Source of the DNA: Bacteroidia bacterium
GTDB lineage: Bacteria > Bacteroidota > Bacteroidia > J057
Assembly (NCBI GenBank): GCA_022760475.1
Contig: JALEFZ010000095.1
Span: 1 to 64,000, forward strand
Direction: 5' to 3'
DNA: 64,000 nucleotides
This document shows positions 1 through 64,000 of this stretch, one piece after another; position 1 is the first letter of the stretch; each line of letters starts with the position of its first letter. A program made the position numbers and the translations under genes. Below the pieces are notes generated by a model. The model searched no databases. It was not told the origin of the DNA and worked only from the letters and a program-made list of their open reading frames with translations.

Positions 1-579
1 ATCAAAGTTACTTACCCAAGGATAATGCAGAGTGTTTCGGCAAGCGTCGCTTATCAATTCAGGCCCAGGTGGAGCGTTGACGCTGGGGTAAGATTTCTGG
101 GAAGTGAATCAGGCCTGGTCGAGCTTGGCATATTGCCAGAAGCATCCCAAGAGCCAGTAGGTGAAATTGTAATCGCAGAATCAAGATTGGAAAGCAAAGA
201 GACCTACCGATTTAGCCAAAGGCAATTGGAAATACCCGTCCATGTGAATCTACACTTGAAAAGTCAAGGAAGACATCAGCTGGTTTTGTCTGCGGGGCCT
301 TCTTTGAATGCAAATCTGGTTGCGTCCGATTACTTTAGTTCGCGAGAAGCTGAAAGTGCACTGGCTCGGGAAGGGGACTTCCCAAGCTACCAATCCTGGA
401 ACTACCATATGGACTATGGGTTCAGGTACGAATACTTTTTGGGTTCTCACATGAAGCTACATGCCGGCCCACAATTCAAGCAACAGCTTACTGCTGCATT
501 TTCTGGAAGATCAGCCCCTGAACAAATGCGATTCAGGCTGGGGCTTCAGGCTGGTTTGAGCTGGAATCTGAATAGGTAA
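1..579 (+). CDS. Outer-membrane beta-barrel protein, C-terminal part
   Basis: The reading frame is open from the first base of the window, so the true start lies upstream and only about 192 codons are seen. The protein alternates short amphipathic strands with turns (VSASVAYQF, WSVDAGVRF, LEIPVHVNLHL, HQLVLSAGPSLNANL) and ends in LGLQAGLSWNLNR, the pattern of a PorT-like or OmpW-like barrel of the Bacteroidota outer membrane. There is no enzyme motif. The stop lies 1 bp from the stop of rimM on the other strand. The barrel class is well supported; its cargo or role cannot be told. The in-frame ATG at 25 is probably internal. Confidence 0.7.
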   Translation: MKVTYPRIMQSVSASVAYQFRPRWSVDAGVRFLGSESGLVELGILPEASQEPVGEIVIAESRLESKETYRFSQRQLEIPVHVNLHLKSQGRHQLVLSAGPSLNANLVASDYFSSREAESALAREGDFPSYQSWNYHMDYGFRYEYFLGSHMKLHAGPQFKQQLTAAFSGRSAPEQMRFRLGLQAGLSWNLNR

Positions 580-580
580 T

Positions 581-1126
581 TTATTCCTCTTCATCAGTTC
601 CCATATATATTTCGAGCAGGCCTTCGGGAAGGGTGACTGACAATTCTTCCTTTTCAAAATCTGCCAATCCGACAATGTGATCCGCCACAGTGATGAGGAC
701 CTCATGGCCCTTGAATTCCATGATCATGATGTCATGGATAGCGCCATCAGCAAAATCCATTATCTTACCAAGTGGTCCCAAGACTGTATCCACTACCTGA
801 AATCCAATCACTTCGAAGTAATAAAAATGTCCTTCCTCCAATTCGGGCAATTCCTCTTCAGGAAAGAGAATCGTCATACCGACCAAAGCCTCTGCTTCTG
901 GCTTGGAGTCAATACCTTCCAATTTGATTACAGATTGTTTTTCGGTCTGCACTTTCCAGTCTTCAATCACATAAGCCTGGATTCCTTGACCTTTTTTTGA
1001 TAAATGGAAAACAGGAATGTCAATGAAGTCCGACAAGTCTTGAACCGCAAATACTGCTTTGAGTTCTCCTTTCATCCCATGAGCTTTTGAAACGTAGCCC
1101 AATTCAATAAAGTCATCAGGATTCAT
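581..1126 (-). CDS. rimM: Ribosome maturation factor RimM
   Basis: RimM binds ribosomal protein S19 and helps assemble the head of the 30S subunit and process 16S rRNA. The 181-residue protein has the usual two barrels: an N-terminal RimM domain with GYVSKAHGMKGELKA and a C-terminal PRC barrel with YYFEVIGFQV, LGPLGKIMDF and IHDIMIM, closing with the family-typical VTLPEGLLEIY. I placed the start at the ATG at 1126 because homology begins at NPDDFIELGYVSKAHG; a longer frame to 1171 would run into the rpsP terminator hairpin. It follows rpsP as usual, but a hairpin terminator lies between the two genes. Confidence 0.93.
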   Translation of the reverse strand: MNPDDFIELGYVSKAHGMKGELKAVFAVQDLSDFIDIPVFHLSKKGQGIQAYVIEDWKVQTEKQSVIKLEGIDSKPEAEALVGMTILFPEEELPELEEGHFYYFEVIGFQVVDTVLGPLGKIMDFADGAIHDIMIMEFKGHEVLITVADHIVGLADFEKEELSVTLPEGLLEIYMGTDEEE

Positions 1127-1143
1127 GAATAGATAATTTGGGT

Positions 1144-1182
1144 AAAAAAAAAGCATCTTCGGAAGAACCAAAGATGCTTTTT
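1144..1182 (-). terminator. Hairpin terminator after rpsP
   Basis: A 12-bp stem, AAAAAGCATCTT paired with AAGATGCTTTTT, has an 11-nt loop. On the minus strand it is followed by a run of T, the form of a rho-independent terminator. It sits between the rpsP stop at 1199 and the rimM start at 1126. The stem is A/T-flanked on both sides, so it could also act on the plus strand. Confidence 0.75.
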
Positions 1183-1198
1183 ATATTTCTAATTCTAT

Positions 1199-1762
1199 TT
1201 ACTCTTCAGTTGGAGTTTCTTCTGCTGCAGTATCAACTGCTGGAGCTTCCTCGACTGGAGTCTCCTCCGCAGGAGCCTCTTCAACAGGAGTCTCTTCGAC
1301 AGGAGCAGCAGCAACTTCTTTGTGCTCAATTACTGGTGACTGATTTGCCTCCCCCGCATGCTCTTTCTTGACATGAGAAGGTACTGGTTCAAGTGGAGTA
1401 CCGTGGACATCCACAGAAATCACTTTCTTCTTATCCTTGCCATCTTTCTCCTCTCTCCAGCGACCGTAAATTTTGTCCATCTCATCATCGGTCTTTCCTT
1501 GTTTGATAAGGGCAAACTTCAGGGTAACACCTGTATGACGTAGCAGGTGACGAACAGTATTGGTTGGCTGTGCCCCGACCGCTAGCCATTTGATAGCTGC
1601 ATCGTGATCGACATAAACCTTGGCAGGAGTGGATACGGGATCGTAGTGTCCTAGCTTCTCGATGAATTTTCCATCACGCTTTGCTCTGGAGTCGGCTGCT
1701 ACGATCGCGTAGAATGGGGATGCTTTTCTTCCCCAGCGTTGAAGTCTCAATTTTACTGGCAT
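1199..1762 (-). CDS. rpsP: 30S ribosomal protein S16 with long acidic tail
   Basis: S16 is a core 30S protein. The N-terminal 80 residues are canonical (MPVKLRLQRWGRKASPFYAI, ADSRAKRDGKFIEKLGHYDP). S16 is usually 80-90 residues; here it is 187. After a lysine-rich linker the last 40 residues are a low-complexity repeat of VEETP, VEEAP and AEETP units, strongly acidic and without hydrophobic content. Extended, acidic S16 tails are known in Bacteroidota, so this is probably native rather than a fusion. A good promoter lies 33 bp upstream. Confidence 0.95.
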   Translation of the reverse strand: MPVKLRLQRWGRKASPFYAIVAADSRAKRDGKFIEKLGHYDPVSTPAKVYVDHDAAIKWLAVGAQPTNTVRHLLRHTGVTLKFALIKQGKTDDEMDKIYGRWREEKDGKDKKKVISVDVHGTPLEPVPSHVKKEHAGEANQSPVIEHKEVAAAPVEETPVEEAPAEETPVEEAPAVDTAAEETPTEE

Positions 1763-1794
1763 ATAACCACAAATCTTTTATAAAAAATGGTTGG

Positions 1795-1825
1795 CAAATA
1801 TAGCGAAGCTGGACTAATAATACAA
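1795..1825 (-). promoter_or_regulatory. Bacteroidota-type promoter of rpsP
   Basis: Read on the minus strand, TTG is followed by exactly 20 nt and then TATATTTG, a perfect match to the phylum consensus TTG-N19-21-TAnnTTTG recognised by its primary sigma factor. The inferred transcription start is about 25 nt before the rpsP ATG. Confidence 0.7.
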
Positions 1826-1853
1826 GTTTCTGCTAGCTCTTTGGATATAATTC

Positions 1854-2378
1854 TTATGCTCCAATTGCGGCCATCGCTTTTTTCAGCCTTTGCTGCTCAT
1901 TTCCTGTCAAAATAGTGAACCTCACTCTACTTGCCAGCAACTCATTCTTATAGATCTCAAACAACTCCTGCCTCTCTTTCAGATCAGGGTTTTCTCTCAT
2001 GGGATCAAATTCCCAAGGCAGGTCAATATCCGTCAATAAGTGAAGTTCATACGCCTCAAGCTGAATGAGACCTTGAAGTTCCTTGGAAACACTTCCATAC
2101 TTATAAGAAGACCATATTTGAATTACCAGCAGATTGGTATCACAAATGAGAAGACCATTTGCCTTTGAGAGCTGATTTTCTTCCAGGGCCAATTGCCCCT
2201 TGGCAATTGCTAATAAATCCTTCTGTTCGTATGGCCGGGCTAGATTCTCCAGGTACTCCCGTGCGAACTCCGGTACCCAAACGGTACCTAACTCCCTCGC
2301 TAACTGGGCTGCCAGGGTTGACTTTCCAGTAGATTCTGGGCCAACAATTGCAATTTTCCTAATTGTAGCTGACTTCAT
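1854..2378 (-). CDS. nadR: NadR-type ribosylnicotinamide kinase (AAA ATPase)
   Basis: The protein of 174 residues matches the kinase domain of NadR, which phosphorylates nicotinamide riboside (NR) to NMN. A Walker A loop is near the N terminus (GPESTGKST, residues 13-21), followed by VPEFAREYLE and by CDTNLLVIQIW, typical of this family. The adenylyltransferase domain of full NadR is absent, so NMN must be adenylated elsewhere. The start is the ATG at 2378, which overlaps the end of pnuC by 20 bp and implies translational coupling. With pnuC it forms an uptake-and-trap pair for NR. Confidence 0.85.
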   Translation of the reverse strand: MKSATIRKIAIVGPESTGKSTLAAQLARELGTVWVPEFAREYLENLARPYEQKDLLAIAKGQLALEENQLSKANGLLICDTNLLVIQIWSSYKYGSVSKELQGLIQLEAYELHLLTDIDLPWEFDPMRENPDLKERQELFEIYKNELLASRVRFTILTGNEQQRLKKAMAAIGA

Positions 2379-2991
2379 TTTTGGTTTTGGCTTCCCGCAT
2401 CCACACAAAAAATCCCACAATTGCCATTCCAAGGAAAACCACATACTGAATAGCAGTAAGGGTAAGCCCTTTGTAATGATAAAGAGGGATAGAAATCAAG
2501 TCCCCAATGATCCAATAAATCCAGTTTTCCACCTGCTTATTCGCCATGAACCACATTCCTACCAAAAATATGGAGGTAGTAAATCCATCAATCCAGGGAA
2601 CTGTACTATCGGTCTGGTATTCGAGGAATAAGGAAAATAGGGGAAATGATACCAGAAGAATAAGCACTCCAATCAGGTTATTTTTGTTCCCTGCCCAGCT
2701 GATGGGCAATTCGTTTTCTGCGGAATTTCCTTTTGACCAATTGTACCAACCATAGATGCTCATCGCAAAGTAATAGGCATTGATTCCCATATCCCCATAT
2801 AAGCCAAATTGATATAAAAGGAATACAAAAATACCTGTAGAGATGATCCCCGTAGGGTAAACCAGAATATTGCCATAAAGGGCAAAAAATACAGATGCCA
2901 AGCCCAGTGCTACTCCGGTTGCTTCCAGGGCAATCTGAATCCACGAATAGGTTTCGTAGGGTCCAAAGAGGATGTCAACTATGCTTTCCAT
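2359..2991 (-). CDS. pnuC: Nicotinamide riboside transporter PnuC
   Basis: PnuC lets NR diffuse through the inner membrane; phosphorylation inside drives accumulation. The 210-residue protein has about seven hydrophobic segments, the YPTGIISTGIF region and the conserved WIYWIIGDLISIPLY near the end of the membrane core. Length matches the family. It starts 2 bp after the DUF423 stop and overlaps the kinase gene, so DUF423-pnuC-nadR reads as one operon. Relatives carry thiamine or riboflavin (PnuT, PnuX), but the neighbouring NadR-type kinase argues for NR. Confidence 0.92.
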   Translation of the reverse strand: MESIVDILFGPYETYSWIQIALEATGVALGLASVFFALYGNILVYPTGIISTGIFVFLLYQFGLYGDMGINAYYFAMSIYGWYNWSKGNSAENELPISWAGNKNNLIGVLILLVSFPLFSLFLEYQTDSTVPWIDGFTTSIFLVGMWFMANKQVENWIYWIIGDLISIPLYHYKGLTLTAIQYVVFLGMAIVGFFVWMREAKTKNEVSYN

Positions 2992-2993
2992 AT

Positions 2994-3365
2994 TTACTTT
3001 CTAAAGGCAGAAAGGAGGAGTACCCCCCATCCAATGATCAAAAATACCCCGCCAATGGGAGTGATGATGCCTACTTTAAGGCTGGTCAGCACCAGCAAAT
3101 AAATGGAACCGGAGAATAACAAAGTCCCGATGCCCCACATGAATAGGACAGTTCTCATTCCTTTTAATGTGGTGGAGTGGATCAAAAGGCCAAGAATCAA
3201 AAAGGCCATGGCATGGTACATCTGAAAACGAACAGCGGTCTCAAATGAGTCCAATTGTGAGGGTTCCAATACCTCTTTAAGGGCGTGTGCTCCCATGGCT
3301 CCGGCAATGACTCCGGAGAGTCCCAAAAATGCCCCAATGGCTATGCTTATCCTGCTTAAGTTCAT
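2994..3365 (-). CDS. DUF423 family small membrane protein
   Basis: A 123-residue inner-membrane protein with four hydrophobic segments. The N-terminal GAFLGLSGVIAGAMGAHALK and the FQMYHAMAFLILGL segment are typical of DUF423 (YgdD-like) proteins. The molecular function of this family is unknown. It is the first gene of the pnuC-nadR operon, 2 bp ahead of pnuC, so a link to NAD precursor uptake is possible but only inferred from position. Confidence 0.85.
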   Translation of the reverse strand: MNLSRISIAIGAFLGLSGVIAGAMGAHALKEVLEPSQLDSFETAVRFQMYHAMAFLILGLLIHSTTLKGMRTVLFMWGIGTLLFSGSIYLLVLTSLKVGIITPIGGVFLIIGWGVLLLSAFRK

Positions 3366-3495
3366 TGCTTCTTTTTTATTTCAACAGGCAAATATCAACT
3401 TTTTAACAGAAAGCCGTAAACTTTGATTAAGAAGCTGATCCTTTTTTGATAAATTCACTTGCTGAAACCACTTAAAATTCCAAGCATTTTCCGAC

Positions 3496-4095
3496 ATGAA
3501 AATCAGATATAATGCACCTACAACCCTGAATTTCACTTTCATATGTGTGGTCATTCTGGGAATTCAATCCATTTTCTTCCCATTTGATGCTGACGGAACC
3601 AAGGGTGTCATGCAATACTTCACCGTTCCGCCTTATGCGGATTTCACCAATCCTATCTGGTATTTTCAGTTATTTTCTCATGTAATGGGTCATGCAAACT
3701 GGAACCACCTTTACGGCAACTTTGGAGTCATTTTGCTGATTGGCCCAATTTTAGAAGAAAAGTACGGCTCTAGGAACCTTGCCATTATGATCCTTATCAC
3801 GGCCTTGGTTACAGGTATCCTGAATGTGGTTTTCTTTAGCACAGGATTACTCGGAGCCAGTGGAGTTCTGTTCATGATGATTGTACTCGCCTCCTTTACC
3901 CAATCAAAAGGAGGTATTCCACTTACATTCATTCTTGTTGTGCTACTTTACTTGGGGAGAGAGATTTATAACATCTTTCAGGACGATCAGGTCTCACAAT
4001 TTGCTCACCTGGTTGGAGGTATATTAGGTGGCCTATTTGGCTTCTTTTTGCAAGGTGGCAGTGTATCGGTCCCCAAAGCAGAGCGCAAAAAGTAA
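3496..4095 (+). CDS. Rhomboid family intramembrane serine protease
   Basis: Rhomboids cleave transmembrane substrates inside the lipid bilayer. The 199-residue protein has six membrane segments. The catalytic serine lies in LLGASGVLF (Ser122) and the histidine in FAHLVGGILGG (His171); the conserved HLYGN (His71, Asn75) is also present. These are the residues expected of an active rhomboid. The gene is monocistronic, pointing away from the DUF423 operon and converging with the subtilase. The substrate cannot be told. Confidence 0.88.
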   Translation: MKIRYNAPTTLNFTFICVVILGIQSIFFPFDADGTKGVMQYFTVPPYADFTNPIWYFQLFSHVMGHANWNHLYGNFGVILLIGPILEEKYGSRNLAIMILITALVTGILNVVFFSTGLLGASGVLFMMIVLASFTQSKGGIPLTFILVVLLYLGREIYNIFQDDQVSQFAHLVGGILGGLFGFFLQGGSVSVPKAERKK

Positions 4096-4102
4096 GCTTG
4101 TT

Positions 4103-7100
4103 CTAGTTTTTTACCAGTTTTTCCCAATGAGTTTTTCCTGCATACCGGATTCTAAGAAAATAGATTCCAGGGTCCAGGTGATGGGCATCTACCTGCGCTT
4201 TTTGGCGTCCGGTTTTTGCTGCGCTAATGGCCTTCCCACTTAAGTCGAAAAGGACATACTCAAAGGAGGTAGGTATTTCGCTTTGGATGTACCATTTTTC
4301 ACGGCTTGGGTTGGGATAAATGTTGAAAGTTTCCTTCCATCTGCCTCCATTAGAATTTCCTTCCGAAATGTCGAGGGTATAGTCTTCCACTTCCCCAAAG
4401 GAGAAAGCTCCACATGGTTCAGGTAGGCTGTCTCTTCTCAGGATAATTCTCATTCTGCTTTGCCCAAGGTTCGCTGAAGCCGGTACTTTTGCAATGATTG
4501 ACAGGGTGTCCAATTCTGCGAGGAAAGTATCTACCCAGAGCTCGGCATTTTCAAGAATGGTATTTTGGTTCCAGTCTGTCCATATTCTTAAGAACCCCTC
4601 TTGAGGCAAAAGGCTACGAGGTATTACCCTTAGATCGACATTTTCACCTCTTTTCAAGAAAATACTGTTGGGGAAAAATTCATAGCCTGTTGGATTGAAA
4701 GCTGAAATATTGGAAGTGGTGTCTATATCAACCTGTTCTATCCACTCTGCACCAATACCTGCGGAAAAGGCTTCGCAATAAAGGTCATTTCCCTCCTTTA
4801 GGTTGACACAATAATCTTCAACTTCTCCATTATCAAATATCCCACAGGCCTCCGGAACCGTCATTTGATTGAAGCCAGCCCACCGCATGGCGACCCTCAT
4901 CCTGGCAATGCCTGGCATGGTTCCAGGAGGGATTCTTAGGGTATCCAGGATACCTCCCTGGGCAGCAGCGGGATCAATAAGTAATTCTGTAGAATCAAAA
5001 TTACCGTCATAATTAAAGTCAATCCAAACCCTCCATTTTTCCGTAAAAGTTCCCCCATTATAGCCTGGACTCATGAAGAAATTATAGGCTGAATCAATGA
5101 GTAAACTGAATATCTCTCCTGTAAAATTACCGTAACCACCATTTATCCCTGATTGAAGGGCAATGTTACCCACATGAAGGGAATCGATCCATTCTAATCC
5201 TGTATTTCCCCCTTCTGCCTGACAATAAACAAAATCTGTACAACCGCCACATCCCAGGGTAGTTGCGGTGAGATTGAGGGTATCAAGTGCTTCACGATCA
5301 CAGACAGACCAAGCCCTGATTTCATAGGTGGTGCAGGGATCAAGGCCTGAAATAAGCAATGCAGTATCACTTGTGCTATCATTTATCCAAACCATACTTC
5401 CTTGCTCCCGATAGTCAATTCGGTACAATTGGGATGTTTCAAGTCTACCCCAGCTCATGCTAAGGCTTGCGGCTGTTTTCATGGGAAAGAAAATGCTTTC
5501 CGGGGCCTTACAACAGCCAAGGGTTCGAGCCTCATTTAGGGGAGTATAGGAGGACCAGCCAGATCCACAACTACTCGCTACCTGCCATTCATACACCGTA
5601 CATGGCAAAAGTAATTGCAAGGCAGTATCTGTCCCGCTAACAATAAGGCTATCTGCCCAAAGGCCATTACCCTTTTCTCTGTATCTAATTTTTGAGAGGA
5701 GACTATCAGCATACCTCTGCCAGGAAAAAGATATCGAAGAATCGGAAGTTGCTTGCCCTAATGGACGAAAGGGGGAAACACAGTCATTAGGAATGAAATT
5801 ACAACTATCAATGATAAAGGAAACAGCATTGAAGGCATTCAATCTCCCCTTACTTCGGACAGCAGCCAGGAGGGAGGGCTTTTGATCCACTCCCTGAAGC
5901 AAATAATCCTTAATCAAAAGTGCGGTTTCAACAGGTTTGTTGAGGTAATCGGAAGCCAAGCCAGGACATGCTCCCCCCAACATCAATGGGATAACACCAG
6001 CCACGACGGGAGCAGCAAAGGAGGTACCAGCAGCGGTGCTATATGAATTTCCAAGAAAGGTAGTTAAAATTCCATTTCCAGGGGCTCCAATGTCAATGGA
6101 GATGGGCCCAAAGGCAGCACCACCAACTTTTTGATCCTGTATGTCAGTACTTGTAACCGTAATTAGGAATTCGCTTGTACATGCCGTCGGGATATCTCCT
6201 ACCTGATCCACATTGAGGTTGGCATTGGCTGTAGCAGCTACCGAAAGAATCCCTGCTTCCCCCAGGACATCATAAATTCCACACCAAATTGGAAAATTTG
6301 CCGGATTGCCTCGGTTGATTCCAAAAGAGGCATTGGTGGCTACAACAAATGCGCCTTTGGCTCCCCTGCTTGCCTCATAAAGAAGGCGTTGGTTGAGGAT
6401 GTAATCATAGGCCAATACGACCGTTGCCTCGCTGGCTGATAGCCCCATGATTGGCATGACTGCTGTTCGCCATCCCACTCCTGCGATGCCTATTTGATTG
6501 TCTGATATGGCACCAATGATGCCTGCTACTTCGGTTCCATGTGCAGCAGGCTGTATTTGTCCATTGTTTTGGTAAGCATTCCACCCATCATAGTCATCTA
6601 CATAGCCGTTTTGGTCATCGTCAATGCCATTGTTAGGAATCTCAGCACGGTTTTTCCAATAGTGAATATCCTCATGCCCCAGGAAAAAACCATCATCGAT
6701 CACGGCAACCACCATGGTATCTCCCAGAACGGTGGTTCCCCCCAGACTGAGGTCCCATGCTTCTGGCGCATCTATGTCTGCATCTGCTATACCTCCAGCC
6801 TGGCCAGTATTGTCTAAGGCCCATTGGTTACCAAAAAGGGAGTCTTGCGGAAAAGTAGCCTGACTTTCACGTAGCTCTACTTTGTGGTTAAACTGAGCGG
6901 CATATACTGAATTGTGTTTCTTTAGTTTGCCAAGAACTGCCTTGGGCTTTACAGATTCCTCTACTCCCAAAAGGTAAATATTCATCCTCCTGGAAAGGGT
7001 ATTTTTGAGCCTAAATGGAATTCCAGGGCTTTTCTTGACAAAATCTTCCCATTTTTCGCCTTCATTCAACTGGATAATTATTTCCCCATCCACGATCTCC

Positions 7101-7168
7101 TGTGCCAATAATTCATGCTGCGGAAGGATAGATATGAGTATAAATAAGAAAATCAGAAATCTATTCAT
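4103..7168 (-). CDS. Secreted subtilisin-like (S8) protease with T9SS sorting domain
   Basis: A 1021-residue exported serine protease. A signal peptide (MNRFLIFLFILISIL to LLAQ) is followed by a short propeptide and an S8 domain with the full triad: Asp158 in VAVIDDG, His210 in AHGTEVAG and Ser383 in GTSFAAPVVAG. Two fibronectin-III-like segments rich in Cys follow, then two GEVED domains (GEVEDYCVNL, GEVEDYTLDI) and a C-terminal T9SS type A domain (IYPNPSREKW to HWEKLVKN). It should be exported through the outer membrane and attached or released by the T9SS. I took the ATG at 7168, directly before the signal peptide, over a TTG 28 codons upstream. It converges on the rhomboid gene 7 bp away. 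Confidence 0.93.
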   Translation of the reverse strand: MNRFLIFLFILISILPQHELLAQEIVDGEIIIQLNEGEKWEDFVKKSPGIPFRLKNTLSRRMNIYLLGVEESVKPKAVLGKLKKHNSVYAAQFNHKVELRESQATFPQDSLFGNQWALDNTGQAGGIADADIDAPEAWDLSLGGTTVLGDTMVVAVIDDGFFLGHEDIHYWKNRAEIPNNGIDDDQNGYVDDYDGWNAYQNNGQIQPAAHGTEVAGIIGAISDNQIGIAGVGWRTAVMPIMGLSASEATVVLAYDYILNQRLLYEASRGAKGAFVVATNASFGINRGNPANFPIWCGIYDVLGEAGILSVAATANANLNVDQVGDIPTACTSEFLITVTSTDIQDQKVGGAAFGPISIDIGAPGNGILTTFLGNSYSTAAGTSFAAPVVAGVIPLMLGGACPGLASDYLNKPVETALLIKDYLLQGVDQKPSLLAAVRSKGRLNAFNAVSFIIDSCNFIPNDCVSPFRPLGQATSDSSISFSWQRYADSLLSKIRYREKGNGLWADSLIVSGTDTALQLLLPCTVYEWQVASSCGSGWSSYTPLNEARTLGCCKAPESIFFPMKTAASLSMSWGRLETSQLYRIDYREQGSMVWINDSTSDTALLISGLDPCTTYEIRAWSVCDREALDTLNLTATTLGCGGCTDFVYCQAEGGNTGLEWIDSLHVGNIALQSGINGGYGNFTGEIFSLLIDSAYNFFMSPGYNGGTFTEKWRVWIDFNYDGNFDSTELLIDPAAAQGGILDTLRIPPGTMPGIARMRVAMRWAGFNQMTVPEACGIFDNGEVEDYCVNLKEGNDLYCEAFSAGIGAEWIEQVDIDTTSNISAFNPTGYEFFPNSIFLKRGENVDLRVIPRSLLPQEGFLRIWTDWNQNTILENAELWVDTFLAELDTLSIIAKVPASANLGQSRMRIILRRDSLPEPCGAFSFGEVEDYTLDISEGNSNGGRWKETFNIYPNPSREKWYIQSEIPTSFEYVLFDLSGKAISAAKTGRQKAQVDAHHLDPGIYFLRIRYAGKTHWEKLVKN

Positions 7169-7270
7169 GTAACATTCGGCTTCTATAATTGAAAGGAATT
7201 TAGGATAAATGGGCCATTGAAAAAATATCATTTTTCGCCACCTCCATTTCAATTGAAAAGTAGTTAGCTG

Positions 7271-8233
7271 TCATTTAAACTCATGCTGTGCACGGGTAAG
7301 GCGGTCATTTATGGCTGGCCCAAGACCTATTGCAGGGAGTTTTTCAGTCAGGATGGTATCAAAATCGGCCTTGTCAATATTGCGGAGATAGGCAAAAAGG
7401 TTTGCTGCCGCCTCATTCAAATCCCCTTTGGGGCTAAGGATAAACTGTTGTTGCAGGGGAATTTCGGCTACAGCTGAGTCAAAACGTAGGATGGCAGTCT
7501 TTTCTGAAGCATGTCTTTCCCAAAGTTCTTCAATCTTCCCCAAAAATAATTTTGCCTCTGGGGCATAATGGCTTTTGAGTTGGCCACTGCTTTGGGGGCT
7601 TTCTTTGAGTTTGATGGGCAAAATGGGGCCAACCACTTCCTCAATTTTTTCGAGGGAAAGGCCACCAAGTCTATATAAGCGCAGGCTGCCATCGGCTTCT
7701 AGGCCTATGATGGTGGACTCCAAACCAACGATGCTTTTGCCACCGTCAAGGATATATGGAATGGACTCCCCCAATTGCTCGGCCACATGCCTCGCAGTAG
7801 TCGGGCTGATATACCCTGAGGGATTTGCGCTGGGTGCGGCAAGGGGGAAATCCAGTTTGGCCAATAGCTTTAGCGTCAAAAAATTTCGAGGAATCCTTAT
7901 CGCAACCCGCGAATTCCCTGCTGTCAGAAGATCCGGGACAGCAGGAGTTTTAGGCAAAAGCATGGTAAGGGGTCCCGGCCAGAATGTATTCGCCAGTTTT
8001 TGCATCAGAGGAGGAAAGTGAGTAGCAAACTGGGGAATCTTGGCCGGATGGTCTGTGTGGAGGATGAGGGGATTGAACATGGGCCGCTTTTTGACATCAA
8101 AAATTTTGGCAATTGCCATGGAGTCAAGTGCATTTCCAGCAAGGCCATAAACCGTTTCGGTAGGAATACCTACAACTTCTCCCTTTCTTAACCACTCTGC
8201 GGCCTTTTCTACTTCTTTCCCAATTTCAACCAT
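7271..8233 (-). CDS. sua5: Threonylcarbamoyl-AMP synthase, long Sua5 form
   Basis: Makes threonylcarbamoyl-AMP from threonine, bicarbonate and ATP for the t6A37 modification of ANN-decoding tRNAs. The YrdC domain covers about residues 5-205 (GIPTETVYGLAGNA, DVKKRPMFNPL, PSANPSG). A linker and a C-terminal Sua5 domain follow (SSGQLKSHYAPEAKL, AIGLGPAINDRLTRA). At 320 residues this is the long Sua5 form, not the short TsaC. Its ATG overlaps the rpiA stop in a TAATG junction, so translation is coupled to rpiA. Confidence 0.92.
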   Translation of the reverse strand: MVEIGKEVEKAAEWLRKGEVVGIPTETVYGLAGNALDSMAIAKIFDVKKRPMFNPLILHTDHPAKIPQFATHFPPLMQKLANTFWPGPLTMLLPKTPAVPDLLTAGNSRVAIRIPRNFLTLKLLAKLDFPLAAPSANPSGYISPTTARHVAEQLGESIPYILDGGKSIVGLESTIIGLEADGSLRLYRLGGLSLEKIEEVVGPILPIKLKESPQSSGQLKSHYAPEAKLFLGKIEELWERHASEKTAILRFDSAVAEIPLQQQFILSPKGDLNEAAANLFAYLRNIDKADFDTILTEKLPAIGLGPAINDRLTRAQHEFK

Positions 8234-8904
8234 TACTTACTGAATATCTGAACATTACCTTCATTATCCGCCATAATTACTTCAGAAGCCATGTCTATAA
8301 AAAGGCCAGTTTCTACTACCCCAAGCATGGATTTGAGTTCCTCATGTAGACTTGCAGGGTCATGGATCTCCCCTACATGGCAGTCCAAAATGTAGTTTGA
8401 ATTATCAGTGATGAAGGCTTCTTCTCCCTCCATCCTCAAAATCGGATTCAATCTTAATGCTTTGAGTCTTTCAAATGTGATTTCCCAGCCAAACCTTACC
8501 ACCTCAATGGGCAGAGGAAACTTTCCAAGTACATTGACCTGTTTGCGGGCATCGGTAATTACAATCAGCTTCCGTGAAATAGATGCGACCAATTTCTCTC
8601 GCAGTAAGGCTCCTCCCCCACCCTTGATCAATTGCAAGTCTGGATTGAATTCATCAGCGCCATCAATTGTCAAGTCCAGGTCTTGAACTTCTTCAAAAGT
8701 TGCCAACTTAATGCCTTGTTCTTGAGCGAGTTCTTCAGTAGCCCTGGAGGTAGGGATGCCTATGATGTCCAGCCCTTCGTTGCGCACTCTTTCGCCCAGT
8801 TTCATAACCATAAAGTAGGCCGTAGATCCCGTACCGAGGCCTACCTTCATTCCATTTTGAACATATTCAGACGCTTTCTCTCCTACGATCTGTTTTGGAT
8901 TCAT
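8233..8904 (-). CDS. rpiA: Ribose-5-phosphate isomerase A
   Basis: Interconverts ribose 5-phosphate and ribulose 5-phosphate in the pentose phosphate pathway. All family blocks are present in 223 residues: GLGTGSTAYFM for phosphate binding, GIPTSRATEELA, TIDGADEFNP with the catalytic acid, and KGGGGALLREKLVAS. Its stop overlaps the start of sua5. No hairpin separates the two genes, so they form a two-gene operon with rpiA first. Confidence 0.96.
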   Translation of the reverse strand: MNPKQIVGEKASEYVQNGMKVGLGTGSTAYFMVMKLGERVRNEGLDIIGIPTSRATEELAQEQGIKLATFEEVQDLDLTIDGADEFNPDLQLIKGGGGALLREKLVASISRKLIVITDARKQVNVLGKFPLPIEVVRFGWEITFERLKALRLNPILRMEGEEAFITDNSNYILDCHVGEIHDPASLHEELKSMLGVVETGLFIDMASEVIMADNEGNVQIFSK

Positions 8905-9028
8905 TCAGCAATTTTTTGCAAATCTAAGGAATACCGACCAAGGAATCGCCTTTTTTGATCTGGAAATTGAGTTTTTGAGAGCTTGTAGAAAGTAACCAAA
9001 TGACGAAAGAATTCTTCAGTGTGCCTCT

Positions 9029-10549
9029 TCACCTTTCAAGATTCTCATTTTTTGAGCTGGAAACTACATTAATAGGCTTTGAAACAAATCTAAAGAACAA
9101 AGCATCCGGGTCTCCTACATATTGATCCCACAACTTATCCTTGCCAATCAAGCCTCTTTCAGTATACACTTCCTTGATTTGGATAAAGACTTTCTCCTTA
9201 TCTGATGCTGTATTCGCAAAGCCTTCTCCCCTGCCCAAAGCTGCCATTGAATGGTTCCATATTTTACTTATGGGAACCAAGCTCCCCCCCACAAAGCAAA
9301 GAAGCAAAAGCCATTTCCTTACGTTTCTATATTCAAAATCTACCAATTCCCTTGCTAGGAAAACTGAAAGCATGAACCAGGCCGGAAGCGTGGCTCTCAT
9401 ATACAAATCATTGGCGTGCCCCATCCAATAAAACATAGTCAGGATAAGGGTGGCTGTCCCCAGACCCAGCAAGTTTTTGTCGCTGGCATTCAATCGATTT
9501 CTCCAGATCAGCAATCCCAACAGAGGCAAGAACTTCATCATTGCAAAAAAGACAAGGTAAAATGGCCAATTGCTATCCTGGCTTTGCGTCCATATCCAGC
9601 CCTTTTCACCCAATTCACCATGTGCCAGAAAAAATATTGCTGAAAAAATACCAATCAGCAGGGCAGGAATCAATTGCCAGAAATGGTTTAGGTAGTACTT
9701 CTTCCTTTTCCAAAGGGCTTGTAGGACAAATAAGCCCATGCCAATCGCTACGAAGGGAGACCAGAGTAAGCAAAGTGCCTGTACCAATGGCAAGGAGGTA
9801 GAAGCCATCTTACTTTCGGACTCTTCGAGTATCATTGCTCCTGCCAAAACTCCCGGCAAGAAATGTTGTGGTGCCCAGCAAAGTGCCCCAAAATGTGTGG
9901 GGAGTTTGTGCCCAAGCCCTGGCTCGTAAGGCAAACCCATTTCATCCCAATGCCATTCCCCCCAATGTCCCTCTACCCAAAAATATCTTAATTCAACCAG
10001 AAATCGCCAAAGCATGTCCTGACCACCAAAAAGGCAGAAAATCAAAATAAGGAGGATAGTTCTCCTACCAAGCAGTTTGGACAGCCAACAAAAGACGATA
10101 AGAACACCCAAATACCCCCAAATGAAGGAAAAAAAGCCAAGGCTAGATTGACCAAATAATTTAGCCAATAAGGCTGGGGGCAGGTAGTAGGCCAGGTAAT
10201 AGGAAAGTGCGAAGACATCCCCCTGATACTCATAGCCTATCGGCCATGCAAATTTCACCAAATCTTGCCACAACTGGTTGTGTTTCAGATAATCATCTTG
10301 CTGAGGGATAAAACCGCCCATGCCTGAAAGGTAAGCAAGTAGCAAGGCCAAGATAGCCATTCCGAGAAGTTCATAGGCACCTATTACAAATGAATGCCTG
10401 TTTTTAGCCATAGAACTCATTCCCCAAAACAACAACAGACTCAAACCCAATGCCCACCATGTATGACACCATCCCCACCAAAAAATCAACATAGGGATGC
10501 CCAGGTAGCCTAAGCTCAAAAGACGTAAATCAGGGATTCTGAACTTCAT
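9029..10549 (-). CDS. Polytopic membrane protein, GT-C-like, paralogue B
   Basis: A 506-residue protein with about 11-12 membrane segments and no signal for export. I do not recognise a named family. An acidic pair early in the chain (QQDDYLKHNQLW, in the first large loop) and the multi-pass layout resemble GT-C glycosyltransferases that use lipid-linked sugars, but this is inference. It shares ordered motifs with the upstream gene: YYLAYYLPP, GGQDMLW, WAPQHFLPG, LWSPFVAIG, GHANDLYMR and DQYVG. Its start overlaps the end of that gene by 20 bp, so the two are translated together. Confidence 0.75.
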   Translation of the reverse strand: MKFRIPDLRLLSLGYLGIPMLIFWWGWCHTWWALGLSLLLFWGMSSMAKNRHSFVIGAYELLGMAILALLLAYLSGMGGFIPQQDDYLKHNQLWQDLVKFAWPIGYEYQGDVFALSYYLAYYLPPALLAKLFGQSSLGFFSFIWGYLGVLIVFCWLSKLLGRRTILLILIFCLFGGQDMLWRFLVELRYFWVEGHWGEWHWDEMGLPYEPGLGHKLPTHFGALCWAPQHFLPGVLAGAMILEESESKMASTSLPLVQALCLLWSPFVAIGMGLFVLQALWKRKKYYLNHFWQLIPALLIGIFSAIFFLAHGELGEKGWIWTQSQDSNWPFYLVFFAMMKFLPLLGLLIWRNRLNASDKNLLGLGTATLILTMFYWMGHANDLYMRATLPAWFMLSVFLARELVDFEYRNVRKWLLLLCFVGGSLVPISKIWNHSMAALGRGEGFANTASDKEKVFIQIKEVYTERGLIGKDKLWDQYVGDPDALFFRFVSKPINVVSSSKNENLER

Positions 10550-12098
10550 CTACCTGTTTTTTTAAAAGGAATTTATAAAAAATGGATTCACTGCTCCCTA
10601 CATATTGCTTGGAAAGATCAAAGTCATGCGCTACGCCTACCAGTTCGTAGGCCTCATTCAATTGGGTTAATTCATATTTTTCTGTAGGGAAAAGTTCTTG
10701 AACAGGCTTTTCAATTTCCTTGTGCCAAACCTTGTAGACCTCTACAAATGGCAAGATCATTCCAAGGCCTAAACTCAAGCCAAAACAAAGCCTGAGTAAT
10801 CGATTCTTCCAACTTGAGAAAAAAGCATTGATGGCAGTGGAATAAAATATAATCAAGCCAGGAATGCTGACCCTCATCACAAAATCATTGGCTCTACCTA
10901 TATGGAAAAAGGGAATAAGGATCAGGGAAAGCAGGGCAAATAGGAACATCCTCTTCTGAAATTCTCGAGGCTTTTTTATTTTCCAACTACCCAATACTAG
11001 AGCAGCAAATGCTCCCAATTCAAAAAGTAGGAAGATCAGGTAAAACAGAAACCAGTCAGACCTGGTGCTAAGCTCCCAAACAACACCTGTATAACCAGGA
11101 GCTTCATGGGCTTCATAATATAAAAGCATGATCAAACCAAATACTCCCCCTGCTCCTACAAAAAGGAGTTTCTTCCATGTAAAACCTAGGTTTGATAAAA
11201 AATCCCAGGCCACAAAAGGCATCAAACCCACTGTAACAAAAGGGCTCCAAAAGAAACTCAAGATAAGGGGAAAGGCAGAACTCCAATTTCCCATTTCAAG
11301 TTTTAATCGCCTGAATACCAGCAAGCTTGCCAACCAGCCCCCAAGGGCATGCTGAGGCGCCCAAAGCAGGTGATCGAAGGTGCCTTTATAAATAAATGAC
11401 AAATAGGCCAAAGGTTCTACGATGATCTCCCCCCAAGGCAGGGGTACATACTCCCCGGTTCTGAACCAATGCAAAACATCTATGCTCCAGATCCAAAGGA
11501 GGTCCTGGCCGGAAATCAGAAAAAACATCAGCAAACCCAGAATGGGTCGCTTCCCGAAGATTCTCGCGAAGCCGTAAAGGGCCAATGAAAGCCCTACGAC
11601 TGCCCAAATGATAGATGGAATTTTGTAGGGTATATGGAAAAGTTTCGCGAGCCAGGTAGGTGGTAGGTAGTAGGCGACATAATAATCCATGAAAAACGGC
11701 TCTCCATTCACTTCGTAGTGAACAGGCCAAGTCTTCACGAGTAGGTCTTGCCAGACTTCATGGTGCTTGACATAGTCCATGGCCTGCGGGAAGTGATAAC
11801 TAATGCCCGAAAACAAGACCAAGCCAAGCAAGATCAATATGGCAAGCCCAAACTGCTTTTTATTGATGGTTGGTGTAAAAATTTCCGGCTTACTGCTATG
11901 CTTAAAAAGAATGAATGCAGTAACAATAGAGGCAAGCCCCAGAATAGCAAAAATTGGCCTGAGCCAAGTGGCAAAGAAAATGATCCACGGAAGCGCGAGA
12001 TAGACGGCTGCCAAAGTTTCCCAAATGTGGTCCCACTTGTAATTTTTATCAGCTAGTATCACAGGTTGGATATTAGGAATAATATTCAAGTTTTCCAC
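10530..12098 (-). CDS. Polytopic membrane protein, GT-C-like, paralogue A
   Basis: A 522-residue multi-pass membrane protein, the first of a tandem pair. Motifs shared in order with paralogue B are MDYVKHHEVWQDL, YYVAYYLPPTWLAK, SGQDLLW, LLWAPQHALGG, FWSPFVTVG, GRANDFVMRVSIP and KQYVGSSESIF. The conserved acids and histidines lie in predicted loops. A glycosyltransferase-like or lipid-modifying role is possible but not shown. The photolyase terminator lies just upstream, so the pair probably has its own promoter. Confidence 0.75.
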   Translation of the reverse strand: MENLNIIPNIQPVILADKNYKWDHIWETLAAVYLALPWIIFFATWLRPIFAILGLASIVTAFILFKHSSKPEIFTPTINKKQFGLAILILLGLVLFSGISYHFPQAMDYVKHHEVWQDLLVKTWPVHYEVNGEPFFMDYYVAYYLPPTWLAKLFHIPYKIPSIIWAVVGLSLALYGFARIFGKRPILGLLMFFLISGQDLLWIWSIDVLHWFRTGEYVPLPWGEIIVEPLAYLSFIYKGTFDHLLWAPQHALGGWLASLLVFRRLKLEMGNWSSAFPLILSFFWSPFVTVGLMPFVAWDFLSNLGFTWKKLLFVGAGGVFGLIMLLYYEAHEAPGYTGVVWELSTRSDWFLFYLIFLLFELGAFAALVLGSWKIKKPREFQKRMFLFALLSLILIPFFHIGRANDFVMRVSIPGLIIFYSTAINAFFSSWKNRLLRLCFGLSLGLGMILPFVEVYKVWHKEIEKPVQELFPTEKYELTQLNEAYELVGVAHDFDLSKQYVGSSESIFYKFLLKKQVDEVQNP

Positions 12099-12124
12099 CT
12101 CATACTTTCCTTATATCCATCTAT

Positions 12125-12152
12125 AAAAAAACAGCCCCCAAAATTTGGGGGC
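12125..12152 (-). terminator. Rho-independent terminator of the light cluster
   Basis: The stem GCCCCCAAA pairs with TTTGGGGGC, and a run of seven T follows on the minus strand. It lies 44 bp after the photolyase stop and closes the crtY-blh-photolyase transcript before the membrane-protein pair. Confidence 0.85.
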
Positions 12153-12195
12153 CTCACCATTATGAAACCAAATACAACCCACGTGCGCAATGCGT

Positions 12196-13500
12196 CTAGG
12201 CTTTGCCCAATGCCAGCTTATAGGCATTCAGACAGCGCTCACGGGCAGCTTTGTGTTCAACTATAGGTCTGGGATAAGCAGGTGTTCCGAATTCAGGCAC
12301 CCACTTCCTGACATATTTCAATTCTTTGTCAAATTTCTTCATCTGGGATTCAGGATTGAAAATCCTGAAGTAGGGTGCGGCGTCTGTTCCACTTCCTGCA
12401 GCCCACTGCCAACCCCCGTTGTTAGATGCTAACTCAAAATCCAGCAATTTTGTTGCGAAATACTTTTCACCCCATTGCCAATTGATTAACAAGTGTTTAG
12501 ACAGGAAACTTGCGACGATCATTCTGCTTCTATTGTGCATAAAACCTGTCTCATTCAATTCACGCATTCCTGCATCTACGATCGGATATCCAGTCTGCCC
12601 CTTACACCATTTTTCAAATTCTTCCTCCTCATCTCTCCAGGGTACAGCTGCATATTTTTCTCTAAATGGTCCCTTTGCCACATGAGGAAAGTTCCAGAGA
12701 ATCTGCATGTAAAACTCCCTCCAGATCAATTCGTTCAAATAAGTTTCATTCAATTTCCAGGCAGAAATGGCCAGTTTTCTTATGCTAATGGTTCCGAATC
12801 TCAGGTGTATTCCAATCCTGGTAGTCCCCTTGATCGCAGGAAAGTTTCGCATCTCGTGGTAATCCTTGATGATGTCCTCATCCGGATGAATCGAAGGAAT
12901 CGGTATGCTGCTACCCTTGAAACCCATTTCTCCGAGAGAAGGCATGGATTTAGGTGCAGTCTTGAGGAATTGTCCAAAATGTGATTCTGAATCGAATGGC
13001 CTTAGGTTATCTGGATTAAGTCCAGCCTTCCACTTTCGACTGTAAGGAGTAAAGACAGAATAAGGAGTCCCTCCATCAGTCAAAACCTCTTCTTTTTCGA
13101 AGATAACCTGGTCTTTATATGTATGAAAATCAACTCCTTTCGAGTTGAGGTATTCTTTTAACTCTGCGTCTCTTTTTCTGGCGTAGGGTTCGTAATCATG
13201 GTTTGTATAAACAGCAAATGGTCCTTGCTCAGCCATAATTTGTTTCCAGACCTCTTCAGGCAAGCCATAATAAACCAAAAAGCTACTGCCCATTTCTAGC
13301 AATTGTCCATGGAGTTGACCCAGCCTGTCATGGATAAAGTTGACCCTGGCATCTTCAGCAGGCAGTTCATCAAGGATATTTTTGTCAAATATAAAAAGAG
13401 GCAGGACTTTTTTTCCGCTTGTAAGCGCATGAAAAAGTGCTGCGTTGTCGTCCAAACGCATATCTCTCCTACACCACCAGATGACAAAATCTTCGTTCAT
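12196..13500 (-). CDS. phrB: Deoxyribodipyrimidine photolyase, class I type
   Basis: Repairs UV pyrimidine dimers in DNA using blue light and FADH-. The 434-residue protein has the N-terminal alpha/beta antenna domain (VIWWCRRDMRLDDNAAL) and the C-terminal FAD domain with TRIGIHLRFGTIS, ELIWREFYMQI, NETGFMHNRSRMIVASF, LINWQWGEKYF and NNGGWQWAAGSGTDAAPYF. The tryptophans of the electron-transfer chain are there by eye. A CPD enzyme is most likely; a cryptochrome-like role cannot be excluded. It lies 35 bp after blh with no hairpin between, so it is the last gene of the carotenoid-retinal transcript. Confidence 0.93.
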   Translation of the reverse strand: MNEDFVIWWCRRDMRLDDNAALFHALTSGKKVLPLFIFDKNILDELPAEDARVNFIHDRLGQLHGQLLEMGSSFLVYYGLPEEVWKQIMAEQGPFAVYTNHDYEPYARKRDAELKEYLNSKGVDFHTYKDQVIFEKEEVLTDGGTPYSVFTPYSRKWKAGLNPDNLRPFDSESHFGQFLKTAPKSMPSLGEMGFKGSSIPIPSIHPDEDIIKDYHEMRNFPAIKGTTRIGIHLRFGTISIRKLAISAWKLNETYLNELIWREFYMQILWNFPHVAKGPFREKYAAVPWRDEEEEFEKWCKGQTGYPIVDAGMRELNETGFMHNRSRMIVASFLSKHLLINWQWGEKYFATKLLDFELASNNGGWQWAAGSGTDAAPYFRIFNPESQMKKFDKELKYVRKWVPEFGTPAYPRPIVEHKAARERCLNAYKLALGKA

Positions 13501-13535
13501 TTTTTACAATTACTGATTCCTGAAAAAGACAGAAC

Positions 13536-14489
13536 CTAGGCCAGTGCAGATTGTTTGGGTCTAGATTTGACCCCATTGTAAAGTTTCTGCATAAAAATCA
13601 TGTGTGGCAGGGTAAGTGTTGAAATGGCAATGAAGAACAACAAATAAGGCGACATGAGTGCATTTAACCATTGTCCTGCAAACAATAATATTCCTATACC
13701 TACAAAACTGATAACTGAAAATGGAATGGCTTCCCTAAAAAATGCCTTCCATCCAAAACCAGGGCGATCTTGCCTGATGATTTCCACCTCGTGGGAAATA
13801 GACGCCAGGGAGTGCCAGAAACCAAAATACAAGGCAAAACTGAACATCAAAGATGTAAAATAGCTAATGCCCAATAGCAAAAAGGTATTCAACAACTCAA
13901 AGAAAAAGGCTACCCCACTCATTTTCCCTTTCGCAAGGGCAAACAGCATGACCAAAAGGTAAATCCCTCCAGAAGTGAGCAAGGCTATAGTTACTGTTTC
14001 CTGGGATATTAACAAGTCCTTGGCAAAAAGTGAACTGAGAATTTCCAGCGAATCTTGTAAATGAAAACCAATGATTCCCAATAGAATCAAAAAGCCCCAG
14101 GAAACATAAAGCAATACTTTTAATGGGTTGAGTTCCTTCCATGAGACAAATAACAACTGGGATTGTCCGAAATGGAAGGCAGAAATAATTAAAAATATCA
14201 ACAAACTTAGCATTGGGAAAAAGAACCAACATAAGCTATAGAGAAGCATGGCACCCAGATAGGTAGCCAGGAAAAACCACCATGATCTGTTTGGTTGTTC
14301 TTGCCCTGATTCAAATTGATAAACAATATGATCAGTGGCTCCATGAGGAATTCCTATGCTGAGCATGATGCCTATGAAAAAAACCAACTCCAATTCTTTT
14401 GCCACTTCAGGCATCAATATATAGAAGCCCCCCAGTGCAACTGAGAACAAAAGGGACAGGCTATATAGTTTCGGTAGTCTTAGGTTCAT
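13536..14489 (-). CDS. blh: Beta-carotene 15,15'-dioxygenase, Brp/Blh family
   Basis: Cleaves beta-carotene into two molecules of all-trans retinal, the chromophore of the rhodopsin encoded upstream. The 317-residue membrane protein has the family's iron-binding histidine motifs in order: GIPHGATDH, SAFHFGQ, FGFWHSLASISHE and TLPHMIFM. Eight or so hydrophobic segments match the family. Its ATG lies inside the end of crtY (29-bp overlap), so it is translationally coupled to the enzyme making its substrate. Confidence 0.94.
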   Translation of the reverse strand: MNLRLPKLYSLSLLFSVALGGFYILMPEVAKELELVFFIGIMLSIGIPHGATDHIVYQFESGQEQPNRSWWFFLATYLGAMLLYSLCWFFFPMLSLLIFLIISAFHFGQSQLLFVSWKELNPLKVLLYVSWGFLILLGIIGFHLQDSLEILSSLFAKDLLISQETVTIALLTSGGIYLLVMLFALAKGKMSGVAFFFELLNTFLLLGISYFTSLMFSFALYFGFWHSLASISHEVEIIRQDRPGFGWKAFFREAIPFSVISFVGIGILLFAGQWLNALMSPYLLFFIAISTLTLPHMIFMQKLYNGVKSRPKQSALA

Positions 14490-15678
14490 AACCAGGATTG
14501 ATTTTAGTATTTACCTCTAAGCTGTTCTCCAATGGCTTTCTGAGGATGTAATATTGCCAAATAGCATTCAGGAAGGGGCCCCAAGGGAGTCTTCCCATGA
14601 TCCAGATTTCCTGAAGGATGTTCGTTTGTTCTGATAGAAAATTCAGAATAGTACGGAAGTCATTTTTAGAAAATAACTGATGGAAAATCCTGTGTACGAT
14701 TCCTCCACGATGTTTGATGATGTGCAGCAATAAGTTGTCATAGAAGCCAAACCGTCCTTTTTTGTCCAATCGGTAGTGTGGCTTCCCAGTCTTGAGCAGG
14801 GCCTGAACAATGTTTTCAGTATCTAGCTGAATATTTTTGAATGTGTAGCCTGTGGTTGCTTTGGTAAAACCACCTGCTGTGCCAATGTTATAAATGTATT
14901 TTCCCTTTTTTCGAGGAAAATGGTGATTGGTCATTGGAATCACTCCTTGTTCTTCCTGAACAATCTTGAACTTTTTTCCTGGGAAACTATCAGAAAGGTA
15001 TTGGTGAAGTTCTTTTTTGTATCGTTCGGTTTCCCATACCGTTTCAGAAAATACGGTGTATTCTATCAATGCCTCTCTATCACTGAATGGCAAGGTATAG
15101 ACAAAGCATGTTTCTCCGTTTTGCTTCATCCTAAAATCCATCAGTGTCATGAAATCTTTATCGAAGGTCTTTTCCTCCATTTCCACAAACCAACCATAGA
15201 AATGCTGAGCGAGATAAAATGTCCTTGAATCTTTTTTCTGGAAAGGAAAGTTGATGCTATTGAACACCCATTGGGCTTTGTATTTTCCTTGGTTGGTGTG
15301 CACGAAGGCACCATCTTTGGCGTCTGAGAGGGCGAGAACCCTTTCATAGCGAAATTCTACATTGGGATTGGCTTCCAGTTCTTGATAAATGCTTTGGTAA
15401 AATTCGATGCTACTTACAAACTGGTAGCGCATAGGTAGAATGTCCTGCGTGTAGCTTCCCTCCGATGTATGGAAGTGAAGATTGGACCATCCTTTATAAG
15501 GTGTGAATATATTTTCATTCCCCTCAGACCAGAAGCACCATGTCTTGTCATTTCGACTTTTGGGTTCGGTATCGAGAATGAGTATTCGTTTGGTTTTCAG
15601 ATCTGTACGGTTGATCCTGGCAGCTAAACTCAGGCCAGCACAACCCCCGCCTGCAATGATGTAGTCGAAGTCCTCCAT
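14461..15678 (-). CDS. crtY: Lycopene beta-cyclase
   Basis: Closes both beta rings of lycopene to give beta-carotene. The N-terminal dinucleotide fold is DYIIAGGGCAGLSLAARI; NDKTWCFW, QHFYGWFVE and GTAGGFTKATTGYTF are classic CrtY blocks. I start the 405-residue protein at the ATG at 15678 (MEDFDYIIAGG). A longer frame to 15750 reads through the rhodopsin terminator hairpin and is not believable. Only about 35 nt separate the T-run of that terminator from the start, leaving little room for a separate promoter. Genes for lycopene synthesis (crtE, crtB, crtI) are not in the window. Confidence 0.94.
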   Translation of the reverse strand: MEDFDYIIAGGGCAGLSLAARINRTDLKTKRILILDTEPKSRNDKTWCFWSEGNENIFTPYKGWSNLHFHTSEGSYTQDILPMRYQFVSSIEFYQSIYQELEANPNVEFRYERVLALSDAKDGAFVHTNQGKYKAQWVFNSINFPFQKKDSRTFYLAQHFYGWFVEMEEKTFDKDFMTLMDFRMKQNGETCFVYTLPFSDREALIEYTVFSETVWETERYKKELHQYLSDSFPGKKFKIVQEEQGVIPMTNHHFPRKKGKYIYNIGTAGGFTKATTGYTFKNIQLDTENIVQALLKTGKPHYRLDKKGRFGFYDNLLLHIIKHRGGIVHRIFHQLFSKNDFRTILNFLSEQTNILQEIWIMGRLPWGPFLNAIWQYYILRKPLENSLEVNTKINPGYEPKTTETI

Positions 15679-15712
15679 AAAGCAAGAGTTAAATTGAAAG
15701 GAAAATGGCGGT

Positions 15713-15742
15713 AAAAAAAGGCCCTGGACTCTCCAGGGCCTT
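15713..15742 (-). terminator. Strong intrinsic terminator between rhodopsin and crtY
   Basis: A perfect 9-bp GC-rich stem, GGCCCTGGA with TCCAGGGCC, a 3-nt loop and seven T on the minus strand, extended by two A-T pairs. It starts 37 bp after the rhodopsin stop and lies 35 bp before the crtY start. Confidence 0.9.
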
Positions 15743-15778
15743 GTGTCCATAATAATCTGTGGTCAGTGATTACCCAGC

Positions 15779-16552
15779 TTATGCAGTAGCTTCTCTCTTG
15801 GTAGAGTTCATTGCTACAGAGTAAACCACCAAACCAAATCCGATTTTGTTCACAGCATCACCGATGTTGTAGATAAGGTCGATGTTCAGGCTAGTGTTCA
15901 AAGAAGCCATTAGGTTTCCATCCATCAACATGTATCCGATAGGATAGATAGCCCAACCTACTACTACAAAGTTACGAAGTAGAGTAACTGCTCTTGATAC
16001 GTCAGGGTTATCAGACGCGTCAGCCAATTTCTTTACAGATCCTGCAATTGTTTCATATACGATGTAAACATAACCAGCAGTAGATACAATACCCCAAAGG
16101 ATAGTCTGATCTGGCTGGATAGCCTCACCAATGTATCCTGCAACAAGCATTACAACTGAAGCAAGGATCAAACGCCACATAAGACCGGCTTTAGCACCGT
16201 AAGGCCTTAGCAACAAGTAGAACTCAACGCACATCAAAGGTACTGTCAAAGTCCAGTCGATGTAACGAAACTGAGTAGGAGATGCTTCCATCATGGTAGC
16301 TTCAGGATTCTCAGCCATAACACCTAGGTAATAACTACGCATGTAGTAATAGTGTACAGCAGCGATCATAGTGATCAATCCTGAAACAAGAAGAGAAGTC
16401 TTCCACTTGCCATCTACTTGCTGGCGCTCAAAAAAGAAAAATACAGATGCGGCAAACATAGACATGTAGCCTGTAAAGAAAGTGAAGCCGACGGCATCAC
16501 CCGCCTCCAACATATCAGCCAACAGTGTGCTGATGTAGTTTAAAGTATCCAT
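15779..16552 (-). CDS. Proton-pumping proteorhodopsin
   Basis: A seven-helix, 257-residue light-driven pump carrying retinal on Lys236 (helix G, DAVNKIGFG, with Asp232 as counter-ion partner). Helix C, RYIDWTLTVPLMCVEF, gives Asp99 (proton acceptor), Thr103 and Glu110 (donor): the DTE triad of outward proton pumps, not the NDQ or NTQ triads of sodium or chloride pumps. His67 (AAVHYYYM) is the usual partner of the acceptor. Met107 sits at the spectral-tuning site (GPR 105), predicting green absorption. Helix E reads LWGIVST, so Gly154 aligns with xanthorhodopsin Gly156, which opens a window for a carotenoid antenna. Approximate promoter matches exist upstream, but none is perfect. Confidence 0.97.
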   Translation of the reverse strand: MDTLNYISTLLADMLEAGDAVGFTFFTGYMSMFAASVFFFFERQQVDGKWKTSLLVSGLITMIAAVHYYYMRSYYLGVMAENPEATMMEASPTQFRYIDWTLTVPLMCVEFYLLLRPYGAKAGLMWRLILASVVMLVAGYIGEAIQPDQTILWGIVSTAGYVYIVYETIAGSVKKLADASDNPDVSRAVTLLRNFVVVGWAIYPIGYMLMDGNLMASLNTSLNIDLIYNIGDAVNKIGFGLVVYSVAMNSTKREATA

Positions 16553-17021
16553 AATAATTAGTGATGTTAATTAACAAATATGTAATGTAAATAATCGTTC
16601 AGGTCAATCAACAAAATGTCTAAACTACACCCACAAATCTTTCAACAATAACAAAGAGCGACATAATGTTTAGTCTAATAAACAAATTTATAAAACAACA
16701 TCAAAGCATAGATAAATGTTTCATTTTTAGGTTCTTATGGCGTATTTCATATATATTAAAAACCGTAAATTATGAAATATCACAGCATATGTACATTGTT
16801 TTGTTTAACATTATATAATTAAAATTAAACAAAAATGTTATGTAAATACAACGTTTTATTTGGATTTTTCTGAAAGCCAAAGTTGCAACCTTAATTCAAT
16901 CGCCTCATTTTCAGATTCTTATAAAATTATATTTTTTTCATTTTTTTTGAGTTTTTTTAACATATTGTTAAAAATTCATAGATTACATCAATCATGTAAT
17001 CATTACAATAAAATTTCACAC
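16553..17021. other. AT-rich divergent intergenic region, rhodopsin / ppk2
   Basis: About 470 bp, very AT-rich, between the divergent rhodopsin and ppk2 genes; it must hold the promoters of both. Near rhodopsin there are imperfect -7 boxes (CATATTTG and TAGTTTAG on the minus strand). A 10-bp perfect inverted repeat is listed separately. No small gene or RNA was recognised. Confidence 0.6.
16799..16834. repeat. Perfect 10-bp inverted repeat, possible operator
   Basis: TTTTGTTTAA and TTAAACAAAA are exact reverse complements separated by 16 nt. The arms have near-matching outer extensions (ACATTG / AATGT). It lies between the divergent rhodopsin and ppk2 genes. There is no T-run pattern suited to a terminator. 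Confidence 0.5.
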
Positions 17022-17906
17022 GTGCATTTAGACATAAAAACCGAGGATTTCAGGTTTGATGGCAGCAAGAAAGCCACAATCAAAGACCTTCCAACCAGCG
17101 TCGCTCCCCTTTATGAGGACAAAAAAGACTATAAAAAACTGTTGGAAGAATACAGGGAAGAAATAGATGACCTGCAAAACATGATGTATGCTCATGACAG
17201 GTATAGCCTTCTATTGATTTTCCAGGCCATGGATGCAGCTGGAAAAGATGGGACTATCAAACATGTGATGTCAGGGGTTAATCCCCATGGGGTCGAAGTA
17301 TCTTCCTTCAAAAGGCCCAGTGAAACAGAACTGGATCATGATTTCCTTTGGAGAACGTATAAAAAGCTCCCTGGTAGAGGAAAAATCGGAATATTTAACC
17401 GATCCTATTATGAGGAAGTACTCATTGTAAAAGTACACCCAGGCATCCTGACAGGTAGTCAGCGCCTGCCTAAGGAAGCAGTCCTTGACATGGACAAAGT
17501 TTGGGAAGGCAGGTATGCCTCCATCAATCAAATGGAAACCCATTTATCAAATAATGGTACCCAGACCCTAAAATTCTTCCTTAACCTGTCCAAGGAAGAA
17601 CAGCGACAGCGCTTCCTTGCAAGGCTGAATACCCCATCTAAAAACTGGAAATTCTCCGGAGGCGATGTAAAGGAGCGTGGATATTGGGACAAATACATGC
17701 AAGCCTACCAGGACTGCATCAATGCAACCGGCAGCCCCCATGCCCCATGGTATGTCATTCCAGCTGATGACAAGAAAAACATGAGACTCATTGTATCAGC
17801 CATTATCCTGGATCACCTAAAGAAATTGGATATGAGCTATCCATCTGTAGATGAGGAGCGAAAGGCGCAGTTCCAACAATACAGGGAGATGCTTAATAAT
17901 GAATAG
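17022..17906 (+). CDS. ppk2: Polyphosphate kinase 2 (PPK2)
   Basis: Transfers phosphate between polyphosphate and nucleotides. Walker A is AMDAAGKDGTIKHV and the Walker B/lid region is IGIFNRSYYEEVLIVKVHP, followed by FFLNLSKEEQRQRFLARL and DDKKNMRLIVSAIIL, all typical of PPK2. I choose the GTG at 17022, giving 294 residues and starting just before DIKTEDFRFDGSK where homology should begin; the ATG at 16860 would add 54 residues of AT-rich, non-family sequence. Subclass (ADP- or AMP-phosphorylating) is not certain. It is the divergent neighbour of the rhodopsin and converges with the next gene 3 bp away. Confidence 0.93.
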   Translation: MHLDIKTEDFRFDGSKKATIKDLPTSVAPLYEDKKDYKKLLEEYREEIDDLQNMMYAHDRYSLLLIFQAMDAAGKDGTIKHVMSGVNPHGVEVSSFKRPSETELDHDFLWRTYKKLPGRGKIGIFNRSYYEEVLIVKVHPGILTGSQRLPKEAVLDMDKVWEGRYASINQMETHLSNNGTQTLKFFLNLSKEEQRQRFLARLNTPSKNWKFSGGDVKERGYWDKYMQAYQDCINATGSPHAPWYVIPADDKKNMRLIVSAIILDHLKKLDMSYPSVDEERKAQFQQYREMLNNE

Positions 17907-17909
17907 GGG

Positions 17910-20900
17910 CTATTTTACCCGCACCCGAAGCATCCCACTATTTTTCAAATTAGATCTGAGTTCCAGGGTCTGTTTCCTCACCCCATCGTCAACCATGATT
18001 GAAGCGGTGTTGGGGGGAACCTTCCCTAGATTCAAGGCATAGAGAATGATGTAGTTATTACCAGGCTTAAAGGTGTATGGTATGGCAATCCTTTCCTTTT
18101 TTAATGGCAACTTTTCTACCAACCACTCGCCATTTACATTTACAGAAACGGTATCCTGATCGTAGGTTCCATAGTCCCAGAGGTAGATGGTCGCCTGCTC
18201 ACTGCTGATCTCCATTTTATCCTGGGGCTTAATAGGCCTGCCTTTTAATCGCTTGGGCTTACCTGAAATGCTGGTTCCATAGTCCTTGGCAATTTGTGGA
18301 GTAGGTGGAGTAGGTGGTATATCTTTGGGAGTTGGAGGAGGAAGATTGTTCTTCTTCGTTACAACGACCTTGGGCACAGGATTCTTCATGGGATCTTCGT
18401 CACAAGCAATCAGGAGTTGGGGATCCGAAAGTTTATCGCACTGATCAGAAACTGCCTGCACCTGATAGGTACCCAGTTTTTTGGCTTCCAAATAGTAATT
18501 ATTGGCTCCCTTTACAGGATTTCCGTTGAAATACCATTGGTATCGCAGTCCTTTTTCGACATTGGTAAGCAAAACCATGCTTTCCCCTTTGCAAAGTAAA
18601 TATGGGTCTCTCTGAAAATTCCCATCGGGAACCCCATACTTCTGTAAGAAGACCCTGTTTTTACTGACCAGGTCAAACTGCGCTCCGGGAAATCTTTTCC
18701 CTTTCGAATTCCCGGCAGCATACAGGCTAGCCCGATTATCAGTGGTCAATGCAGGAAAATCATCATTATCAATTATGGCTTTATCTCCTTTCCAAATAAT
18801 GGTTTGGGACTTTATTCGATTGATTTGAGCTACGAAATAATCCTTCCCACTGGTAAGGCCGGCATAGAAGACTTCCCCCTTACCTCCTGACATATCCAGT
18901 TTTAGCAGCCCCTTTCCTTTAGGAATAACGAGATCATTCTTCCATGCCTCTTTTCCGTTAGCGTCCAGTTGCCACACCTTATTGTTTGCAGCTACATAGG
19001 TAAGTCCATCCTCACTTACGTGAAAAGCAGAAACCCGTGGTCGTACTTTTGGGGCAGTCAAGCGGCTGGCCCAGCTCAATTCGCCCTCAGGGTTAAACTT
19101 GGCTACACAGTAATTATCACCAGCAAGTGAAGCCCTGACAATTTGCTTCCTGAAATTTGCCGCAACTCTGAAGCTATGCAAGAGGTAGACATTTCCGTTT
19201 TTATCCGTTTTAAGGCAATTGCCCATGTTTCCTCTCAGGGGATCCATCCCAAAGGTCTTTACCCATAACATCTCTCCTCGTGAAGAGAATTTAGCCAGAA
19301 ATATTCCTCCACGCCCAATAGGGGCAAAGTTTTTTCGTCCAAAACGCAGGGTATCACTATACTCCGCGCAAACATAAATGTTGCCAATGGGATCGAGCGC
19401 CATGCCCCGCATGTCAGGCATGCTTCTCTCTTTGCTCCAAAGCACATCTCCATCCTTGCGAAACTTGACCAAGAAACGATCTTCATCAGCAAGAATCAAT
19501 GTACCATCAGGACTGGCTGCCAGGTATCCGTGGGTTTTACCTGGAATTACTACAGATTCAAATTTACTTTTGAATAAGCCTTCCCTGGAAAATTGCTTAA
19601 TGGACAATTGTTCTCTTCCCAACTTTTGATTGGCGACCAATACAAAACTTTGTCCTTTGTTATCTACTGTAACATCCAGCAGACGTACTTTTTTCTTGCT
19701 TTTAGGAACCTTATTGGTCCATAACCACCTTGATAGGGGTCCCAATTTCCCTAGGAGGGTATCTTTTCCTCTAAATATTTCCGGTTTATCGAAGGTGTTG
19801 ATCTCCAATTCTTCAGATGTGCTATAACAACTTCCGTTAAATACCTTAACCTTGTACTTACCTGTACGCTGAATTTTCAGGTATGCCTTATCTGAATATG
19901 GAATACTAAGGCCATTGTAAATCCACTCATATGAGATGGCATCAGGAGCCATGGCTCTCAGCAGAATGGAGTCATCTACACAGCGCGTATCGGCAGGTAC
20001 AAGGATGCTGGCAAGCGGGGGTGCAACCGTATTGATTCGCTGAACCTCCGAACTATCTTTGCAGAATTGGCTTCTCCTTACTAAATAATACTCCCCTTCT
20101 TCCTTGACTTCAAGCTGTCTTTCAGTGGCCCCGTCCAGCTTTTTTCCATTCTTGTACCATTGATAGGAAATGTTTTGTTCGGGTAAAAATCCAGCCTCCA
20201 ACATAATGCCTTCGTTGCTACAAACTGTATGATCGCCTTCGGGAAAAATATTGAGCCCACATTTTGAAAAATTGACCCTATAAAGATCATGATCTCCAAA
20301 GCCGCCTTCTCTGGCAGAAGCGAAGTAACCCCACTTTCCATCAGGAGAAAGGGTAAAGTCAAAGTCATAAGCATCGCTATTTACTGGATGACCAAGGTTC
20401 ACAGGTTCTGTCCAGTTTGACCATGTGTCATCCAATCTGTAAGAGACCCATATGTCGTGGTCTCCTTCCCCGCCATGTCCATTAGAATTAAAGTAGAGGG
20501 TTTTCCCATCAGGAGTTAAAAATGGAGCGTCCTCGTCATAGGAGGTATTTATAGTAGGGCCTAGATTGGCAGGCTCTGTCCAGGCAGTATCATTCAGGGG
20601 AAATGAAATATACAGGTCTGTACCCCCATAGCTTTCACTACCTTGATTCGTCAAGATCATCACGCGTCCCTTGCTAAAGCTAAAATCCTTATACACTCCC
20701 ACAAATTTGAATCCATGTATGTGAATGGGATAAATCTTGCTCCAAAAGTTAGGTCCTTCCTTGACCATATATCCAGCTCCTGATCCTCCGGCAAGCCCTC
20801 CATTGCGTACCACCCAAAATGTATCTGCTTGTGGGGAGATTTGCCAGATGAATTCCTGGCCAAAGGTATTAAAAGGAGACCCCATGGGTTTAGCCGTATA

Positions 20901-21149
20901 CCAATTGCCATTATATCCACGCTGTGCAAACCAAATATCTCCTTGATCAACAGCACCACCTGTATTTTGAGGATCTTTTCTCCTCCAGAAGTACATAGTT
21001 TTCCCATCAGGCGAGATAACTGGCTCTCGTTCTTCATAAGGCGTATTGGTTCCCTTTTGGAAGGGAATGGCTTTTTGTGCTTGGTTCTTGGTGGGAATAA
21101 AAAAAACGAAAGAGACTAACAGGAGGAGTTTGGAAAAATTGTCCTTCAT
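17910..21149 (-). CDS. Large secreted PD40 / Ig-like / beta-propeller protein
   Basis: A 1079-residue exported protein with a signal peptide (to about residue 24, KNQAQ). Residues 35-290 hold PD40 (WD40-like) blades: REPVISPDGKTMYFWRR, DAPFLTPDGKTLYF and FTLSPDGKWGYFASAREGG. Two Cys-paired Ig-like domains follow (SYQWYKNGKKLDG, SYEWIYNGLS), then a second propeller of SBBP type (GNIYVCAEYSDT, GNVYLLHSFR), a third Ig-like domain (RYQWYFNGNPVKG), a proline-rich linker and a final beta domain. No YPNP sorting motif is visible, so export beyond the periplasm is unsure. A binding or scaffold role fits; no catalytic residues were seen. Confidence 0.85.
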   Translation of the reverse strand: MKDNFSKLLLLVSFVFFIPTKNQAQKAIPFQKGTNTPYEEREPVISPDGKTMYFWRRKDPQNTGGAVDQGDIWFAQRGYNGNWYTAKPMGSPFNTFGQEFIWQISPQADTFWVVRNGGLAGGSGAGYMVKEGPNFWSKIYPIHIHGFKFVGVYKDFSFSKGRVMILTNQGSESYGGTDLYISFPLNDTAWTEPANLGPTINTSYDEDAPFLTPDGKTLYFNSNGHGGEGDHDIWVSYRLDDTWSNWTEPVNLGHPVNSDAYDFDFTLSPDGKWGYFASAREGGFGDHDLYRVNFSKCGLNIFPEGDHTVCSNEGIMLEAGFLPEQNISYQWYKNGKKLDGATERQLEVKEEGEYYLVRRSQFCKDSSEVQRINTVAPPLASILVPADTRCVDDSILLRAMAPDAISYEWIYNGLSIPYSDKAYLKIQRTGKYKVKVFNGSCYSTSEELEINTFDKPEIFRGKDTLLGKLGPLSRWLWTNKVPKSKKKVRLLDVTVDNKGQSFVLVANQKLGREQLSIKQFSREGLFKSKFESVVIPGKTHGYLAASPDGTLILADEDRFLVKFRKDGDVLWSKERSMPDMRGMALDPIGNIYVCAEYSDTLRFGRKNFAPIGRGGIFLAKFSSRGEMLWVKTFGMDPLRGNMGNCLKTDKNGNVYLLHSFRVAANFRKQIVRASLAGDNYCVAKFNPEGELSWASRLTAPKVRPRVSAFHVSEDGLTYVAANNKVWQLDANGKEAWKNDLVIPKGKGLLKLDMSGGKGEVFYAGLTSGKDYFVAQINRIKSQTIIWKGDKAIIDNDDFPALTTDNRASLYAAGNSKGKRFPGAQFDLVSKNRVFLQKYGVPDGNFQRDPYLLCKGESMVLLTNVEKGLRYQWYFNGNPVKGANNYYLEAKKLGTYQVQAVSDQCDKLSDPQLLIACDEDPMKNPVPKVVVTKKNNLPPPTPKDIPPTPPTPQIAKDYGTSISGKPKRLKGRPIKPQDKMEISSEQATIYLWDYGTYDQDTVSVNVNGEWLVEKLPLKKERIAIPYTFKPGNNYIILYALNLGKVPPNTASIMVDDGVRKQTLELRSNLKNSGMLRVRVK

Positions 21150-21278
21150 GATATGTTGGGGTTATATGCCCAAAAAAGAATGATGGCAATATAGGATTCA
21201 ATTCTCCTCAAAGATAGGACTTCAGAAGGATAGATGCATAAAGATGCCAAAATGTGATAGCTATTTTAGAAATTACAA

Positions 21279-21309
21279 TTGGTAAGGGGCTCTAAATACT
21301 GTAGATTTA
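21279..21309 (+). promoter_or_regulatory. Bacteroidota-type promoter of the M43 protease gene
   Basis: TTG, exactly 20 nt, then TAGATTTA, a one-mismatch fit to TAnnTTTG. It ends 24 bp before the ATG at 21334. Confidence 0.5.
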
Positions 21310-21333
21310 TTACCTTTTTAGAGACCAATTTTT

Positions 21334-23886
21334 ATGACTTCCCTTACCAAGACTCCCTACTTCTTCTTATTACTTTTCCTGTTAAACTTCTTTCCCATAC
21401 ATGCCCAAAATCCTTCTCAGCTTGTACCTGAAGAAAGGACTTGTGGCATTGAGGCAATTAGAGACAGTTTGCTCAAGCACAATCCTGTTTTGCTCCTTCG
21501 AAGCAAGCAATTCAGAGAGCAAGCTTTGAGAAATCTTGCCAATGGGCATTCCCATAGCCATAGGATGGCTGATGAGGTCATTACCATCCCGGTAGTGGTT
21601 CATGTCGTCTACAATACCCCAGCAGAAAACATCAGCTTTGCACAAATACAATCTCAAATAGATATCCTGAATGAAGATTTTCGAAGGTTGAATGCAGACA
21701 CCTCCAATTTTTGGTCTCAAGCAGATGACCCTGGGATTGAGTTCTGTCTGGCTCAAATTGACCCCAATGGCAGGCCTACAAATGGCGTTACCCGGACCCA
21801 AACCAACAAAACAGTATTTACAGGTGCAGATATCCATTTTTCCAACTTTGGAGGAAAAGATGCATGGCCCATGGATCAGTACATGAACCTTTGGGTGGGA
21901 GATCTTGGTGGCGCCCTTCTGGGTTATGTTTTTCCTCCAGGTACGGGTGCCTCAACCGATGGCGTGGTAATCAATACTCCCTTCTTTGGAGGCTCTCAAT
22001 TTGCCTCTCCACCCTACAACCTTGGCAGAACAACTACCCACGAAGTAGGACATTGGCTAAATCTTCTTCACATCTGGGGCCCTGGTAATGGAAGCTGTTC
22101 AAGCGATGACAATATCGCAGACACACCGAATTCTGATGGACCTCATACCAATTGTGAAACTGGTGCTAGTACTTGCAGCACATTAGATATGGTAGAGAAC
22201 TACATGGATTATTCTGATGATGTATGTATGAACCTTTTCACAACTGGACAAAAGAACTTGATGAGAGCACAATTTGATCCAGGAGGTTTGCGCAACCCTA
22301 TCTTAAATAGCCAGGTATGCTGTATCGAAAATCCTGAATGTCCTTTTGTTGATAATTGGACAATTACTCCTATCGATGAGTTTAGTGTTTCCATTCAACT
22401 TTCTCCTTCTTTCACCTTCGATAGCATAAACCTGAGGTACACAAAGATTGGGACACAAGATTGGGATACCCTTACGATTTATTCCACTACAAGCCTCACC
22501 ATCTCGGGGCTGGAATCATGTACCGAATATAATTTTCAGCTTCAAAACCTTTGCTCGACTGCAGAATCCTTCTTCCCCTGTAGCCAAAGCATCAGTCAGA
22601 CCCTGGGTTGCTGCGAAAGTCCTACAATTAATTCCATTAGCTTTGTTTCAGATTCCGCACTCCTTAGCTGGATGCCTGTGCTTGGAGCCTATGAATACCA
22701 ACTGATGGTCAAAGAGACAAATTCAAATTTTTGGGATAGTTTTATCACTACTGATACAAGTTTTTGGCTCAATGGTCTTGATGGATGTACAGACTATGAA
22801 TACCTAATAAAAGCACTGTGTTTCTTTTCGGATAGTACAGAAGGCAACTACAGCGATATCATGAGCTTCCAAACGGCACTGAATTTTGACTTGCCAGGCT
22901 GCGATCAATGTGAAGACACCACCTACTGTGATCCCACTGCCATAAGCAGCAACTCTGCCTTCATTGATACCGTTTCGTTTGGTCCAATCAGCAATGAGGG
23001 CAGTGGTACCTCTCCCCTGGGATTCGCAAACCTTACCTCCTCCCAGTATATTTTCAAACTTGACTCTAGCTATAGCTTGACCCTTGCTACCAATGGTCAA
23101 ACTCCCCTGGCTTGGAGGGTTTGGATTGATTTTAACATGGATGGAGTTTTTGATGATACAAATGAGCGCATACTTGATGAAACATTCCCAAAAAATCGAA
23201 TACAAACCCCCATCTACCTTGACGAAGATCTACCGCTTGGTAGCACCCGCATGCGAGTCGCAGGAAGGCTGTTACTATCTACAGATCCCTGGGATGCTTG
23301 TTTACTAGCTGGTTTTGGGGAGTATGAAGATTACTGTATTGAGTTTGTTCCTCAATGCCTTGAAGTAAGTAATCTTACAGCCCGGATAGATAGCCTCACC
23401 AATGACATTCAATTGGAGTGGGAAGGGAATGAAAATGCTAATTTTGAAGTGGGTTATCGACTAGATGGGCAGACTGTTTGGCAATCATTTGGTACAGATA
23501 CCACCTTTGCAGTTATTAACTCAGATAGCCTCTTTGGATGTAGCCTCTACGAATTCAGGCTAAGGCAAGTATGTTCAGGGGAGGAGCCTGCATTTGTTTT
23601 GAGTGATTCAGCCCTCAAAACTCCTTGTGGAGTAGGTATTGAGAAGTTTGAAGCTATCAACATGCTCGTTTATCCAAACCCAGCAAGAAAGCAAGTTACC
23701 ATTGAGTCCAATGTCCAGCTTAGCGAATTCAGCTTGTATGACATGCTCGGTGATCTAATTCTAAGTCGTCAGGTCTCAGACAGAAAGGTCAGTGTAGGTA
23801 TAGAGGAGATCCCAGAAGGCATTTATTTAATAAGGATAAATACCAGGGTTGGCGAACAGTGGCAGCGAATACTTGTAACCAAATAA
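21334..23886 (+). CDS. M43 (pappalysin/cytophagalysin) metalloprotease with T9SS sorting domain
   Basis: An 850-residue exported zinc protease. After a signal peptide (to HAQ, residue 25) and a prodomain comes the metzincin site HEVGHWLNLLH (His236, Glu237, His240, His246) and a Met-turn in VENYMDYSDD. Next are two fibronectin-III-like segments, a GEVED domain (FGEYEDYCIEF), a third FN3-like segment and the T9SS type A tail (VYPNPARKQV to RILVTK). It shares the FN3-GEVED layout with the subtilase at 4.1-7.2 kb, suggesting a common family of surface proteases. It is monocistronic, with its own promoter and terminator. Confidence 0.94.
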   Translation: MTSLTKTPYFFLLLFLLNFFPIHAQNPSQLVPEERTCGIEAIRDSLLKHNPVLLLRSKQFREQALRNLANGHSHSHRMADEVITIPVVVHVVYNTPAENISFAQIQSQIDILNEDFRRLNADTSNFWSQADDPGIEFCLAQIDPNGRPTNGVTRTQTNKTVFTGADIHFSNFGGKDAWPMDQYMNLWVGDLGGALLGYVFPPGTGASTDGVVINTPFFGGSQFASPPYNLGRTTTHEVGHWLNLLHIWGPGNGSCSSDDNIADTPNSDGPHTNCETGASTCSTLDMVENYMDYSDDVCMNLFTTGQKNLMRAQFDPGGLRNPILNSQVCCIENPECPFVDNWTITPIDEFSVSIQLSPSFTFDSINLRYTKIGTQDWDTLTIYSTTSLTISGLESCTEYNFQLQNLCSTAESFFPCSQSISQTLGCCESPTINSISFVSDSALLSWMPVLGAYEYQLMVKETNSNFWDSFITTDTSFWLNGLDGCTDYEYLIKALCFFSDSTEGNYSDIMSFQTALNFDLPGCDQCEDTTYCDPTAISSNSAFIDTVSFGPISNEGSGTSPLGFANLTSSQYIFKLDSSYSLTLATNGQTPLAWRVWIDFNMDGVFDDTNERILDETFPKNRIQTPIYLDEDLPLGSTRMRVAGRLLLSTDPWDACLLAGFGEYEDYCIEFVPQCLEVSNLTARIDSLTNDIQLEWEGNENANFEVGYRLDGQTVWQSFGTDTTFAVINSDSLFGCSLYEFRLRQVCSGEEPAFVLSDSALKTPCGVGIEKFEAINMLVYPNPARKQVTIESNVQLSEFSLYDMLGDLILSRQVSDRKVSVGIEEIPEGIYLIRINTRVGEQWQRILVTK

Positions 23887-23907
23887 ACACCAATCAATAC
23901 CACATAG

Positions 23908-23940
23908 AAATGCCTCTAAGAACCTTAGAGGCATTTCTTT
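23908..23940 (+). terminator. Rho-independent terminator of the M43 protease gene
   Basis: A 13-bp perfect stem, AAATGCCTCTAAG with CTTAGAGGCATTT, loop of 3 nt, followed by CTTTT. It begins 21 bp after the stop. Confidence 0.85.
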
Positions 23941-23977
23941 TCAGATTACAAACAAACTTTCCAGCAACAATAATTCT

Positions 23978-24865
23978 TTATTTTTTCTTCTTGGCTTTCC
24001 TGGGCTTTAACTCTTTTGGTGGAGGCGCAGGCCAAGGTTTTGGCTCACGTGTATAGCCGAAATAAATAAATACAAGCCCAGCCAAGACACATGGAATACT
24101 AAGAAGCTGGCCTGTACTTAGTACATTCCCAAAAGCTGATTCAAACCCTCCCTGGCTATTTTTGAAATACTCAAGGAAGAACCTTGCCGTAAAAACAAGG
24201 GCCATAAACCAGCCAAATATCAATCCCCTTCTATTTGGAGAATCAGTTCTCCAGTACAAAAACATTAGGAAAAAGAAGATTCCAAGGTAAGCCAAGGCTT
24301 CATAGATCTGAACAGGGTGCCTGGGTACTAACCTTAGATTGGCTTCAATATCTTCTCTGAATGCAAGTCGTTTGAATACAAATGCCCAGGAAACTTCAGC
24401 GGGTTTACCAACAATTTCAGAGTTCATCAGATTTCCGATCCGAATAAAGCTGCCTGCCAGGGCCGTAGGGACCACTACCCTATCCAATATCCATATCATT
24501 GAACGCTTGGTAACATATCGGGAGTAAAGCCAAAGCGTAAGCCCAAGTCCGAGAATGGCGCCATGGCTTGCCAATCCTCCTTTCCAGATCATAGGAATTT
24601 CAATCAAATGATCCTGATAATATTCCCAATCATAGAAAAATACATGTCCCAGACGTGCACCAAGGACGGCTCCAATAAGTACTGCTATGAAACCAATTTC
24701 AAGCCACTCTTCAGGGACACCTTCCTTTCGAAACATTGCCTGGCAAATGTAGACACCGGCCAAAAACCCTCCGGCAAAAAGGAGTCCGTACCACCTGATC
24801 CCTCTCCCCAAAACAGTAAAGATTTCCGGGTCAGGATTCCAGGGAATGTATAACATCCAATCCAT
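23978..24865 (-). CDS. lgt: Prolipoprotein diacylglyceryl transferase
   Basis: Adds diacylglycerol from phosphatidylglycerol to the lipobox cysteine of prolipoproteins in the inner membrane. Diagnostic blocks are IRWYGLLFAGGF, LGARLGHVFFYDW, WKGGLASHGAILG, FIRIGNLMNSEIVG and HPVQIYEA. Seven membrane segments and 295 residues suit the family; a basic C-terminal tail (PRKAKKKK) ends the protein. It would process the several lipoproteins encoded here (33.7, 36.4, 44.8, 48.0 and 59.8 kb). Confidence 0.97.
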   Translation of the reverse strand: MDWMLYIPWNPDPEIFTVLGRGIRWYGLLFAGGFLAGVYICQAMFRKEGVPEEWLEIGFIAVLIGAVLGARLGHVFFYDWEYYQDHLIEIPMIWKGGLASHGAILGLGLTLWLYSRYVTKRSMIWILDRVVVPTALAGSFIRIGNLMNSEIVGKPAEVSWAFVFKRLAFREDIEANLRLVPRHPVQIYEALAYLGIFFFLMFLYWRTDSPNRRGLIFGWFMALVFTARFFLEYFKNSQGGFESAFGNVLSTGQLLSIPCVLAGLVFIYFGYTREPKPWPAPPPKELKPRKAKKKK

Positions 24866-24994
24866 GAATTTATAATTAGTTAGTTTGGTTAATGTAGGTA
24901 ATAGGTCTAGTTTGGTTGTATACTTCCAATATAAACCCGTACGAATTTAAGGAATAATCTATTTGTTCATTAGCTTCTTGACATTTTAACTAGA

Positions 24995-26392
24995 TTATTC
25001 GTTTATCAAAGAACTCAAACTAAACCATCTCTCCTCCTCCGGAATGTTCATCCTTATTCGCCAATGCTGGGGATAATAGTTATTAATCCTTTGATTTACA
25101 GGCTTCCCCCAACCAAGAGGATGGTTTTGATAACAAAATAGTTTCCAGCCTTTTTTCAGCTCTTTACTAATAGGTGCCCTCGAAAGAAACTTGAGTGATT
25201 CTCCATGATCCAAATTTACCCTTTCAAAATTATCTTGGTTGATCAATGGAGAAAGAGCCAGTCCATGAGCCGGAACGAAATTTTTCTTTTTTACCTCTCC
25301 TATGGGTATTCCTCTGTGCAGAATTTTTAAATTATCTTCCAAGGCATGAGCCATATCCTTTTGGCTAAGGTGGAGAGCAAATACCTCGTCTCCCCGTTTA
25401 AACAGCTGGAATTTTTCTTTTTCCCTAAGGTAGGAACCGAGTTCTTTTTGAGTCTCTTTGTCTATTTTTTCAAATATAGATTTTCTGTTTTTCTTCACTT
25501 TGAATTCTTTACCATTCTCCCCTTTCCTAACAGCCGTAATGAACAAACCTTCACCTTTGGTACGGTTAGGGAAGAAGCGATAGCCCCAAATTTCACCAAG
25601 CTGTTCCTTTTTGACATTCCATGATTCCATAATGGGAATTTCAAGGCTTTCAGCTTCGACCTCTGTTGTTAGCCACGCAATATTTTCCTCATTTTCCTCC
25701 AGGTTGTAGGTACAGGTGCTGTAAATCAGTACACCTCCTGGCTTCAAGCTGTCCCAGCTATCCAGCAGGATTCGCCTTTGACGTTCTACACAAAGTTGAA
25801 CATTGGCAGGGGACCACTCCGATGCAGCCTTGGGATCTCTTCGAAATAAGCCTTCCCCTGAACAAGGAGCATCAATAAGCAATACATCAAAAAAACCAGC
25901 CAGGGAAGAAAAATCCTTGGGATCATTATTGCTAACCCAACACAATGGATTTCCCCATTTCTGGATATTCTCTACCAATATATTGGCTCGGCTTCGGATC
26001 ACCTCGTTGCAAATTAGCATACCATCCTCAGGCATCAAGGAAGCCAACAAGGTGCTTTTTCCTCCAGGTGCCCCACAAAGATCCAGAACCTTCAGTTTAT
26101 CTACTTGCGGAACAACTTTTTTAAATACATGCCCCAAAAACATCGAACTTGCTTCCTGGACATAATAAGCACCCGCATGTAAAAGTGGATCAAGGGTAAA
26201 AATAGGCCTTTCTGGAAGGTAAAATGCTGACTCCATCCACGGAACTGCCTCCAGCTCTGGTCTCGCCTGTATCTTAGAATTATTTATCCTGATAGAAACA
26301 GGTGCAGGCGTATCCAAACTTTGCAGAAAGTCAGGAAATAAATCTCCCAACTGTTTCTTCATCCGAGTTAAAAAAGGCTCAGGCCAGGACAT
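24995..26392 (-). CDS. rsmF: RsmF-like rRNA (cytosine-C5) methyltransferase
   Basis: A NOL1/NOP2/Sun family enzyme that forms 5-methylcytosine in rRNA. The SAM site is DLCGAPGGKST; the two cysteine motifs are DAPCSGEGLFRRDP (motif IV) and YSTCTYNLEENE (motif VI), both intact. After the catalytic domain there is a C-terminal PUA-like RsmF domain (ALSPLINQDNFERVNLD, GWGKPVNQRINNYYP). At 465 residues it fits RsmF/YebU better than RsmB. The exact target cytosine is inferred from family only. Confidence 0.9.
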   Translation of the reverse strand: MSWPEPFLTRMKKQLGDLFPDFLQSLDTPAPVSIRINNSKIQARPELEAVPWMESAFYLPERPIFTLDPLLHAGAYYVQEASSMFLGHVFKKVVPQVDKLKVLDLCGAPGGKSTLLASLMPEDGMLICNEVIRSRANILVENIQKWGNPLCWVSNNDPKDFSSLAGFFDVLLIDAPCSGEGLFRRDPKAASEWSPANVQLCVERQRRILLDSWDSLKPGGVLIYSTCTYNLEENEENIAWLTTEVEAESLEIPIMESWNVKKEQLGEIWGYRFFPNRTKGEGLFITAVRKGENGKEFKVKKNRKSIFEKIDKETQKELGSYLREKEKFQLFKRGDEVFALHLSQKDMAHALEDNLKILHRGIPIGEVKKKNFVPAHGLALSPLINQDNFERVNLDHGESLKFLSRAPISKELKKGWKLFCYQNHPLGWGKPVNQRINNYYPQHWRIRMNIPEEERWFSLSSLINE

Positions 26393-26404
26393 ATCTTTTG
26401 AGAA

Positions 26405-26439
26405 TTAAAAAAGAGGTTAACTACAATGTAGCTAACCTC
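26405..26439 (-). terminator. Terminator of the 1247-residue cargo gene
   Basis: GAGGTTAACTAC pairs with GTAGCTAACCTC (one mismatch), and a run of six T follows on the minus strand. It lies between the T9SS cargo gene and the start of the methyltransferase gene. Confidence 0.75.
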
Positions 26440-26464
26440 ACCAAACTATATTCAAAGATAATAA

Positions 26465-29400
26465 TTATCTCAATACAAAGGAGCGGGACAGGAAGCTGAC
26501 TCCTGAACGAAGGGTTAATTTGTAAACTCCTTTAGGCAAACTTTCCAGTTTCAATGATTCACTTCCGGATAGGCTTTCCTTCAATGATTTTTGATAAACC
26601 AGTTTGCCATCAGTGCTGTAAATAGACATTTCAAAGGCCTCTTTTCTGATCAATTGGTAATCAAGGGTAAATTGTCCTTTGTTGGGGTTGGGATAAAGGC
26701 TAAAGGAACTGAAATTCTCACTTCTCTCGTTGGATACGGTAACACTGAACGAGGAAACCCTGGAGCATCCTACATTATCCGTTACAGTTACTGTCCCTGA
26801 GCCATCGACCAGGTTATTGACTACCCTGCCTGTATCTCCATTGCTCCAATTGTAAGTATATGGAGGGATACCTCCACTTGCATTGGCAGTCGCAGTGCTT
26901 CCATTTACAACAACCGAGTCTATCGAAAGGCTGTTGTTGAGGATTACCTCTACGCTATCTGTGGCTACATTTCCACAATAATCCATTACTGTAAGGACAT
27001 AAGTCGTGTCAGTAACATAGGTCAAGCTGGGCTGTGTAAGGCTCGCGTCGTTCAAGCCCAAGGCGGGAGACCACTCGTAGGAATACAGGTCAATATCTGC
27101 GCCTTTTCTTCCGATACCAAAGGCTTGAACTGCAGATCCTTGGGGAAACTCACCAAGGAAGGCACTTTCCGCGCCCAAGTTCAGGTCTATGAGCCTGTAT
27201 TCCGCCATATCGGTGCTGTCATTGAATGCTGCCAGGTAAAGTAGCCCTGTTTCAGGGTCAAAATCAGCATCTTGAATGAAGTTGGCATCGAAGCCTACAT
27301 TCCCAAGCTCTTGAACCTCGAGCGTTGTAGGGTTTATGCTAAGGAGTTGATCAGAAAGTGCATCCAGGCTGTACATTTGCCCCTGATTATCAATGGCAAG
27401 CCAAAGTGGGATATCAATTTCAAGTTCCCCAATGCTATCTAATTGTGCTGTAGAGGTATTGATTTCGAATAGGAAACTCCCCAAAGATCCTGTTCTGATG
27501 GCAAAAAGTTTCGAACTGCTAGGGTCATATGAGAGTCCCAGCCAAAGTTGGTTCGCAGGGGTAAAGAAGCTACCTACCTGATTGACCTTCGAACTATCAA
27601 TATCAAAACTGAACAAGATTCCTGCAGAGGTATCCTGCCCAATCAAGTAAAATGTGTTTCCATCTACATCTCCGGCAAAAAACTCCTGAGTTGAAGTAGT
27701 CAATTGTGTATTGTTATCTACCAGATTCACTTCCTGCTGGAATATCTGATCCAAAGCAAAGCCATATGCCCTAGGCAGCAAAGGCTGTAGGCTTCCACCC
27801 ATGGCTGCAGGATCTACTCCCAATTGGATATTGGTCGAAGGTGTATCACAGATATATTGATCTTGTCCTGCAAAGGCAATCAGAGTTGTAGGCTCGACTA
27901 TGCTCAAGTTGAGTGTGTGGGTGGTATCACATACATCAGTTACCGTAACTGAATAGTTTCCAGCTTTCAAGCCCGATACGATCGAACTGCTGTCTCCCGT
28001 ACTCCATGAGTAGGAATAAGGAGAACGGCCACCACCTGCCAGAATGATTCCCAAGCCAGTGCTATCTCCATTACAAGAAATATCCTCAGTGATCAGATTG
28101 CTAGCCAAGACAGGCTGTGGCAAGAGATCAACAGAACCTATAGCTGTAGAATCACAGAAATCTGTTACCGTTACGATAAAGTTTCCTAAACCAACGCTAT
28201 CAATGACCATGGTAGAATCCCCATTGTTCCAACTGAAAGAATAAGGTCCAGCTCCACCTTCTACGTTCACCATGATTTGGCCGTCCAGGTCATTGGCACA
28301 GGTAGGATTTGAGGTATCAAATTCCAATTTGATTGGACCTGTTTGAATTTCATTGATGGAGATGCTGTAGAAACCTGATTGATTGAGGAAACCATCTACA
28401 AGTATGAAGTAACTATCTCCGGGTGTCAGACAGTTTACATCCAAAACAGAGGAGAAACGGTTCAGGGTCGTGGTACATCCTGAGGCGTCGTCATCATTTC
28501 CAGCGATAAAGCTAAAGTTTTGGAATCCATCACAAGTATCCCCACTGAAAACCGCCAACTGGGTATCAAAATCAGTCGTACCAGCTCCACCATTGCAAAG
28601 GTCAATCCTTACAGATCCGGAAGTCGGAGCTACAAAGCTATGCCAAGTAGTCGTACGCAGAGAATTTTCAAACCATGCAAAATTTCCTTCTCCATCGCCT
28701 ACTGGTATGTTCACCAGCGTATCCTCACCCGGTTCAGTCGTTGCTGACAGGTTGAAGTAATCGTAGATCATGCCATCAACAGGGATTGCAATGGCATCGC
28801 ATACTTTATCATTAGATGGCAGGAAGGCCTCTTCCACAGCGATACAGAATGTTCCTTCAGTTCCATTGTATCCAGAGACCTGAACATAGTAGGTTACACC
28901 TGCATCAACAGGTACCCCTTCAATGAATGCATTGAACTGGAGCGTAGAACCGTTGTCCTGGCTACACTCCAATTCTACCAAATCGGATAGGTTGCTACAG
29001 TTTCCTCCTGGCAGGGCATAAACAGACATTTCAGTATCGTCATTGGTTCCCATGGAATCAATATCTGTCGTAATGCTCACTGCTCCTGTGCTAGGGCCTA
29101 CAAAAGAAAACCAAACACTGTTAGCTCCTCCCACAAAACAACTTCCCGTTGGCTCGCCTATCTCCAAGGTAGCATTGGTATTGTCAAAATTACCTTGACA
29201 TGGAGCTCCTACAGTCAAAGAAATTGCATCACATAAGTTATCGTTAACAGGATAAACAATGCCTCCCGCAGAACTTACTTCGATACAAAAACTTCCGCTA
29301 CCACCCGAAACAGCTACATAATATGTATCACCTGGAATTACCCTGGTTGTATCAATCGTAGAACCATTCGTCCCATTTCCCCTTGCACAAGCAATCTCAA

Positions 29401-30208
29401 AAAGGTCGGAAAGATTTGTGCAATTACCTCCTGGCAATGCAAAGAGAGTTAAATCCGTTACCGTATTGCTTCCTCCTACATTTACATCCGTAGTAATTTC
29501 AACTGCGCCTGCGGCTGGAGCAACAAATGAAAACCAAACCGTATTGTTATCACTGGTACACGATCCTAGTGGTTCACCTACCTCGAAAAATGCATTTACA
29601 TTCTGACCATTGCTCATGCCATTACAGGAAGAGTCTACTCCCAACACGATGGCATTACAAAGGGTATCATTCGCAGGTGGAGCGGGTACAGGTGATGGCA
29701 CTTCATCCACCGTAACACAGAATGACCCTTGGGTATTTCCCCAGCCGGAGACTGCTACATAGTAAGTTGTCCCTGGAACTACCGGGGCTTCATCAATTGT
29801 AGAATTGAAAAAGACAGGAGCCATGTTGTCGTCCTGCTTACATGCAATCAAGCTAAGCCCTGAAAGGTTGGTACACTGTCCCGAATTTAGGGCATACATG
29901 GCAATTTCAGTATCCATATTGGTACCAATGGCATAATTGGTACTGATTTTTACCCTTCCCGAAGCAGGTCCGACAAAGCTGTACCAAACAGTATTGATTG
30001 CTCCTGAGAAACAGGAAGGATTGGGTTCTCCATTTTGAATAGAGGCACCTGTGTTATCTCCATTGGGGATACCGTTGCAGCCTGCCCCAACAATCAGCGG
30101 GACAGCATTGCAGAGGTCATCGTTCGCAGGTTGGGCCAACAGCCCAGCTCCAAAAAGCAGGAAAGTCAGGAATAGGCCAGTCGAAAGATTCGAAACAAAT
30201 GTTTTCAT
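26465..30208 (-). CDS. T9SS cargo protein with four PPC-like, SprB-like and nested propeller domains
   Basis: A 1247-residue secreted protein. After the signal peptide (to LLAQ, residue 26) come four repeats of about 140 residues, each starting NDxxCxAI and containing VWFSFVxP, similar to bacterial pre-peptidase C-terminal domains. Two SprB-like repeats follow (GAGPYSFSWNNGDS, GRSPYSYSWSTGDS). An Ig-like domain then begins (QYICDTPSTNIQLG) but is interrupted by about 240 propeller-like residues (LWLGLSYDPSSSKLF, LWLAIDNQGQMY, DADFDPETGLLY) before YSYEWSPALGLNDAS resumes it. A third SprB-like repeat and the T9SS tail (LYPNPNKGQF) close the protein. It is a paralogue of the next gene upstream. 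The start is the ATG at 30208. Likely an adhesin; ligand unknown. Confidence 0.9.
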   Translation of the reverse strand: MKTFVSNLSTGLFLTFLLFGAGLLAQPANDDLCNAVPLIVGAGCNGIPNGDNTGASIQNGEPNPSCFSGAINTVWYSFVGPASGRVKISTNYAIGTNMDTEIAMYALNSGQCTNLSGLSLIACKQDDNMAPVFFNSTIDEAPVVPGTTYYVAVSGWGNTQGSFCVTVDEVPSPVPAPPANDTLCNAIVLGVDSSCNGMSNGQNVNAFFEVGEPLGSCTSDNNTVWFSFVAPAAGAVEITTDVNVGGSNTVTDLTLFALPGGNCTNLSDLFEIACARGNGTNGSTIDTTRVIPGDTYYVAVSGGSGSFCIEVSSAGGIVYPVNDNLCDAISLTVGAPCQGNFDNTNATLEIGEPTGSCFVGGANSVWFSFVGPSTGAVSITTDIDSMGTNDDTEMSVYALPGGNCSNLSDLVELECSQDNGSTLQFNAFIEGVPVDAGVTYYVQVSGYNGTEGTFCIAVEEAFLPSNDKVCDAIAIPVDGMIYDYFNLSATTEPGEDTLVNIPVGDGEGNFAWFENSLRTTTWHSFVAPTSGSVRIDLCNGGAGTTDFDTQLAVFSGDTCDGFQNFSFIAGNDDDASGCTTTLNRFSSVLDVNCLTPGDSYFILVDGFLNQSGFYSISINEIQTGPIKLEFDTSNPTCANDLDGQIMVNVEGGAGPYSFSWNNGDSTMVIDSVGLGNFIVTVTDFCDSTAIGSVDLLPQPVLASNLITEDISCNGDSTGLGIILAGGGRSPYSYSWSTGDSSSIVSGLKAGNYSVTVTDVCDTTHTLNLSIVEPTTLIAFAGQDQYICDTPSTNIQLGVDPAAMGGSLQPLLPRAYGFALDQIFQQEVNLVDNNTQLTTSTQEFFAGDVDGNTFYLIGQDTSAGILFSFDIDSSKVNQVGSFFTPANQLWLGLSYDPSSSKLFAIRTGSLGSFLFEINTSTAQLDSIGELEIDIPLWLAIDNQGQMYSLDALSDQLLSINPTTLEVQELGNVGFDANFIQDADFDPETGLLYLAAFNDSTDMAEYRLIDLNLGAESAFLGEFPQGSAVQAFGIGRKGADIDLYSYEWSPALGLNDASLTQPSLTYVTDTTYVLTVMDYCGNVATDSVEVILNNSLSIDSVVVNGSTATANASGGIPPYTYNWSNGDTGRVVNNLVDGSGTVTVTDNVGCSRVSSFSVTVSNERSENFSSFSLYPNPNKGQFTLDYQLIRKEAFEMSIYSTDGKLVYQKSLKESLSGSESLKLESLPKGVYKLTLRSGVSFLSRSFVLR

Positions 30209-30384
30209 TTTTGGGATAAGGCGGTTTAGTTGAATGGTGATGAAGCACAACAAGTCATTGTCTTCATATGGCCCCTGCCTACCTAGCAACCTACGATAGC
30301 ATTAAGGGGGCTTTTTATTTGTGCAAAGGTTATACCGAAACATACTTAAAACGAAAAAAGATCAAAGAGCTGAAATTTTTACAC

Positions 30385-30417
30385 AAAAAAATCGGAGCAA
30401 GAAAGACTTGCTCCGAT
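30385..30417 (-). terminator. Terminator of the 754-residue cargo gene
   Basis: A perfect 11-bp stem, ATCGGAGCAAG with CTTGCTCCGAT, and a run of T on the minus strand. It separates the two paralogous cargo genes, so they are not simply one operon. Confidence 0.85.
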
Positions 30418-30438
30418 CCAATCTTATATGTGAGTGAA

Positions 30439-32703
30439 TTATTTCTTCACAATCTTTTTATTTACAGTTCCCTCAGAAGTAGAAACCTGAAGAACATACA
30501 TACCACCTGGAAGGTCGCTGATGTCCATTCTGAATTCCTCTCCCAAAGTTCCGTTCAATGTTCTGGCATTTACCTGAGCACCTTTGGCATCCAACAATTT
30601 CACCAAAACATCTTCTCTCTTAATGGTCTCGATGCTGATGAATAGGAAATTACTGGCGGGGTTTGGATAGACCTCCAACTGGCTAAGTCCGAAGGCAACC
30701 AACTCTTCATTTGAAGTGGGGCCTACCACAAAAACATCACCAGAGACAACAGTACCACAGGTATCTGAAACAGTATAAGTGTAGGTAGAATCTCCTTGAA
30801 GGCCTGAAATGGTTTCAGAAGTAGCTCCTGTATTCCAGCTAATGGTATATGGAGGCACACCGTCTACAAGGGTAACAGTGGCTGAACCATTTCCGGTTCC
30901 GTCATCCGCAGTTGAGCTTGCATTTACAGTTAGGTTCTCTTGAACCTGTACAAAGATGGTATCACGAGCAATGTCTCCACACTCATCTCTTACGATTACC
31001 TGATAAGGAGGGAAACCTGCAGGAGGATTCACAGTAGGATTCGCACCATTGATATCAGTGATGAAGTTGTTCGGAGTCCAGGTATATGAGTACTCTGTAT
31101 TGGAAGCTGGCTCAATGCCGAATGTAGTGATAAAAGTACCACCTGCGTAAGCTCCGATAGGTACACTAAGGCCGGTAGTAACATCTACAGCACTCAACAA
31201 ACTTCTGGTATCATTTTGTCCAGCAGATACCATGTAAAGCTGATTGGTAATAGGATCGAAGTCAGCGTCCTGAACATCTACGAAGAAGATTTCAGTTCCC
31301 AGGTAACCAATGTTGGTAACTTCAGCTGTGGTTTTGTTGATGCTAACAAGGTTATCATTCAAGGTCTCACCTGCGTAGAGGTTACCGTTGTTATCACAAG
31401 CCAACCACAATGGAAGGGCGTCAACTCCTCTTAGGGTATCTACAATTGTAGCTGCACCAGAAGCGATGTCGATGGTATACAGGATGGGGAAGAATCCACC
31501 AAATCCGGTAGTCGCATACATGGTGCTGGTAGTTGGGTCAAAAGCCATTCCCAACCAGAACTGGTTTGGCTGAAGCACGCCGGTTGGGCTACCTACAGGT
31601 GTAGCTGTACCGTTGGTTGTATTGATTGCATACAGTTGATCAGTTGCATTGTCAAGGGTAAAGAAAGCACCGAAGGCAAAATCACCACATCTTACATCAG
31701 ATAAAGCTGAGTATGTAACAGGGTTGATTGGCTGGTTAGGCTGACGAATCTTATGGCGTATTCCTTGTGGGCCATTCTGATCCAGTCTAGTGGCAAATGA
31801 GTTTGCAGGTACCAAAGGTACACCACCTTTTACCTGAAGGTCTTCACCAATGTTTACAGAACCTCCCTTACACATCAAAACTGTATCAGGACCAGATACA
31901 ACCAATGGGCTGCTTCCAGGGTCATTGACTACAATTGTGGCAGTACGGGCAGAGTCACAACCATCTCTTACAGTTACGGTATAGGTACCAGGTCCAACGT
32001 TTGGCAAGAAGCTATTTGACGATCCTGTATTCCATAGGTAGGTATAGTTCAAGTCTCCACCTGAAGCAGCAACTGCTGCGATTCCATCACCTGTATTGGT
32101 ACAAGTCGGGTCAAGAGAAAATGGACTTACAGAAAGCACAGAAGCAGGAATTTCAGACATTACCAGTCCAAATCTACCTGTGCTGTCAAAGGTTGTACCG
32201 GATACCCATCCGTCTACAATTAGATAATATTCAGCACCTGGAACCAGACAGTTAACCTCGATGATAGAAGCCCACTCGTCTCCCACTGGACATCTTCCAT
32301 CAATATCGTCATTGGCTCCTCTTAGGTTAAAGGAAGAGAAATTGTTACAGTCAGTAACTTCATAAACCGCCAACTGGGTATCAAAATCAGTACTGTCATT
32401 ACATAGGTCAAATTTGATTGCACCCGAAGGAGGAGCAATGAAAGTAAACCAAACAGAGTGAGTAATTCCGCTCTCATTCCAGGTAGTACCAGCAGGACCA
32501 TTGGTAGAAGGAGCAATCAAATCCTCCCCAGCCTGGGTACCAGCACCAATGTTGGTATACATTAACAGGGTGTCGAAATCGGTAATAGCGATGGCATTAC
32601 ATACACTATCATTTACAGGTGCCGTCTGGGCCATCAGCGATCCTGAAAAGCTCAGGATGCTTCCTACAGCCGCCACCAACAAAAAAGTAAAAACCTTCTT
32701 CAT
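30439..32703 (-). CDS. T9SS cargo protein, shorter paralogue with nested propeller
   Basis: A 754-residue secreted protein with signal peptide to LMAQ (residue 26). It has one NDxxCNAI domain (TPVNDSVCNAIAI/HSVWFTFIAPP), one SprB-like repeat (LNYTYLWNTGSSNSF), an Ig-like domain split by a propeller-like insert (FWLGMAFDPTTSTMY, LWLACDNNGNLY, DADFDPITNQLY), a second SprB-like repeat (VPPYTISWNTGATS) and a T9SS tail (VYPNPASNFL to NKKIVKK). Domain order equals that of its neighbour with three fewer N-terminal repeats, which points to tandem duplication followed by repeat gain or loss. Confidence 0.9.
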   Translation of the reverse strand: MKKVFTFLLVAAVGSILSFSGSLMAQTAPVNDSVCNAIAITDFDTLLMYTNIGAGTQAGEDLIAPSTNGPAGTTWNESGITHSVWFTFIAPPSGAIKFDLCNDSTDFDTQLAVYEVTDCNNFSSFNLRGANDDIDGRCPVGDEWASIIEVNCLVPGAEYYLIVDGWVSGTTFDSTGRFGLVMSEIPASVLSVSPFSLDPTCTNTGDGIAAVAASGGDLNYTYLWNTGSSNSFLPNVGPGTYTVTVRDGCDSARTATIVVNDPGSSPLVVSGPDTVLMCKGGSVNIGEDLQVKGGVPLVPANSFATRLDQNGPQGIRHKIRQPNQPINPVTYSALSDVRCGDFAFGAFFTLDNATDQLYAINTTNGTATPVGSPTGVLQPNQFWLGMAFDPTTSTMYATTGFGGFFPILYTIDIASGAATIVDTLRGVDALPLWLACDNNGNLYAGETLNDNLVSINKTTAEVTNIGYLGTEIFFVDVQDADFDPITNQLYMVSAGQNDTRSLLSAVDVTTGLSVPIGAYAGGTFITTFGIEPASNTEYSYTWTPNNFITDINGANPTVNPPAGFPPYQVIVRDECGDIARDTIFVQVQENLTVNASSTADDGTGNGSATVTLVDGVPPYTISWNTGATSETISGLQGDSTYTYTVSDTCGTVVSGDVFVVGPTSNEELVAFGLSQLEVYPNPASNFLFISIETIKREDVLVKLLDAKGAQVNARTLNGTLGEEFRMDISDLPGGMYVLQVSTSEGTVNKKIVKK

Positions 32704-32829
32704 ACAGTAGTTTTGGTTAGGTTAAGGTAATAGCTTTGTAAACTAAACCTAAATGTAACAAGAATACATGTTGGGGACAAAATATTTCACTATGTCCCAA
32801 TAAAAATTGAAAGCCCAAAGAATACCGAA

Positions 32830-33414
32830 ATGGAACTAAGATTCAGCGCCCACCTCTATGAGGCCGGAATAGACGAGGCGGGAAGGGGTTGTCTGGCAGG
32901 ACCAGTTGTGGCAGCAGCTGTCATTCTTCCAGATGGATTTGAGCATCCCATACTCACAGATTCTAAAAAGCTCAGCCACGACCAACGGATGAACATTCGT
33001 CCTTATATACTCGAACATGCCATTGCATGGGGTGTAGGGATGAAGTCCGCCTCCAGAATCGACGAAATAAACATCCTTCAGGCAAATTTTGAGGCCATGC
33101 ATGAGGCGATTGAAGCATTGGGACAAGAACCCAGCTTTATCTCCATTGATGGCAACAAATTCAAGCCTTTTGAAGAGATTCCCTTCGAATGTGTAGTCAA
33201 GGGAGATGCCAAATACACCAACATCGCCGCAGCTTCCATCCTTGCTAAGACCTATAGAGATGAGGTAATGGTATTCCTTCACGAAAAATATCCCGAATAC
33301 GGCTGGGATGGCAACAAGGGCTACCCAACGAAAAAACATAAGATCGCCATCCGAGAGCACGGCCCAAGTCCTTTTCACAGACAATCATTCAATTGGAAAT
33401 TGCCAGAGGATTGA
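32830..33414 (+). CDS. rnhB: Ribonuclease HII
   Basis: Cuts RNA in RNA-DNA hybrids, including single ribonucleotides. The acidic active site is present: YEAGIDEAGRGCLAGP (Asp and Glu), LTDSKKLS, ISIDGNKF and KGDAKYTNIAAASILAKTYRD. The C-terminal GWDGNKGYPTKKH and HRQSF are also typical. Length 194 matches RNase HII. It is monocistronic; an imperfect inverted repeat (TTGGGGACA with TGTCCCAA) lies 30-60 bp upstream. Confidence 0.96.
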   Translation: MELRFSAHLYEAGIDEAGRGCLAGPVVAAAVILPDGFEHPILTDSKKLSHDQRMNIRPYILEHAIAWGVGMKSASRIDEINILQANFEAMHEAIEALGQEPSFISIDGNKFKPFEEIPFECVVKGDAKYTNIAAASILAKTYRDEVMVFLHEKYPEYGWDGNKGYPTKKHKIAIREHGPSPFHRQSFNWKLPED

Positions 33415-33662
33415 AGAGTAAAAAGAAGGTAATCCTAAAGTGGACCTATAATATAAGCTCACTTTCATGTAGGTTATTAAGTAGAAAGGCTATTCCATAT
33501 ACTCTTTCTATAAAGTTAAAAAATCTACGTTCATTTTCATGAGAATACAGAAGAGAACAACCGCTGGAATAAATATATTCTATACCTGCTTCTTCCCAAA
33601 AAATCAGGTAATTCATTTAAGAATTGACCATTTTAGACTTAAGAACTTATCAAAATAGACCC

Positions 33663-34130
33663 ATGCAAATTCTCAAATTCCTCCTCATCTCCAGTCTTTT
33701 CCTCCTCCTTTCCTGCCAACAGACAGCTGTCAATCAGGATAAGCCTACCAAAGTAGAATACTTCGCCCCTCCATCATCAGGAGCCGAAAAAATCCCTTAT
33801 TCAGAAGTCGTAAAGGCGGGAAACACCCTCTACCTCGCAGGAAAAATCGGCAGAAAGCCTGGTGAGCCAGAGGTCGTCCCTGGAGGTATAGAAGCAGAGA
33901 CCCGCCAATCCCTCGAAAACATTCAGGTCATCCTCTCCAAGCATGGAGCTACCATGGATGATGTGGTCAAATGCACCGTCTTCCTCACAGACATCAACGA
34001 ATGGGGCCGGATGAATGAAGTCTACAAGACTTTCTTTGAGGAGCATTTTCCTGCAAGATCAGCCGTAGGCGTAGATGCCCTCGCCAAAGGCGCAAGGGTT
34101 GAAATAGAATGTATCGCAGTCCTGCCTTAA
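33663..34130 (+). CDS. RidA family lipoprotein
   Basis: RidA proteins hydrolyse reactive enamines and imines in the cytoplasm. This one keeps the fold and the key arginine (GARVEIECIAVLP) and the DVVKCTVFLTDINEW and YKTFFEEHFPARSAVGV blocks. Unusually it starts with a lipoprotein signal: MQILKFLLISSLFLLLSCQQ, lipobox LLSC, so the mature protein should be anchored in a membrane outside the cytoplasm. I use the ATG at 33663 because the signal begins there; a TTG- or ATG-led frame 13 codons earlier adds nothing. Its stop overlaps the convergent next gene by 4 bp. Confidence 0.88.
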   Translation: MQILKFLLISSLFLLLSCQQTAVNQDKPTKVEYFAPPSSGAEKIPYSEVVKAGNTLYLAGKIGRKPGEPEVVPGGIEAETRQSLENIQVILSKHGATMDDVVKCTVFLTDINEWGRMNEVYKTFFEEHFPARSAVGVDALAKGARVEIECIAVLP

Positions 34131-34897
34131 TCTTTCAGGAGGTGGGCCAGCCTTCTGGCCAGATTTTGGGGGAGGGATTGGAGCCTGAGAGCATTACGAG
34201 GATTATTTCGTTCGAATAGAATATAATCGCTATGGCTTTCATTGGCTTTGGCAGAGGAGGGAAATTTCCCAACAAACTTCTCTTCACCAACCTCATAGGT
34301 AAACTTTTCCTTTGCTGCACTATGGGTAATTGCCCCGCTTGATGGAGTTTTCACTCCAATCACTACCTGAAAGTCTTTCAAGATCCGGACTGTTCTCCTT
34401 GTTCTTTTCATACTTATCAAAATGAATATGGAACCAAGTACAGGGAAAATGCTCCAAAACACATAGATCCACAAAAAGGTGAATTGCTGAAGCCTGGTAT
34501 CCTTAATTTTGGCTATTCGTGGATTTTTTTTAACAAAAACCACCTCCACCCTTTCTCCCTTTTCCAGTGTTAGTTTAGAAGAATATGAATATCCACCTTT
34601 CTGCACTCCATTGTCATCACTAAAGGTAAAGCCATATTGCCATATAGTTCTGGTCTTTCCCCTTGGCCCCTCTACTCCACGCTTATGTCTCGAAATGACC
34701 TCCCCTTCAGTATGGACTACCTCCTCGGTATAAAATTGGATAAAATCAGTTGATTGGATGAGTTGATCAGGCATAATGATGGCCAAATAGACCACAGGAA
34801 CTCCACCCATTAGCAGAAACCAGAGACCACCAATTGCATGTCCCCACTTGAAGAAAATCTGAACGTTGTCACCAAAAACGGTTTTGTAACTGGGCAT
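34127..34897 (-). CDS. DUF3592-like membrane protein, paralogue 1
   Basis: A 256-residue membrane protein with two hydrophobic regions (about residues 20-43 and 142-165) flanking an extracytoplasmic beta domain: GEVISRHKR, TIWQYGFTFSDDNG, GYSYSS, and EKGERVEVVFVKKNPRIAKIK. This order is typical of DUF3592. A second beta segment follows the last helix. Function unknown. It shares this layout with the next gene upstream, 57 bp away. Confidence 0.65.
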   Translation of the reverse strand: MPSYKTVFGDNVQIFFKWGHAIGGLWFLLMGGVPVVYLAIIMPDQLIQSTDFIQFYTEEVVHTEGEVISRHKRGVEGPRGKTRTIWQYGFTFSDDNGVQKGGYSYSSKLTLEKGERVEVVFVKKNPRIAKIKDTRLQQFTFLWIYVFWSIFPVLGSIFILISMKRTRRTVRILKDFQVVIGVKTPSSGAITHSAAKEKFTYEVGEEKFVGKFPSSAKANESHSDYILFERNNPRNALRLQSLPQNLARRLAHLLKD

Positions 34898-34954
34898 AAC
34901 TCAAGATCTTTTTTCAGGAAAATCAATCCAGCCTAATTCTAAATCCTTTTACAT

Positions 34955-35728
34955 TCAGCATTTGTTAGCCTTAAGTAGAATTTTCTTCACAATAGGATCA
35001 GGTATTGAACCCAACAAAATAGCTTGTTTGGGATCAGTTCTTTGGTAAAGAATCCAGTCTGTACCTAAAGACTTTTCATCATTGAGTCGCTTAAATTTTC
35101 GGAGAAGCGTTTTTCCCTGGACCTCGTAGCTGTAACTAATAACTGAAGGAGTGAATGAACTCTTGGAATTTTTCTTAGATTTCTGGCCTTCACTTAATTC
35201 AAAGTCTTTCAATATTTGCTCAAGTCGAGATTTCCAGACGCCGTTCGCTGCATAAAAGATAATTGCGAAAATGGGAGCTGCACAACAAAAGAAAAATATC
35301 CAGCCTACAGAGAATGTATACCTATTGCTTCCCTTTATTTTTGAGAAGCCAGGATTTGAAATTAGGAACTTCACTTCAACAGTGTCTCCTTTTTCAAAAA
35401 TCAGCTCGGTAGAATAAGATTCCCCCTCAAAAAGCGTCCCATGCTGATCCTCAAAACTAAAGCCATATCTCCAAATAGGCTTCATGTTGGGTCTCGTTCC
35501 CCTGCTCCCAATAATTCCCTTTGTAAGAACTACTCCTTTCGACCGTGCACTCTTCTTCCATAAAAATTGCATAGGTTGAGCAGGGTTTGAAGCATCCCCG
35601 GGAAGGAAAATGGCTATCGGTATTAGCGGAATTAAACATATTACCAAAAACCAAAGAAATCCTTTTCCTTTTCCAAGGTGGAAAAAGATCCAAATTCGCT
35701 CAAACCAATTAAGTTTGTAGGTATTCAT
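34955..35728 (-). CDS. DUF3592-like membrane protein, paralogue 2
   Basis: A 257-residue relative of the gene downstream. Shared marks are GVVLTKG, PIWRYGFSFEDQHG, ESYSTELIFEKGDTVEVKFLISNPGFSKIKG, a second membrane region and a C-terminal ILYQRTDPKQAILL matching ILFERNNPRNALRL of paralogue 1. The two form a tandem, co-directional pair and are probably co-transcribed. No catalytic motif is visible. Confidence 0.65.
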   Translation of the reverse strand: MNTYKLNWFERIWIFFHLGKGKGFLWFLVICLIPLIPIAIFLPGDASNPAQPMQFLWKKSARSKGVVLTKGIIGSRGTRPNMKPIWRYGFSFEDQHGTLFEGESYSTELIFEKGDTVEVKFLISNPGFSKIKGSNRYTFSVGWIFFFCCAAPIFAIIFYAANGVWKSRLEQILKDFELSEGQKSKKNSKSSFTPSVISYSYEVQGKTLLRKFKRLNDEKSLGTDWILYQRTDPKQAILLGSIPDPIVKKILLKANKC

Positions 35729-35851
35729 GAACGACCAGATTAAATCTGCTTAGCAAATGATAGGATATACTGTTTGCTATTTGTTTAATAATCATTCTCC
35801 AAGGAAGAAGTTTACTTCTTCAAGGAAAAACGTATTTGAAACACCAAAACT

Positions 35852-36355
35852 ATGATAGATCAACTCAAAAAATTAATCCTGCTGATAGGCCTTTTATCAC
35901 TTGGCTTATGTGCTCAAGCCCAGGATAAAAAGTTCTCTACCGCAGCTACCATGGGTATTACCACTCCCTTCCTTGACAATGGAATAGGTTTACACCTGGG
36001 CTTGAATCCAGCTTACCGCCTTACGGCTAGACTCACTGCAGAAGGCCAGTTGTCATACCTTTATACCGACGTGAACTCTTCTTTCCTTTCAGGAGATGAA
36101 ACAACTGGAAATGCAGTAAATGCCCTGGCAGGAGGGAGACTCTACCTTAATAAGGAGAAGAAAAAAAATCGCTTTTACCTCAACTGCTTATTGGGGCTGA
36201 ATTACAACAAGGAGGAAGCCAATGGAGTATCCCGAGCCGGTGAGTTTTCTCCTGGCCTGTCCACAGGCGCCTATGCTCAGCTAAACAAGATCCTGATTGG
36301 CCTAAGCTACGATACACCGCAAAATTTTGTCTTGAGATTCGGGTGGATATTTTAG
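35852..36355 (+). CDS. Small outer-membrane beta-barrel protein
   Basis: A 167-residue exported protein with signal peptide (to AQAQ, residue 24) and about eight amphipathic strands (TAATMGITTPF, TARLTAEGQLSYLY, FYLNCLLGLNY, ILIGLSYD), ending in an aromatic FGWIF suited to the barrel assembly machinery. Size fits an eight-stranded OmpA/OmpX-like barrel. No partner domain is present. Confidence 0.7.
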   Translation: MIDQLKKLILLIGLLSLGLCAQAQDKKFSTAATMGITTPFLDNGIGLHLGLNPAYRLTARLTAEGQLSYLYTDVNSSFLSGDETTGNAVNALAGGRLYLNKEKKKNRFYLNCLLGLNYNKEEANGVSRAGEFSPGLSTGAYAQLNKILIGLSYDTPQNFVLRFGWIF

Positions 36356-36386
36356 TGTTCTCTTCTCTATTAATTCCCTTATAATA

Positions 36387-36411
36387 CAGCAAGGGAACTT
36401 TTCCCTTGCTG
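36387..36411. terminator. Hairpin between convergent genes
   Basis: CAGCAAGGGAA pairs perfectly with TTCCCTTGCTG around a 3-nt loop, between the barrel gene stop (36355) and the lipoprotein gene stop (36415). There is no long T-run on either side, so it may be a weak bidirectional terminator or an mRNA 3-prime stem. Confidence 0.5.
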
Positions 36412-36414
36412 AAG

Positions 36415-37299
36415 TTAAAAGCCTAAATCTGGTATACTGAGGTTCTTGTGATAATTAGTGTACGACCTGTACCTGTATTCCTTCCTACCTTCTTTCTCTC
36501 CATCGACATCAGCCACTGGAAATTGGGCTTCTATGTTTAACTCCCTGAATCCACCATAATATTCTCCCTTGCTCAAGTTGAATAAGCCATTAAAATTATA
36601 AAGGTATTCATATTTATAGGGTTGTTTGAAATCGAGTGAAGGTTCTTTGGGACCTGGACCTTTATAGATCGCAAATGTTCTTACCGAAACATCTGCTACG
36701 ACATCTCCCATACTCTTTGGGTCTTTCATTTGTTTGTTTTCCTTAAGGGTATATTGAGCCATTCCTTCAACATTCACTATGGTATCACCCAAAGGAACCC
36801 TTAAATTAAAAGGAAGCTCAATTCTTTTGTTGTCCAAGCTCAGGTCCTCATTACTGGGAAAATAACTCTGGTAAAAATCTTTATTTAGAAGGTCGAGCAT
36901 ATGCCTTTCAAACTCATTTTTAGCTTCCCATGGTTCAAAAGCTCCTGAAATAATGATGGTATCTATTTCATGACCACACAACTCCCTTTTAGATTTGGTG
37001 GTGCTAATTTCCAAATCGGAATTACCGTTTTCATGCTGATGGATCAGGTCTCCAACCCTAGTATCTTCAAAACATGTCTGGAAAGTCAGGAAAGTATTTG
37101 TGGCAGGATATTTCCGAATAGACAAAGAAGTCGATTCAAAAAATTCATGCCTTTGATCTTTACTTTCATTCAAGACTAAAGCTGTTTCCAACTTGTTATT
37201 TTTATCCTTAAGGCTTGCACTTGGCTGACAAGCAAAGCCCAAACAAATCAATAATAGGAAAATCGGAAAAAGTCCTTTTCTAAGGCTAGTGTTATTCAT
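36415..37299 (-). CDS. Lipoprotein of unknown function
   Basis: A 294-residue protein with a lipoprotein signal (LLLICLGFACQPS, lipobox GFAC at Cys24). The rest is soluble and mixed alpha/beta with two further cysteines in the first third of the mature chain (TCFED, LCGHE). I do not recognise a family. It reads in the same direction as the small gene and transporter to its right, with a 35-bp gap to the former. Confidence 0.7.
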   Translation of the reverse strand: MNNTSLRKGLFPIFLLLICLGFACQPSASLKDKNNKLETALVLNESKDQRHEFFESTSLSIRKYPATNTFLTFQTCFEDTRVGDLIHQHENGNSDLEISTTKSKRELCGHEIDTIIISGAFEPWEAKNEFERHMLDLLNKDFYQSYFPSNEDLSLDNKRIELPFNLRVPLGDTIVNVEGMAQYTLKENKQMKDPKSMGDVVADVSVRTFAIYKGPGPKEPSLDFKQPYKYEYLYNFNGLFNLSKGEYYGGFRELNIEAQFPVADVDGEKEGRKEYRYRSYTNYHKNLSIPDLGF

Positions 37300-37334
37300 G
37301 GTTCAGTATTTTTATGTGAAATGATGAAGGAGTA

Positions 37335-37655
37335 TTAGTATTCAACCACGTACCACAGCCTGAAAAACTGATGGACGCGTGTAACATAACCTTCCATCTC
37401 TCCAATCCTCAACTCAGGATCTTCACTTCCCTCTTCTCGACTATGGTGGATATTGGGTAGGGTAACGGTTTCTATTTGTAAAACCTTCAGGTTGTTACTG
37501 GAATTAAGCCATTCATTCATTCTTTCCAGAACACTTTGGAGGCTTTCAAAAACCGCCTTTTTTAAAATTTTGGGTGGCTGAATCTGCTCAGGCACAAAAT
37601 CCTGGAATTGAACTTCATATTTGGATCCATCACTGTAACGGGGTATCATATCCAA
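37335..37655 (-). CDS. Small soluble protein of unknown function
   Basis: A 106-residue hypothetical protein, start at 37655 or two codons later at 37649. It is hydrophilic, with no signal or membrane segment; the end IETVTLPNIHHSREEG and VTRVHQFFRLWYVVEY looks like a real folded C terminus with regular codon use. No family was recognised. It lies between the transporter and the lipoprotein gene on the same strand with short gaps. Confidence 0.55.
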   Translation of the reverse strand: MDMIPRYSDGSKYEVQFQDFVPEQIQPPKILKKAVFESLQSVLERMNEWLNSSNNLKVLQIETVTLPNIHHSREEGSEDPELRIGEMEGYVTRVHQFFRLWYVVEY

Positions 37656-37726
37656 TTCATTAAGAGGTTAATTTTTGTCTTATCAACCTAATGATAGGAT
37701 TTGAATATCAAGGGTTGGAGAGATAT

Positions 37727-38449
37727 TTAGCCAGCAATGAGTTTTTCCAATAGGTCTCCAGCCACATATGATACACCAGCGGCAATCCCTCCCAAAGCCA
37801 GTGTTTCGAGAACTCCCCTTATTTTGGAGGTCTCAGCCACATAGGCCTTCAGGTAACCAATAATGAAAAAGCCAAGCCCTGTCAAGGTGCTAGATGCCAG
37901 AAATAGTTGACTGTTATTCAAAGGCAGGAATCCGCTAAATGCATAGACCAAGAGGGGAATCAGTCCAATCAAGATAAAGGAGAGATAGGTAACTGCCCCC
38001 ATTGCAAGTGGAGATTTGGGTTCTTCCACCATTTCCAGTTCCTCTTTCATTTTAATGTCAACCCATCGATCTTCATTGGAAGAAATGACCTCCACAACCT
38101 GATCCAATAGCTCCCCTTCAAAGCCCTTGCTTTGGTAAATCTCTTTCAGCTTGGCCTTTTCTTCATCAGGATTGTCCTGAATACGCTTTTTTTCCTCACG
38201 CAGATGCTTTTCAAAGCTATCACTCTCTGCTTTAGAAGACAGGTATGCGCCCACGGACATGGCAAAACCATCAGCAAGGAGGTTGGCAAAGCCCAAAATA
38301 AGAATGACACTCACGGCCTGCTCAGCACCTGTCGCGGCGGAAACCACAGCAAAGGTGGTAACACTTCCGTCAATACCTCCATATACAAACTCCCCCAGGT
38401 AGGTTTGGAATTTATCCATCAACCCACTTTTGACTTCTGCTTTAGCCAT
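37727..38449 (-). CDS. VIT1/CCC1 family iron/manganese transporter
   Basis: VIT1/CCC1 proteins export or store Fe2+ or Mn2+. The 240-residue protein has the first-helix signature [20 protein letters not shown], then [18 protein letters not shown], a long charged cytoplasmic loop (residues 70-150, rich in Glu and Lys, the metal-binding region) and three C-terminal helices. The DUF125/VIT1 layout is clear; metal specificity is not. Confidence 0.88.
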
Positions 38450-39091
38450 TGCTCATGCTTATGTTAAATTCAAAAAAATCTATCAATGGTCACCATCCTG
38501 GTGATCGTGTTCAAGCACAACAAAACCGTCCCTTGCCTCAACATGCGAAATTTTCCCTCCTAGTCTGTTGACATTTAGCATCCAGGCAAAATTTGCAAGC
38601 GCAAGGACAGGATAGGGGGCTAAATACCAGAATATGGTTTAGAAAAAAGTGCTTATAGGCTCCGTTAAACATGCGCCCGGAATTATATTGAAGCTGGATC
38701 AGAAAATGAATCAGGGACACGACATCTTTAATAAGGGGCAAATTAACAAAATACCATCGATTAAATTTAACCTATGCCATATTTAGATATCTGCCACAAT
38801 AATCCATCCCTTAATGACCGACAGAACTCTGTTCACAACATTTCTCAAGTCATGACTCCATCCAGTAATTAATTTAGGGAGGTAGGATTTACTACGTCAA
38901 TACCAGCAATCAACTGGTTTTTAGGTAACGGCCGTTACCGTACTTTTACTGAATTAAGGGGTCAATCCTACCTAATTTACAATTAGAGAAGTATCCTGCT
39001 ATTAATTCGCTCGTACGTTTTAGAACTTTGAAATGTAGCTGAAAAAGAAAATACTCTCTGCCTTTAATTTCAATCCAAAAAACACCAATTC
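38450..39091. other. Long intergenic region with inverted repeats and gene-like remnants
   Basis: About 640 bp with no secure gene. The minus strand from 38741 to 38483 reads protein-like in two successive frames, which may be the remains of a small gene upstream of the VIT1 gene. From 38880 to 38973 lies a nested inverted-repeat structure with a 16-bp perfect palindrome at 38924-38939. It may include control sites for the gene at 39092. No tRNA was seen. Confidence 0.5.
38924..38939. repeat. 16-bp perfect palindrome GGTAACGGCCGTTACC
   Basis: The palindrome is exact, and is flanked by a 10-bp inverted repeat: AGGTAGGATT at 38880-38889 and AATCCTACCT at 38964-38973, almost symmetric about it. 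This suits binding of a dimeric regulator or a cruciform. It lies 150 bp upstream of the gene at 39092. Confidence 0.5.
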
Positions 39092-39868
39092 ATGAAAACG
39101 AAAAAGCAAATCAGAGTAAAGATCGTAAATCCAGCCTCGCTGAGTTCTAAGCAAAAGGATCAAATGTGCGCAGTTTACCTTCGCCACCACAACATCAGCA
39201 AGGAGGAATGTCTTCAGAGGATTACGGGTGGATTTGACCGCATCGTGTTGTTTGTATCTAAGGAAGAGGGCAAAATCGTAGGATTCAACGGTATAAGAAT
39301 CTCCATTTTTAAACATGAAGGATTCAGGAGACCGGTATTCTCACTTTATATCGGGCAGTTGTTCATAGAAAAGGCCTACAGAGGGAATCACCCTATCCAG
39401 CGCTTTTTATTCAAAATCATGCTGCGTCAACAATTGCTTCGCCCCTGGTTAAAGCCCATCATTTGGGCTGACTCCCTGACCTTCAAGCCCTACATCCTGA
39501 TCGCACAAAACAACCGGGAATTCTATCCCCATCCAGATGTAGAGACCCCTGCCAATTATAAGTCTTTCATGGACTTCCTTGGAACGCAAAGGTATGGTGG
39601 CAACTACGACCCCGAGACAGGTTGTGTAAGTAAGGACAAAAAACTGATCAAAGACCATGTTGCTCCGATTTATCCAAGGCTACTTGAAAACAAATACATC
39701 CGCTTCTATGCAGAAAGGAATAAAGGATACCAAAAGGGTAACGGGATGCTGGTGTGTACCCCTTGGTCATGGGATACTTCAATCAGGTTGTTCAAAAAAT
39801 TTACCCGTAACGGCTTTCAAAGGTTTGGCTCCATATTTAAACTGAGGCCCAATCTGAACCCTTCTTGA
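39092..39868 (+). CDS. GNAT-like protein, putative acyltransferase
   Basis: A 258-residue soluble protein. The stretch VLFVSKEEGKIVGFNGI, followed by FSLYIGQLFIEKAYRGNHPIQRFLFKIML, has the beta4-alpha3 layout of GNAT acyl-CoA binding, with YRGNHPIQ in place of the usual (Q/R)xxGxG. This supports an N-acyltransferase fold, but the motif is divergent and activity is unsure. Its stop overlaps the longest frame of the next gene and the two are co-directional, so they likely act together on the same small molecule. Confidence 0.6.
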   Translation: MKTKKQIRVKIVNPASLSSKQKDQMCAVYLRHHNISKEECLQRITGGFDRIVLFVSKEEGKIVGFNGIRISIFKHEGFRRPVFSLYIGQLFIEKAYRGNHPIQRFLFKIMLRQQLLRPWLKPIIWADSLTFKPYILIAQNNREFYPHPDVETPANYKSFMDFLGTQRYGGNYDPETGCVSKDKKLIKDHVAPIYPRLLENKYIRFYAERNKGYQKGNGMLVCTPWSWDTSIRLFKKFTRNGFQRFGSIFKLRPNLNPS

Positions 39869-39894
39869 ATCCTTATCCACTTAATTATGCGAAA

Positions 39895-40989
39895 ATGATT
39901 ATCAAGAAAATAAATGCTTACCAGATTAGGATTCCGCTGAAGATTTCCTTTAAGCAAGCCAATAGCATGGCTCCAAGTTCGAATTCCATTATTCTGGAAA
40001 TCTATACCCAAAATGGTTTGGTAGGTTATGGAGAATGCTGTCCAAGGTCTTACGTAACAGGTGAAAGTCCTGAAAGCGTCCTTGAGGAGATTCGAACTGC
40101 CATTCCAAAATTGGAAGGACTTAGCATCCTAAATCTGGAAGGTCTTAAGAATTTGATTCTACTTGATCTGGGTTCCATGCTTCGGCCTGCGGCGCTATGT
40201 GCCTTCGACCTGGCCTTGTTGGATGCTTTTGCCAAGGAGGAGAAAACCCATGTGCTGCACTTATTAGGTGGTAGCAGTCCAGAAAAAATCGTTTACTCAG
40301 GGGTAGTTCCTATGGGTAGCGAGTCCAGGATCAGGCCTATCCTCGAAGCTTTTTCATTTGAGAGCATCAAAATCAAGATTGGCAATGATTTTCGGGAAAG
40401 CGAGAAAAGGATCGCCTTCATCAGGAGCATCTATGGAAATGATATTTCTATCAGGATGGACGCCAATACTTCCTGGTCATATATGGATGCTATAGAGCAA
40501 ATCCCGAAGTTCCTGAAGTTGGGCGTCAATATTTTTGAACAGCCTTTCCTCCCAGAAAGGAATAAGGATATGGGTTTTTTGTCAAGGTATTTTGGAAAAG
40601 ATGCTTATATCATGGCTGATGAGTCATTGACCGACATTAACTCTGCTTTTGAACTGATAAGCAGAAATTACTGCAACCGTTTCAACCTGAAAATTTCCAA
40701 GCATGGTGGCTTACTTAGGAGCCTTAAAATATGTGAGCTGGCCAAGCTATCCGGAATATCCTGTCAGATGGGAGCTCATTTTGGAGAAACCTCCATTCTA
40801 ACAAAGGCAGGGATGGTACTGGCATCCCTTGCGCCGGAACTTACTCATCGAGAAGGGGCTTTTGGTACGCATGTATTAAAGGAAGATATTTTCGAGTCCT
40901 CTATTAAATTCGATCTAACAGGTGCCATTAGAAATCCTGCCCGTTTTTTTGAGGAGACTTTGTCCTCTTCTTTGGCTAAGGCTTCCTGA
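39895..40989 (+). CDS. Enolase-superfamily enzyme, MLE subgroup (dipeptide-epimerase-like)
   Basis: Members abstract a proton next to a carboxylate to racemise, cycloisomerise or dehydrate. The active-site set is complete: KIKIG (KxK lysines), MDAN (Asp), FEQP (Glu), ADES (Asp) and NLKISKHGG (second catalytic Lys). The lid loop is GYGECCPRSYVTGES. This pattern is that of the muconate-lactonising subgroup, which includes dipeptide epimerases and o-succinylbenzoate synthase; I cannot choose between them. I use the ATG at 39895, 26 bp after the GNAT-like stop. It gives 364 residues, normal for the family. Confidence 0.85.
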   Translation: MIIKKINAYQIRIPLKISFKQANSMAPSSNSIILEIYTQNGLVGYGECCPRSYVTGESPESVLEEIRTAIPKLEGLSILNLEGLKNLILLDLGSMLRPAALCAFDLALLDAFAKEEKTHVLHLLGGSSPEKIVYSGVVPMGSESRIRPILEAFSFESIKIKIGNDFRESEKRIAFIRSIYGNDISIRMDANTSWSYMDAIEQIPKFLKLGVNIFEQPFLPERNKDMGFLSRYFGKDAYIMADESLTDINSAFELISRNYCNRFNLKISKHGGLLRSLKICELAKLSGISCQMGAHFGETSILTKAGMVLASLAPELTHREGAFGTHVLKEDIFESSIKFDLTGAIRNPARFFEETLSSSLAKAS

Positions 40990-41123
40990 GGAGCAGCTTG
41001 ACTCCTTCGAATGATTAGCTACAAAAAGTTTAGCCAATCACTCCTTCTTTTGATCAGTCATACACATGTGATTGAATATGGCAAGTCAATCAGGCTTTAA
41101 TGATTAAACTGGTGTAAACTTAT

Positions 41124-41159
41124 AGAAGAAGGATCTTTGAACAAAGATCCTTCTTTTTT
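41124..41159 (+). terminator. Rho-independent terminator upstream of gltX
   Basis: AGAAGAAGGATCTTT pairs with AAAGATCCTTCTTT around a 4-nt loop and runs into six T. It lies 135 bp after the enolase-superfamily gene. Confidence 0.85.
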
Positions 41160-41172
41160 GACCGAATCCAGG

Positions 41173-41203
41173 TTGTAAGTTCCCCATCCCCCCCTTAACT
41201 TTG
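41173..41203 (+). promoter_or_regulatory. Bacteroidota-type promoter of gltX
   Basis: TTG, exactly 20 nt, then TAACTTTG: a perfect match to the phylum consensus. It lies just after the terminator and 55 bp before the gltX ATG. The spacer holds a run of seven C. Confidence 0.7.
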
Positions 41204-41257
41204 GGCTTTCAAAATTTACCTGAATCCATTCCTAAAACTCCAAAGGGATATTTCATC

Positions 41258-42796
41258 ATGAGCGATCAAGTTGTCGTCCGCTTTGCCCCAAGCCCCACAG
41301 GCCCCCTTCACATCGGGGGAGTCCGCACCGCCCTTTATAATTATCTTTTTGCAAAAAAGCACAACGGGAGATTCATCCTTAGGATTGAAGATACCGACCG
41401 CACCCGTTATGTACATGGTGCAGAAGAGTACATCATCGAAGCCCTCAAATGGCTGGGCATTGAATTTACCGAAGGGGTACACAAAGACGGGGAAGTAGGC
41501 CCTTATCGCCAAAGCGATCGCAAGGCTCAAGGCCTATATCAAAAATATGCCGATCAACTGGTAAAGGACGGCTGGGCATATTATGCCTTTGATACCTCTG
41601 AAGAACTCGACGCCATGCGCGAACGCCTCAAAGAGGCAGGTTCTCAGGTACAACAGTACAATTACGTTACCCGCAGGGAAATGAAAAATAGCCTCACCCT
41701 CTCAGAGGAGGAGGTTCAAAAGCGAATTGATAAGGGAGATCCCTATGTGATTCGTTTCAAAATGCCCAAGAAGGAAGATATTCGCTTTCATGACATTGTG
41801 AGAGACTGGGTAGTATTCCACTCATCTCAACTGGACGACAAAATCCTCCTCAAGTCAGATGGAATGCCAACCTACCACCTGGCTGTCATTGTGGATGATA
41901 CCCTGATGGGTGTGAATCATGTAATTCGTGGTGAGGAGTGGCTCTCATCTACCCCACTCCATGTCATGCTATATAAAGCCCTTGGCTGGGAAGCCCACAT
42001 CCCAAAATATGTACACCTTCCATTAATCCTTAACCCTAACGGCAAGGGCAAGATGTCCAAACGCCAAGGTGACAAAATGGGATTCTCAGTATTCCCTACT
42101 TCCTGGACAAATCCTGAAGATGGGAAAGTATCCAGCGGTTATCGTGAAGATGGCTATATCTCTGAAGCATTGCTAAACTTCCTTTCCCTCCTGGGTTGGA
42201 ATCCTGGAAATGATGAGGAATTGATGAACCATGATCGCTTGGTTGAATTATTCGACCTGGGACGAATAGGAAATTCAGCCGCAAAATTTGACCTGGATAA
42301 GTTGAAATGGTTCAACCAGACCTATATTCGCAACATGGCCAATGAGGACTTGTTACCCTTGGTCAAAAACTTTGATCCAGAAGGTAAACTAGAAGGAGTT
42401 GAAGATAATTTTATTCTTCAGGCCATTGAACTCATGAAAGAAAGGGTAACTGTCCTAGGAGATTTTGTGGAAATGGCTCCTTACTTCTTTGCCACACCCG
42501 AAGGCTATGATGAGAAGGTGGTGAAGAAAAGATGGAAAGCCGATTCTCCTGCTATACTTTTAGACCTTAAAAATAAATTTGATTCCATTTCGTCTTGGGA
42601 TTCAGAAGAAATTGAAAAAGTCTTTAAAAAACACCTGGAAGATGCGGAGCTAGGAATGGGAAAAGTCATGGCTCCCTTAAGGTTGGCATTAACAGGTGTA
42701 GCAGGTGGTCCTGGCGTTTTCGATATTGCAGCATTGATTGGGAAGGAAGAAACGCTTAGCAGGATCGACATAGCAATCGAAGCCATTCCTGTATAA
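41258..42796 (+). CDS. gltX: Glutamyl-tRNA synthetase
   Basis: Charges tRNA-Glu with glutamate. The class I signatures are RFAPSPTGPLHIGGVRTAL and GKGKMSKRQGDKMG; ILRIEDTDRTR and EEWLSSTPLHVMLYKALGW are also standard. The ATG at 41258 (MSDQVVVRFAPSP) is chosen over an upstream frame to 41201 because that would begin at the promoter. Length 512 is normal. It has its own promoter. Confidence 0.97.
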   Translation: MSDQVVVRFAPSPTGPLHIGGVRTALYNYLFAKKHNGRFILRIEDTDRTRYVHGAEEYIIEALKWLGIEFTEGVHKDGEVGPYRQSDRKAQGLYQKYADQLVKDGWAYYAFDTSEELDAMRERLKEAGSQVQQYNYVTRREMKNSLTLSEEEVQKRIDKGDPYVIRFKMPKKEDIRFHDIVRDWVVFHSSQLDDKILLKSDGMPTYHLAVIVDDTLMGVNHVIRGEEWLSSTPLHVMLYKALGWEAHIPKYVHLPLILNPNGKGKMSKRQGDKMGFSVFPTSWTNPEDGKVSSGYREDGYISEALLNFLSLLGWNPGNDEELMNHDRLVELFDLGRIGNSAAKFDLDKLKWFNQTYIRNMANEDLLPLVKNFDPEGKLEGVEDNFILQAIELMKERVTVLGDFVEMAPYFFATPEGYDEKVVKKRWKADSPAILLDLKNKFDSISSWDSEEIEKVFKKHLEDAELGMGKVMAPLRLALTGVAGGPGVFDIAALIGKEETLSRIDIAIEAIPV

Positions 42797-42876
42797 TATC
42801 GTACAAAAGACTTTCAATTTAAATTTGGGATGTTTATTTTCCCCGAAGTGAAACAACAGTTGGCGAACTAATTTCG

Positions 42877-42884
42877 TAACTTTG
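42877..42884 (+). promoter_or_regulatory. Candidate -7 box of the coiled-coil membrane gene
   Basis: TAACTTTG is a perfect TAnnTTTG box 44 bp before the TTG start at 42929. No TTG stands at 19-21 nt upstream (the nearest gives a 14-nt spacer), so the promoter call is tentative. Confidence 0.35.
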
Positions 42885-42928
42885 ATATAGCCTTTGGGTA
42901 AAACTGAAAATTAATAAGCTGAAAGATT

Positions 42929-43858
42929 TTGGCAAAAGATAAAAAAGTTAAACCGAGAATTCAGAAATTTATTAACTACACCAAAGAAGCTTTCTTTTGG
43001 CCAGTGCATCTGACCATGATGGCTGTAATTACGGGTGTATCTGCACTTGGTGTATTCTTGGCTCCTGAACTAAGCGAACTGATTGGGATGTCAGATCCTA
43101 CCTTATTCATTTGGTCTATCATATTAATGGGTGGAGGAGCTGAGTTGATGACACTTAGCGCCATTAGCAACCACCCTCGTTTCATCAGGGCGATCAATGC
43201 CAAGTACCAAAAGGACATTGATGCCTTCCAGAAGACCAAGACCCTGGTAGACTATTACAACGACCTTACCCAGGAATCTCAACAAAGATTCGATAAGCTT
43301 AGAAGAAGAATTAAAGCTGTTAAGGATGGCTTTAACAAGGTAAATACAGCAGTACCCTCATTGGTAAATAATTTTCTCAATAAGTTAAATGCGATCGAGC
43401 TTTCATATGCGAGGCTGTTGTATTACAAGGATAAATTCCCTTCTCTAACCAATGAAACCGTCATCCAAAAAACTGTTCAGGAGATCGACAAATTGAACCA
43501 GGAGTTGAAAAATGCTTCCAGCCGTCTGAAAAGAGTAAAGGAAAAGCGCCTTAAACTTCTGCAGATGAAGATGGACAATTATTATAAGGTTAGGGAAAAC
43601 AGAGAGGTTATTGAGGAGCAGTTGCAGACCATTGAAGAAATGGTAGAATATATCAAGGATCAACCCATCAGCCTTCAAAATACTGAGCGCGAAGATGTGA
43701 TGATTGAAAACCTGCTGTTTGAAACTGAACAGACACAGCAGACCATGGAGGAGATAGAGTTTCTGATGAAATCAGAATTTTATCCTGATTTAGGCGAGGA
43801 AGAGTTCTCTGGAGAATCTCTGGACTCGGATGATTTCTCAGGAAAAATAAAAGACTAA
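42929..43858 (+). CDS. Coiled-coil membrane protein of unknown function
   Basis: A 309-residue protein that appears to start at TTG (42929); the first in-frame ATG is about 30 codons later and would cut the first helix. Two membrane helices (residues 22-45 and 55-76) are followed by a long coiled coil (residues 85-270, rich in Lys, Glu, Leu and Gln) and a very acidic tail (DLGEEEFSGESLDSDDFSG). No catalytic motif was seen. A structural or scaffold role at the inner membrane is possible. Confidence 0.75.
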   Translation: MAKDKKVKPRIQKFINYTKEAFFWPVHLTMMAVITGVSALGVFLAPELSELIGMSDPTLFIWSIILMGGGAELMTLSAISNHPRFIRAINAKYQKDIDAFQKTKTLVDYYNDLTQESQQRFDKLRRRIKAVKDGFNKVNTAVPSLVNNFLNKLNAIELSYARLLYYKDKFPSLTNETVIQKTVQEIDKLNQELKNASSRLKRVKEKRLKLLQMKMDNYYKVRENREVIEEQLQTIEEMVEYIKDQPISLQNTEREDVMIENLLFETEQTQQTMEEIEFLMKSEFYPDLGEEEFSGESLDSDDFSGKIKD

Positions 43859-43885
43859 TCTAATCGTAAATAATATACAGACAGG

Positions 43886-43921
43886 TGGGAAGATTGATCA
43901 AATTCTTCCCATTTTTGTTTT
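43886..43921 (+). terminator. Terminator after the coiled-coil membrane gene
   Basis: TGGGAAGA pairs with TCTTCCCA around a 10-nt loop, followed by TTTTTGTTTT. It lies between this gene and the crotonase gene. Confidence 0.75.
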
Positions 43922-43946
43922 AAGTTGCTGAAATTCACTCCTAACT

Positions 43947-44738
43947 ATGTACAACACTATTCTAACGGAAAAGAAGGACCACACGCTTGTAATTACCCTC
44001 AACCGTCCAAAAGTTCTGAATGCGCTGAAGCGTGAACTGCTAGAAGAGCTAAACGATGCCGTTCAGAAGCTGAACGACGACGATGACATCAAGGGAGCTG
44101 TCATTACAGGCGCAGGGGATAAGGCATTTGCTGCGGGTGCAGACATCTCCGAGTTCTCAGCCCTGGATGAAAAAGCTGCCATGGAGGCTAGCCAGTATGG
44201 TCAGAGGGTATTTTTTGCCATCGAAAACTCTCATAAGCCAATCATTGCAGCCATTAATGGTTTTGCACTTGGTGGAGGCTGCGAATTGGCCATGGCATGT
44301 CATATGCGAATCGCTTCTGAGAATGCTCGTTTTGGCCAGCCAGAGGTAAAACTTGGGCTACTAGCTGGCTACGGAGGTACCCAGCGACTGGCTCAACTCA
44401 TTGGTAGGGGAAAAGCTACTGAGCTCCTGATCACCGGTAACATGATCACGGCTGAAGAAGCCTATCGTTTGGGGCTGGTAAATTACGTTACAACCAGGGG
44501 AGAATTGACCGAAAAGTGCCATGAGATCCTCAGTAAGGCATATGAGCAATCCCCACTGGCCATCAGGTATACCCTACACGCCATTAATGCTGGATACAAA
44601 AGCAGAAATGGAATCGAGGATTGCAACGGATACGAAATCGAAGCTGAAAATTTCTCTAAGGCCATCGTATCTGAGGATGCCAAAGAAGGTACAGCAGCCT
44701 TTATGGAAAAGCGTAAACCCGAATTTACCGGGAAGTAA
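43947..44738 (+). CDS. Enoyl-CoA hydratase (crotonase family)
   Basis: Hydrates trans-2-enoyl-CoA in fatty acid or amino acid breakdown. The oxyanion hole and both glutamates are present: FAAGADISEF, GFALGGGCELAMACH (first Glu) and GQPEVKLGLLAGYGGTQRL (second Glu). At 263 residues it is a stand-alone crotonase. Having both Glu residues favours hydratase over isomerase activity. No other beta-oxidation gene is adjacent, so the substrate is open. Confidence 0.92.
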   Translation: MYNTILTEKKDHTLVITLNRPKVLNALKRELLEELNDAVQKLNDDDDIKGAVITGAGDKAFAAGADISEFSALDEKAAMEASQYGQRVFFAIENSHKPIIAAINGFALGGGCELAMACHMRIASENARFGQPEVKLGLLAGYGGTQRLAQLIGRGKATELLITGNMITAEEAYRLGLVNYVTTRGELTEKCHEILSKAYEQSPLAIRYTLHAINAGYKSRNGIEDCNGYEIEAENFSKAIVSEDAKEGTAAFMEKRKPEFTGK

Positions 44739-44775
44739 TTCTGAAATACCAATTTACCTATTCAATATTTTTTAT

Positions 44776-44807
44776 GGGGCCGTGGATGAAACGGTCCCTA
44801 TTTTTTT
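44776..44807 (+). terminator. Terminator after the crotonase gene
   Basis: GGGGCCGT pairs with ACGGTCCC (one G-T pair) and is followed by TATTTTTTT. It lies 37 bp after the stop. Confidence 0.8.
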
Positions 44808-44843
44808 GCAAATTGATCTATATTTAATTCTAAATTGCCTGGA

Positions 44844-46067
44844 ATGAGGTTTTTACTGGTACTATTGATTTCACTTAGCGTATTGGGATGCAGAAACAGG
44901 TTTACCCAAACCGACTCAGAGATTTATCTGGTCAAGTGGAATGAACGCCAGTTTGGTTTCATGGATAGTAGAGGGAATGAAGTAATTGCCCCTCAGTATT
45001 CCTTTGCCATGCCCTTTTCGGAAGGACTCGCAGGAGTCAATATCGGTGGAAATTTCAGGAAAAGAAAAATGCCGACCGATGGGAAGTGGGGGTTTATCAA
45101 CCTGAAGGGTGAGTTTATCATCAATCCCAAATTTTATTCTCCACCTGTTTTTGGAGGCTTTTACAATCCAGATTCTTTTGCCTATGCAGCTCATCAGGCA
45201 TACCTTTTCTCCGAAGGCTTAGCAGCCGTTTGTGTCGAAAGCAACAATAGCAGGAGCAGCGAATGGGCATACATCAATAAAAAAGGGGAAATTAAAATCC
45301 GAAAAGCAGAAATCAGATCTGCCAGGGCCTTCAATGAAGGCTTGGCCAATGTTTATATCAAAACCAAAGACATGCGCCGGGGGCTTTGGGGCTACATCAA
45401 CTCCTATGGTGAAATGGTTATAGAACCTCGCTTCCTGTTTCCAGCCAATTTCCGACAGGGTTTTGCCCTTGTAGTCAACCAGAAAGGTGAAAAAATCCTC
45501 ATTGATAAAAAAGGTTTTAGATACCTACCTCAATATCAAATATTAACGCACTTCATCAATGGATATGGAACAGTAAGGCCCAAATGGATCGGAGAAGCCA
45601 GCAACATTGGAGATAACCGAAAGACACTTCTTGTAAATATCCATGGTGCCCCCATGACAGAATCAGAGTTTGACTGGGTAGGCATGTACGGTTCAGGTCT
45701 TGCTCCTGCCTTGGTGGGCTCCAAAATTGGTAATCCGGTAGTGTATCCTCAAACCTTGTCCACAACTGCAGAAGCTGGGGGAAAATGGGGATATATCAAC
45801 CTCAAAGGACACTTTATCATAAACCCCCAATATGAAAATGCAAGGGGCTTTCGCGAAGGCTTTGCAGCAGTAAAATCAGGCGGTTTATGGGGCTACATTC
45901 GGGAAAATGGAAGCATGATCACCGAACATGAATTCCGATGGGCAGGCTTTTTTGAAAATGGGATTTCGCCGGTAAGGCTTGGCCCCATCCATGGAGATTA
46001 TGATGGTAGATTTGCCTACATAGACAATGATGGAGATGTTATTTGGATTGAACCAGAACACCTTTAA
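44844..46067 (+). CDS. WG-repeat lipoprotein
   Basis: A 407-residue lipoprotein (MRFLLVLLISLSVLGCRNR, lipobox VLGC). The mature part is at least five WG beta-hairpin repeats of the form KWGFINLKGEFIINPKF, EWAYINKKGEI, LWGYINSYGEMVIEPRF, KWGYINLKGHFIINPQY and LWGYIRENGSMITEHEF, each followed by an F-x-EG segment. WG repeats are thought to form a ligand-binding solenoid; the ligand is not known. The start is the ATG at 44844, three codons into a TTG-led frame. Confidence 0.9.
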   Translation: MRFLLVLLISLSVLGCRNRFTQTDSEIYLVKWNERQFGFMDSRGNEVIAPQYSFAMPFSEGLAGVNIGGNFRKRKMPTDGKWGFINLKGEFIINPKFYSPPVFGGFYNPDSFAYAAHQAYLFSEGLAAVCVESNNSRSSEWAYINKKGEIKIRKAEIRSARAFNEGLANVYIKTKDMRRGLWGYINSYGEMVIEPRFLFPANFRQGFALVVNQKGEKILIDKKGFRYLPQYQILTHFINGYGTVRPKWIGEASNIGDNRKTLLVNIHGAPMTESEFDWVGMYGSGLAPALVGSKIGNPVVYPQTLSTTAEAGGKWGYINLKGHFIINPQYENARGFREGFAAVKSGGLWGYIRENGSMITEHEFRWAGFFENGISPVRLGPIHGDYDGRFAYIDNDGDVIWIEPEHL

Positions 46068-46121
46068 GTACGTTTCAAAAGACTTAAATAATCTATTCTC
46101 ATTAACTTGAAAATGAGAATT

Positions 46122-46157
46122 AGAAAAGGTGCTGTATAAAAATACAGCACCTTTTCT
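46122..46157. terminator. Bidirectional terminator between convergent genes
   Basis: A perfect 15-bp stem, AGAAAAGGTGCTGTA with TACAGCACCTTTTCT, loop of 6 nt. Both arms give T-rich 3-prime sides, so it can end the WG-repeat transcript and the convergent T9SS cargo transcript. Confidence 0.88.
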
Positions 46158-46180
46158 TTAGAGTATTTATTTAGGCATTG

Positions 46181-47446
46181 CTACTCTACCAATATTTTCT
46201 GAACATGTTTTCCTCCCTCAATACCTTCAATTCTAAGGAAATATAGTCCACCCATCATGTTGGTTAGGTCTATTTCAAAGAATCTTCCATTTTCCTTGCC
46301 TGACCTAAATACTTCCTTACCAGTGGCATCGAACAGCACTGCTTCCCAGGAAGGTCTGGCTTTATCCAATTCTATCTGAAGTAAATCCTTCACAGGGTTC
46401 GGGTACACCTTAAAACTAAACTTTTCAGGAATCTCATTGGATGTGGCAGTACCGATCCCCTGCCAGAATCCAATGGTATCATTCTCAGGATTGGTATCCC
46501 CATTTACCTGCTCTAGCCAAACTTCTATCCTGTATGCCCTATTCTCCTCAGGAATCCACAAGCTATCATGGACAAAATTTAAGGTATCATTTGGAGGAAG
46601 GCTGAAGTTTCTTGGAAAGGCATACCTGTTTGTATCCTGATTGTCAATCGAATAAAAAATATTTAGAAAATTGTTCGTATCTATCCTGATTGTATCCAGG
46701 CCACGATTGATAAATGCCCCTGAGATATTTACGTCTTCATTGGGTTTGGCACGGATTTCATCTATGGCTAACAAGGCTAGATCAATTTCTTCTACTTGTG
46801 CAATGCGGATTTGATCCAGAACCAATGCATACTTATCGACTGAGATATGGCGGAATGCAAGGTAAATGTCCCTCCCTGCAAAATTTTCAAGGGAAAGGGT
46901 TCTAAAGGTAAACTCTATTCCTTCATTGCCTATAGAATCTATCCTGACTCCATTTTTAAAGAAGTCGGCGGGTGAATTTCCTGAGGTACTAACCCAAATT
47001 TCGTAATCCTCGCCAAAAAATTGATCTGCGGAATAGGCATACCATGAAAGGCAAGTCCTTGCAGGAAGGTTAGTGATTTCGGGGGTTACCAACCAGTCGT
47101 CAGAGGTGTCGGGAGTGGTGTACCATGAAGGAGAGGCAAAGACAAAGTTTCCATTGGTGGTATCTTTGGGATCTTTACTCACTTGCCAGCCTCCGGTTGG
47201 AAGCAGAAAAGTCAGGTTTCCCTGAGGAGAATTCCCATCGAGGTCAGAAACAGTCCAGCCTTGGGGAAGGCTATCGGCCTCTAAAGACTCATCCAGAATG
47301 GTGATTCCACCACAAGGAAAGGTCCTTAGGGTGCGGAGGTCTTCCTTTGGTGCAGGGTAACCGGAACGGCTGAAATTCTGGCCAATTCCACTTAGGGAAA
47401 AGAAAAGAATATTGATAAGCGTAAACAGGAAAATTCTAAAGCTCAT
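46181..47446 (-). CDS. T9SS cargo protein with choice-of-anchor J domain
   Basis: A 421-residue secreted protein. After the signal peptide (MSFRIFLFTLINILFF to GIGQ) a lectin-like choice-of-anchor J / cleaved-adhesin domain spans about residues 45-210 (LPQGWTVSDLDG, SDDWLVTPEIT, EDYEIWVSTSG, YLAFRHISVDKYALVLDQIRI). A CARDB-like beta domain follows and then the T9SS tail (VYPNPVKDLL to VQKILVE). It may bind carbohydrate or protein at the cell surface. The ATG at 47446 is chosen since the signal starts there. Confidence 0.9.
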   Translation of the reverse strand: MSFRIFLFTLINILFFSLSGIGQNFSRSGYPAPKEDLRTLRTFPCGGITILDESLEADSLPQGWTVSDLDGNSPQGNLTFLLPTGGWQVSKDPKDTTNGNFVFASPSWYTTPDTSDDWLVTPEITNLPARTCLSWYAYSADQFFGEDYEIWVSTSGNSPADFFKNGVRIDSIGNEGIEFTFRTLSLENFAGRDIYLAFRHISVDKYALVLDQIRIAQVEEIDLALLAIDEIRAKPNEDVNISGAFINRGLDTIRIDTNNFLNIFYSIDNQDTNRYAFPRNFSLPPNDTLNFVHDSLWIPEENRAYRIEVWLEQVNGDTNPENDTIGFWQGIGTATSNEIPEKFSFKVYPNPVKDLLQIELDKARPSWEAVLFDATGKEVFRSGKENGRFFEIDLTNMMGGLYFLRIEGIEGGKHVQKILVE

Positions 47447-47534
47447 AGTCTTGGTTGAGATTTTATGCAAATGCATACTTTTCTTTGACGCAGGAATACC
47501 TTCAAGTGGTTGCCTGTAGCATCATGCAAATAAA

Positions 47535-47568
47535 GAAAAAACTCAAATTACCTTTGGCAATTTGAGTT
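47535..47568 (-). terminator. Terminator after rpmB
   Basis: AACTCAAATT pairs with AATTTGAGTT across a 9-nt loop; on the minus strand it runs into six T. It starts 29 bp after the rpmB stop, so rpmB is transcribed alone. Confidence 0.8.
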
Positions 47569-47596
47569 ATATATTTTGTAAAGGAAGAAGGTACTA

Positions 47597-47833
47597 TCAG
47601 ACTTTCTTTCCTTGGGCACGCATTTCTTTCACTACCGCGTAAATACCTTTCTTGTTGATGGTACGAAGGGCTTGGGTAGATAGCTTCAATGTGATCCAGC
47701 GATCCTCTTCAGGGATATAAAAACGCTTCTTCACAAGATTGGGGTAAAACTTGCGCTTGGTCTTATTGTTGGCGTGAGAAACATTGTTTCCAACTGCGGT
47801 ACGCTTTCCTGTTACATCACAAACACGTGCCAT
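47597..47833 (-). CDS. rpmB: 50S ribosomal protein L28
   Basis: A 78-residue protein matching L28: [32 protein letters not shown] at the N terminus (seen in segments) and [16 protein letters not shown] in the core. The zinc-binding CxxC pairs of some L28 forms are absent. In many Bacteroidota rpmB is followed by rpmG and DUF4295; here a terminator follows directly and those genes are not in the window. Confidence 0.95.
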
Positions 47834-47871
47834 GATTCTTTATATTATTCAAGTAATTTCTAATGGGAGGG

Positions 47872-47902
47872 CAAATATGATAATTTCCACTCAGAAATAC
47901 AA
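47872..47902 (-). promoter_or_regulatory. Bacteroidota-type promoter of rpmB
   Basis: On the minus strand TTG is followed by exactly 20 nt and CATATTTG, one mismatch from TAnnTTTG. The inferred start of transcription is about 30 nt before the rpmB ATG. Confidence 0.55.
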
Positions 47903-47956
47903 AACCTCGTCCAATTATTTACCTACCAACTGACTCATCCAGAGTGAAGAATAAAT

Positions 47957-47983
47957 GAAGGAGCCGTAAAATACGACTCCTTC
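47957..47983 (-). terminator. Probable terminator after the duplicated-domain lipoprotein gene
   Basis: GAAGGAGCCGTA pairs with TACGACTCCTTC with one mismatch and a 3-nt loop. The downstream side on the minus strand (ATTTATTC) is only moderately T-rich. Confidence 0.45.
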
Positions 47984-48046
47984 TGCACATAAACCGGAAG
48001 TTACCCCTAACCAACCGGAATTCACCATGAAAAAACGCAATCTATA

Positions 48047-48814
48047 TCAAGGGCTTACGCCTGTACTATCATTTCCACATCTTGTTCCCCTACCTCCCTG
48101 GAAGCATTCATTCCGAATGGAGTCCAGTGTAGTTTCACTGGTTACCGTTATCGTGCTACCGTCAGCGAGGATTGTAACATCAAAGGGAAATACGAGGCTA
48201 GGTCTTCCCAAATTCGTGGAATCATTCGCTTTCCAGTCGCGAATCAATTGTTTTAGCTCACCTGCACTATCTGCCACTGCTGTAGTATTGTTCGGGAATG
48301 AAACACTTACGGGGAAGAGTATCTCATAGCAAGCAGAGGCTCTTTTATGCTTTTTGCCCCCTCTTTTTCCACGTTTTCCTTTTCCATAGCCACAGTCTGC
48401 CAAAATTTCCTTGAACTCATCCTCATCGTCCACAGTTTCTGTTGTCCCATCACTCAGCACGACGTCAAGCGGGAACACCAGGCTAGGCCTACCGGCAGAG
48501 TCTCCATTGTTGATTTTCCAGTCCTGAATCAGGTCGTAAAGTTCTTCTGCACTGTCTGCTACTGAGCTGGTTCCATCCGGAAAGGAAAGGGTAACAGGAT
48601 ACACCAGATCAAAGCATCCATCTCGATGTCTACCACTGCTATCTGCAGAACCTCTGGCAGCAGCATCTTCCACAGCATCCGCTACTTCTTCTGCACCTAC
48701 TTCTGTACTCCCCAGCAGGTTGCCGATATTCGCATCATCACAGGAGACAAGCATGCTCCCAGCGAAGAAAGCTACCAAGAATAGCTTAAGGGTGTTTTTC
48801 GATAATAATTCCAT
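48047..48814 (-). CDS. Lipoprotein with a tandemly duplicated domain, unknown function
   Basis: A 255-residue lipoprotein (MELLSKNTLKLFLVAFFAGS, lipobox LVSC). After an Ala/Glu-rich linker there are two copies of a domain of about 75 residues: CFDLVYPVTLSFPDGTSSVA ... DLIQDWK ... RPSLVFPLDVVLSDGTTETV ... DC, and CYEILFPVSVSFPNNTTAVA ... QLIRDWK ... RPSLVFPFDVTILADGSTITV ... EC. Cys at both ends of each copy suggests a disulfide. A basic KGKRGKRGGKKHK linker joins them. I do not recognise the family. Confidence 0.75.
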   Translation of the reverse strand: MELLSKNTLKLFLVAFFAGSMLVSCDDANIGNLLGSTEVGAEEVADAVEDAAARGSADSSGRHRDGCFDLVYPVTLSFPDGTSSVADSAEELYDLIQDWKINNGDSAGRPSLVFPLDVVLSDGTTETVDDEDEFKEILADCGYGKGKRGKRGGKKHKRASACYEILFPVSVSFPNNTTAVADSAGELKQLIRDWKANDSTNLGRPSLVFPFDVTILADGSTITVTSETTLDSIRNECFQGGRGTRCGNDSTGVSP

Positions 48815-48990
48815 TTCTGTTACTAGTTTGTTGTTTATTTGTTGCCAATTACACCCTCTTAAGACAACAGGAATTTCTTTGTACTCGACTTTTGCAAAGA
48901 AATTTTCAAATCCCCCATAACCAACTGACAATCAGCCAGAAATAATTTAAAGGATGATATTTTTTTGTTTCTGATGAAATGAAAGAGGGT

Positions 48991-49203
48991 AAAGATCCTT
49001 CGCTTTCACTCTGAATGACGGGCTTGCTTGAATGACAAGTTTGATTGGATAACATACCTATCCGGGTAGATATGTCTGTCTGTAAGGATATAGCTGTTTC
49101 GATTAATATGGCTCTCATTTGATTCCCCACAAAAGCACAGCTGTCAACTTGAGGGATGGGGGCAAAGCTCGAATGACGAAGGATCTTCGGAGATAGACAG
49201 ACA
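48991..49203. repeat. REP-like intergenic repeat with inverted arms
   Basis: The segment AAAGATCCTTCGCTTTCACT...GAATGAC (48991-49019) and its opposite-facing counterpart GAATGACGAAGGATCTTCGG (49171-49190) resemble the short GTCATTCTGAGTGAAGCGAAGGATCTT-type repeats common between genes in Bacteroidota. TGTCTGTCT at 49073-49081 and AGACAGACA at 49195-49203 form a further inverted pair. No believable gene is present in 48815-49202. Confidence 0.55.
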
Positions 49204-49236
49204 AAAAAATGAGCCATTCCACTCATGGAACAGCTC
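49203..49236 (-). terminator. Terminator of the class A PBP gene
   Basis: GAGCCATTCC pairs with GGAACAGCTC (two inner mismatches) and is followed on the minus strand by ATTTTTTTG. It lies 25 bp after the stop. Confidence 0.65.
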
Positions 49237-49260
49237 ATCATTATTTTCATTCAATTGCCT

Positions 49261-51576
49261 TTACTCGAAGTCATCGAAGTCATCAGCCGATGGGGCATGA
49301 TCATCACCACCATCTTCGTCTTTGACGGGCTTCTTACAACTCAAGTCCACCGTCAGGCCATCCGGCCTTTCAAAATGGGCCTCAAGCAGGCCATTGATGC
49401 GGGTGTCAGCTTGAACCTTCTGCATGTACAATGCCCAGATAGGCAAAGCCATGTTGGCACCCTGTCCGTATTTGATAGATCGGAAGTGAACCCTTCTATC
49501 TGAAGCCCCTACCCAGACACCTGTAACCAGTTGTGGAGTGATCCCCATGAACCAACCATCTGACTGATTCTGAGTTGTTCCGGTTTTCCCACCGATTTCA
49601 TTTCTGAACTTATACTTAAAGCGAAGTCTACGACCTGTTCCCAGGTCTACTACTCCCTTCAATAATTCTACAATCAAGAATGCCTTATCTCTTTCCAGCA
49701 CTTCCTGTGCTTCGGTCTTGGCTTGCCAAAGGATTTCACCATTACGGTCTTCGATCCTGGTAACCAGAATAGGCTCGATCCTTGTACCCATGTTAGCAAA
49801 GGTGGAGTAGGCATTCACCATTTCAAGGACTGAAAGATCGGTTACCCCCAAACAAAGGGCAGGAACAGCATCCAGCTTGGACTTAATTCCCATTTTATGG
49901 GCGAAATCAACCACTGAAGGTGGGCCCAAATCTTTCATCAACTGGGCAGTAATGATATTGGTTGAAGTAGCAAGCCCCATCCGGAGGGTCATTTTCCCAC
50001 CAATGCTCCCGTCAGAGTTCTTAGGAGTCCATCGTCCTCCTCCCACATTTTCAAAGGTAACGGGCTGATTAAGTAGTTCGGTACAGGGCTCATAGCCTCC
50101 GGAAATTGCACGTCCATATACAAATGGCTTAAATGTAGACCCTACTTGTCGTTTACCTTTTGCTACCTGGTCGTATTTAAAATATTTGAAATCAATACCC
50201 CCGACCCAGGCTTTCACATGACCATTGGTGGGGTCCATGGACATCATCCCTGTTTGAAGATATCTCAGATAATGCTTCAAGGAATCCATGGGAGCCATGT
50301 TCACTTTTTTCTCCCCTTCCCATGTGAATATTTTCATGGGCACTTTCGTGCGAAACTCCTTCGCAATTTCTGCTGGGGTTTTCCCGGCCTTCTTGGCATT
50401 TCGATACCTCCGGCTTCTCTTCATTGCCCTGTCTACGATGCCAGCGTCCTTGCTGAATAACCTTTCCCCCCGCCTTTCAACCTTGTCAAAGGTCTTCTGA
50501 AGGTCCATCAAATGTTCTCTTACAGCCGCCTCTGCATGCGTCTGCATTCGGGAGTCAATAGAGGTGTAGACTTTTAGACCTTCAGTATACAGATTATGTC
50601 CATTTTCTTTACACCAAGTTTTGAGCCATCCCCTGATATGCTCACGAAAATAAGGGGCAAGTCCCTTTGTATGTTCTTGTTCCTGTTTTTTCAGAGAGGC
50701 ACTTAAGGGAATAGATTTCAGGCTGTCCAGGCTATACCTTGAGCTGTCAATCATTCCATACTTAGCCATCTGAGTGAGAACTACATTGCGGCGCTTTTGG
50801 GTTCTCTCTGGATAACGGAAGGGATTGTATACCCCTTGTCCTTTCAACATCCCTACTACCAAGGCAGCTTCTTCAATGGCCAGATCTTTTGCAGCCTTGT
50901 CAAATAATCTTCTCGAAGTAGTCTCAATACCATAGGATGTCCCCCAAATATTTACGGTGTTGAGGTATGCCATCATGATTTCTTCCTTGGTAAACTTCCT
51001 TTCTATGTAGGCAGAAACCAGATATTCCTTGAGTTTTCTGATATAAACACTTTCGTTTCCTACTTCATCATAAAGGTTGCGAGACAACTGCATGGTAATG
51101 GTACTACCCCCTCGAACGTCATCTCCAAGAATTACATCTTTCAGAATGGTAAAGAAAGACTTGGGGTCAACACCACTATGGCCGTAGAACCTCACATCCT
51201 CAGTAGCAATCAATCCATTGATCACATAAGGTGAAACTTCATTGAGCTTGACATTTACCCTATTCTCTCTGGAATAATACCTTGACAACACCACCCCATC
51301 AGCAGAAATCAACTGGGTAGAAAGATCCGATTCAGGATTTTCAATAAGATTCATAGGGGGAAGATCCGTTGCCAAATAACCAAGGAATGCTACAATGGCA
51401 ATGAAAATGGTGGCAGTTGAAATCAAGAATACCCTTCTTATCCCTTTGTAGGATCTTTTTCCTGTCCCTGAGGGCTTGTCTTTCAGGGGATCTTTTTTCG
51501 AAAGCAGGTTATCAAGTTTTTCTACTGCATCTCCCTCTTGACTTTCGGGGATATGCTCATTTTTATTTTCGTCCAT
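49261..51576 (-). CDS. mrcA: Class A penicillin-binding protein (PBP1A type)
   Basis: A bifunctional peptidoglycan synthase: one N-terminal membrane helix (residues 48-68), a GT51 glycosyltransferase domain (ATEDVRFYGHSGVD, GGSTITMQLSRNLYDE, EIMMAYLNTVNIWG) and a transpeptidase domain with GSTFKP (nucleophile Ser), TSTN and GGKTGTT. A charged insert of about 90 residues (RRGERLFSKDAG to KHYLRYL) separates the domains. The very acidic C terminus is DEDGGDDHAPSADDFDDFE. I use the ATG at 51576, one codon after a GTG. Length 771 fits the family. Confidence 0.95.
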   Translation of the reverse strand: MDENKNEHIPESQEGDAVEKLDNLLSKKDPLKDKPSGTGKRSYKGIRRVFLISTATIFIAIVAFLGYLATDLPPMNLIENPESDLSTQLISADGVVLSRYYSRENRVNVKLNEVSPYVINGLIATEDVRFYGHSGVDPKSFFTILKDVILGDDVRGGSTITMQLSRNLYDEVGNESVYIRKLKEYLVSAYIERKFTKEEIMMAYLNTVNIWGTSYGIETTSRRLFDKAAKDLAIEEAALVVGMLKGQGVYNPFRYPERTQKRRNVVLTQMAKYGMIDSSRYSLDSLKSIPLSASLKKQEQEHTKGLAPYFREHIRGWLKTWCKENGHNLYTEGLKVYTSIDSRMQTHAEAAVREHLMDLQKTFDKVERRGERLFSKDAGIVDRAMKRSRRYRNAKKAGKTPAEIAKEFRTKVPMKIFTWEGEKKVNMAPMDSLKHYLRYLQTGMMSMDPTNGHVKAWVGGIDFKYFKYDQVAKGKRQVGSTFKPFVYGRAISGGYEPCTELLNQPVTFENVGGGRWTPKNSDGSIGGKMTLRMGLATSTNIITAQLMKDLGPPSVVDFAHKMGIKSKLDAVPALCLGVTDLSVLEMVNAYSTFANMGTRIEPILVTRIEDRNGEILWQAKTEAQEVLERDKAFLIVELLKGVVDLGTGRRLRFKYKFRNEIGGKTGTTQNQSDGWFMGITPQLVTGVWVGASDRRVHFRSIKYGQGANMALPIWALYMQKVQADTRINGLLEAHFERPDGLTVDLSCKKPVKDEDGGDDHAPSADDFDDFE

Positions 51577-51983
51577 CACGGTTTGGTTTAATAATGGATA
51601 CTTTTATTCAATTTCAGGGCATTCAATTCAGCAGGGGAAAAATAAAACTCCTTTAGCCCACCTGCAAATAATGACTACATTCAATAATAAAAATTCATTT
51701 TTAATGGCCCATATGGTTCTTCTTAATCAGTGTGAAAAACAAATTATCTGCGGTAGAATTGAAGGTATTCGCGTTTCGCTATAAGACAAATTACGAAGAG
51801 ACAAAATAAAGGCACATCATACATTAAATTTTCTTAATGTATTGCCCTATTTATTAAGTCTTTGAAAATGAGGATTTAGGAATTATTAATAGAGGAGAAA
51901 AAGATGATATTCTAAGAGGAAAAAGAAGCTGAATTTCGTCTAAACTTCTTAAATTAAAAATAAAAAACAATATTTTAAACTTA
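51577..51983. other. AT-rich divergent intergenic region
   Basis: About 400 bp between the PBP gene and the orphan gene at 52062, over 65 percent A+T by eye. It holds the upstream regions of both. No gene, RNA or strong repeat was seen; the promoter for the rightward gene is listed next. Confidence 0.5.
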
Positions 51984-52016
51984 TTTTGCCTTAAGTTTAA
52001 TTTTAACGTAACTTTA
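51984..52016 (+). promoter_or_regulatory. Bacteroidota-type promoter of the orphan gene
   Basis: TTTTG, exactly 20 nt, then TAACTTTA, one mismatch from TAnnTTTG. The ATG follows 46 bp later. Confidence 0.5.
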
Positions 52017-52061
52017 CGGAAGAAATCGAGAAAATTTAGTCCTTTAAAACAGCCTTTTTCA

Positions 52062-52721
52062 ATGATAGGTACACAGGAATTAAGCCGTGTTATTAACAAT
52101 AACGGCGGGAACTTGCTAGATGCTATCAAAATTGATGATATCCGATCCTACATCAATTTAAAGACCCGACTACATACTGAGAATGTAGCAGAAAGCACTG
52201 ATTATCAAGAGGCTTTTAGAAGTTATTACAGCATTGGTGGCGTGGGGGTAAATAAAGAATTTATCCAGAGATACTTTGAGGTTTTGGAAGCTCACAAAAA
52301 CGACGAAGTCTTCAACTTTCGTCAGGTTGCAAAAGAATTGCTGGGAGCTCGTCCAAAAAGAAAACTCAGTTCAGCTCAATTCGCCTACTTGGCTAAAATG
52401 GCCAACGTTATAGATGGATCTCAGAATCCTATTTATGACAACCATATCGCAGAACTCTTCGAATTTGACAAGCCGACTCAATCTAAGCTTGACTCTAGGG
52501 AAAGAATGAACATCTACTTGGCTTTCTATGCTGACGTTCAAAGAATGTATGCTGACATCATGGCTGAAAACATGATTAGAGACACCTTGGTAGTCTTCAA
52601 AATTTTGCTGAAGAAATATACCAATGATGATTTCCCGAAGTATGACATTTCCGAAATGAAGAAGATTGACTTCCTTGTTGATGCAATCGGAAAAATGAAA
52701 GGAAAATTGGTTAAAGCCTAA
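52062..52721 (+). CDS. Soluble alpha-helical protein of unknown function
   Basis: A 219-residue cytoplasmic protein, mostly helical and charged, with no signal, membrane segment or catalytic motif that I can name. Features seen: a basic patch LLGARPKRKLSS near residue 95, a central RERMNIYLAFYADVQRMYAD helix and a lysine-rich end (GKMKGKLVKA). It is monocistronic with its own promoter and a strong terminator, as expected for a well-expressed gene. I do not recognise the family. Confidence 0.75.
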   Translation: MIGTQELSRVINNNGGNLLDAIKIDDIRSYINLKTRLHTENVAESTDYQEAFRSYYSIGGVGVNKEFIQRYFEVLEAHKNDEVFNFRQVAKELLGARPKRKLSSAQFAYLAKMANVIDGSQNPIYDNHIAELFEFDKPTQSKLDSRERMNIYLAFYADVQRMYADIMAENMIRDTLVVFKILLKKYTNDDFPKYDISEMKKIDFLVDAIGKMKGKLVKA

Positions 52722-52750
52722 GTTCTTATGTGACTTAGCTTTTCAAGAAT

Positions 52751-52783
52751 AAAAAATGCCAGATCTGCGATCTGGCATTTTTT
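52751..52783. terminator. Bidirectional terminator between convergent genes
   Basis: A perfect 15-bp stem, AAAAAATGCCAGATC with GATCTGGCATTTTTT, loop TGC. T-runs on both strands let it end the orphan transcript and the convergent glycine-rich gene, whose stop overlaps it by 2 bp. Confidence 0.88.
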
Positions 52784-54674
52784 ATTTTATTATTTTAACA
52801 TGCCCTGTTTGCCCATTTCGACTGACACGGAGTAGATATAGCCCCTCTTCAACATCAGGCAACTCAAAAGAAACAACCCCTTTAGTCTTCTCCAACTCAG
52901 CGCGACTTCCCCATACCTTCCTGCCGTCCATTCCAAACAATTCCCAGGAGAACCATGCTTGAGCGGGATTCTCAATCCAGATTTCCATAGTATTATCCGT
53001 CCAACTCATGTTTCTCCATGAAAATCCTTCTTCTACAGTCCAAAGGGCTTCAACTACTGGAGAGGGTATTTCTTTCCCATCAGCATCTACCAAAAACATC
53101 TGATATTTTTGTTTGCCAAGTATTGGAGCTCGATCTTCCCAAAGTGGGTTCAACTCATTCCTAAGACTTCTTTCCGTCTGTAGTATACCAACTTCTTTCC
53201 ATTCTTTACCTGTATTCCTTTTTACTCGAACCTGGTAGAATGAAGATTCAGCCGAATGTAATTTCCCTTCTAGACGCACTCCGGTAGGAGTAACGCTTGC
53301 CTTTAGGCTTTGCCAGTAGGCCGGAAGTACGCAAGCAACTCCTGAACTTGTGGGACGCGAATAACCCGCACCCACGATCCCCGCTCCACCAGTCCCAGCA
53401 CCCTGTGCTCCTCCACAGCCAGAAACTGTTGCCGTTCCCCCTACTCCGCCGTTTCCATTGAGGGTAATTCCAATGGGAGTAATGACGGAACTCCAAATAA
53501 CACCACCGCCTCCGCCTCCACCCGGCCCCTGGCATTGGCTGATCCCGGTATCGCCTCCATCACCACCCTTTACATTCAAGGCAAAGGGGGGAGTCAACGT
53601 ATTGGCCTCCAAAACAATAACCCCACCTGCACCACCCCCTGAACCGCCATCAGAACCGGAATCCATGGCATCATTTCCACGTGCATATATTCCAAATCCA
53701 TTTCCTTCTATTTCATCTGCCGTGATAATGATGATTCCGGCACCATTTCCACCCGGCATACCGTTTCCGACATTGTTACTGTGTCCGGCTCCTCCTCCAC
53801 CTCCGAGGAATAAGCGTTGATTGGCGATGCTATACCCGAAGGATGAAAGGCTGTTACCTCCCCTACCTGGGTCGTTTCCAGCACAGGTTGCAAAGCCTGC
53901 AATTCTGGAGCCTCCAGCCCCACCTGCACCATAGTTTCCACCGCCTGCGCCACCTGCATTGTGGTTATTTCCACCACCACCTCCATTGGCCATGGGGCCT
54001 TTGCCTGCCTCTTCACCTGAAATAAAGGAGGTTATGCCTGCGCCCTTGCCCCCACCGTCCTGGCTCGCCCGGGTCTAACGCTCTTGTCCCGAGGACAAAA
54101 ACGGGACACAGCCCCCACCATCAGCAGTTAGCTCTCCCCCTCGAAAACCCAGTCCATCTACATTCAAGTCTGCGTCCAGGATCACTTTGCCATTGGCCTC
54201 AAAAACGAGCACCCCTCCCTTCTGACCATCCCATGGATCTGCCGTTAGGGTTCCGTTCACAAAAACATCACCCGTATAAAAAGGAATTCTAATCAATTGG
54301 ATTCCAGCACTGTCCAGCCCCGTACTAGCAAAAGAAGGATCAATAGACTCTTGCAAACTGATCTCATTGGTACCAGTATTGACATTGCAGACTCTGGCAA
54401 ACATGTAGCTACCTGCCCCATTCAGTCCATTCACTCCTCCATAGCTGGAATTATTGGTGGTAAAGATTGCAGCTCCACGCATTTGGATAAGTAAGACCCT
54501 ATCATCTGAAGAGAAGGGAGTAGCATCGTCTACAGTCATAAGGCTGGTGACAACATCAAGATCTGATACATGGGCGTAATCATTGATCACTCCACTTACT
54601 GTATCAACCTGGGAAAGAAGTGGCCCAAATCCCATCCAAGATATAAGGGAAAAGAGAATTATTTTTTTGTACAT
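52782..54674 (-). pseudogene. Glycine-rich secreted protein interrupted by one in-frame amber codon
   Basis: The frame begins at 54674 with a signal peptide (MYKKIILFSLISWMGFGPLL) and runs 199 codons to a TAG at 54075-54077, then continues in the same frame (TRASQDGGGKGAGITSF...) for 430 codons to the stop at 52782. The upstream part (LLIQMRGAAIFTTNNSS, GDVFVNGTLTADPWDG, GVLVFEANGKVILDADLNVDGLGFRGG) and the downstream Gly-rich part (NGGGGGNNHNAGGAGGG, GGVIVLEANTLTPPF) belong to one beta-helix-like surface protein. The end resembles a sorting domain (WELFGMDGRKVW, EEGLYLLRVSRNG) but lacks YPNP. It is a single-base nonsense change, a read-through gene or a sequence error. Confidence 0.8.
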
Positions 54675-54855
54675 GAATTGTTTAGGTTCCGGTTTGGGGT
54701 TTCAGGATCAAATGTACATGTGTGTTGTCAAACGGGAATAACTGAATTATTATTATTATAACTCCAAAAGCTTTGCATGGGTTGGTCAATTTTATTGATG
54801 AATTGTCCATTTTCTTTCGTTTTTCTTTATTTGATTTATATCAAATATTCAAGCC

Positions 54856-55875
54856 TTGCTTCACTTCACCAAAATTAGACTTCTCCTCAGGAAACTTAGT
54901 TTCCGTAAAGTGTGGAATTTTTTCCTCCTTTACCTTTCTTTTTATGTATCAAAAGCCTTCAGAACCCCCTTTATCCTCGGAAAACCACTAAAGATTGGTT
55001 TTGAGCCTACGACTTCCTGCAACCTCAGGTGTCCTATGTGCCCATCTGGCTTGCGATCGTTTACCCGCCCAACTGGAATGGCACAGCTTGAGCTTTTTCA
55101 GAGAGTCATTGACCAATCCTACCAAGACCTCATTTACTTGCTCCTGTATTTCCAGGGTGAACCTTACTTAAATCCGCACTTTTTTGATATGATTTCTTAC
55201 GCCAATGATCGAGGGGTTTATGTAGCAACCAGTACCAATGGCCATTACTTATCCAGAGAAAATGCCATTAAAACAGTGCAAAGCGGGCTGTCAGAACTCA
55301 TTGTCTCCATAGATGGAGCCACTCAAAAGACCTATGAGTCATACAGGGTGGGAGGAAAACTTTCCAAGGTCAAAGAGGGGGTAAAACAATTGGTACAAGT
55401 TCGAGAAGAGTTAAACAGCCCAGGACCTTTCATTATCCTTCAATTTTTGGTGGTGGCTCCCAATGAACATGAAATCGATGCCATCCAGGAATTGGGCAGG
55501 GAGCTTGGGGTTGACAGGGTAGTGTTTAAGACTGCCCAAATCTATGACTTCGAGAATGGAAATGAATTGATGCCTTCCAATGAGAAATACAGCAGATACA
55601 GAAAAGGTGAGGATGGGAAATACCACATTAAGAATCCTCTCAACAATCAATGCTGGAAAATGTGGCAAGGCCTGGAAGTAAGCTGGGATGGAAAGGTTCT
55701 CCCATGCTGTTTTGACAAAGATGCCAAATACGAAATGGGAACCATTGAGCAAGAGGAACTGGGAAAAATTTGGCAGGCACCTGCCTATAACTCCTTTAGG
55801 AGGCAATTGCTATACTCACGAAAACAGATTGATATCTGCCAAAACTGTTCGGAAGGAACCAAGGTCTGGAGCTAG
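54856..55875 (+). CDS. Radical SAM protein with SPASM domain
   Basis: The [4Fe-4S] site is TTSCNLRCPMCPSG (CxxxCxxC), followed by SFTRPTGM, YFQGEPYLNP, STNGHYL and SIDGATQKTYESYRVGG, the usual radical SAM barrel strands. A C-terminal SPASM domain has NQCWKMW, LPCCFDKDAKYEMGT and ICQNCSEGT, for auxiliary clusters. The N terminus is hydrophobic (FFLLYLSFYVSKAF). The start is unclear: TTG at 54856 or GTG at 54910; there is no suitable ATG. The substrate is not known. It is divergent from the amber-interrupted gene. Confidence 0.88.
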   Translation: MLHFTKIRLLLRKLSFRKVWNFFLLYLSFYVSKAFRTPFILGKPLKIGFEPTTSCNLRCPMCPSGLRSFTRPTGMAQLELFQRVIDQSYQDLIYLLLYFQGEPYLNPHFFDMISYANDRGVYVATSTNGHYLSRENAIKTVQSGLSELIVSIDGATQKTYESYRVGGKLSKVKEGVKQLVQVREELNSPGPFIILQFLVVAPNEHEIDAIQELGRELGVDRVVFKTAQIYDFENGNELMPSNEKYSRYRKGEDGKYHIKNPLNNQCWKMWQGLEVSWDGKVLPCCFDKDAKYEMGTIEQEELGKIWQAPAYNSFRRQLLYSRKQIDICQNCSEGTKVWS

Positions 55876-56300
55876 GACTCCTGGGCAGCAAATACTTCTG
55901 CATTCAGGACACTAGCCTCTCCTCTCAGGGTAATTTTATTGCGATCTGTGGTGTAGATGTGAGTTTCGATCCTGGCGGTATGCTTCTTTTCATTGACCTC
56001 TATAATCTTGAAAGTAGCCTTATAAGTCGTATCGACATACATCGGACGGAGAAACTCCAACTTTTGTCCCAGGTAAACTGACCCTTTCCCAGGGAAAATG
56101 GTTCCCAATACTTTTGAAAATACAGTAGCTGCCAGCATGCCATGCATGATGGGGCGTTTGAAACTGGTATTTGCAGCAAATTCTGCATCAAGATGAAGGG
56201 GATTGTCATCTCCTGTCAAGGCTGCAAATTTCACAACGTCCTCTTGGGTAAAAGAAAAAAGATGCTCAAAACTCTGATCTACAGTCAACTTCATATTCAT
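55872..56300 (-). CDS. MaoC-like (R)-enoyl-CoA hydratase
   Basis: A 142-residue single hot-dog protein. The catalytic Asp/His motif is TGDDNPLHLDAEFA and the next block is RPIMHGMLAATVFSKVLG, both standard for MaoC/PhaJ-type hydratases, which give (R)-3-hydroxyacyl-CoA. Whether it feeds fatty acid metabolism or polyester synthesis is unknown. The start is the first ATG (56300), two codons before another. It overlaps the convergent radical SAM gene by 4 bp. Confidence 0.9.
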   Translation of the reverse strand: MNMKLTVDQSFEHLFSFTQEDVVKFAALTGDDNPLHLDAEFAANTSFKRPIMHGMLAATVFSKVLGTIFPGKGSVYLGQKLEFLRPMYVDTTYKATFKIIEVNEKKHTARIETHIYTTDRNKITLRGEASVLNAEVFAAQES

Positions 56301-56337
56301 AAAAATAAAATTCCCGAAGCCAATGGCCCCGGGAATT
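56301..56337 (-). terminator. Terminator of the Asp-box protein gene
   Basis: AATTCCCG pairs with CGGGAATT, with an inner GCC/GGC pair, and is followed on the minus strand by TTTTATTTTT. It lies between the Asp-box gene and the MaoC gene. Confidence 0.7.
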
Positions 56338-56354
56338 AATGTAAATATTAGAAA

Positions 56355-59300
56355 TTAATCCAGTTCAACTGCCTCAAACTTCTTGAACATGGACATTTGT
56401 GCTTTTTCAACTTCTTCCTGGTAGGATGGCCACTCCTCTTTAAAGAAGCCGTTGATTTTGTTGACCGTCTCAGTCACCTTCTCTTTGTATTGATCAAATA
56501 TCATTTTTGCAGAACTGTTTACTGGCTGTGCTGAAGGATCCAGGTAGGAATAAACCCTATAGGTTTTGGACAGGAGGGTATTGGGATCCCTGTAAATACC
56601 TTGTTTCTCCGGTCTTTTGTTGAACCAATCCGACATGGATTTTAGGGTATCCTTCATATCTTTGGTAGATGCCATCAAAGATTTTTTTACAGAATCTTCC
56701 ATGGCCTCCTGAGACTTCATCATGGCTTCGACTTTGCCTAGAATCTTCTCAGCATCTTTCAACTGTTTGTAAGAAGCTGTCAACTTATTCTGCCAGTTGA
56801 TCATTTGCTTTTCCAGATCAACTGAAGCTTTCCAATTTTCTGCATTAAAAGGCATGTTTGGGTTGGGGATCACTTTAACGGTGGTTGAATCTTTATGTTT
56901 ACCCCATGAAATCCTGACTTTGTACTCACCGGGCATGATAGAAGCACCTCCATTCTCTCGCTGCTCAGCACGAGCTCCGGGTCTTCCCGATCTCATTGGA
57001 TCAGCTCCCTTGGCATCCAGGCGCCACATCACTTTGTTGACCCCTGTATCTGCTTTGGTAGAAAGATTTCGAATCACTTCTCCTGAGGCATCTACAATCT
57101 GAATTTTTACTCTACCAGCCTTCTTGCCCATTTTACCCTTTTTCATTTTCTCATCCTTACCCATCTCTTCTTTCATAACTTCATCCTTGGCTTTCTTTTT
57201 CTTTTTTCCTGCTTTGGCATCTGTTTCTTCTTTGTCCATTTCCATTTTCTTCTCTTCAGGAAAATTAATTGAGAAGGTGATCATTGCCCCACGGGCCCTA
57301 TTGGTTCCTGCATATACCGCATTGCCTCCAAAACGAGTTCCTGCAGCCTGCCTGTAAGGAGTGATGTAGGCATCAGGAGTTGGATATGCCATCAAAGGCT
57401 TTTTCATGGCCTCCAGCCCTTCAAGGGCAATTTTCCTAAGTGGAAGGATGTTGTCTAATACATATGCTGCCCTTCCAAAGGTTCCAATCACGAGGTCATG
57501 CTCACGTGGATGAATCACCATGTCCATTGTAGACACAGTAGGATAGCCGTGCTTATAGGCATTCCAGCTTTGTCCTTCATCAAAAGAAACATAAAGGCCA
57601 TATTCTGTTCCAAGGAAGATCAGGTTCCTGGCTACGGGATCCTGGACTACAGATAAGCAGTGCCCCCAAACCTTGCTAGGATCTGCCAATCGCTCCCATG
57701 TAGCTCCATAATCTCTTGTGCGGTAGAGATAGGGGTCCCAATCATTCTGGCGATAGTTATTTACAACTACAAAAACTTCACCTGCTTCATACTTTGAAGG
57801 CTGGATTTGGGCAATCCAGGCATTTTTAGGGCAGTCAGGAAGTTTGGAAGTCAAATTATTCCAGGTCTTTCCACCATCACGTGTCAATTGGAGATTTCCA
57901 TCGTCTGTACCTACCCAAACAACACCTTCTTCGACAGGCGAAGGGCCAATTGAAATAATGGTGGTATAATTTTCTGCCTGTGTGGCATCATAGGTCAAGC
58001 CTCCACTTTCAAGGGATTTTTGTTTTTCAGGATCATTGGTAGTGAGGTCGCCAGAAATCAGCTTCCAGTTTTCTCCTCTATCAGATGAGTGATGCAAGTA
58101 TTGGCTCCCAAAGTATAGGCCATCCTTATTGAAGGGATCCTGGGCTACACCTGCATTCCAGTTGTATCGAAGAAATTCTCCATCAGGATGGATGGGCTGA
58201 ATAAATTTTTGATCACCAGTAACATAGTCATACCTGGCGATATTACCACCCTGGGACATGGCATAACCAAACCTGGCGTCTTCGGGATGAGGAACCACAT
58301 CGAAGCCATCTCCGAACATCAGTTCTTCCCAGTATGCATTTCTAATACCTCCGCTTCTAAATACGTAGGCTGGTCCTCTCCATGAACCGTTGTCCTGCAT
58401 CCCGCCATATACATTGTAAGGCACTTCGTTGTCTACATTGATGTGGTAGAACTGTGCAACTGGGATATTCTCTACAAAGCGCCAGGTCTTGCCTCTATCC
58501 CTTGTGATGGCCATACCCCCATCGTTGCCTTCAATCATGAAGTTGGGGTCGTTGGGGTGAATCCACCACGCATGGTGATCCGGGTGTACACCGGTGGTCC
58601 CCACATAGGCTGGCACAAAAATATTGAAGTTTTTCCCTCCATCCTCACTGACTGTGACCAAGGTATGGATGCTATAAATCCTGTTTTCATTGGCTGGGTC
58701 TACAAAAATATCTGCATAGTAAAAGGGTCTGTTTCCAAAATTACCTTTCGTGCTGATCCGCTGCCATTTGAAACCCCCATCTGTGGATTTATATAAGGCA
58801 TTCTTTTTAGACTCTACATAGGCATAGATAATGTCGGTATTTGAAGGAGCAATGGCCAAGCCCATCCTTCCAAGATTTCCTTTGGGTAGACCGTCTTTAT
58901 CGGTTCTCCTCTTAAAACTATCTCCCCCATCGTAGGTAATATAAAGTCCTGAGCCTTCGCCACCTGATTCAAAATACCATGGCCAGCGTCTCATCTGCCA
59001 CATGGCAACAATTAATTTATTGGGATTCTTGGGATCAATGACCATATCTGCGACCCCTGTATTTTCATTTATATACAGGATTTTCTCCCAATTTTTTCCA
59101 CCATCTACAGTACGGTACACTCCCTTGTGTTCACTTTCGCCCCAGGCTACGCCCTGAGCACCCACATAGACTACATTGGGATCGTCTGGATGGACGATAA
59201 TCCTGTGAATGTTACGGGTTTTTTCCAAGCCCATACATTCCCACGTATTCCCCCCATCAAGTGTCCTGTAGACTCCATACCCACTTGATTGGCTATTTCT

Positions 59301-59636
59301 TGGGTTTCCTTCTCCGGTTCCTACCCAGATGATGTCAGGATTTTTTTGGTAAATAGAAATAGACCCGATAGAAGCTGCCTTTTCTTTATCAAAGATAGGC
59401 TCCCATTTGGCACCCCCACTTTCAGACTTCCACAGCCCTCCAGAGGCTGTCCCCACATAAATGTTGTTGGGATCTGAGACAACTGCATCAATGGCCGTTA
59501 CTCGGCCACTCATTCCGGCAGGTCCGATACTCCGGGCCTTCATATTTTTGAAAAAGTCCATATCTACCTCCTGTCCATTGGCGAACACAAGCAGACATAA
59601 AGCTATTCCAAATAGCAGGGTAATTTTCTTATTCAT
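56355..59636 (-). CDS. Secreted Asp-box (BNR/VPS10-like) beta-propeller protein
   Basis: A 1093-residue exported protein with signal peptide to FANGQ (residue 22). At least ten Asp-box loops (S/T-x-D-x-G-x-x-W) are visible, for example RTLDGGNTWE, RTVDGGKNWE, KSTDGGFKWQ, ITRDRGKTWR, LTRDGGKTWN and VSFDEGQSWN. Together they make two propellers like the sortilin/VPS10 or sialidase-like family. A Lys/Met/Glu-rich insert lies at about residues 792-840, and the last 200 residues are a helical domain (KQMINWQNKLTASYKQLKDA) after a FlgD-like beta segment. No sialidase catalytic set or T9SS tail was seen. A role in binding or folding of exported proteins is possible. Confidence 0.88.
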   Translation of the reverse strand: MNKKITLLFGIALCLLVFANGQEVDMDFFKNMKARSIGPAGMSGRVTAIDAVVSDPNNIYVGTASGGLWKSESGGAKWEPIFDKEKAASIGSISIYQKNPDIIWVGTGEGNPRNSQSSGYGVYRTLDGGNTWECMGLEKTRNIHRIIVHPDDPNVVYVGAQGVAWGESEHKGVYRTVDGGKNWEKILYINENTGVADMVIDPKNPNKLIVAMWQMRRWPWYFESGGEGSGLYITYDGGDSFKRRTDKDGLPKGNLGRMGLAIAPSNTDIIYAYVESKKNALYKSTDGGFKWQRISTKGNFGNRPFYYADIFVDPANENRIYSIHTLVTVSEDGGKNFNIFVPAYVGTTGVHPDHHAWWIHPNDPNFMIEGNDGGMAITRDRGKTWRFVENIPVAQFYHINVDNEVPYNVYGGMQDNGSWRGPAYVFRSGGIRNAYWEELMFGDGFDVVPHPEDARFGYAMSQGGNIARYDYVTGDQKFIQPIHPDGEFLRYNWNAGVAQDPFNKDGLYFGSQYLHHSSDRGENWKLISGDLTTNDPEKQKSLESGGLTYDATQAENYTTIISIGPSPVEEGVVWVGTDDGNLQLTRDGGKTWNNLTSKLPDCPKNAWIAQIQPSKYEAGEVFVVVNNYRQNDWDPYLYRTRDYGATWERLADPSKVWGHCLSVVQDPVARNLIFLGTEYGLYVSFDEGQSWNAYKHGYPTVSTMDMVIHPREHDLVIGTFGRAAYVLDNILPLRKIALEGLEAMKKPLMAYPTPDAYITPYRQAAGTRFGGNAVYAGTNRARGAMITFSINFPEEKKMEMDKEETDAKAGKKKKKAKDEVMKEEMGKDEKMKKGKMGKKAGRVKIQIVDASGEVIRNLSTKADTGVNKVMWRLDAKGADPMRSGRPGARAEQRENGGASIMPGEYKVRISWGKHKDSTTVKVIPNPNMPFNAENWKASVDLEKQMINWQNKLTASYKQLKDAEKILGKVEAMMKSQEAMEDSVKKSLMASTKDMKDTLKSMSDWFNKRPEKQGIYRDPNTLLSKTYRVYSYLDPSAQPVNSSAKMIFDQYKEKVTETVNKINGFFKEEWPSYQEEVEKAQMSMFKKFEAVELD

Positions 59637-59769
59637 AATTTTTTTAGATCAGTGTAATCAGATGGATCAAAAAGTAATTTAGGAAGATTTTGAGAAAACT
59701 TAAAAGCCCGCAGGCTAGAGGGAGACAGGTCATATCTGCTAAATGCTCTTCAAGAGGGGTAAACGCAAA

Positions 59770-59797
59770 GAAAGCCCTGTCCAACGACAGGGCTTTC
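59770..59797 (-). terminator. Terminator after the SH3 lipoprotein gene
   Basis: A perfect 12-bp stem, GAAAGCCCTGTC with GACAGGGCTTTC, loop of 4 nt, followed on the minus strand by TTTG. It lies 45 bp after the stop at 59842. Confidence 0.75.
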
Positions 59798-59841
59798 CAT
59801 TTTTCGTTTTATTTTGGTAAGCCAAACTGACCTGAAGGAGC

Positions 59842-60813
59842 TTATTGTTTTTTAGATGTAAAAAATCCATATACCCATCCAGTCTGACCATCCTTTTCTA
59901 TCTGATACCAATAATCCTCCATGTCTCTGATCTTCACCATTTCCTTCCCACGCTGAAGAATTTCGCAGATATCTCCATCATTTAGCTGGAAGGCAACATT
60001 GTCTGCGGTATTGTCCGGAGAAGAACGAACATTAAGGTTCTCAGCAGTGATCATTAGTTGGGTATTTGGCAGGTTGGTTCCCTTATCCAGTTTTTCCAGC
60101 ATTTCGGTAACCATAGGCATCAGGCTGGACCCAGAGAAAGTAGAGCTACTGGAAACAGACTCAAGTTTTTTAATTTTCTCTGATGTAGACTTAAGGCCTT
60201 TTACCTCTGATAGTACTTTTCCAAGGGCAATGTCAATGGCTTCATCTGTAAACAAGTCTTCGTTGTACTGGGTCCATCCTGCAACTTTTTTCTCCTGGGT
60301 AAATACTTCAGCCCATCCGGCTTTGTCTTTACTTTCAGCGATGGCAAAAAGGCTCCCTGAGGTTACTTTATTGGTAGTCAAGGTAGACAGGTCTGGACGT
60401 TTGAAAACATCAATGTCAGCAGTTGCAACCACTGCTTTGCCGTTTACGGCAAACAAATACTCATTTGCCCATCCTTTTTTGCCATCAGAAAGCTCCATTT
60501 CGAGGTAGGTGCGTTTCTCGGATTCGATTTCCTCGGTCTCTCCGGTCAACTTTACAGTCTCCCCAAATTTGATACCGGTGATATACTTGGCACCTGATCT
60601 TCCTGCTTTATCTCTAAGACCTACAGTTGGCCAAAGACATACAGCGACATCTCCAGAACCCATGTCAGTTTCTGTAATTGCCATGGAATTATCTGTATCT
60701 GCTCCTTCGGTGCCATTGTTTTGAGTTGCGGAGTTGGAATCTTCTCCTCCCCCACAGGCTACCATAAAAAACAGAATTGAAACGGTGCTTAGAAGTGTGA
60801 TTAATTTTTTCAT
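59842..60813 (-). CDS. SH3-domain lipoprotein
   Basis: A 323-residue lipoprotein (MKKLITLLSTVSILFFMVAC, lipobox MVAC). After a Ser/Thr/Asn-rich linker there are an SH3-like domain near VCLWPTVGLRDKAGRSGAK, a second segment (VVATADIDVFKRPDLST ... WAEVFTQEKKVAGWTQ) and a clear C-terminal SH3b domain (TAENLNVRSSPDNTADNV, GWVYGFF). Bacterial SH3 domains often bind cell wall. The start is at 60813, 14 codons into a longer frame, where the signal begins. Function otherwise unknown. Confidence 0.82.
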   Translation of the reverse strand: MKKLITLLSTVSILFFMVACGGGEDSNSATQNNGTEGADTDNSMAITETDMGSGDVAVCLWPTVGLRDKAGRSGAKYITGIKFGETVKLTGETEEIESEKRTYLEMELSDGKKGWANEYLFAVNGKAVVATADIDVFKRPDLSTLTTNKVTSGSLFAIAESKDKAGWAEVFTQEKKVAGWTQYNEDLFTDEAIDIALGKVLSEVKGLKSTSEKIKKLESVSSSSTFSGSSLMPMVTEMLEKLDKGTNLPNTQLMITAENLNVRSSPDNTADNVAFQLNDGDICEILQRGKEMVKIRDMEDYWYQIEKDGQTGWVYGFFTSKKQ

Positions 60814-61241
60814 GGAATAAATAATAGTTTTTGTCAATTTACGCAGATTGGCCAATTATAATCAACCCATTTGATTATGAGTAAGGAATTACTAATTAAT
60901 TGAAGGAAAATTTCGATTAAATTCCGGTATTGGAATCAAATTTCATTTCCCCATATACCCAATCCAAGACAGAGATTGGCTGGATCAATTTTATCCATTA
61001 AGCTAAGTTTATCCTCATCCAAACTCCTTTAACAATGCGCTTTTTGTCGAACCATACATGTAATTCGGCGAAGGAATCGGTAGGGTAAGCTAAATTTGAA
61101 AAAATCCGTAAACCTCACATCCCCAAGATCCGATATATATATAGTGGTGAAAGTTGCACAGTGGTACCGCACATACCCCGTTACTCATCCCCGAATTACA
61201 ACGCACTCTAACGCAGCATTGGTAACCTAAGCCTAAGAGAT
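60814..61241. other. Intergenic region upstream of the AraC regulator gene
   Basis: About 430 bp between divergent genes. A run of alternating A/T (CGATATATATATAG) lies near 61127-61143 and a near-palindrome GTGGTACCGCAC near 61160. No perfect promoter box was found. The palindrome is a possible autoregulatory site for the AraC protein, by position only. Confidence 0.4.
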
Positions 61242-62126
61242 ATGTCTAGTCAAACCATGCTGTACACCTCCAAAAGAGAGGTACGTCAAGCTACAGATGC
61301 TGGAAAAAGTTCATACTTTTCCAACTTCAAACCCACAAAAAAAGAGATTTCCCTAAGAGGATATCTTGTACGTTACCTTTTTGAAGGAAACGAGAAATTC
61401 AAAATTGATGGGAGGACCCACTACCTCCTACCCGGAGAATATCTTATCCTGAATCCGGGAGAGATGGTTTTTACTGTTGAAGAACAATCCAAAGGCCTCT
61501 GGTTCGAAATTCCCAAAACCCTTCTTAAAAGAGAGTTGAGCCAATTATCTGTAGACAGTGCAGAAGCATGGCAGGGATTTTATAAAAAAGACAAAAAGCA
61601 TATTCACCTTTGTGATCACAATTACCTGGCTAGCATGGACGACCTGGGTAAATTGTTGAAGCAAATCGCAGAAGGAGAAGTCGCAGAAGATAATGCCCTT
61701 AGGCTGGTATGCCTCCAACTTCTTAACTCCCAAAGAACGGTGTACATGAAGATTGCCAGGTTGACTTCAGCCAAGTTATCGACCCGAACTGAGCTTTACC
61801 GTCGGCTTTGCCAGACTCAGGCTTATATCCATGGAAACCTGAACTCTCCACTTGACCTGGATACCCTTTCCCAGGTGGCTTGTTTGTCCAAATACCATTT
61901 CATCAGGTTATTCAAAGAAGTGTATGGTGAGACACCAAGACAATACCTTATCAAGCAAAGGCTAGATAGAGCAAAGAATCTCCTGGTATCTTCCAAGAAA
62001 ACCTTCCATGAAATTTGCCATGAGGTAGGATTGAAAGACAGCTCTTCATTCGGTAGACTTTTCAAAAGAAGTTTTGGAGCCACTCCACAGATCTACCGTC
62101 AAAAGAATGCACACATTATGAGATAA
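61242..62126 (+). CDS. AraC family transcriptional regulator
   Basis: A 294-residue regulator. The N-terminal cupin-like sensor covers about residues 20-170 (YLVRYLFEGNEKFKIDGRTHYLLPGEYLILNPG). The C-terminal pair of helix-turn-helix motifs is DLDTLSQVACLSKYHFIRLFKEVYG and TFHEICHEVGLKDSSSFGRLFKRSFGATPQIYR (seen in segments). The PRQYLIKQRLDRAKNLL linker is standard. The effector and targets are not visible; it is transcribed alone. Confidence 0.93.
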   Translation: MSSQTMLYTSKREVRQATDAGKSSYFSNFKPTKKEISLRGYLVRYLFEGNEKFKIDGRTHYLLPGEYLILNPGEMVFTVEEQSKGLWFEIPKTLLKRELSQLSVDSAEAWQGFYKKDKKHIHLCDHNYLASMDDLGKLLKQIAEGEVAEDNALRLVCLQLLNSQRTVYMKIARLTSAKLSTRTELYRRLCQTQAYIHGNLNSPLDLDTLSQVACLSKYHFIRLFKEVYGETPRQYLIKQRLDRAKNLLVSSKKTFHEICHEVGLKDSSSFGRLFKRSFGATPQIYRQKNAHIMR

Positions 62127-62149
62127 GATTATACCCTAATGTATAAAAG

Positions 62150-62190
62150 GAATAAGCTGCTTGGGATTCCAGGCAGCTTATTCTGTTTTT
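62150..62190 (+). terminator. Terminator after the AraC gene
   Basis: GAATAAGCTGC pairs perfectly with GCAGCTTATTC around a 12-nt loop, followed by TGTTTTT. It lies 23 bp after the stop. Confidence 0.82.
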
Positions 62191-62209
62191 ACTTATATCA
62201 AGTCGCGAA

Positions 62210-64000
62210 TCATTCCCATTTTTTATACCACTCCTCCAGGACTTCTTCAGCTTCCTTACCACAAGGAGTGAAGCTCTTCTGCACAGATTTGGCATAGCCG
62301 AGATAGGATGGCCATTTCCACCAATAAGCTCCCTTGAACCAGGGCTGCCCATCTAAAGCCTTTAGGGAGGCCTGGTAAGACCTACTTTGGGCAAGCTTGT
62401 CAACTCCTCGGCCATTGGGTTCTTCATGAGGATTTTTCCATGCCTTTTCTACCGAACGGTAACCCACTTCGGTAAACACAATGGGTTTTTGAGTCCTGTT
62501 ATAAATCGCCTCCATTTTCTTATTGATGGCCATCGCCCCTTGAAGCAATTCTTCATCACTGGGTTCATCCTTTTCACTTAAGGGATAATAAGAGTTCACA
62601 CCTATGAAGTCCAGTTCATCAGCAAATGCAATCTTCTCGGCTTCATCCCCCCAATTTGCTGCATAGGTAACCGGACCACGGTATACCTCTCGCACATCCT
62701 TCACCAATTGACGCCAGAGTTCGGGATTCTCCAGGGTAGCATTGACAAATTCTACCCCTACACAGAAATATTCAAAGTCAAACATCGCAGCAACCATGGC
62801 ATAATGCATGATCCATTGTTTGTAGTAATTGTGCCACGCTAGCCAATCTTCTTTGCTCTCCATTTTGACAGCCCCAGGCCATGCTCCACCATAGTATATC
62901 TGAGGCTTCAACAGGCTCTTTAACTCATATTCCGAAGCATGATACCTGGCAAAAACAATGCTCATGGAGTTTTCCCCTCCTGCGCCTTCCCATAAACGAT
63001 ATTTTTGTGGCTTGCTGGTATTTCTACTTCCCGAATAAGGCACAATGGCTATTGAGTTTCCATGTAATCTATGGATTTTAGACAATGCCTCCTTTCCAAG
63101 CTGGGAGGCGTAGCCGTCGTATACGTTGTAGCCCTCATGGGCGAAGGTCATTCCCCTGTGAAACTGCAATGATGCTGGAGTTCGGGCCTCTGGGGTTTGA
63201 CCAAATGAAGCCAGGTACTCTTTATATTCTTGAAAAAACGGTTTAATGAGTTCTTGTGATGACTCGGGATCGTTGCAGGCTTGAACCAATACTTCCTTGT
63301 GCTTTTCTGCCAAAAAATGTATCAAACCACCCACGGTAGCTCCCCTGATATACATGGAGCTTCTTTCATAATTTTGATTATCCCAAAGGTCTTCCTCTGG
63401 AAGCAAGGCATTGGCTTTCTGAAGTCGAATCGCCCATTCTAGGGCACCTTTTTTTTGCCACTTGGAAGAAAAGAAGTGAGAAAATCCCTCAGCCAGGAAG
63501 TCAGGAAAACGCTTGCCCCAAAGACTCTGAACCAAATATCCATTAAAGGACTCAAACTCCTGATCCAAGACTGCCCTATGGTAAATCTCATGGACTTGGG
63601 CGTTTCGGAAGTCGGAATATCCCTGAAACATCTTCCGCCTTTGCATGCCCATCAATTCTGCATCTTTATACAAATGGTAAACAAAGGGGGTAGGCTCAGG
63701 GAAAGAATCGAAAAAACTTTGGATTTGTTGCCATCGGAGCTCGACCCGTTGGTTTACCTCCTTTTTTTGATTTTCTGTGAGGTCAAAACCGTGAGCTTTC
63801 AGTGAGAACACTGGCCCTTTGATGACAAACTCCTTTTCATTTACAAAATTCCAGGAACGCTCAGCATCATATTCCCAGGACTCTCCAAAGAGTCCAAGTA
63901 GTAGTCTCTCCGACTTTCTTGATACCTCAAACCCATAATTACTCCATAATGGATTTGAGAAATCGGTCATAGAGGGTCCAGTCAGTTTATCCGTAATGGC
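62210..64000 (-). CDS. Gluzincin-like peptidase fused to a GH113-like glycosidase, 5-prime partial
   Basis: The frame is open to the window edge, so the start is missing; numbering is from the Met at 63970. The N-terminal half has HEIYH (His127, Glu128, His131) and FLAEGFSHFF (Glu161), the HExxH...E arrangement of peptidase-MA-like domains. Residues 300-586 read as a TIM barrel near GH113 beta-mannanases: WPGAVKMESKEDWLAWHNYY, HYAMVAAMFDFEYFCVGVEF (Glu407 as acid/base), VYRGPVTYAAN, LDFIGVNSYYPL, VFTEVGYRS (Glu501 as nucleophile) and GAYWWKWPSY. No signal is seen because the start is absent. The fusion looks native, with no internal stop. Confidence 0.8.
   Translation of the reverse strand, partial: AITDKLTGPSMTDFSNPLWSNYGFEVSRKSERLLLGLFGESWEYDAERSWNFVNEKEFVIKGPVFSLKAHGFDLTENQKKEVNQRVELRWQQIQSFFDSFPEPTPFVYHLYKDAELMGMQRRKMFQGYSDFRNAQVHEIYHRAVLDQEFESFNGYLVQSLWGKRFPDFLAEGFSHFFSSKWQKKGALEWAIRLQKANALLPEEDLWDNQNYERSSMYIRGATVGGLIHFLAEKHKEVLVQACNDPESSQELIKPFFQEYKEYLASFGQTPEARTPASLQFHRGMTFAHEGYNVYDGYASQLGKEALSKIHRLHGNSIAIVPYSGSRNTSKPQKYRLWEGAGGENSMSIVFARYHASEYELKSLLKPQIYYGGAWPGAVKMESKEDWLAWHNYYKQWIMHYAMVAAMFDFEYFCVGVEFVNATLENPELWRQLVKDVREVYRGPVTYAANWGDEAEKIAFADELDFIGVNSYYPLSEKDEPSDEELLQGAMAINKKMEAIYNRTQKPIVFTEVGYRSVEKAWKNPHEEPNGRGVDKLAQSRSYQASLKALDGQPWFKGAYWWKWPSYLGYAKSVQKSFTPCGKEAEEVLEEWYKKWE

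Follow-up and report, generated by a model that had tools for sequence, protein, structure and literature searches.

Two neighbouring genes on the minus strand of the window, the 64,000-nucleotide stretch of a Bacteroidia bacterium contig (JALEFZ010000095.1) analyzed here, encode secreted proteins, which we refer to as A and B (Table 1). The open reading frame of gene A, at 26465-30289, opens at a TTG codon, from which its residues are numbered throughout, and since the signal peptide begins at Met28, the true start of this gene is probably at 30208. The two products are paralogues, with 30% identity over the C-terminal 583 alignment columns. The T9SS sorting domain (PF18962) was found at the C-termini of A and B with scores of 47.3 and 49.7 bits, respectively, versus a cut-off of 27, and the genome encodes SprA and PorU; export of both proteins by the T9SS is a prediction supported by these sorting tails and genomic components. 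Elsewhere in the window, a further secreted protein (17910-21149) contains propeller-like repeats and Ig-like domains, which by eye look to be arranged in tandem and not nested, and in another secreted protein (21334-23886) a T9SS-like tail and HEVGH, a motif resembling that of metalloproteases, were recognised by eye.

Table 1. Coordinates of genes A and B and of the parts of their split modules
Feature	Residues	Position (strand)	Remarks
Gene A		26465..30208 (-)	T9SS cargo: four PPC/GBD-type domains, SprB repeats, split PKD module, T9SS sorting tail
Gene A host domain, first half	800-832	27794-27892 (-)	ends AAMGG
Gene A insert, five-bladed propeller with linkers	833-1068 (236 aa)	27086-27793 (-)	strands 840-1060
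Gene A host domain, second half	1069-1117	26939-27085 (-)	starts YSYEWSP
Gene B		30439..32703 (-)	T9SS cargo, paralogue: SprB repeats, split PKD module, T9SS sorting tail
Gene B host domain, first half	263-294	31822-31917 (-)	ends QVKGG
Gene B insert, propeller	295-537 (243 aa)	31093-31821 (-)	matches PF14339 DUF4394
Gene B host domain, second half	538-590	30934-31092 (-)	starts YSYTWTP

A preliminary description of this locus, made from the sequence, had claimed that an Ig/PKD-like domain stops at a Gly-Gly, gives way to about 240 propeller residues and resumes at a Y-x-Y-x-W strand, and exactly this layout was found in both genes. The break follows the second strand of a PKD-type domain and precedes its Y-x-Y-x-W strand; this domain carries one conserved cysteine in each half. 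The residue range initially given for gene A (760-1065) was slightly off; the split domain occupies residues 800-1117 in the TTG numbering.

Fold of the insert and relationship of its flanks

AlphaFold2 modeled the gene A module with a pLDDT of 91.1 and a pTM of 0.77, and the gene B module, together with some of the sequence that follows it, with a pLDDT of 80.7 and a pTM of 0.70; the input alignment contained no unbroken domain. In each model, the insert forms 20 strands that make up the five four-stranded blades of a five-bladed propeller. In both models, the N-terminal end of the insert contributes three strands to the last blade, while the fourth comes from its C-terminal end, so the two ends of the insert lie together, and strand topology places them on one side of the predicted inserted domain. 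Both flanks were modeled as confident short strands in this structure prediction, a check that the preliminary description had put forward, and contacts between the host halves, which would form one Ig-like sandwich, are suggested by strand assignment together with homology. Using VIA-align, model residues 36-265 fitted propellers, the best being five-bladed glutaminyl cyclases (3mbr: Z of 18.4 and rmsd of 2.5 over 192 residues, model residues 56-264), and the match lists returned by Foldseek and VIA were filled by propellers. The gene B insert also passes the Pfam cut-off for DUF4394 (PF14339; 32.8 bits versus 29.6), a propeller family that was not listed for the gene A insert in the Pfam scan of the protein, where that insert falls below the family.

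The flanks might not form one domain, in which case the propeller would stand in tandem with an Ig-like piece on either side, the two pieces being truncated or unrelated, and Pfam applied to the intact gene A product gives some reason to think so: the K319L-like PKD family (PF22352) is matched by the second half only (positions 19-83 of 84, E of 0.014), and no Pfam family is matched by the first half on its own. Against this, the joined flanks of gene A cover positions 1-83 of the 84 in PF22352, with an E value of 4e-4 and 20.7 bits, a score under the curated cut-off of 27. A profile of joined flanks, derived from nine modules with the insert cut out in silico, matched 168 distinct unbroken domains in other proteins across the junction, 118 of them without an extra residue near the junction, and at least one of the 168 is spurious (L035, a truncated nested copy that was wrongly aligned). 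Comparison of the joined profile with 22 unbroken domains by hhalign, close to the HHpred check that the preliminary description had put forward, yielded a probability of 99.9 and an E value of 1e-33. Furthermore, a first-half model was trained on unbroken domains only and 300 shuffles were scored per module; the real first halves outscored every shuffle in 13 of 13 testable modules, so their resemblance to the unbroken domain is not due to chance. The break also lies at the identical place in 14 divergent nested copies, and we regard the tandem arrangement as scarcely credible.

We therefore return to a propeller nested inside one split PKD/Ig-like domain, an arrangement that we hold to be almost certain in both A and B. 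The host domain is discontinuous in sequence in the two proteins, and the central claim of the preliminary description, namely that both paralogues contain one Ig/PKD-like domain into which a whole propeller has been inserted, stands, with the halves giving a standard domain by family profile, hhalign and Pfam once the insert is removed. The joined flanks of gene B alone reached no family in Pfam, and the case for one split domain in this protein is made by the family profile and the AlphaFold2 model. The host belongs to the same family as the numerous Ig-like repeats of GhpA, the grappling hook protein of Aureispira (PDB 9flp), and other PKD/Ig-like surface repeats of Bacteroidota, which are usually unbroken, whereas those in A and B are split. 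By itself, the second half is widespread in the class. Matches to the nested profile occur in 316 of 395 genomes, and among the matches listed, only those of the window's own family cover the whole nested module.

Distribution and origin of the nested module

An old origin of the split module is indicated by its 14 PKD-nested copies, found in the window's family and in other Bacteroidota. Of the 13 genomes in the window's family, 6 have full-length modules, one of them with three copies and another with two that are close neighbours, as in the window. Records assigned to uncultured Saprospiraceae and to other Bacteroidota (L067-L072) contain full-length modules as well, and the copy in Parafilimonas (L073) is truncated. 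Relatives of A and B occur as neighbouring tandem copies, three in L062:2706-12458 and two in L063:586-6693, and the gene cluster arrangement is thus conserved. The claim that the insertion was kept in both copies is right as far as it goes, but the module is inherited in many relatives and is not special to the two genes. Relatives in Flavobacteriaceae have the propeller without PKD flanks, and free-standing relatives of the propeller make up whole proteins or tandem domains, none of them flanked by PKD halves. No viral relatives were found.

In the propeller tree, a single branch with a support of 96/87 parts the 14 nested from 28 free copies. When more distant propellers were added, the number of changes needed by the nested set rose from one to two, in a region of the tree with poor resolution, and in the short host-domain tree two changes suffice for 13 nested among 70 unbroken domains. 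The simplest account of these sequences is one insertion followed by descent and shuffling, with both window copies inheriting the module. The fetched reading frames were also scanned for other inserts in the PKD loop, and this revealed propellers only, bar one gap of 158 residues, which was rejected as another insert: at 3.0 bits, the match of its first half is probably due to chance.

Other classes of Bacteroidota have this propeller family nested in another kind of Ig-like domain, the HYDIN/BACON type. The joined flanks of one such host (L136) matched positions 16-89 of the 100 in PF22544 with an E value of 1.5e-11, compared with 0.018 and 5.8e-5 for the separate halves. A branch with a support of 97/86 separates the PKD-nested from the second-host propellers, and their hosts are different domains, so at least two nesting events are most likely. 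One protein (L138:1-3675) contains the propeller twice, in copies about 530 residues apart.

Putative display of the propeller and its precedents

Propeller loops are more variable on the free face, opposite the tether, than on the tether face (mean 0.305 versus 0.372, p of 0.006), with the exception of one well-conserved loop around GFDANFxQ. A variable free face fits a diversified recognition face and would argue against a single conserved enzyme site; weak constraint would fit equally well. A conserved active site on the free face was considered and found no support in this comparison of loop conservation.

Two other readings of the insert bear on its function. The propeller could be an enzyme, for instance one resembling its nearest folds and best structural matches, the five-bladed glutaminyl cyclases; yet identity is about 12%, the matches are general to propellers, and GFDANFxQ is the only well-conserved loop on the less conserved free face, and we think an enzyme improbable. 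Alternatively, the insertion may have no binding role, the propeller being a spacer or a bulky protective domain that was fixed by chance in an ancestor and then inherited. The distribution is explained by a single insertion and subsequent descent, and the variability of the free face agrees with such a role, but the module also occurs in unrelated architectures, next to a subtilase domain in L072 and to MAM and CARDB domains in L069, and the propeller family entered a second Ig-like host, both of which suggest selection for the arrangement. A spacer is, on balance, a possible but rather unlikely explanation.

By analogy with the systems compared below, we lean slightly towards the split domain holding the propeller out as a candidate binding head. 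The chain would form the first two host strands, exit via the loop before the Y-x-Y-x-W strand, fold into an entire propeller of five blades with both ends on the same face, and then return to complete the Ig-like sandwich. The split domain may thereby serve as a bracket that keeps the stalk of beta-domains continuous and holds the propeller sideways, with the free face pointing outward as a putative binding head for a glycan, a peptide or a surface ligand. A single ancestral insertion would have created the module, which would then have moved as a unit into several T9SS-exported proteins. Taken as a whole, the combination of a nested split module, one insertion and binding-head display is in our judgment the best explanation and a likely one.

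The closest precedent for these modules is the split Ig-like domain of RTX adhesins, including FrhA of Vibrio cholerae, AhLap of Aeromonas hydrophila and MpIBP, which projects ligand-binding domains (PMC10865825, PMC12077191). As in A and B, an Ig-like domain is discontinuous in sequence there and another domain buds from it, projecting sideways from the long surface protein (PMC10865825, PMC12077191). RTX adhesins are, however, type I-secreted and carry RTX beta-rolls, whereas A and B are predicted T9SS cargo that end in a sorting domain and have neither a C-terminal RTX beta-roll nor a type I secretion signal. The inserts differ as well, being sugar-binding, peptide-binding, PA14 or RTX-like domains in the adhesins and a five-bladed propeller in A and B; propellers are not mentioned in PMC10865825 or PMC12077191. 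The break in FrhA follows the first strand, while that in A and B follows the second strand of a PKD-type host. An archaeal S-layer protein likewise combines a YVTN propeller with PKD in one surface protein (PDB 1l0q), but according to the title of that entry the two stand in tandem, in contrast to the nesting in A and B. Our literature search on nested or inserted propeller, PKD and Ig domains found no paper, and none of the papers searched mentions DUF4394. What is new here is that a split Ig-like domain occurs in T9SS proteins and takes a propeller as its insert; display by split Ig-like domains was itself already known.

Half-domain models built from the propeller hosts were run on three full proteins (L139, L140 and L142), which revealed further split hosts, the gaps of which hold cleaved-adhesin-like domains, nidogen-like domains and, in one case, an unassigned domain of roughly 260 residues. 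The joined flanks of three of these non-propeller hosts matched PF22544 with E values of 9.6e-13, 1.6e-8 and 1.1e-5, and those of a fourth matched BACON_2 only (0.0018). We find it rather probable that Ig-like loops are general sockets in T9SS surface proteins, a counterpart of the binding-head display by split domains in RTX adhesins: the propeller family would have been inserted independently into two Ig-like families (PKD and HYDIN/BACON), and the loop of the second type would take exchangeable inserts (propeller, cleaved-adhesin jellyroll, nidogen-like and unassigned), several per protein. Spotting a ligand-binding domain where it emerges from a split Ig-like domain is a rule that comes from type I-secreted RTX adhesins. 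That T9SS proteins share this arrangement, although their insert and their two Ig-like hosts differ from those of the adhesins, suggests a general, repeatedly invented mount for the binding heads of bacterial surface stalks, and the finding gives a simple computational test for candidate binding domains in poorly annotated surface proteins of Bacteroidota. Split hosts escape standard domain searches and are therefore probably under-annotated.

In L139:2984-10219, L140:3511-10848 and L142:715-7332, the HYDIN/BACON-type Ig domain is split repeatedly at one loop by different domains within one protein, and the split hosts alternate in part with unbroken Ig-like domains.
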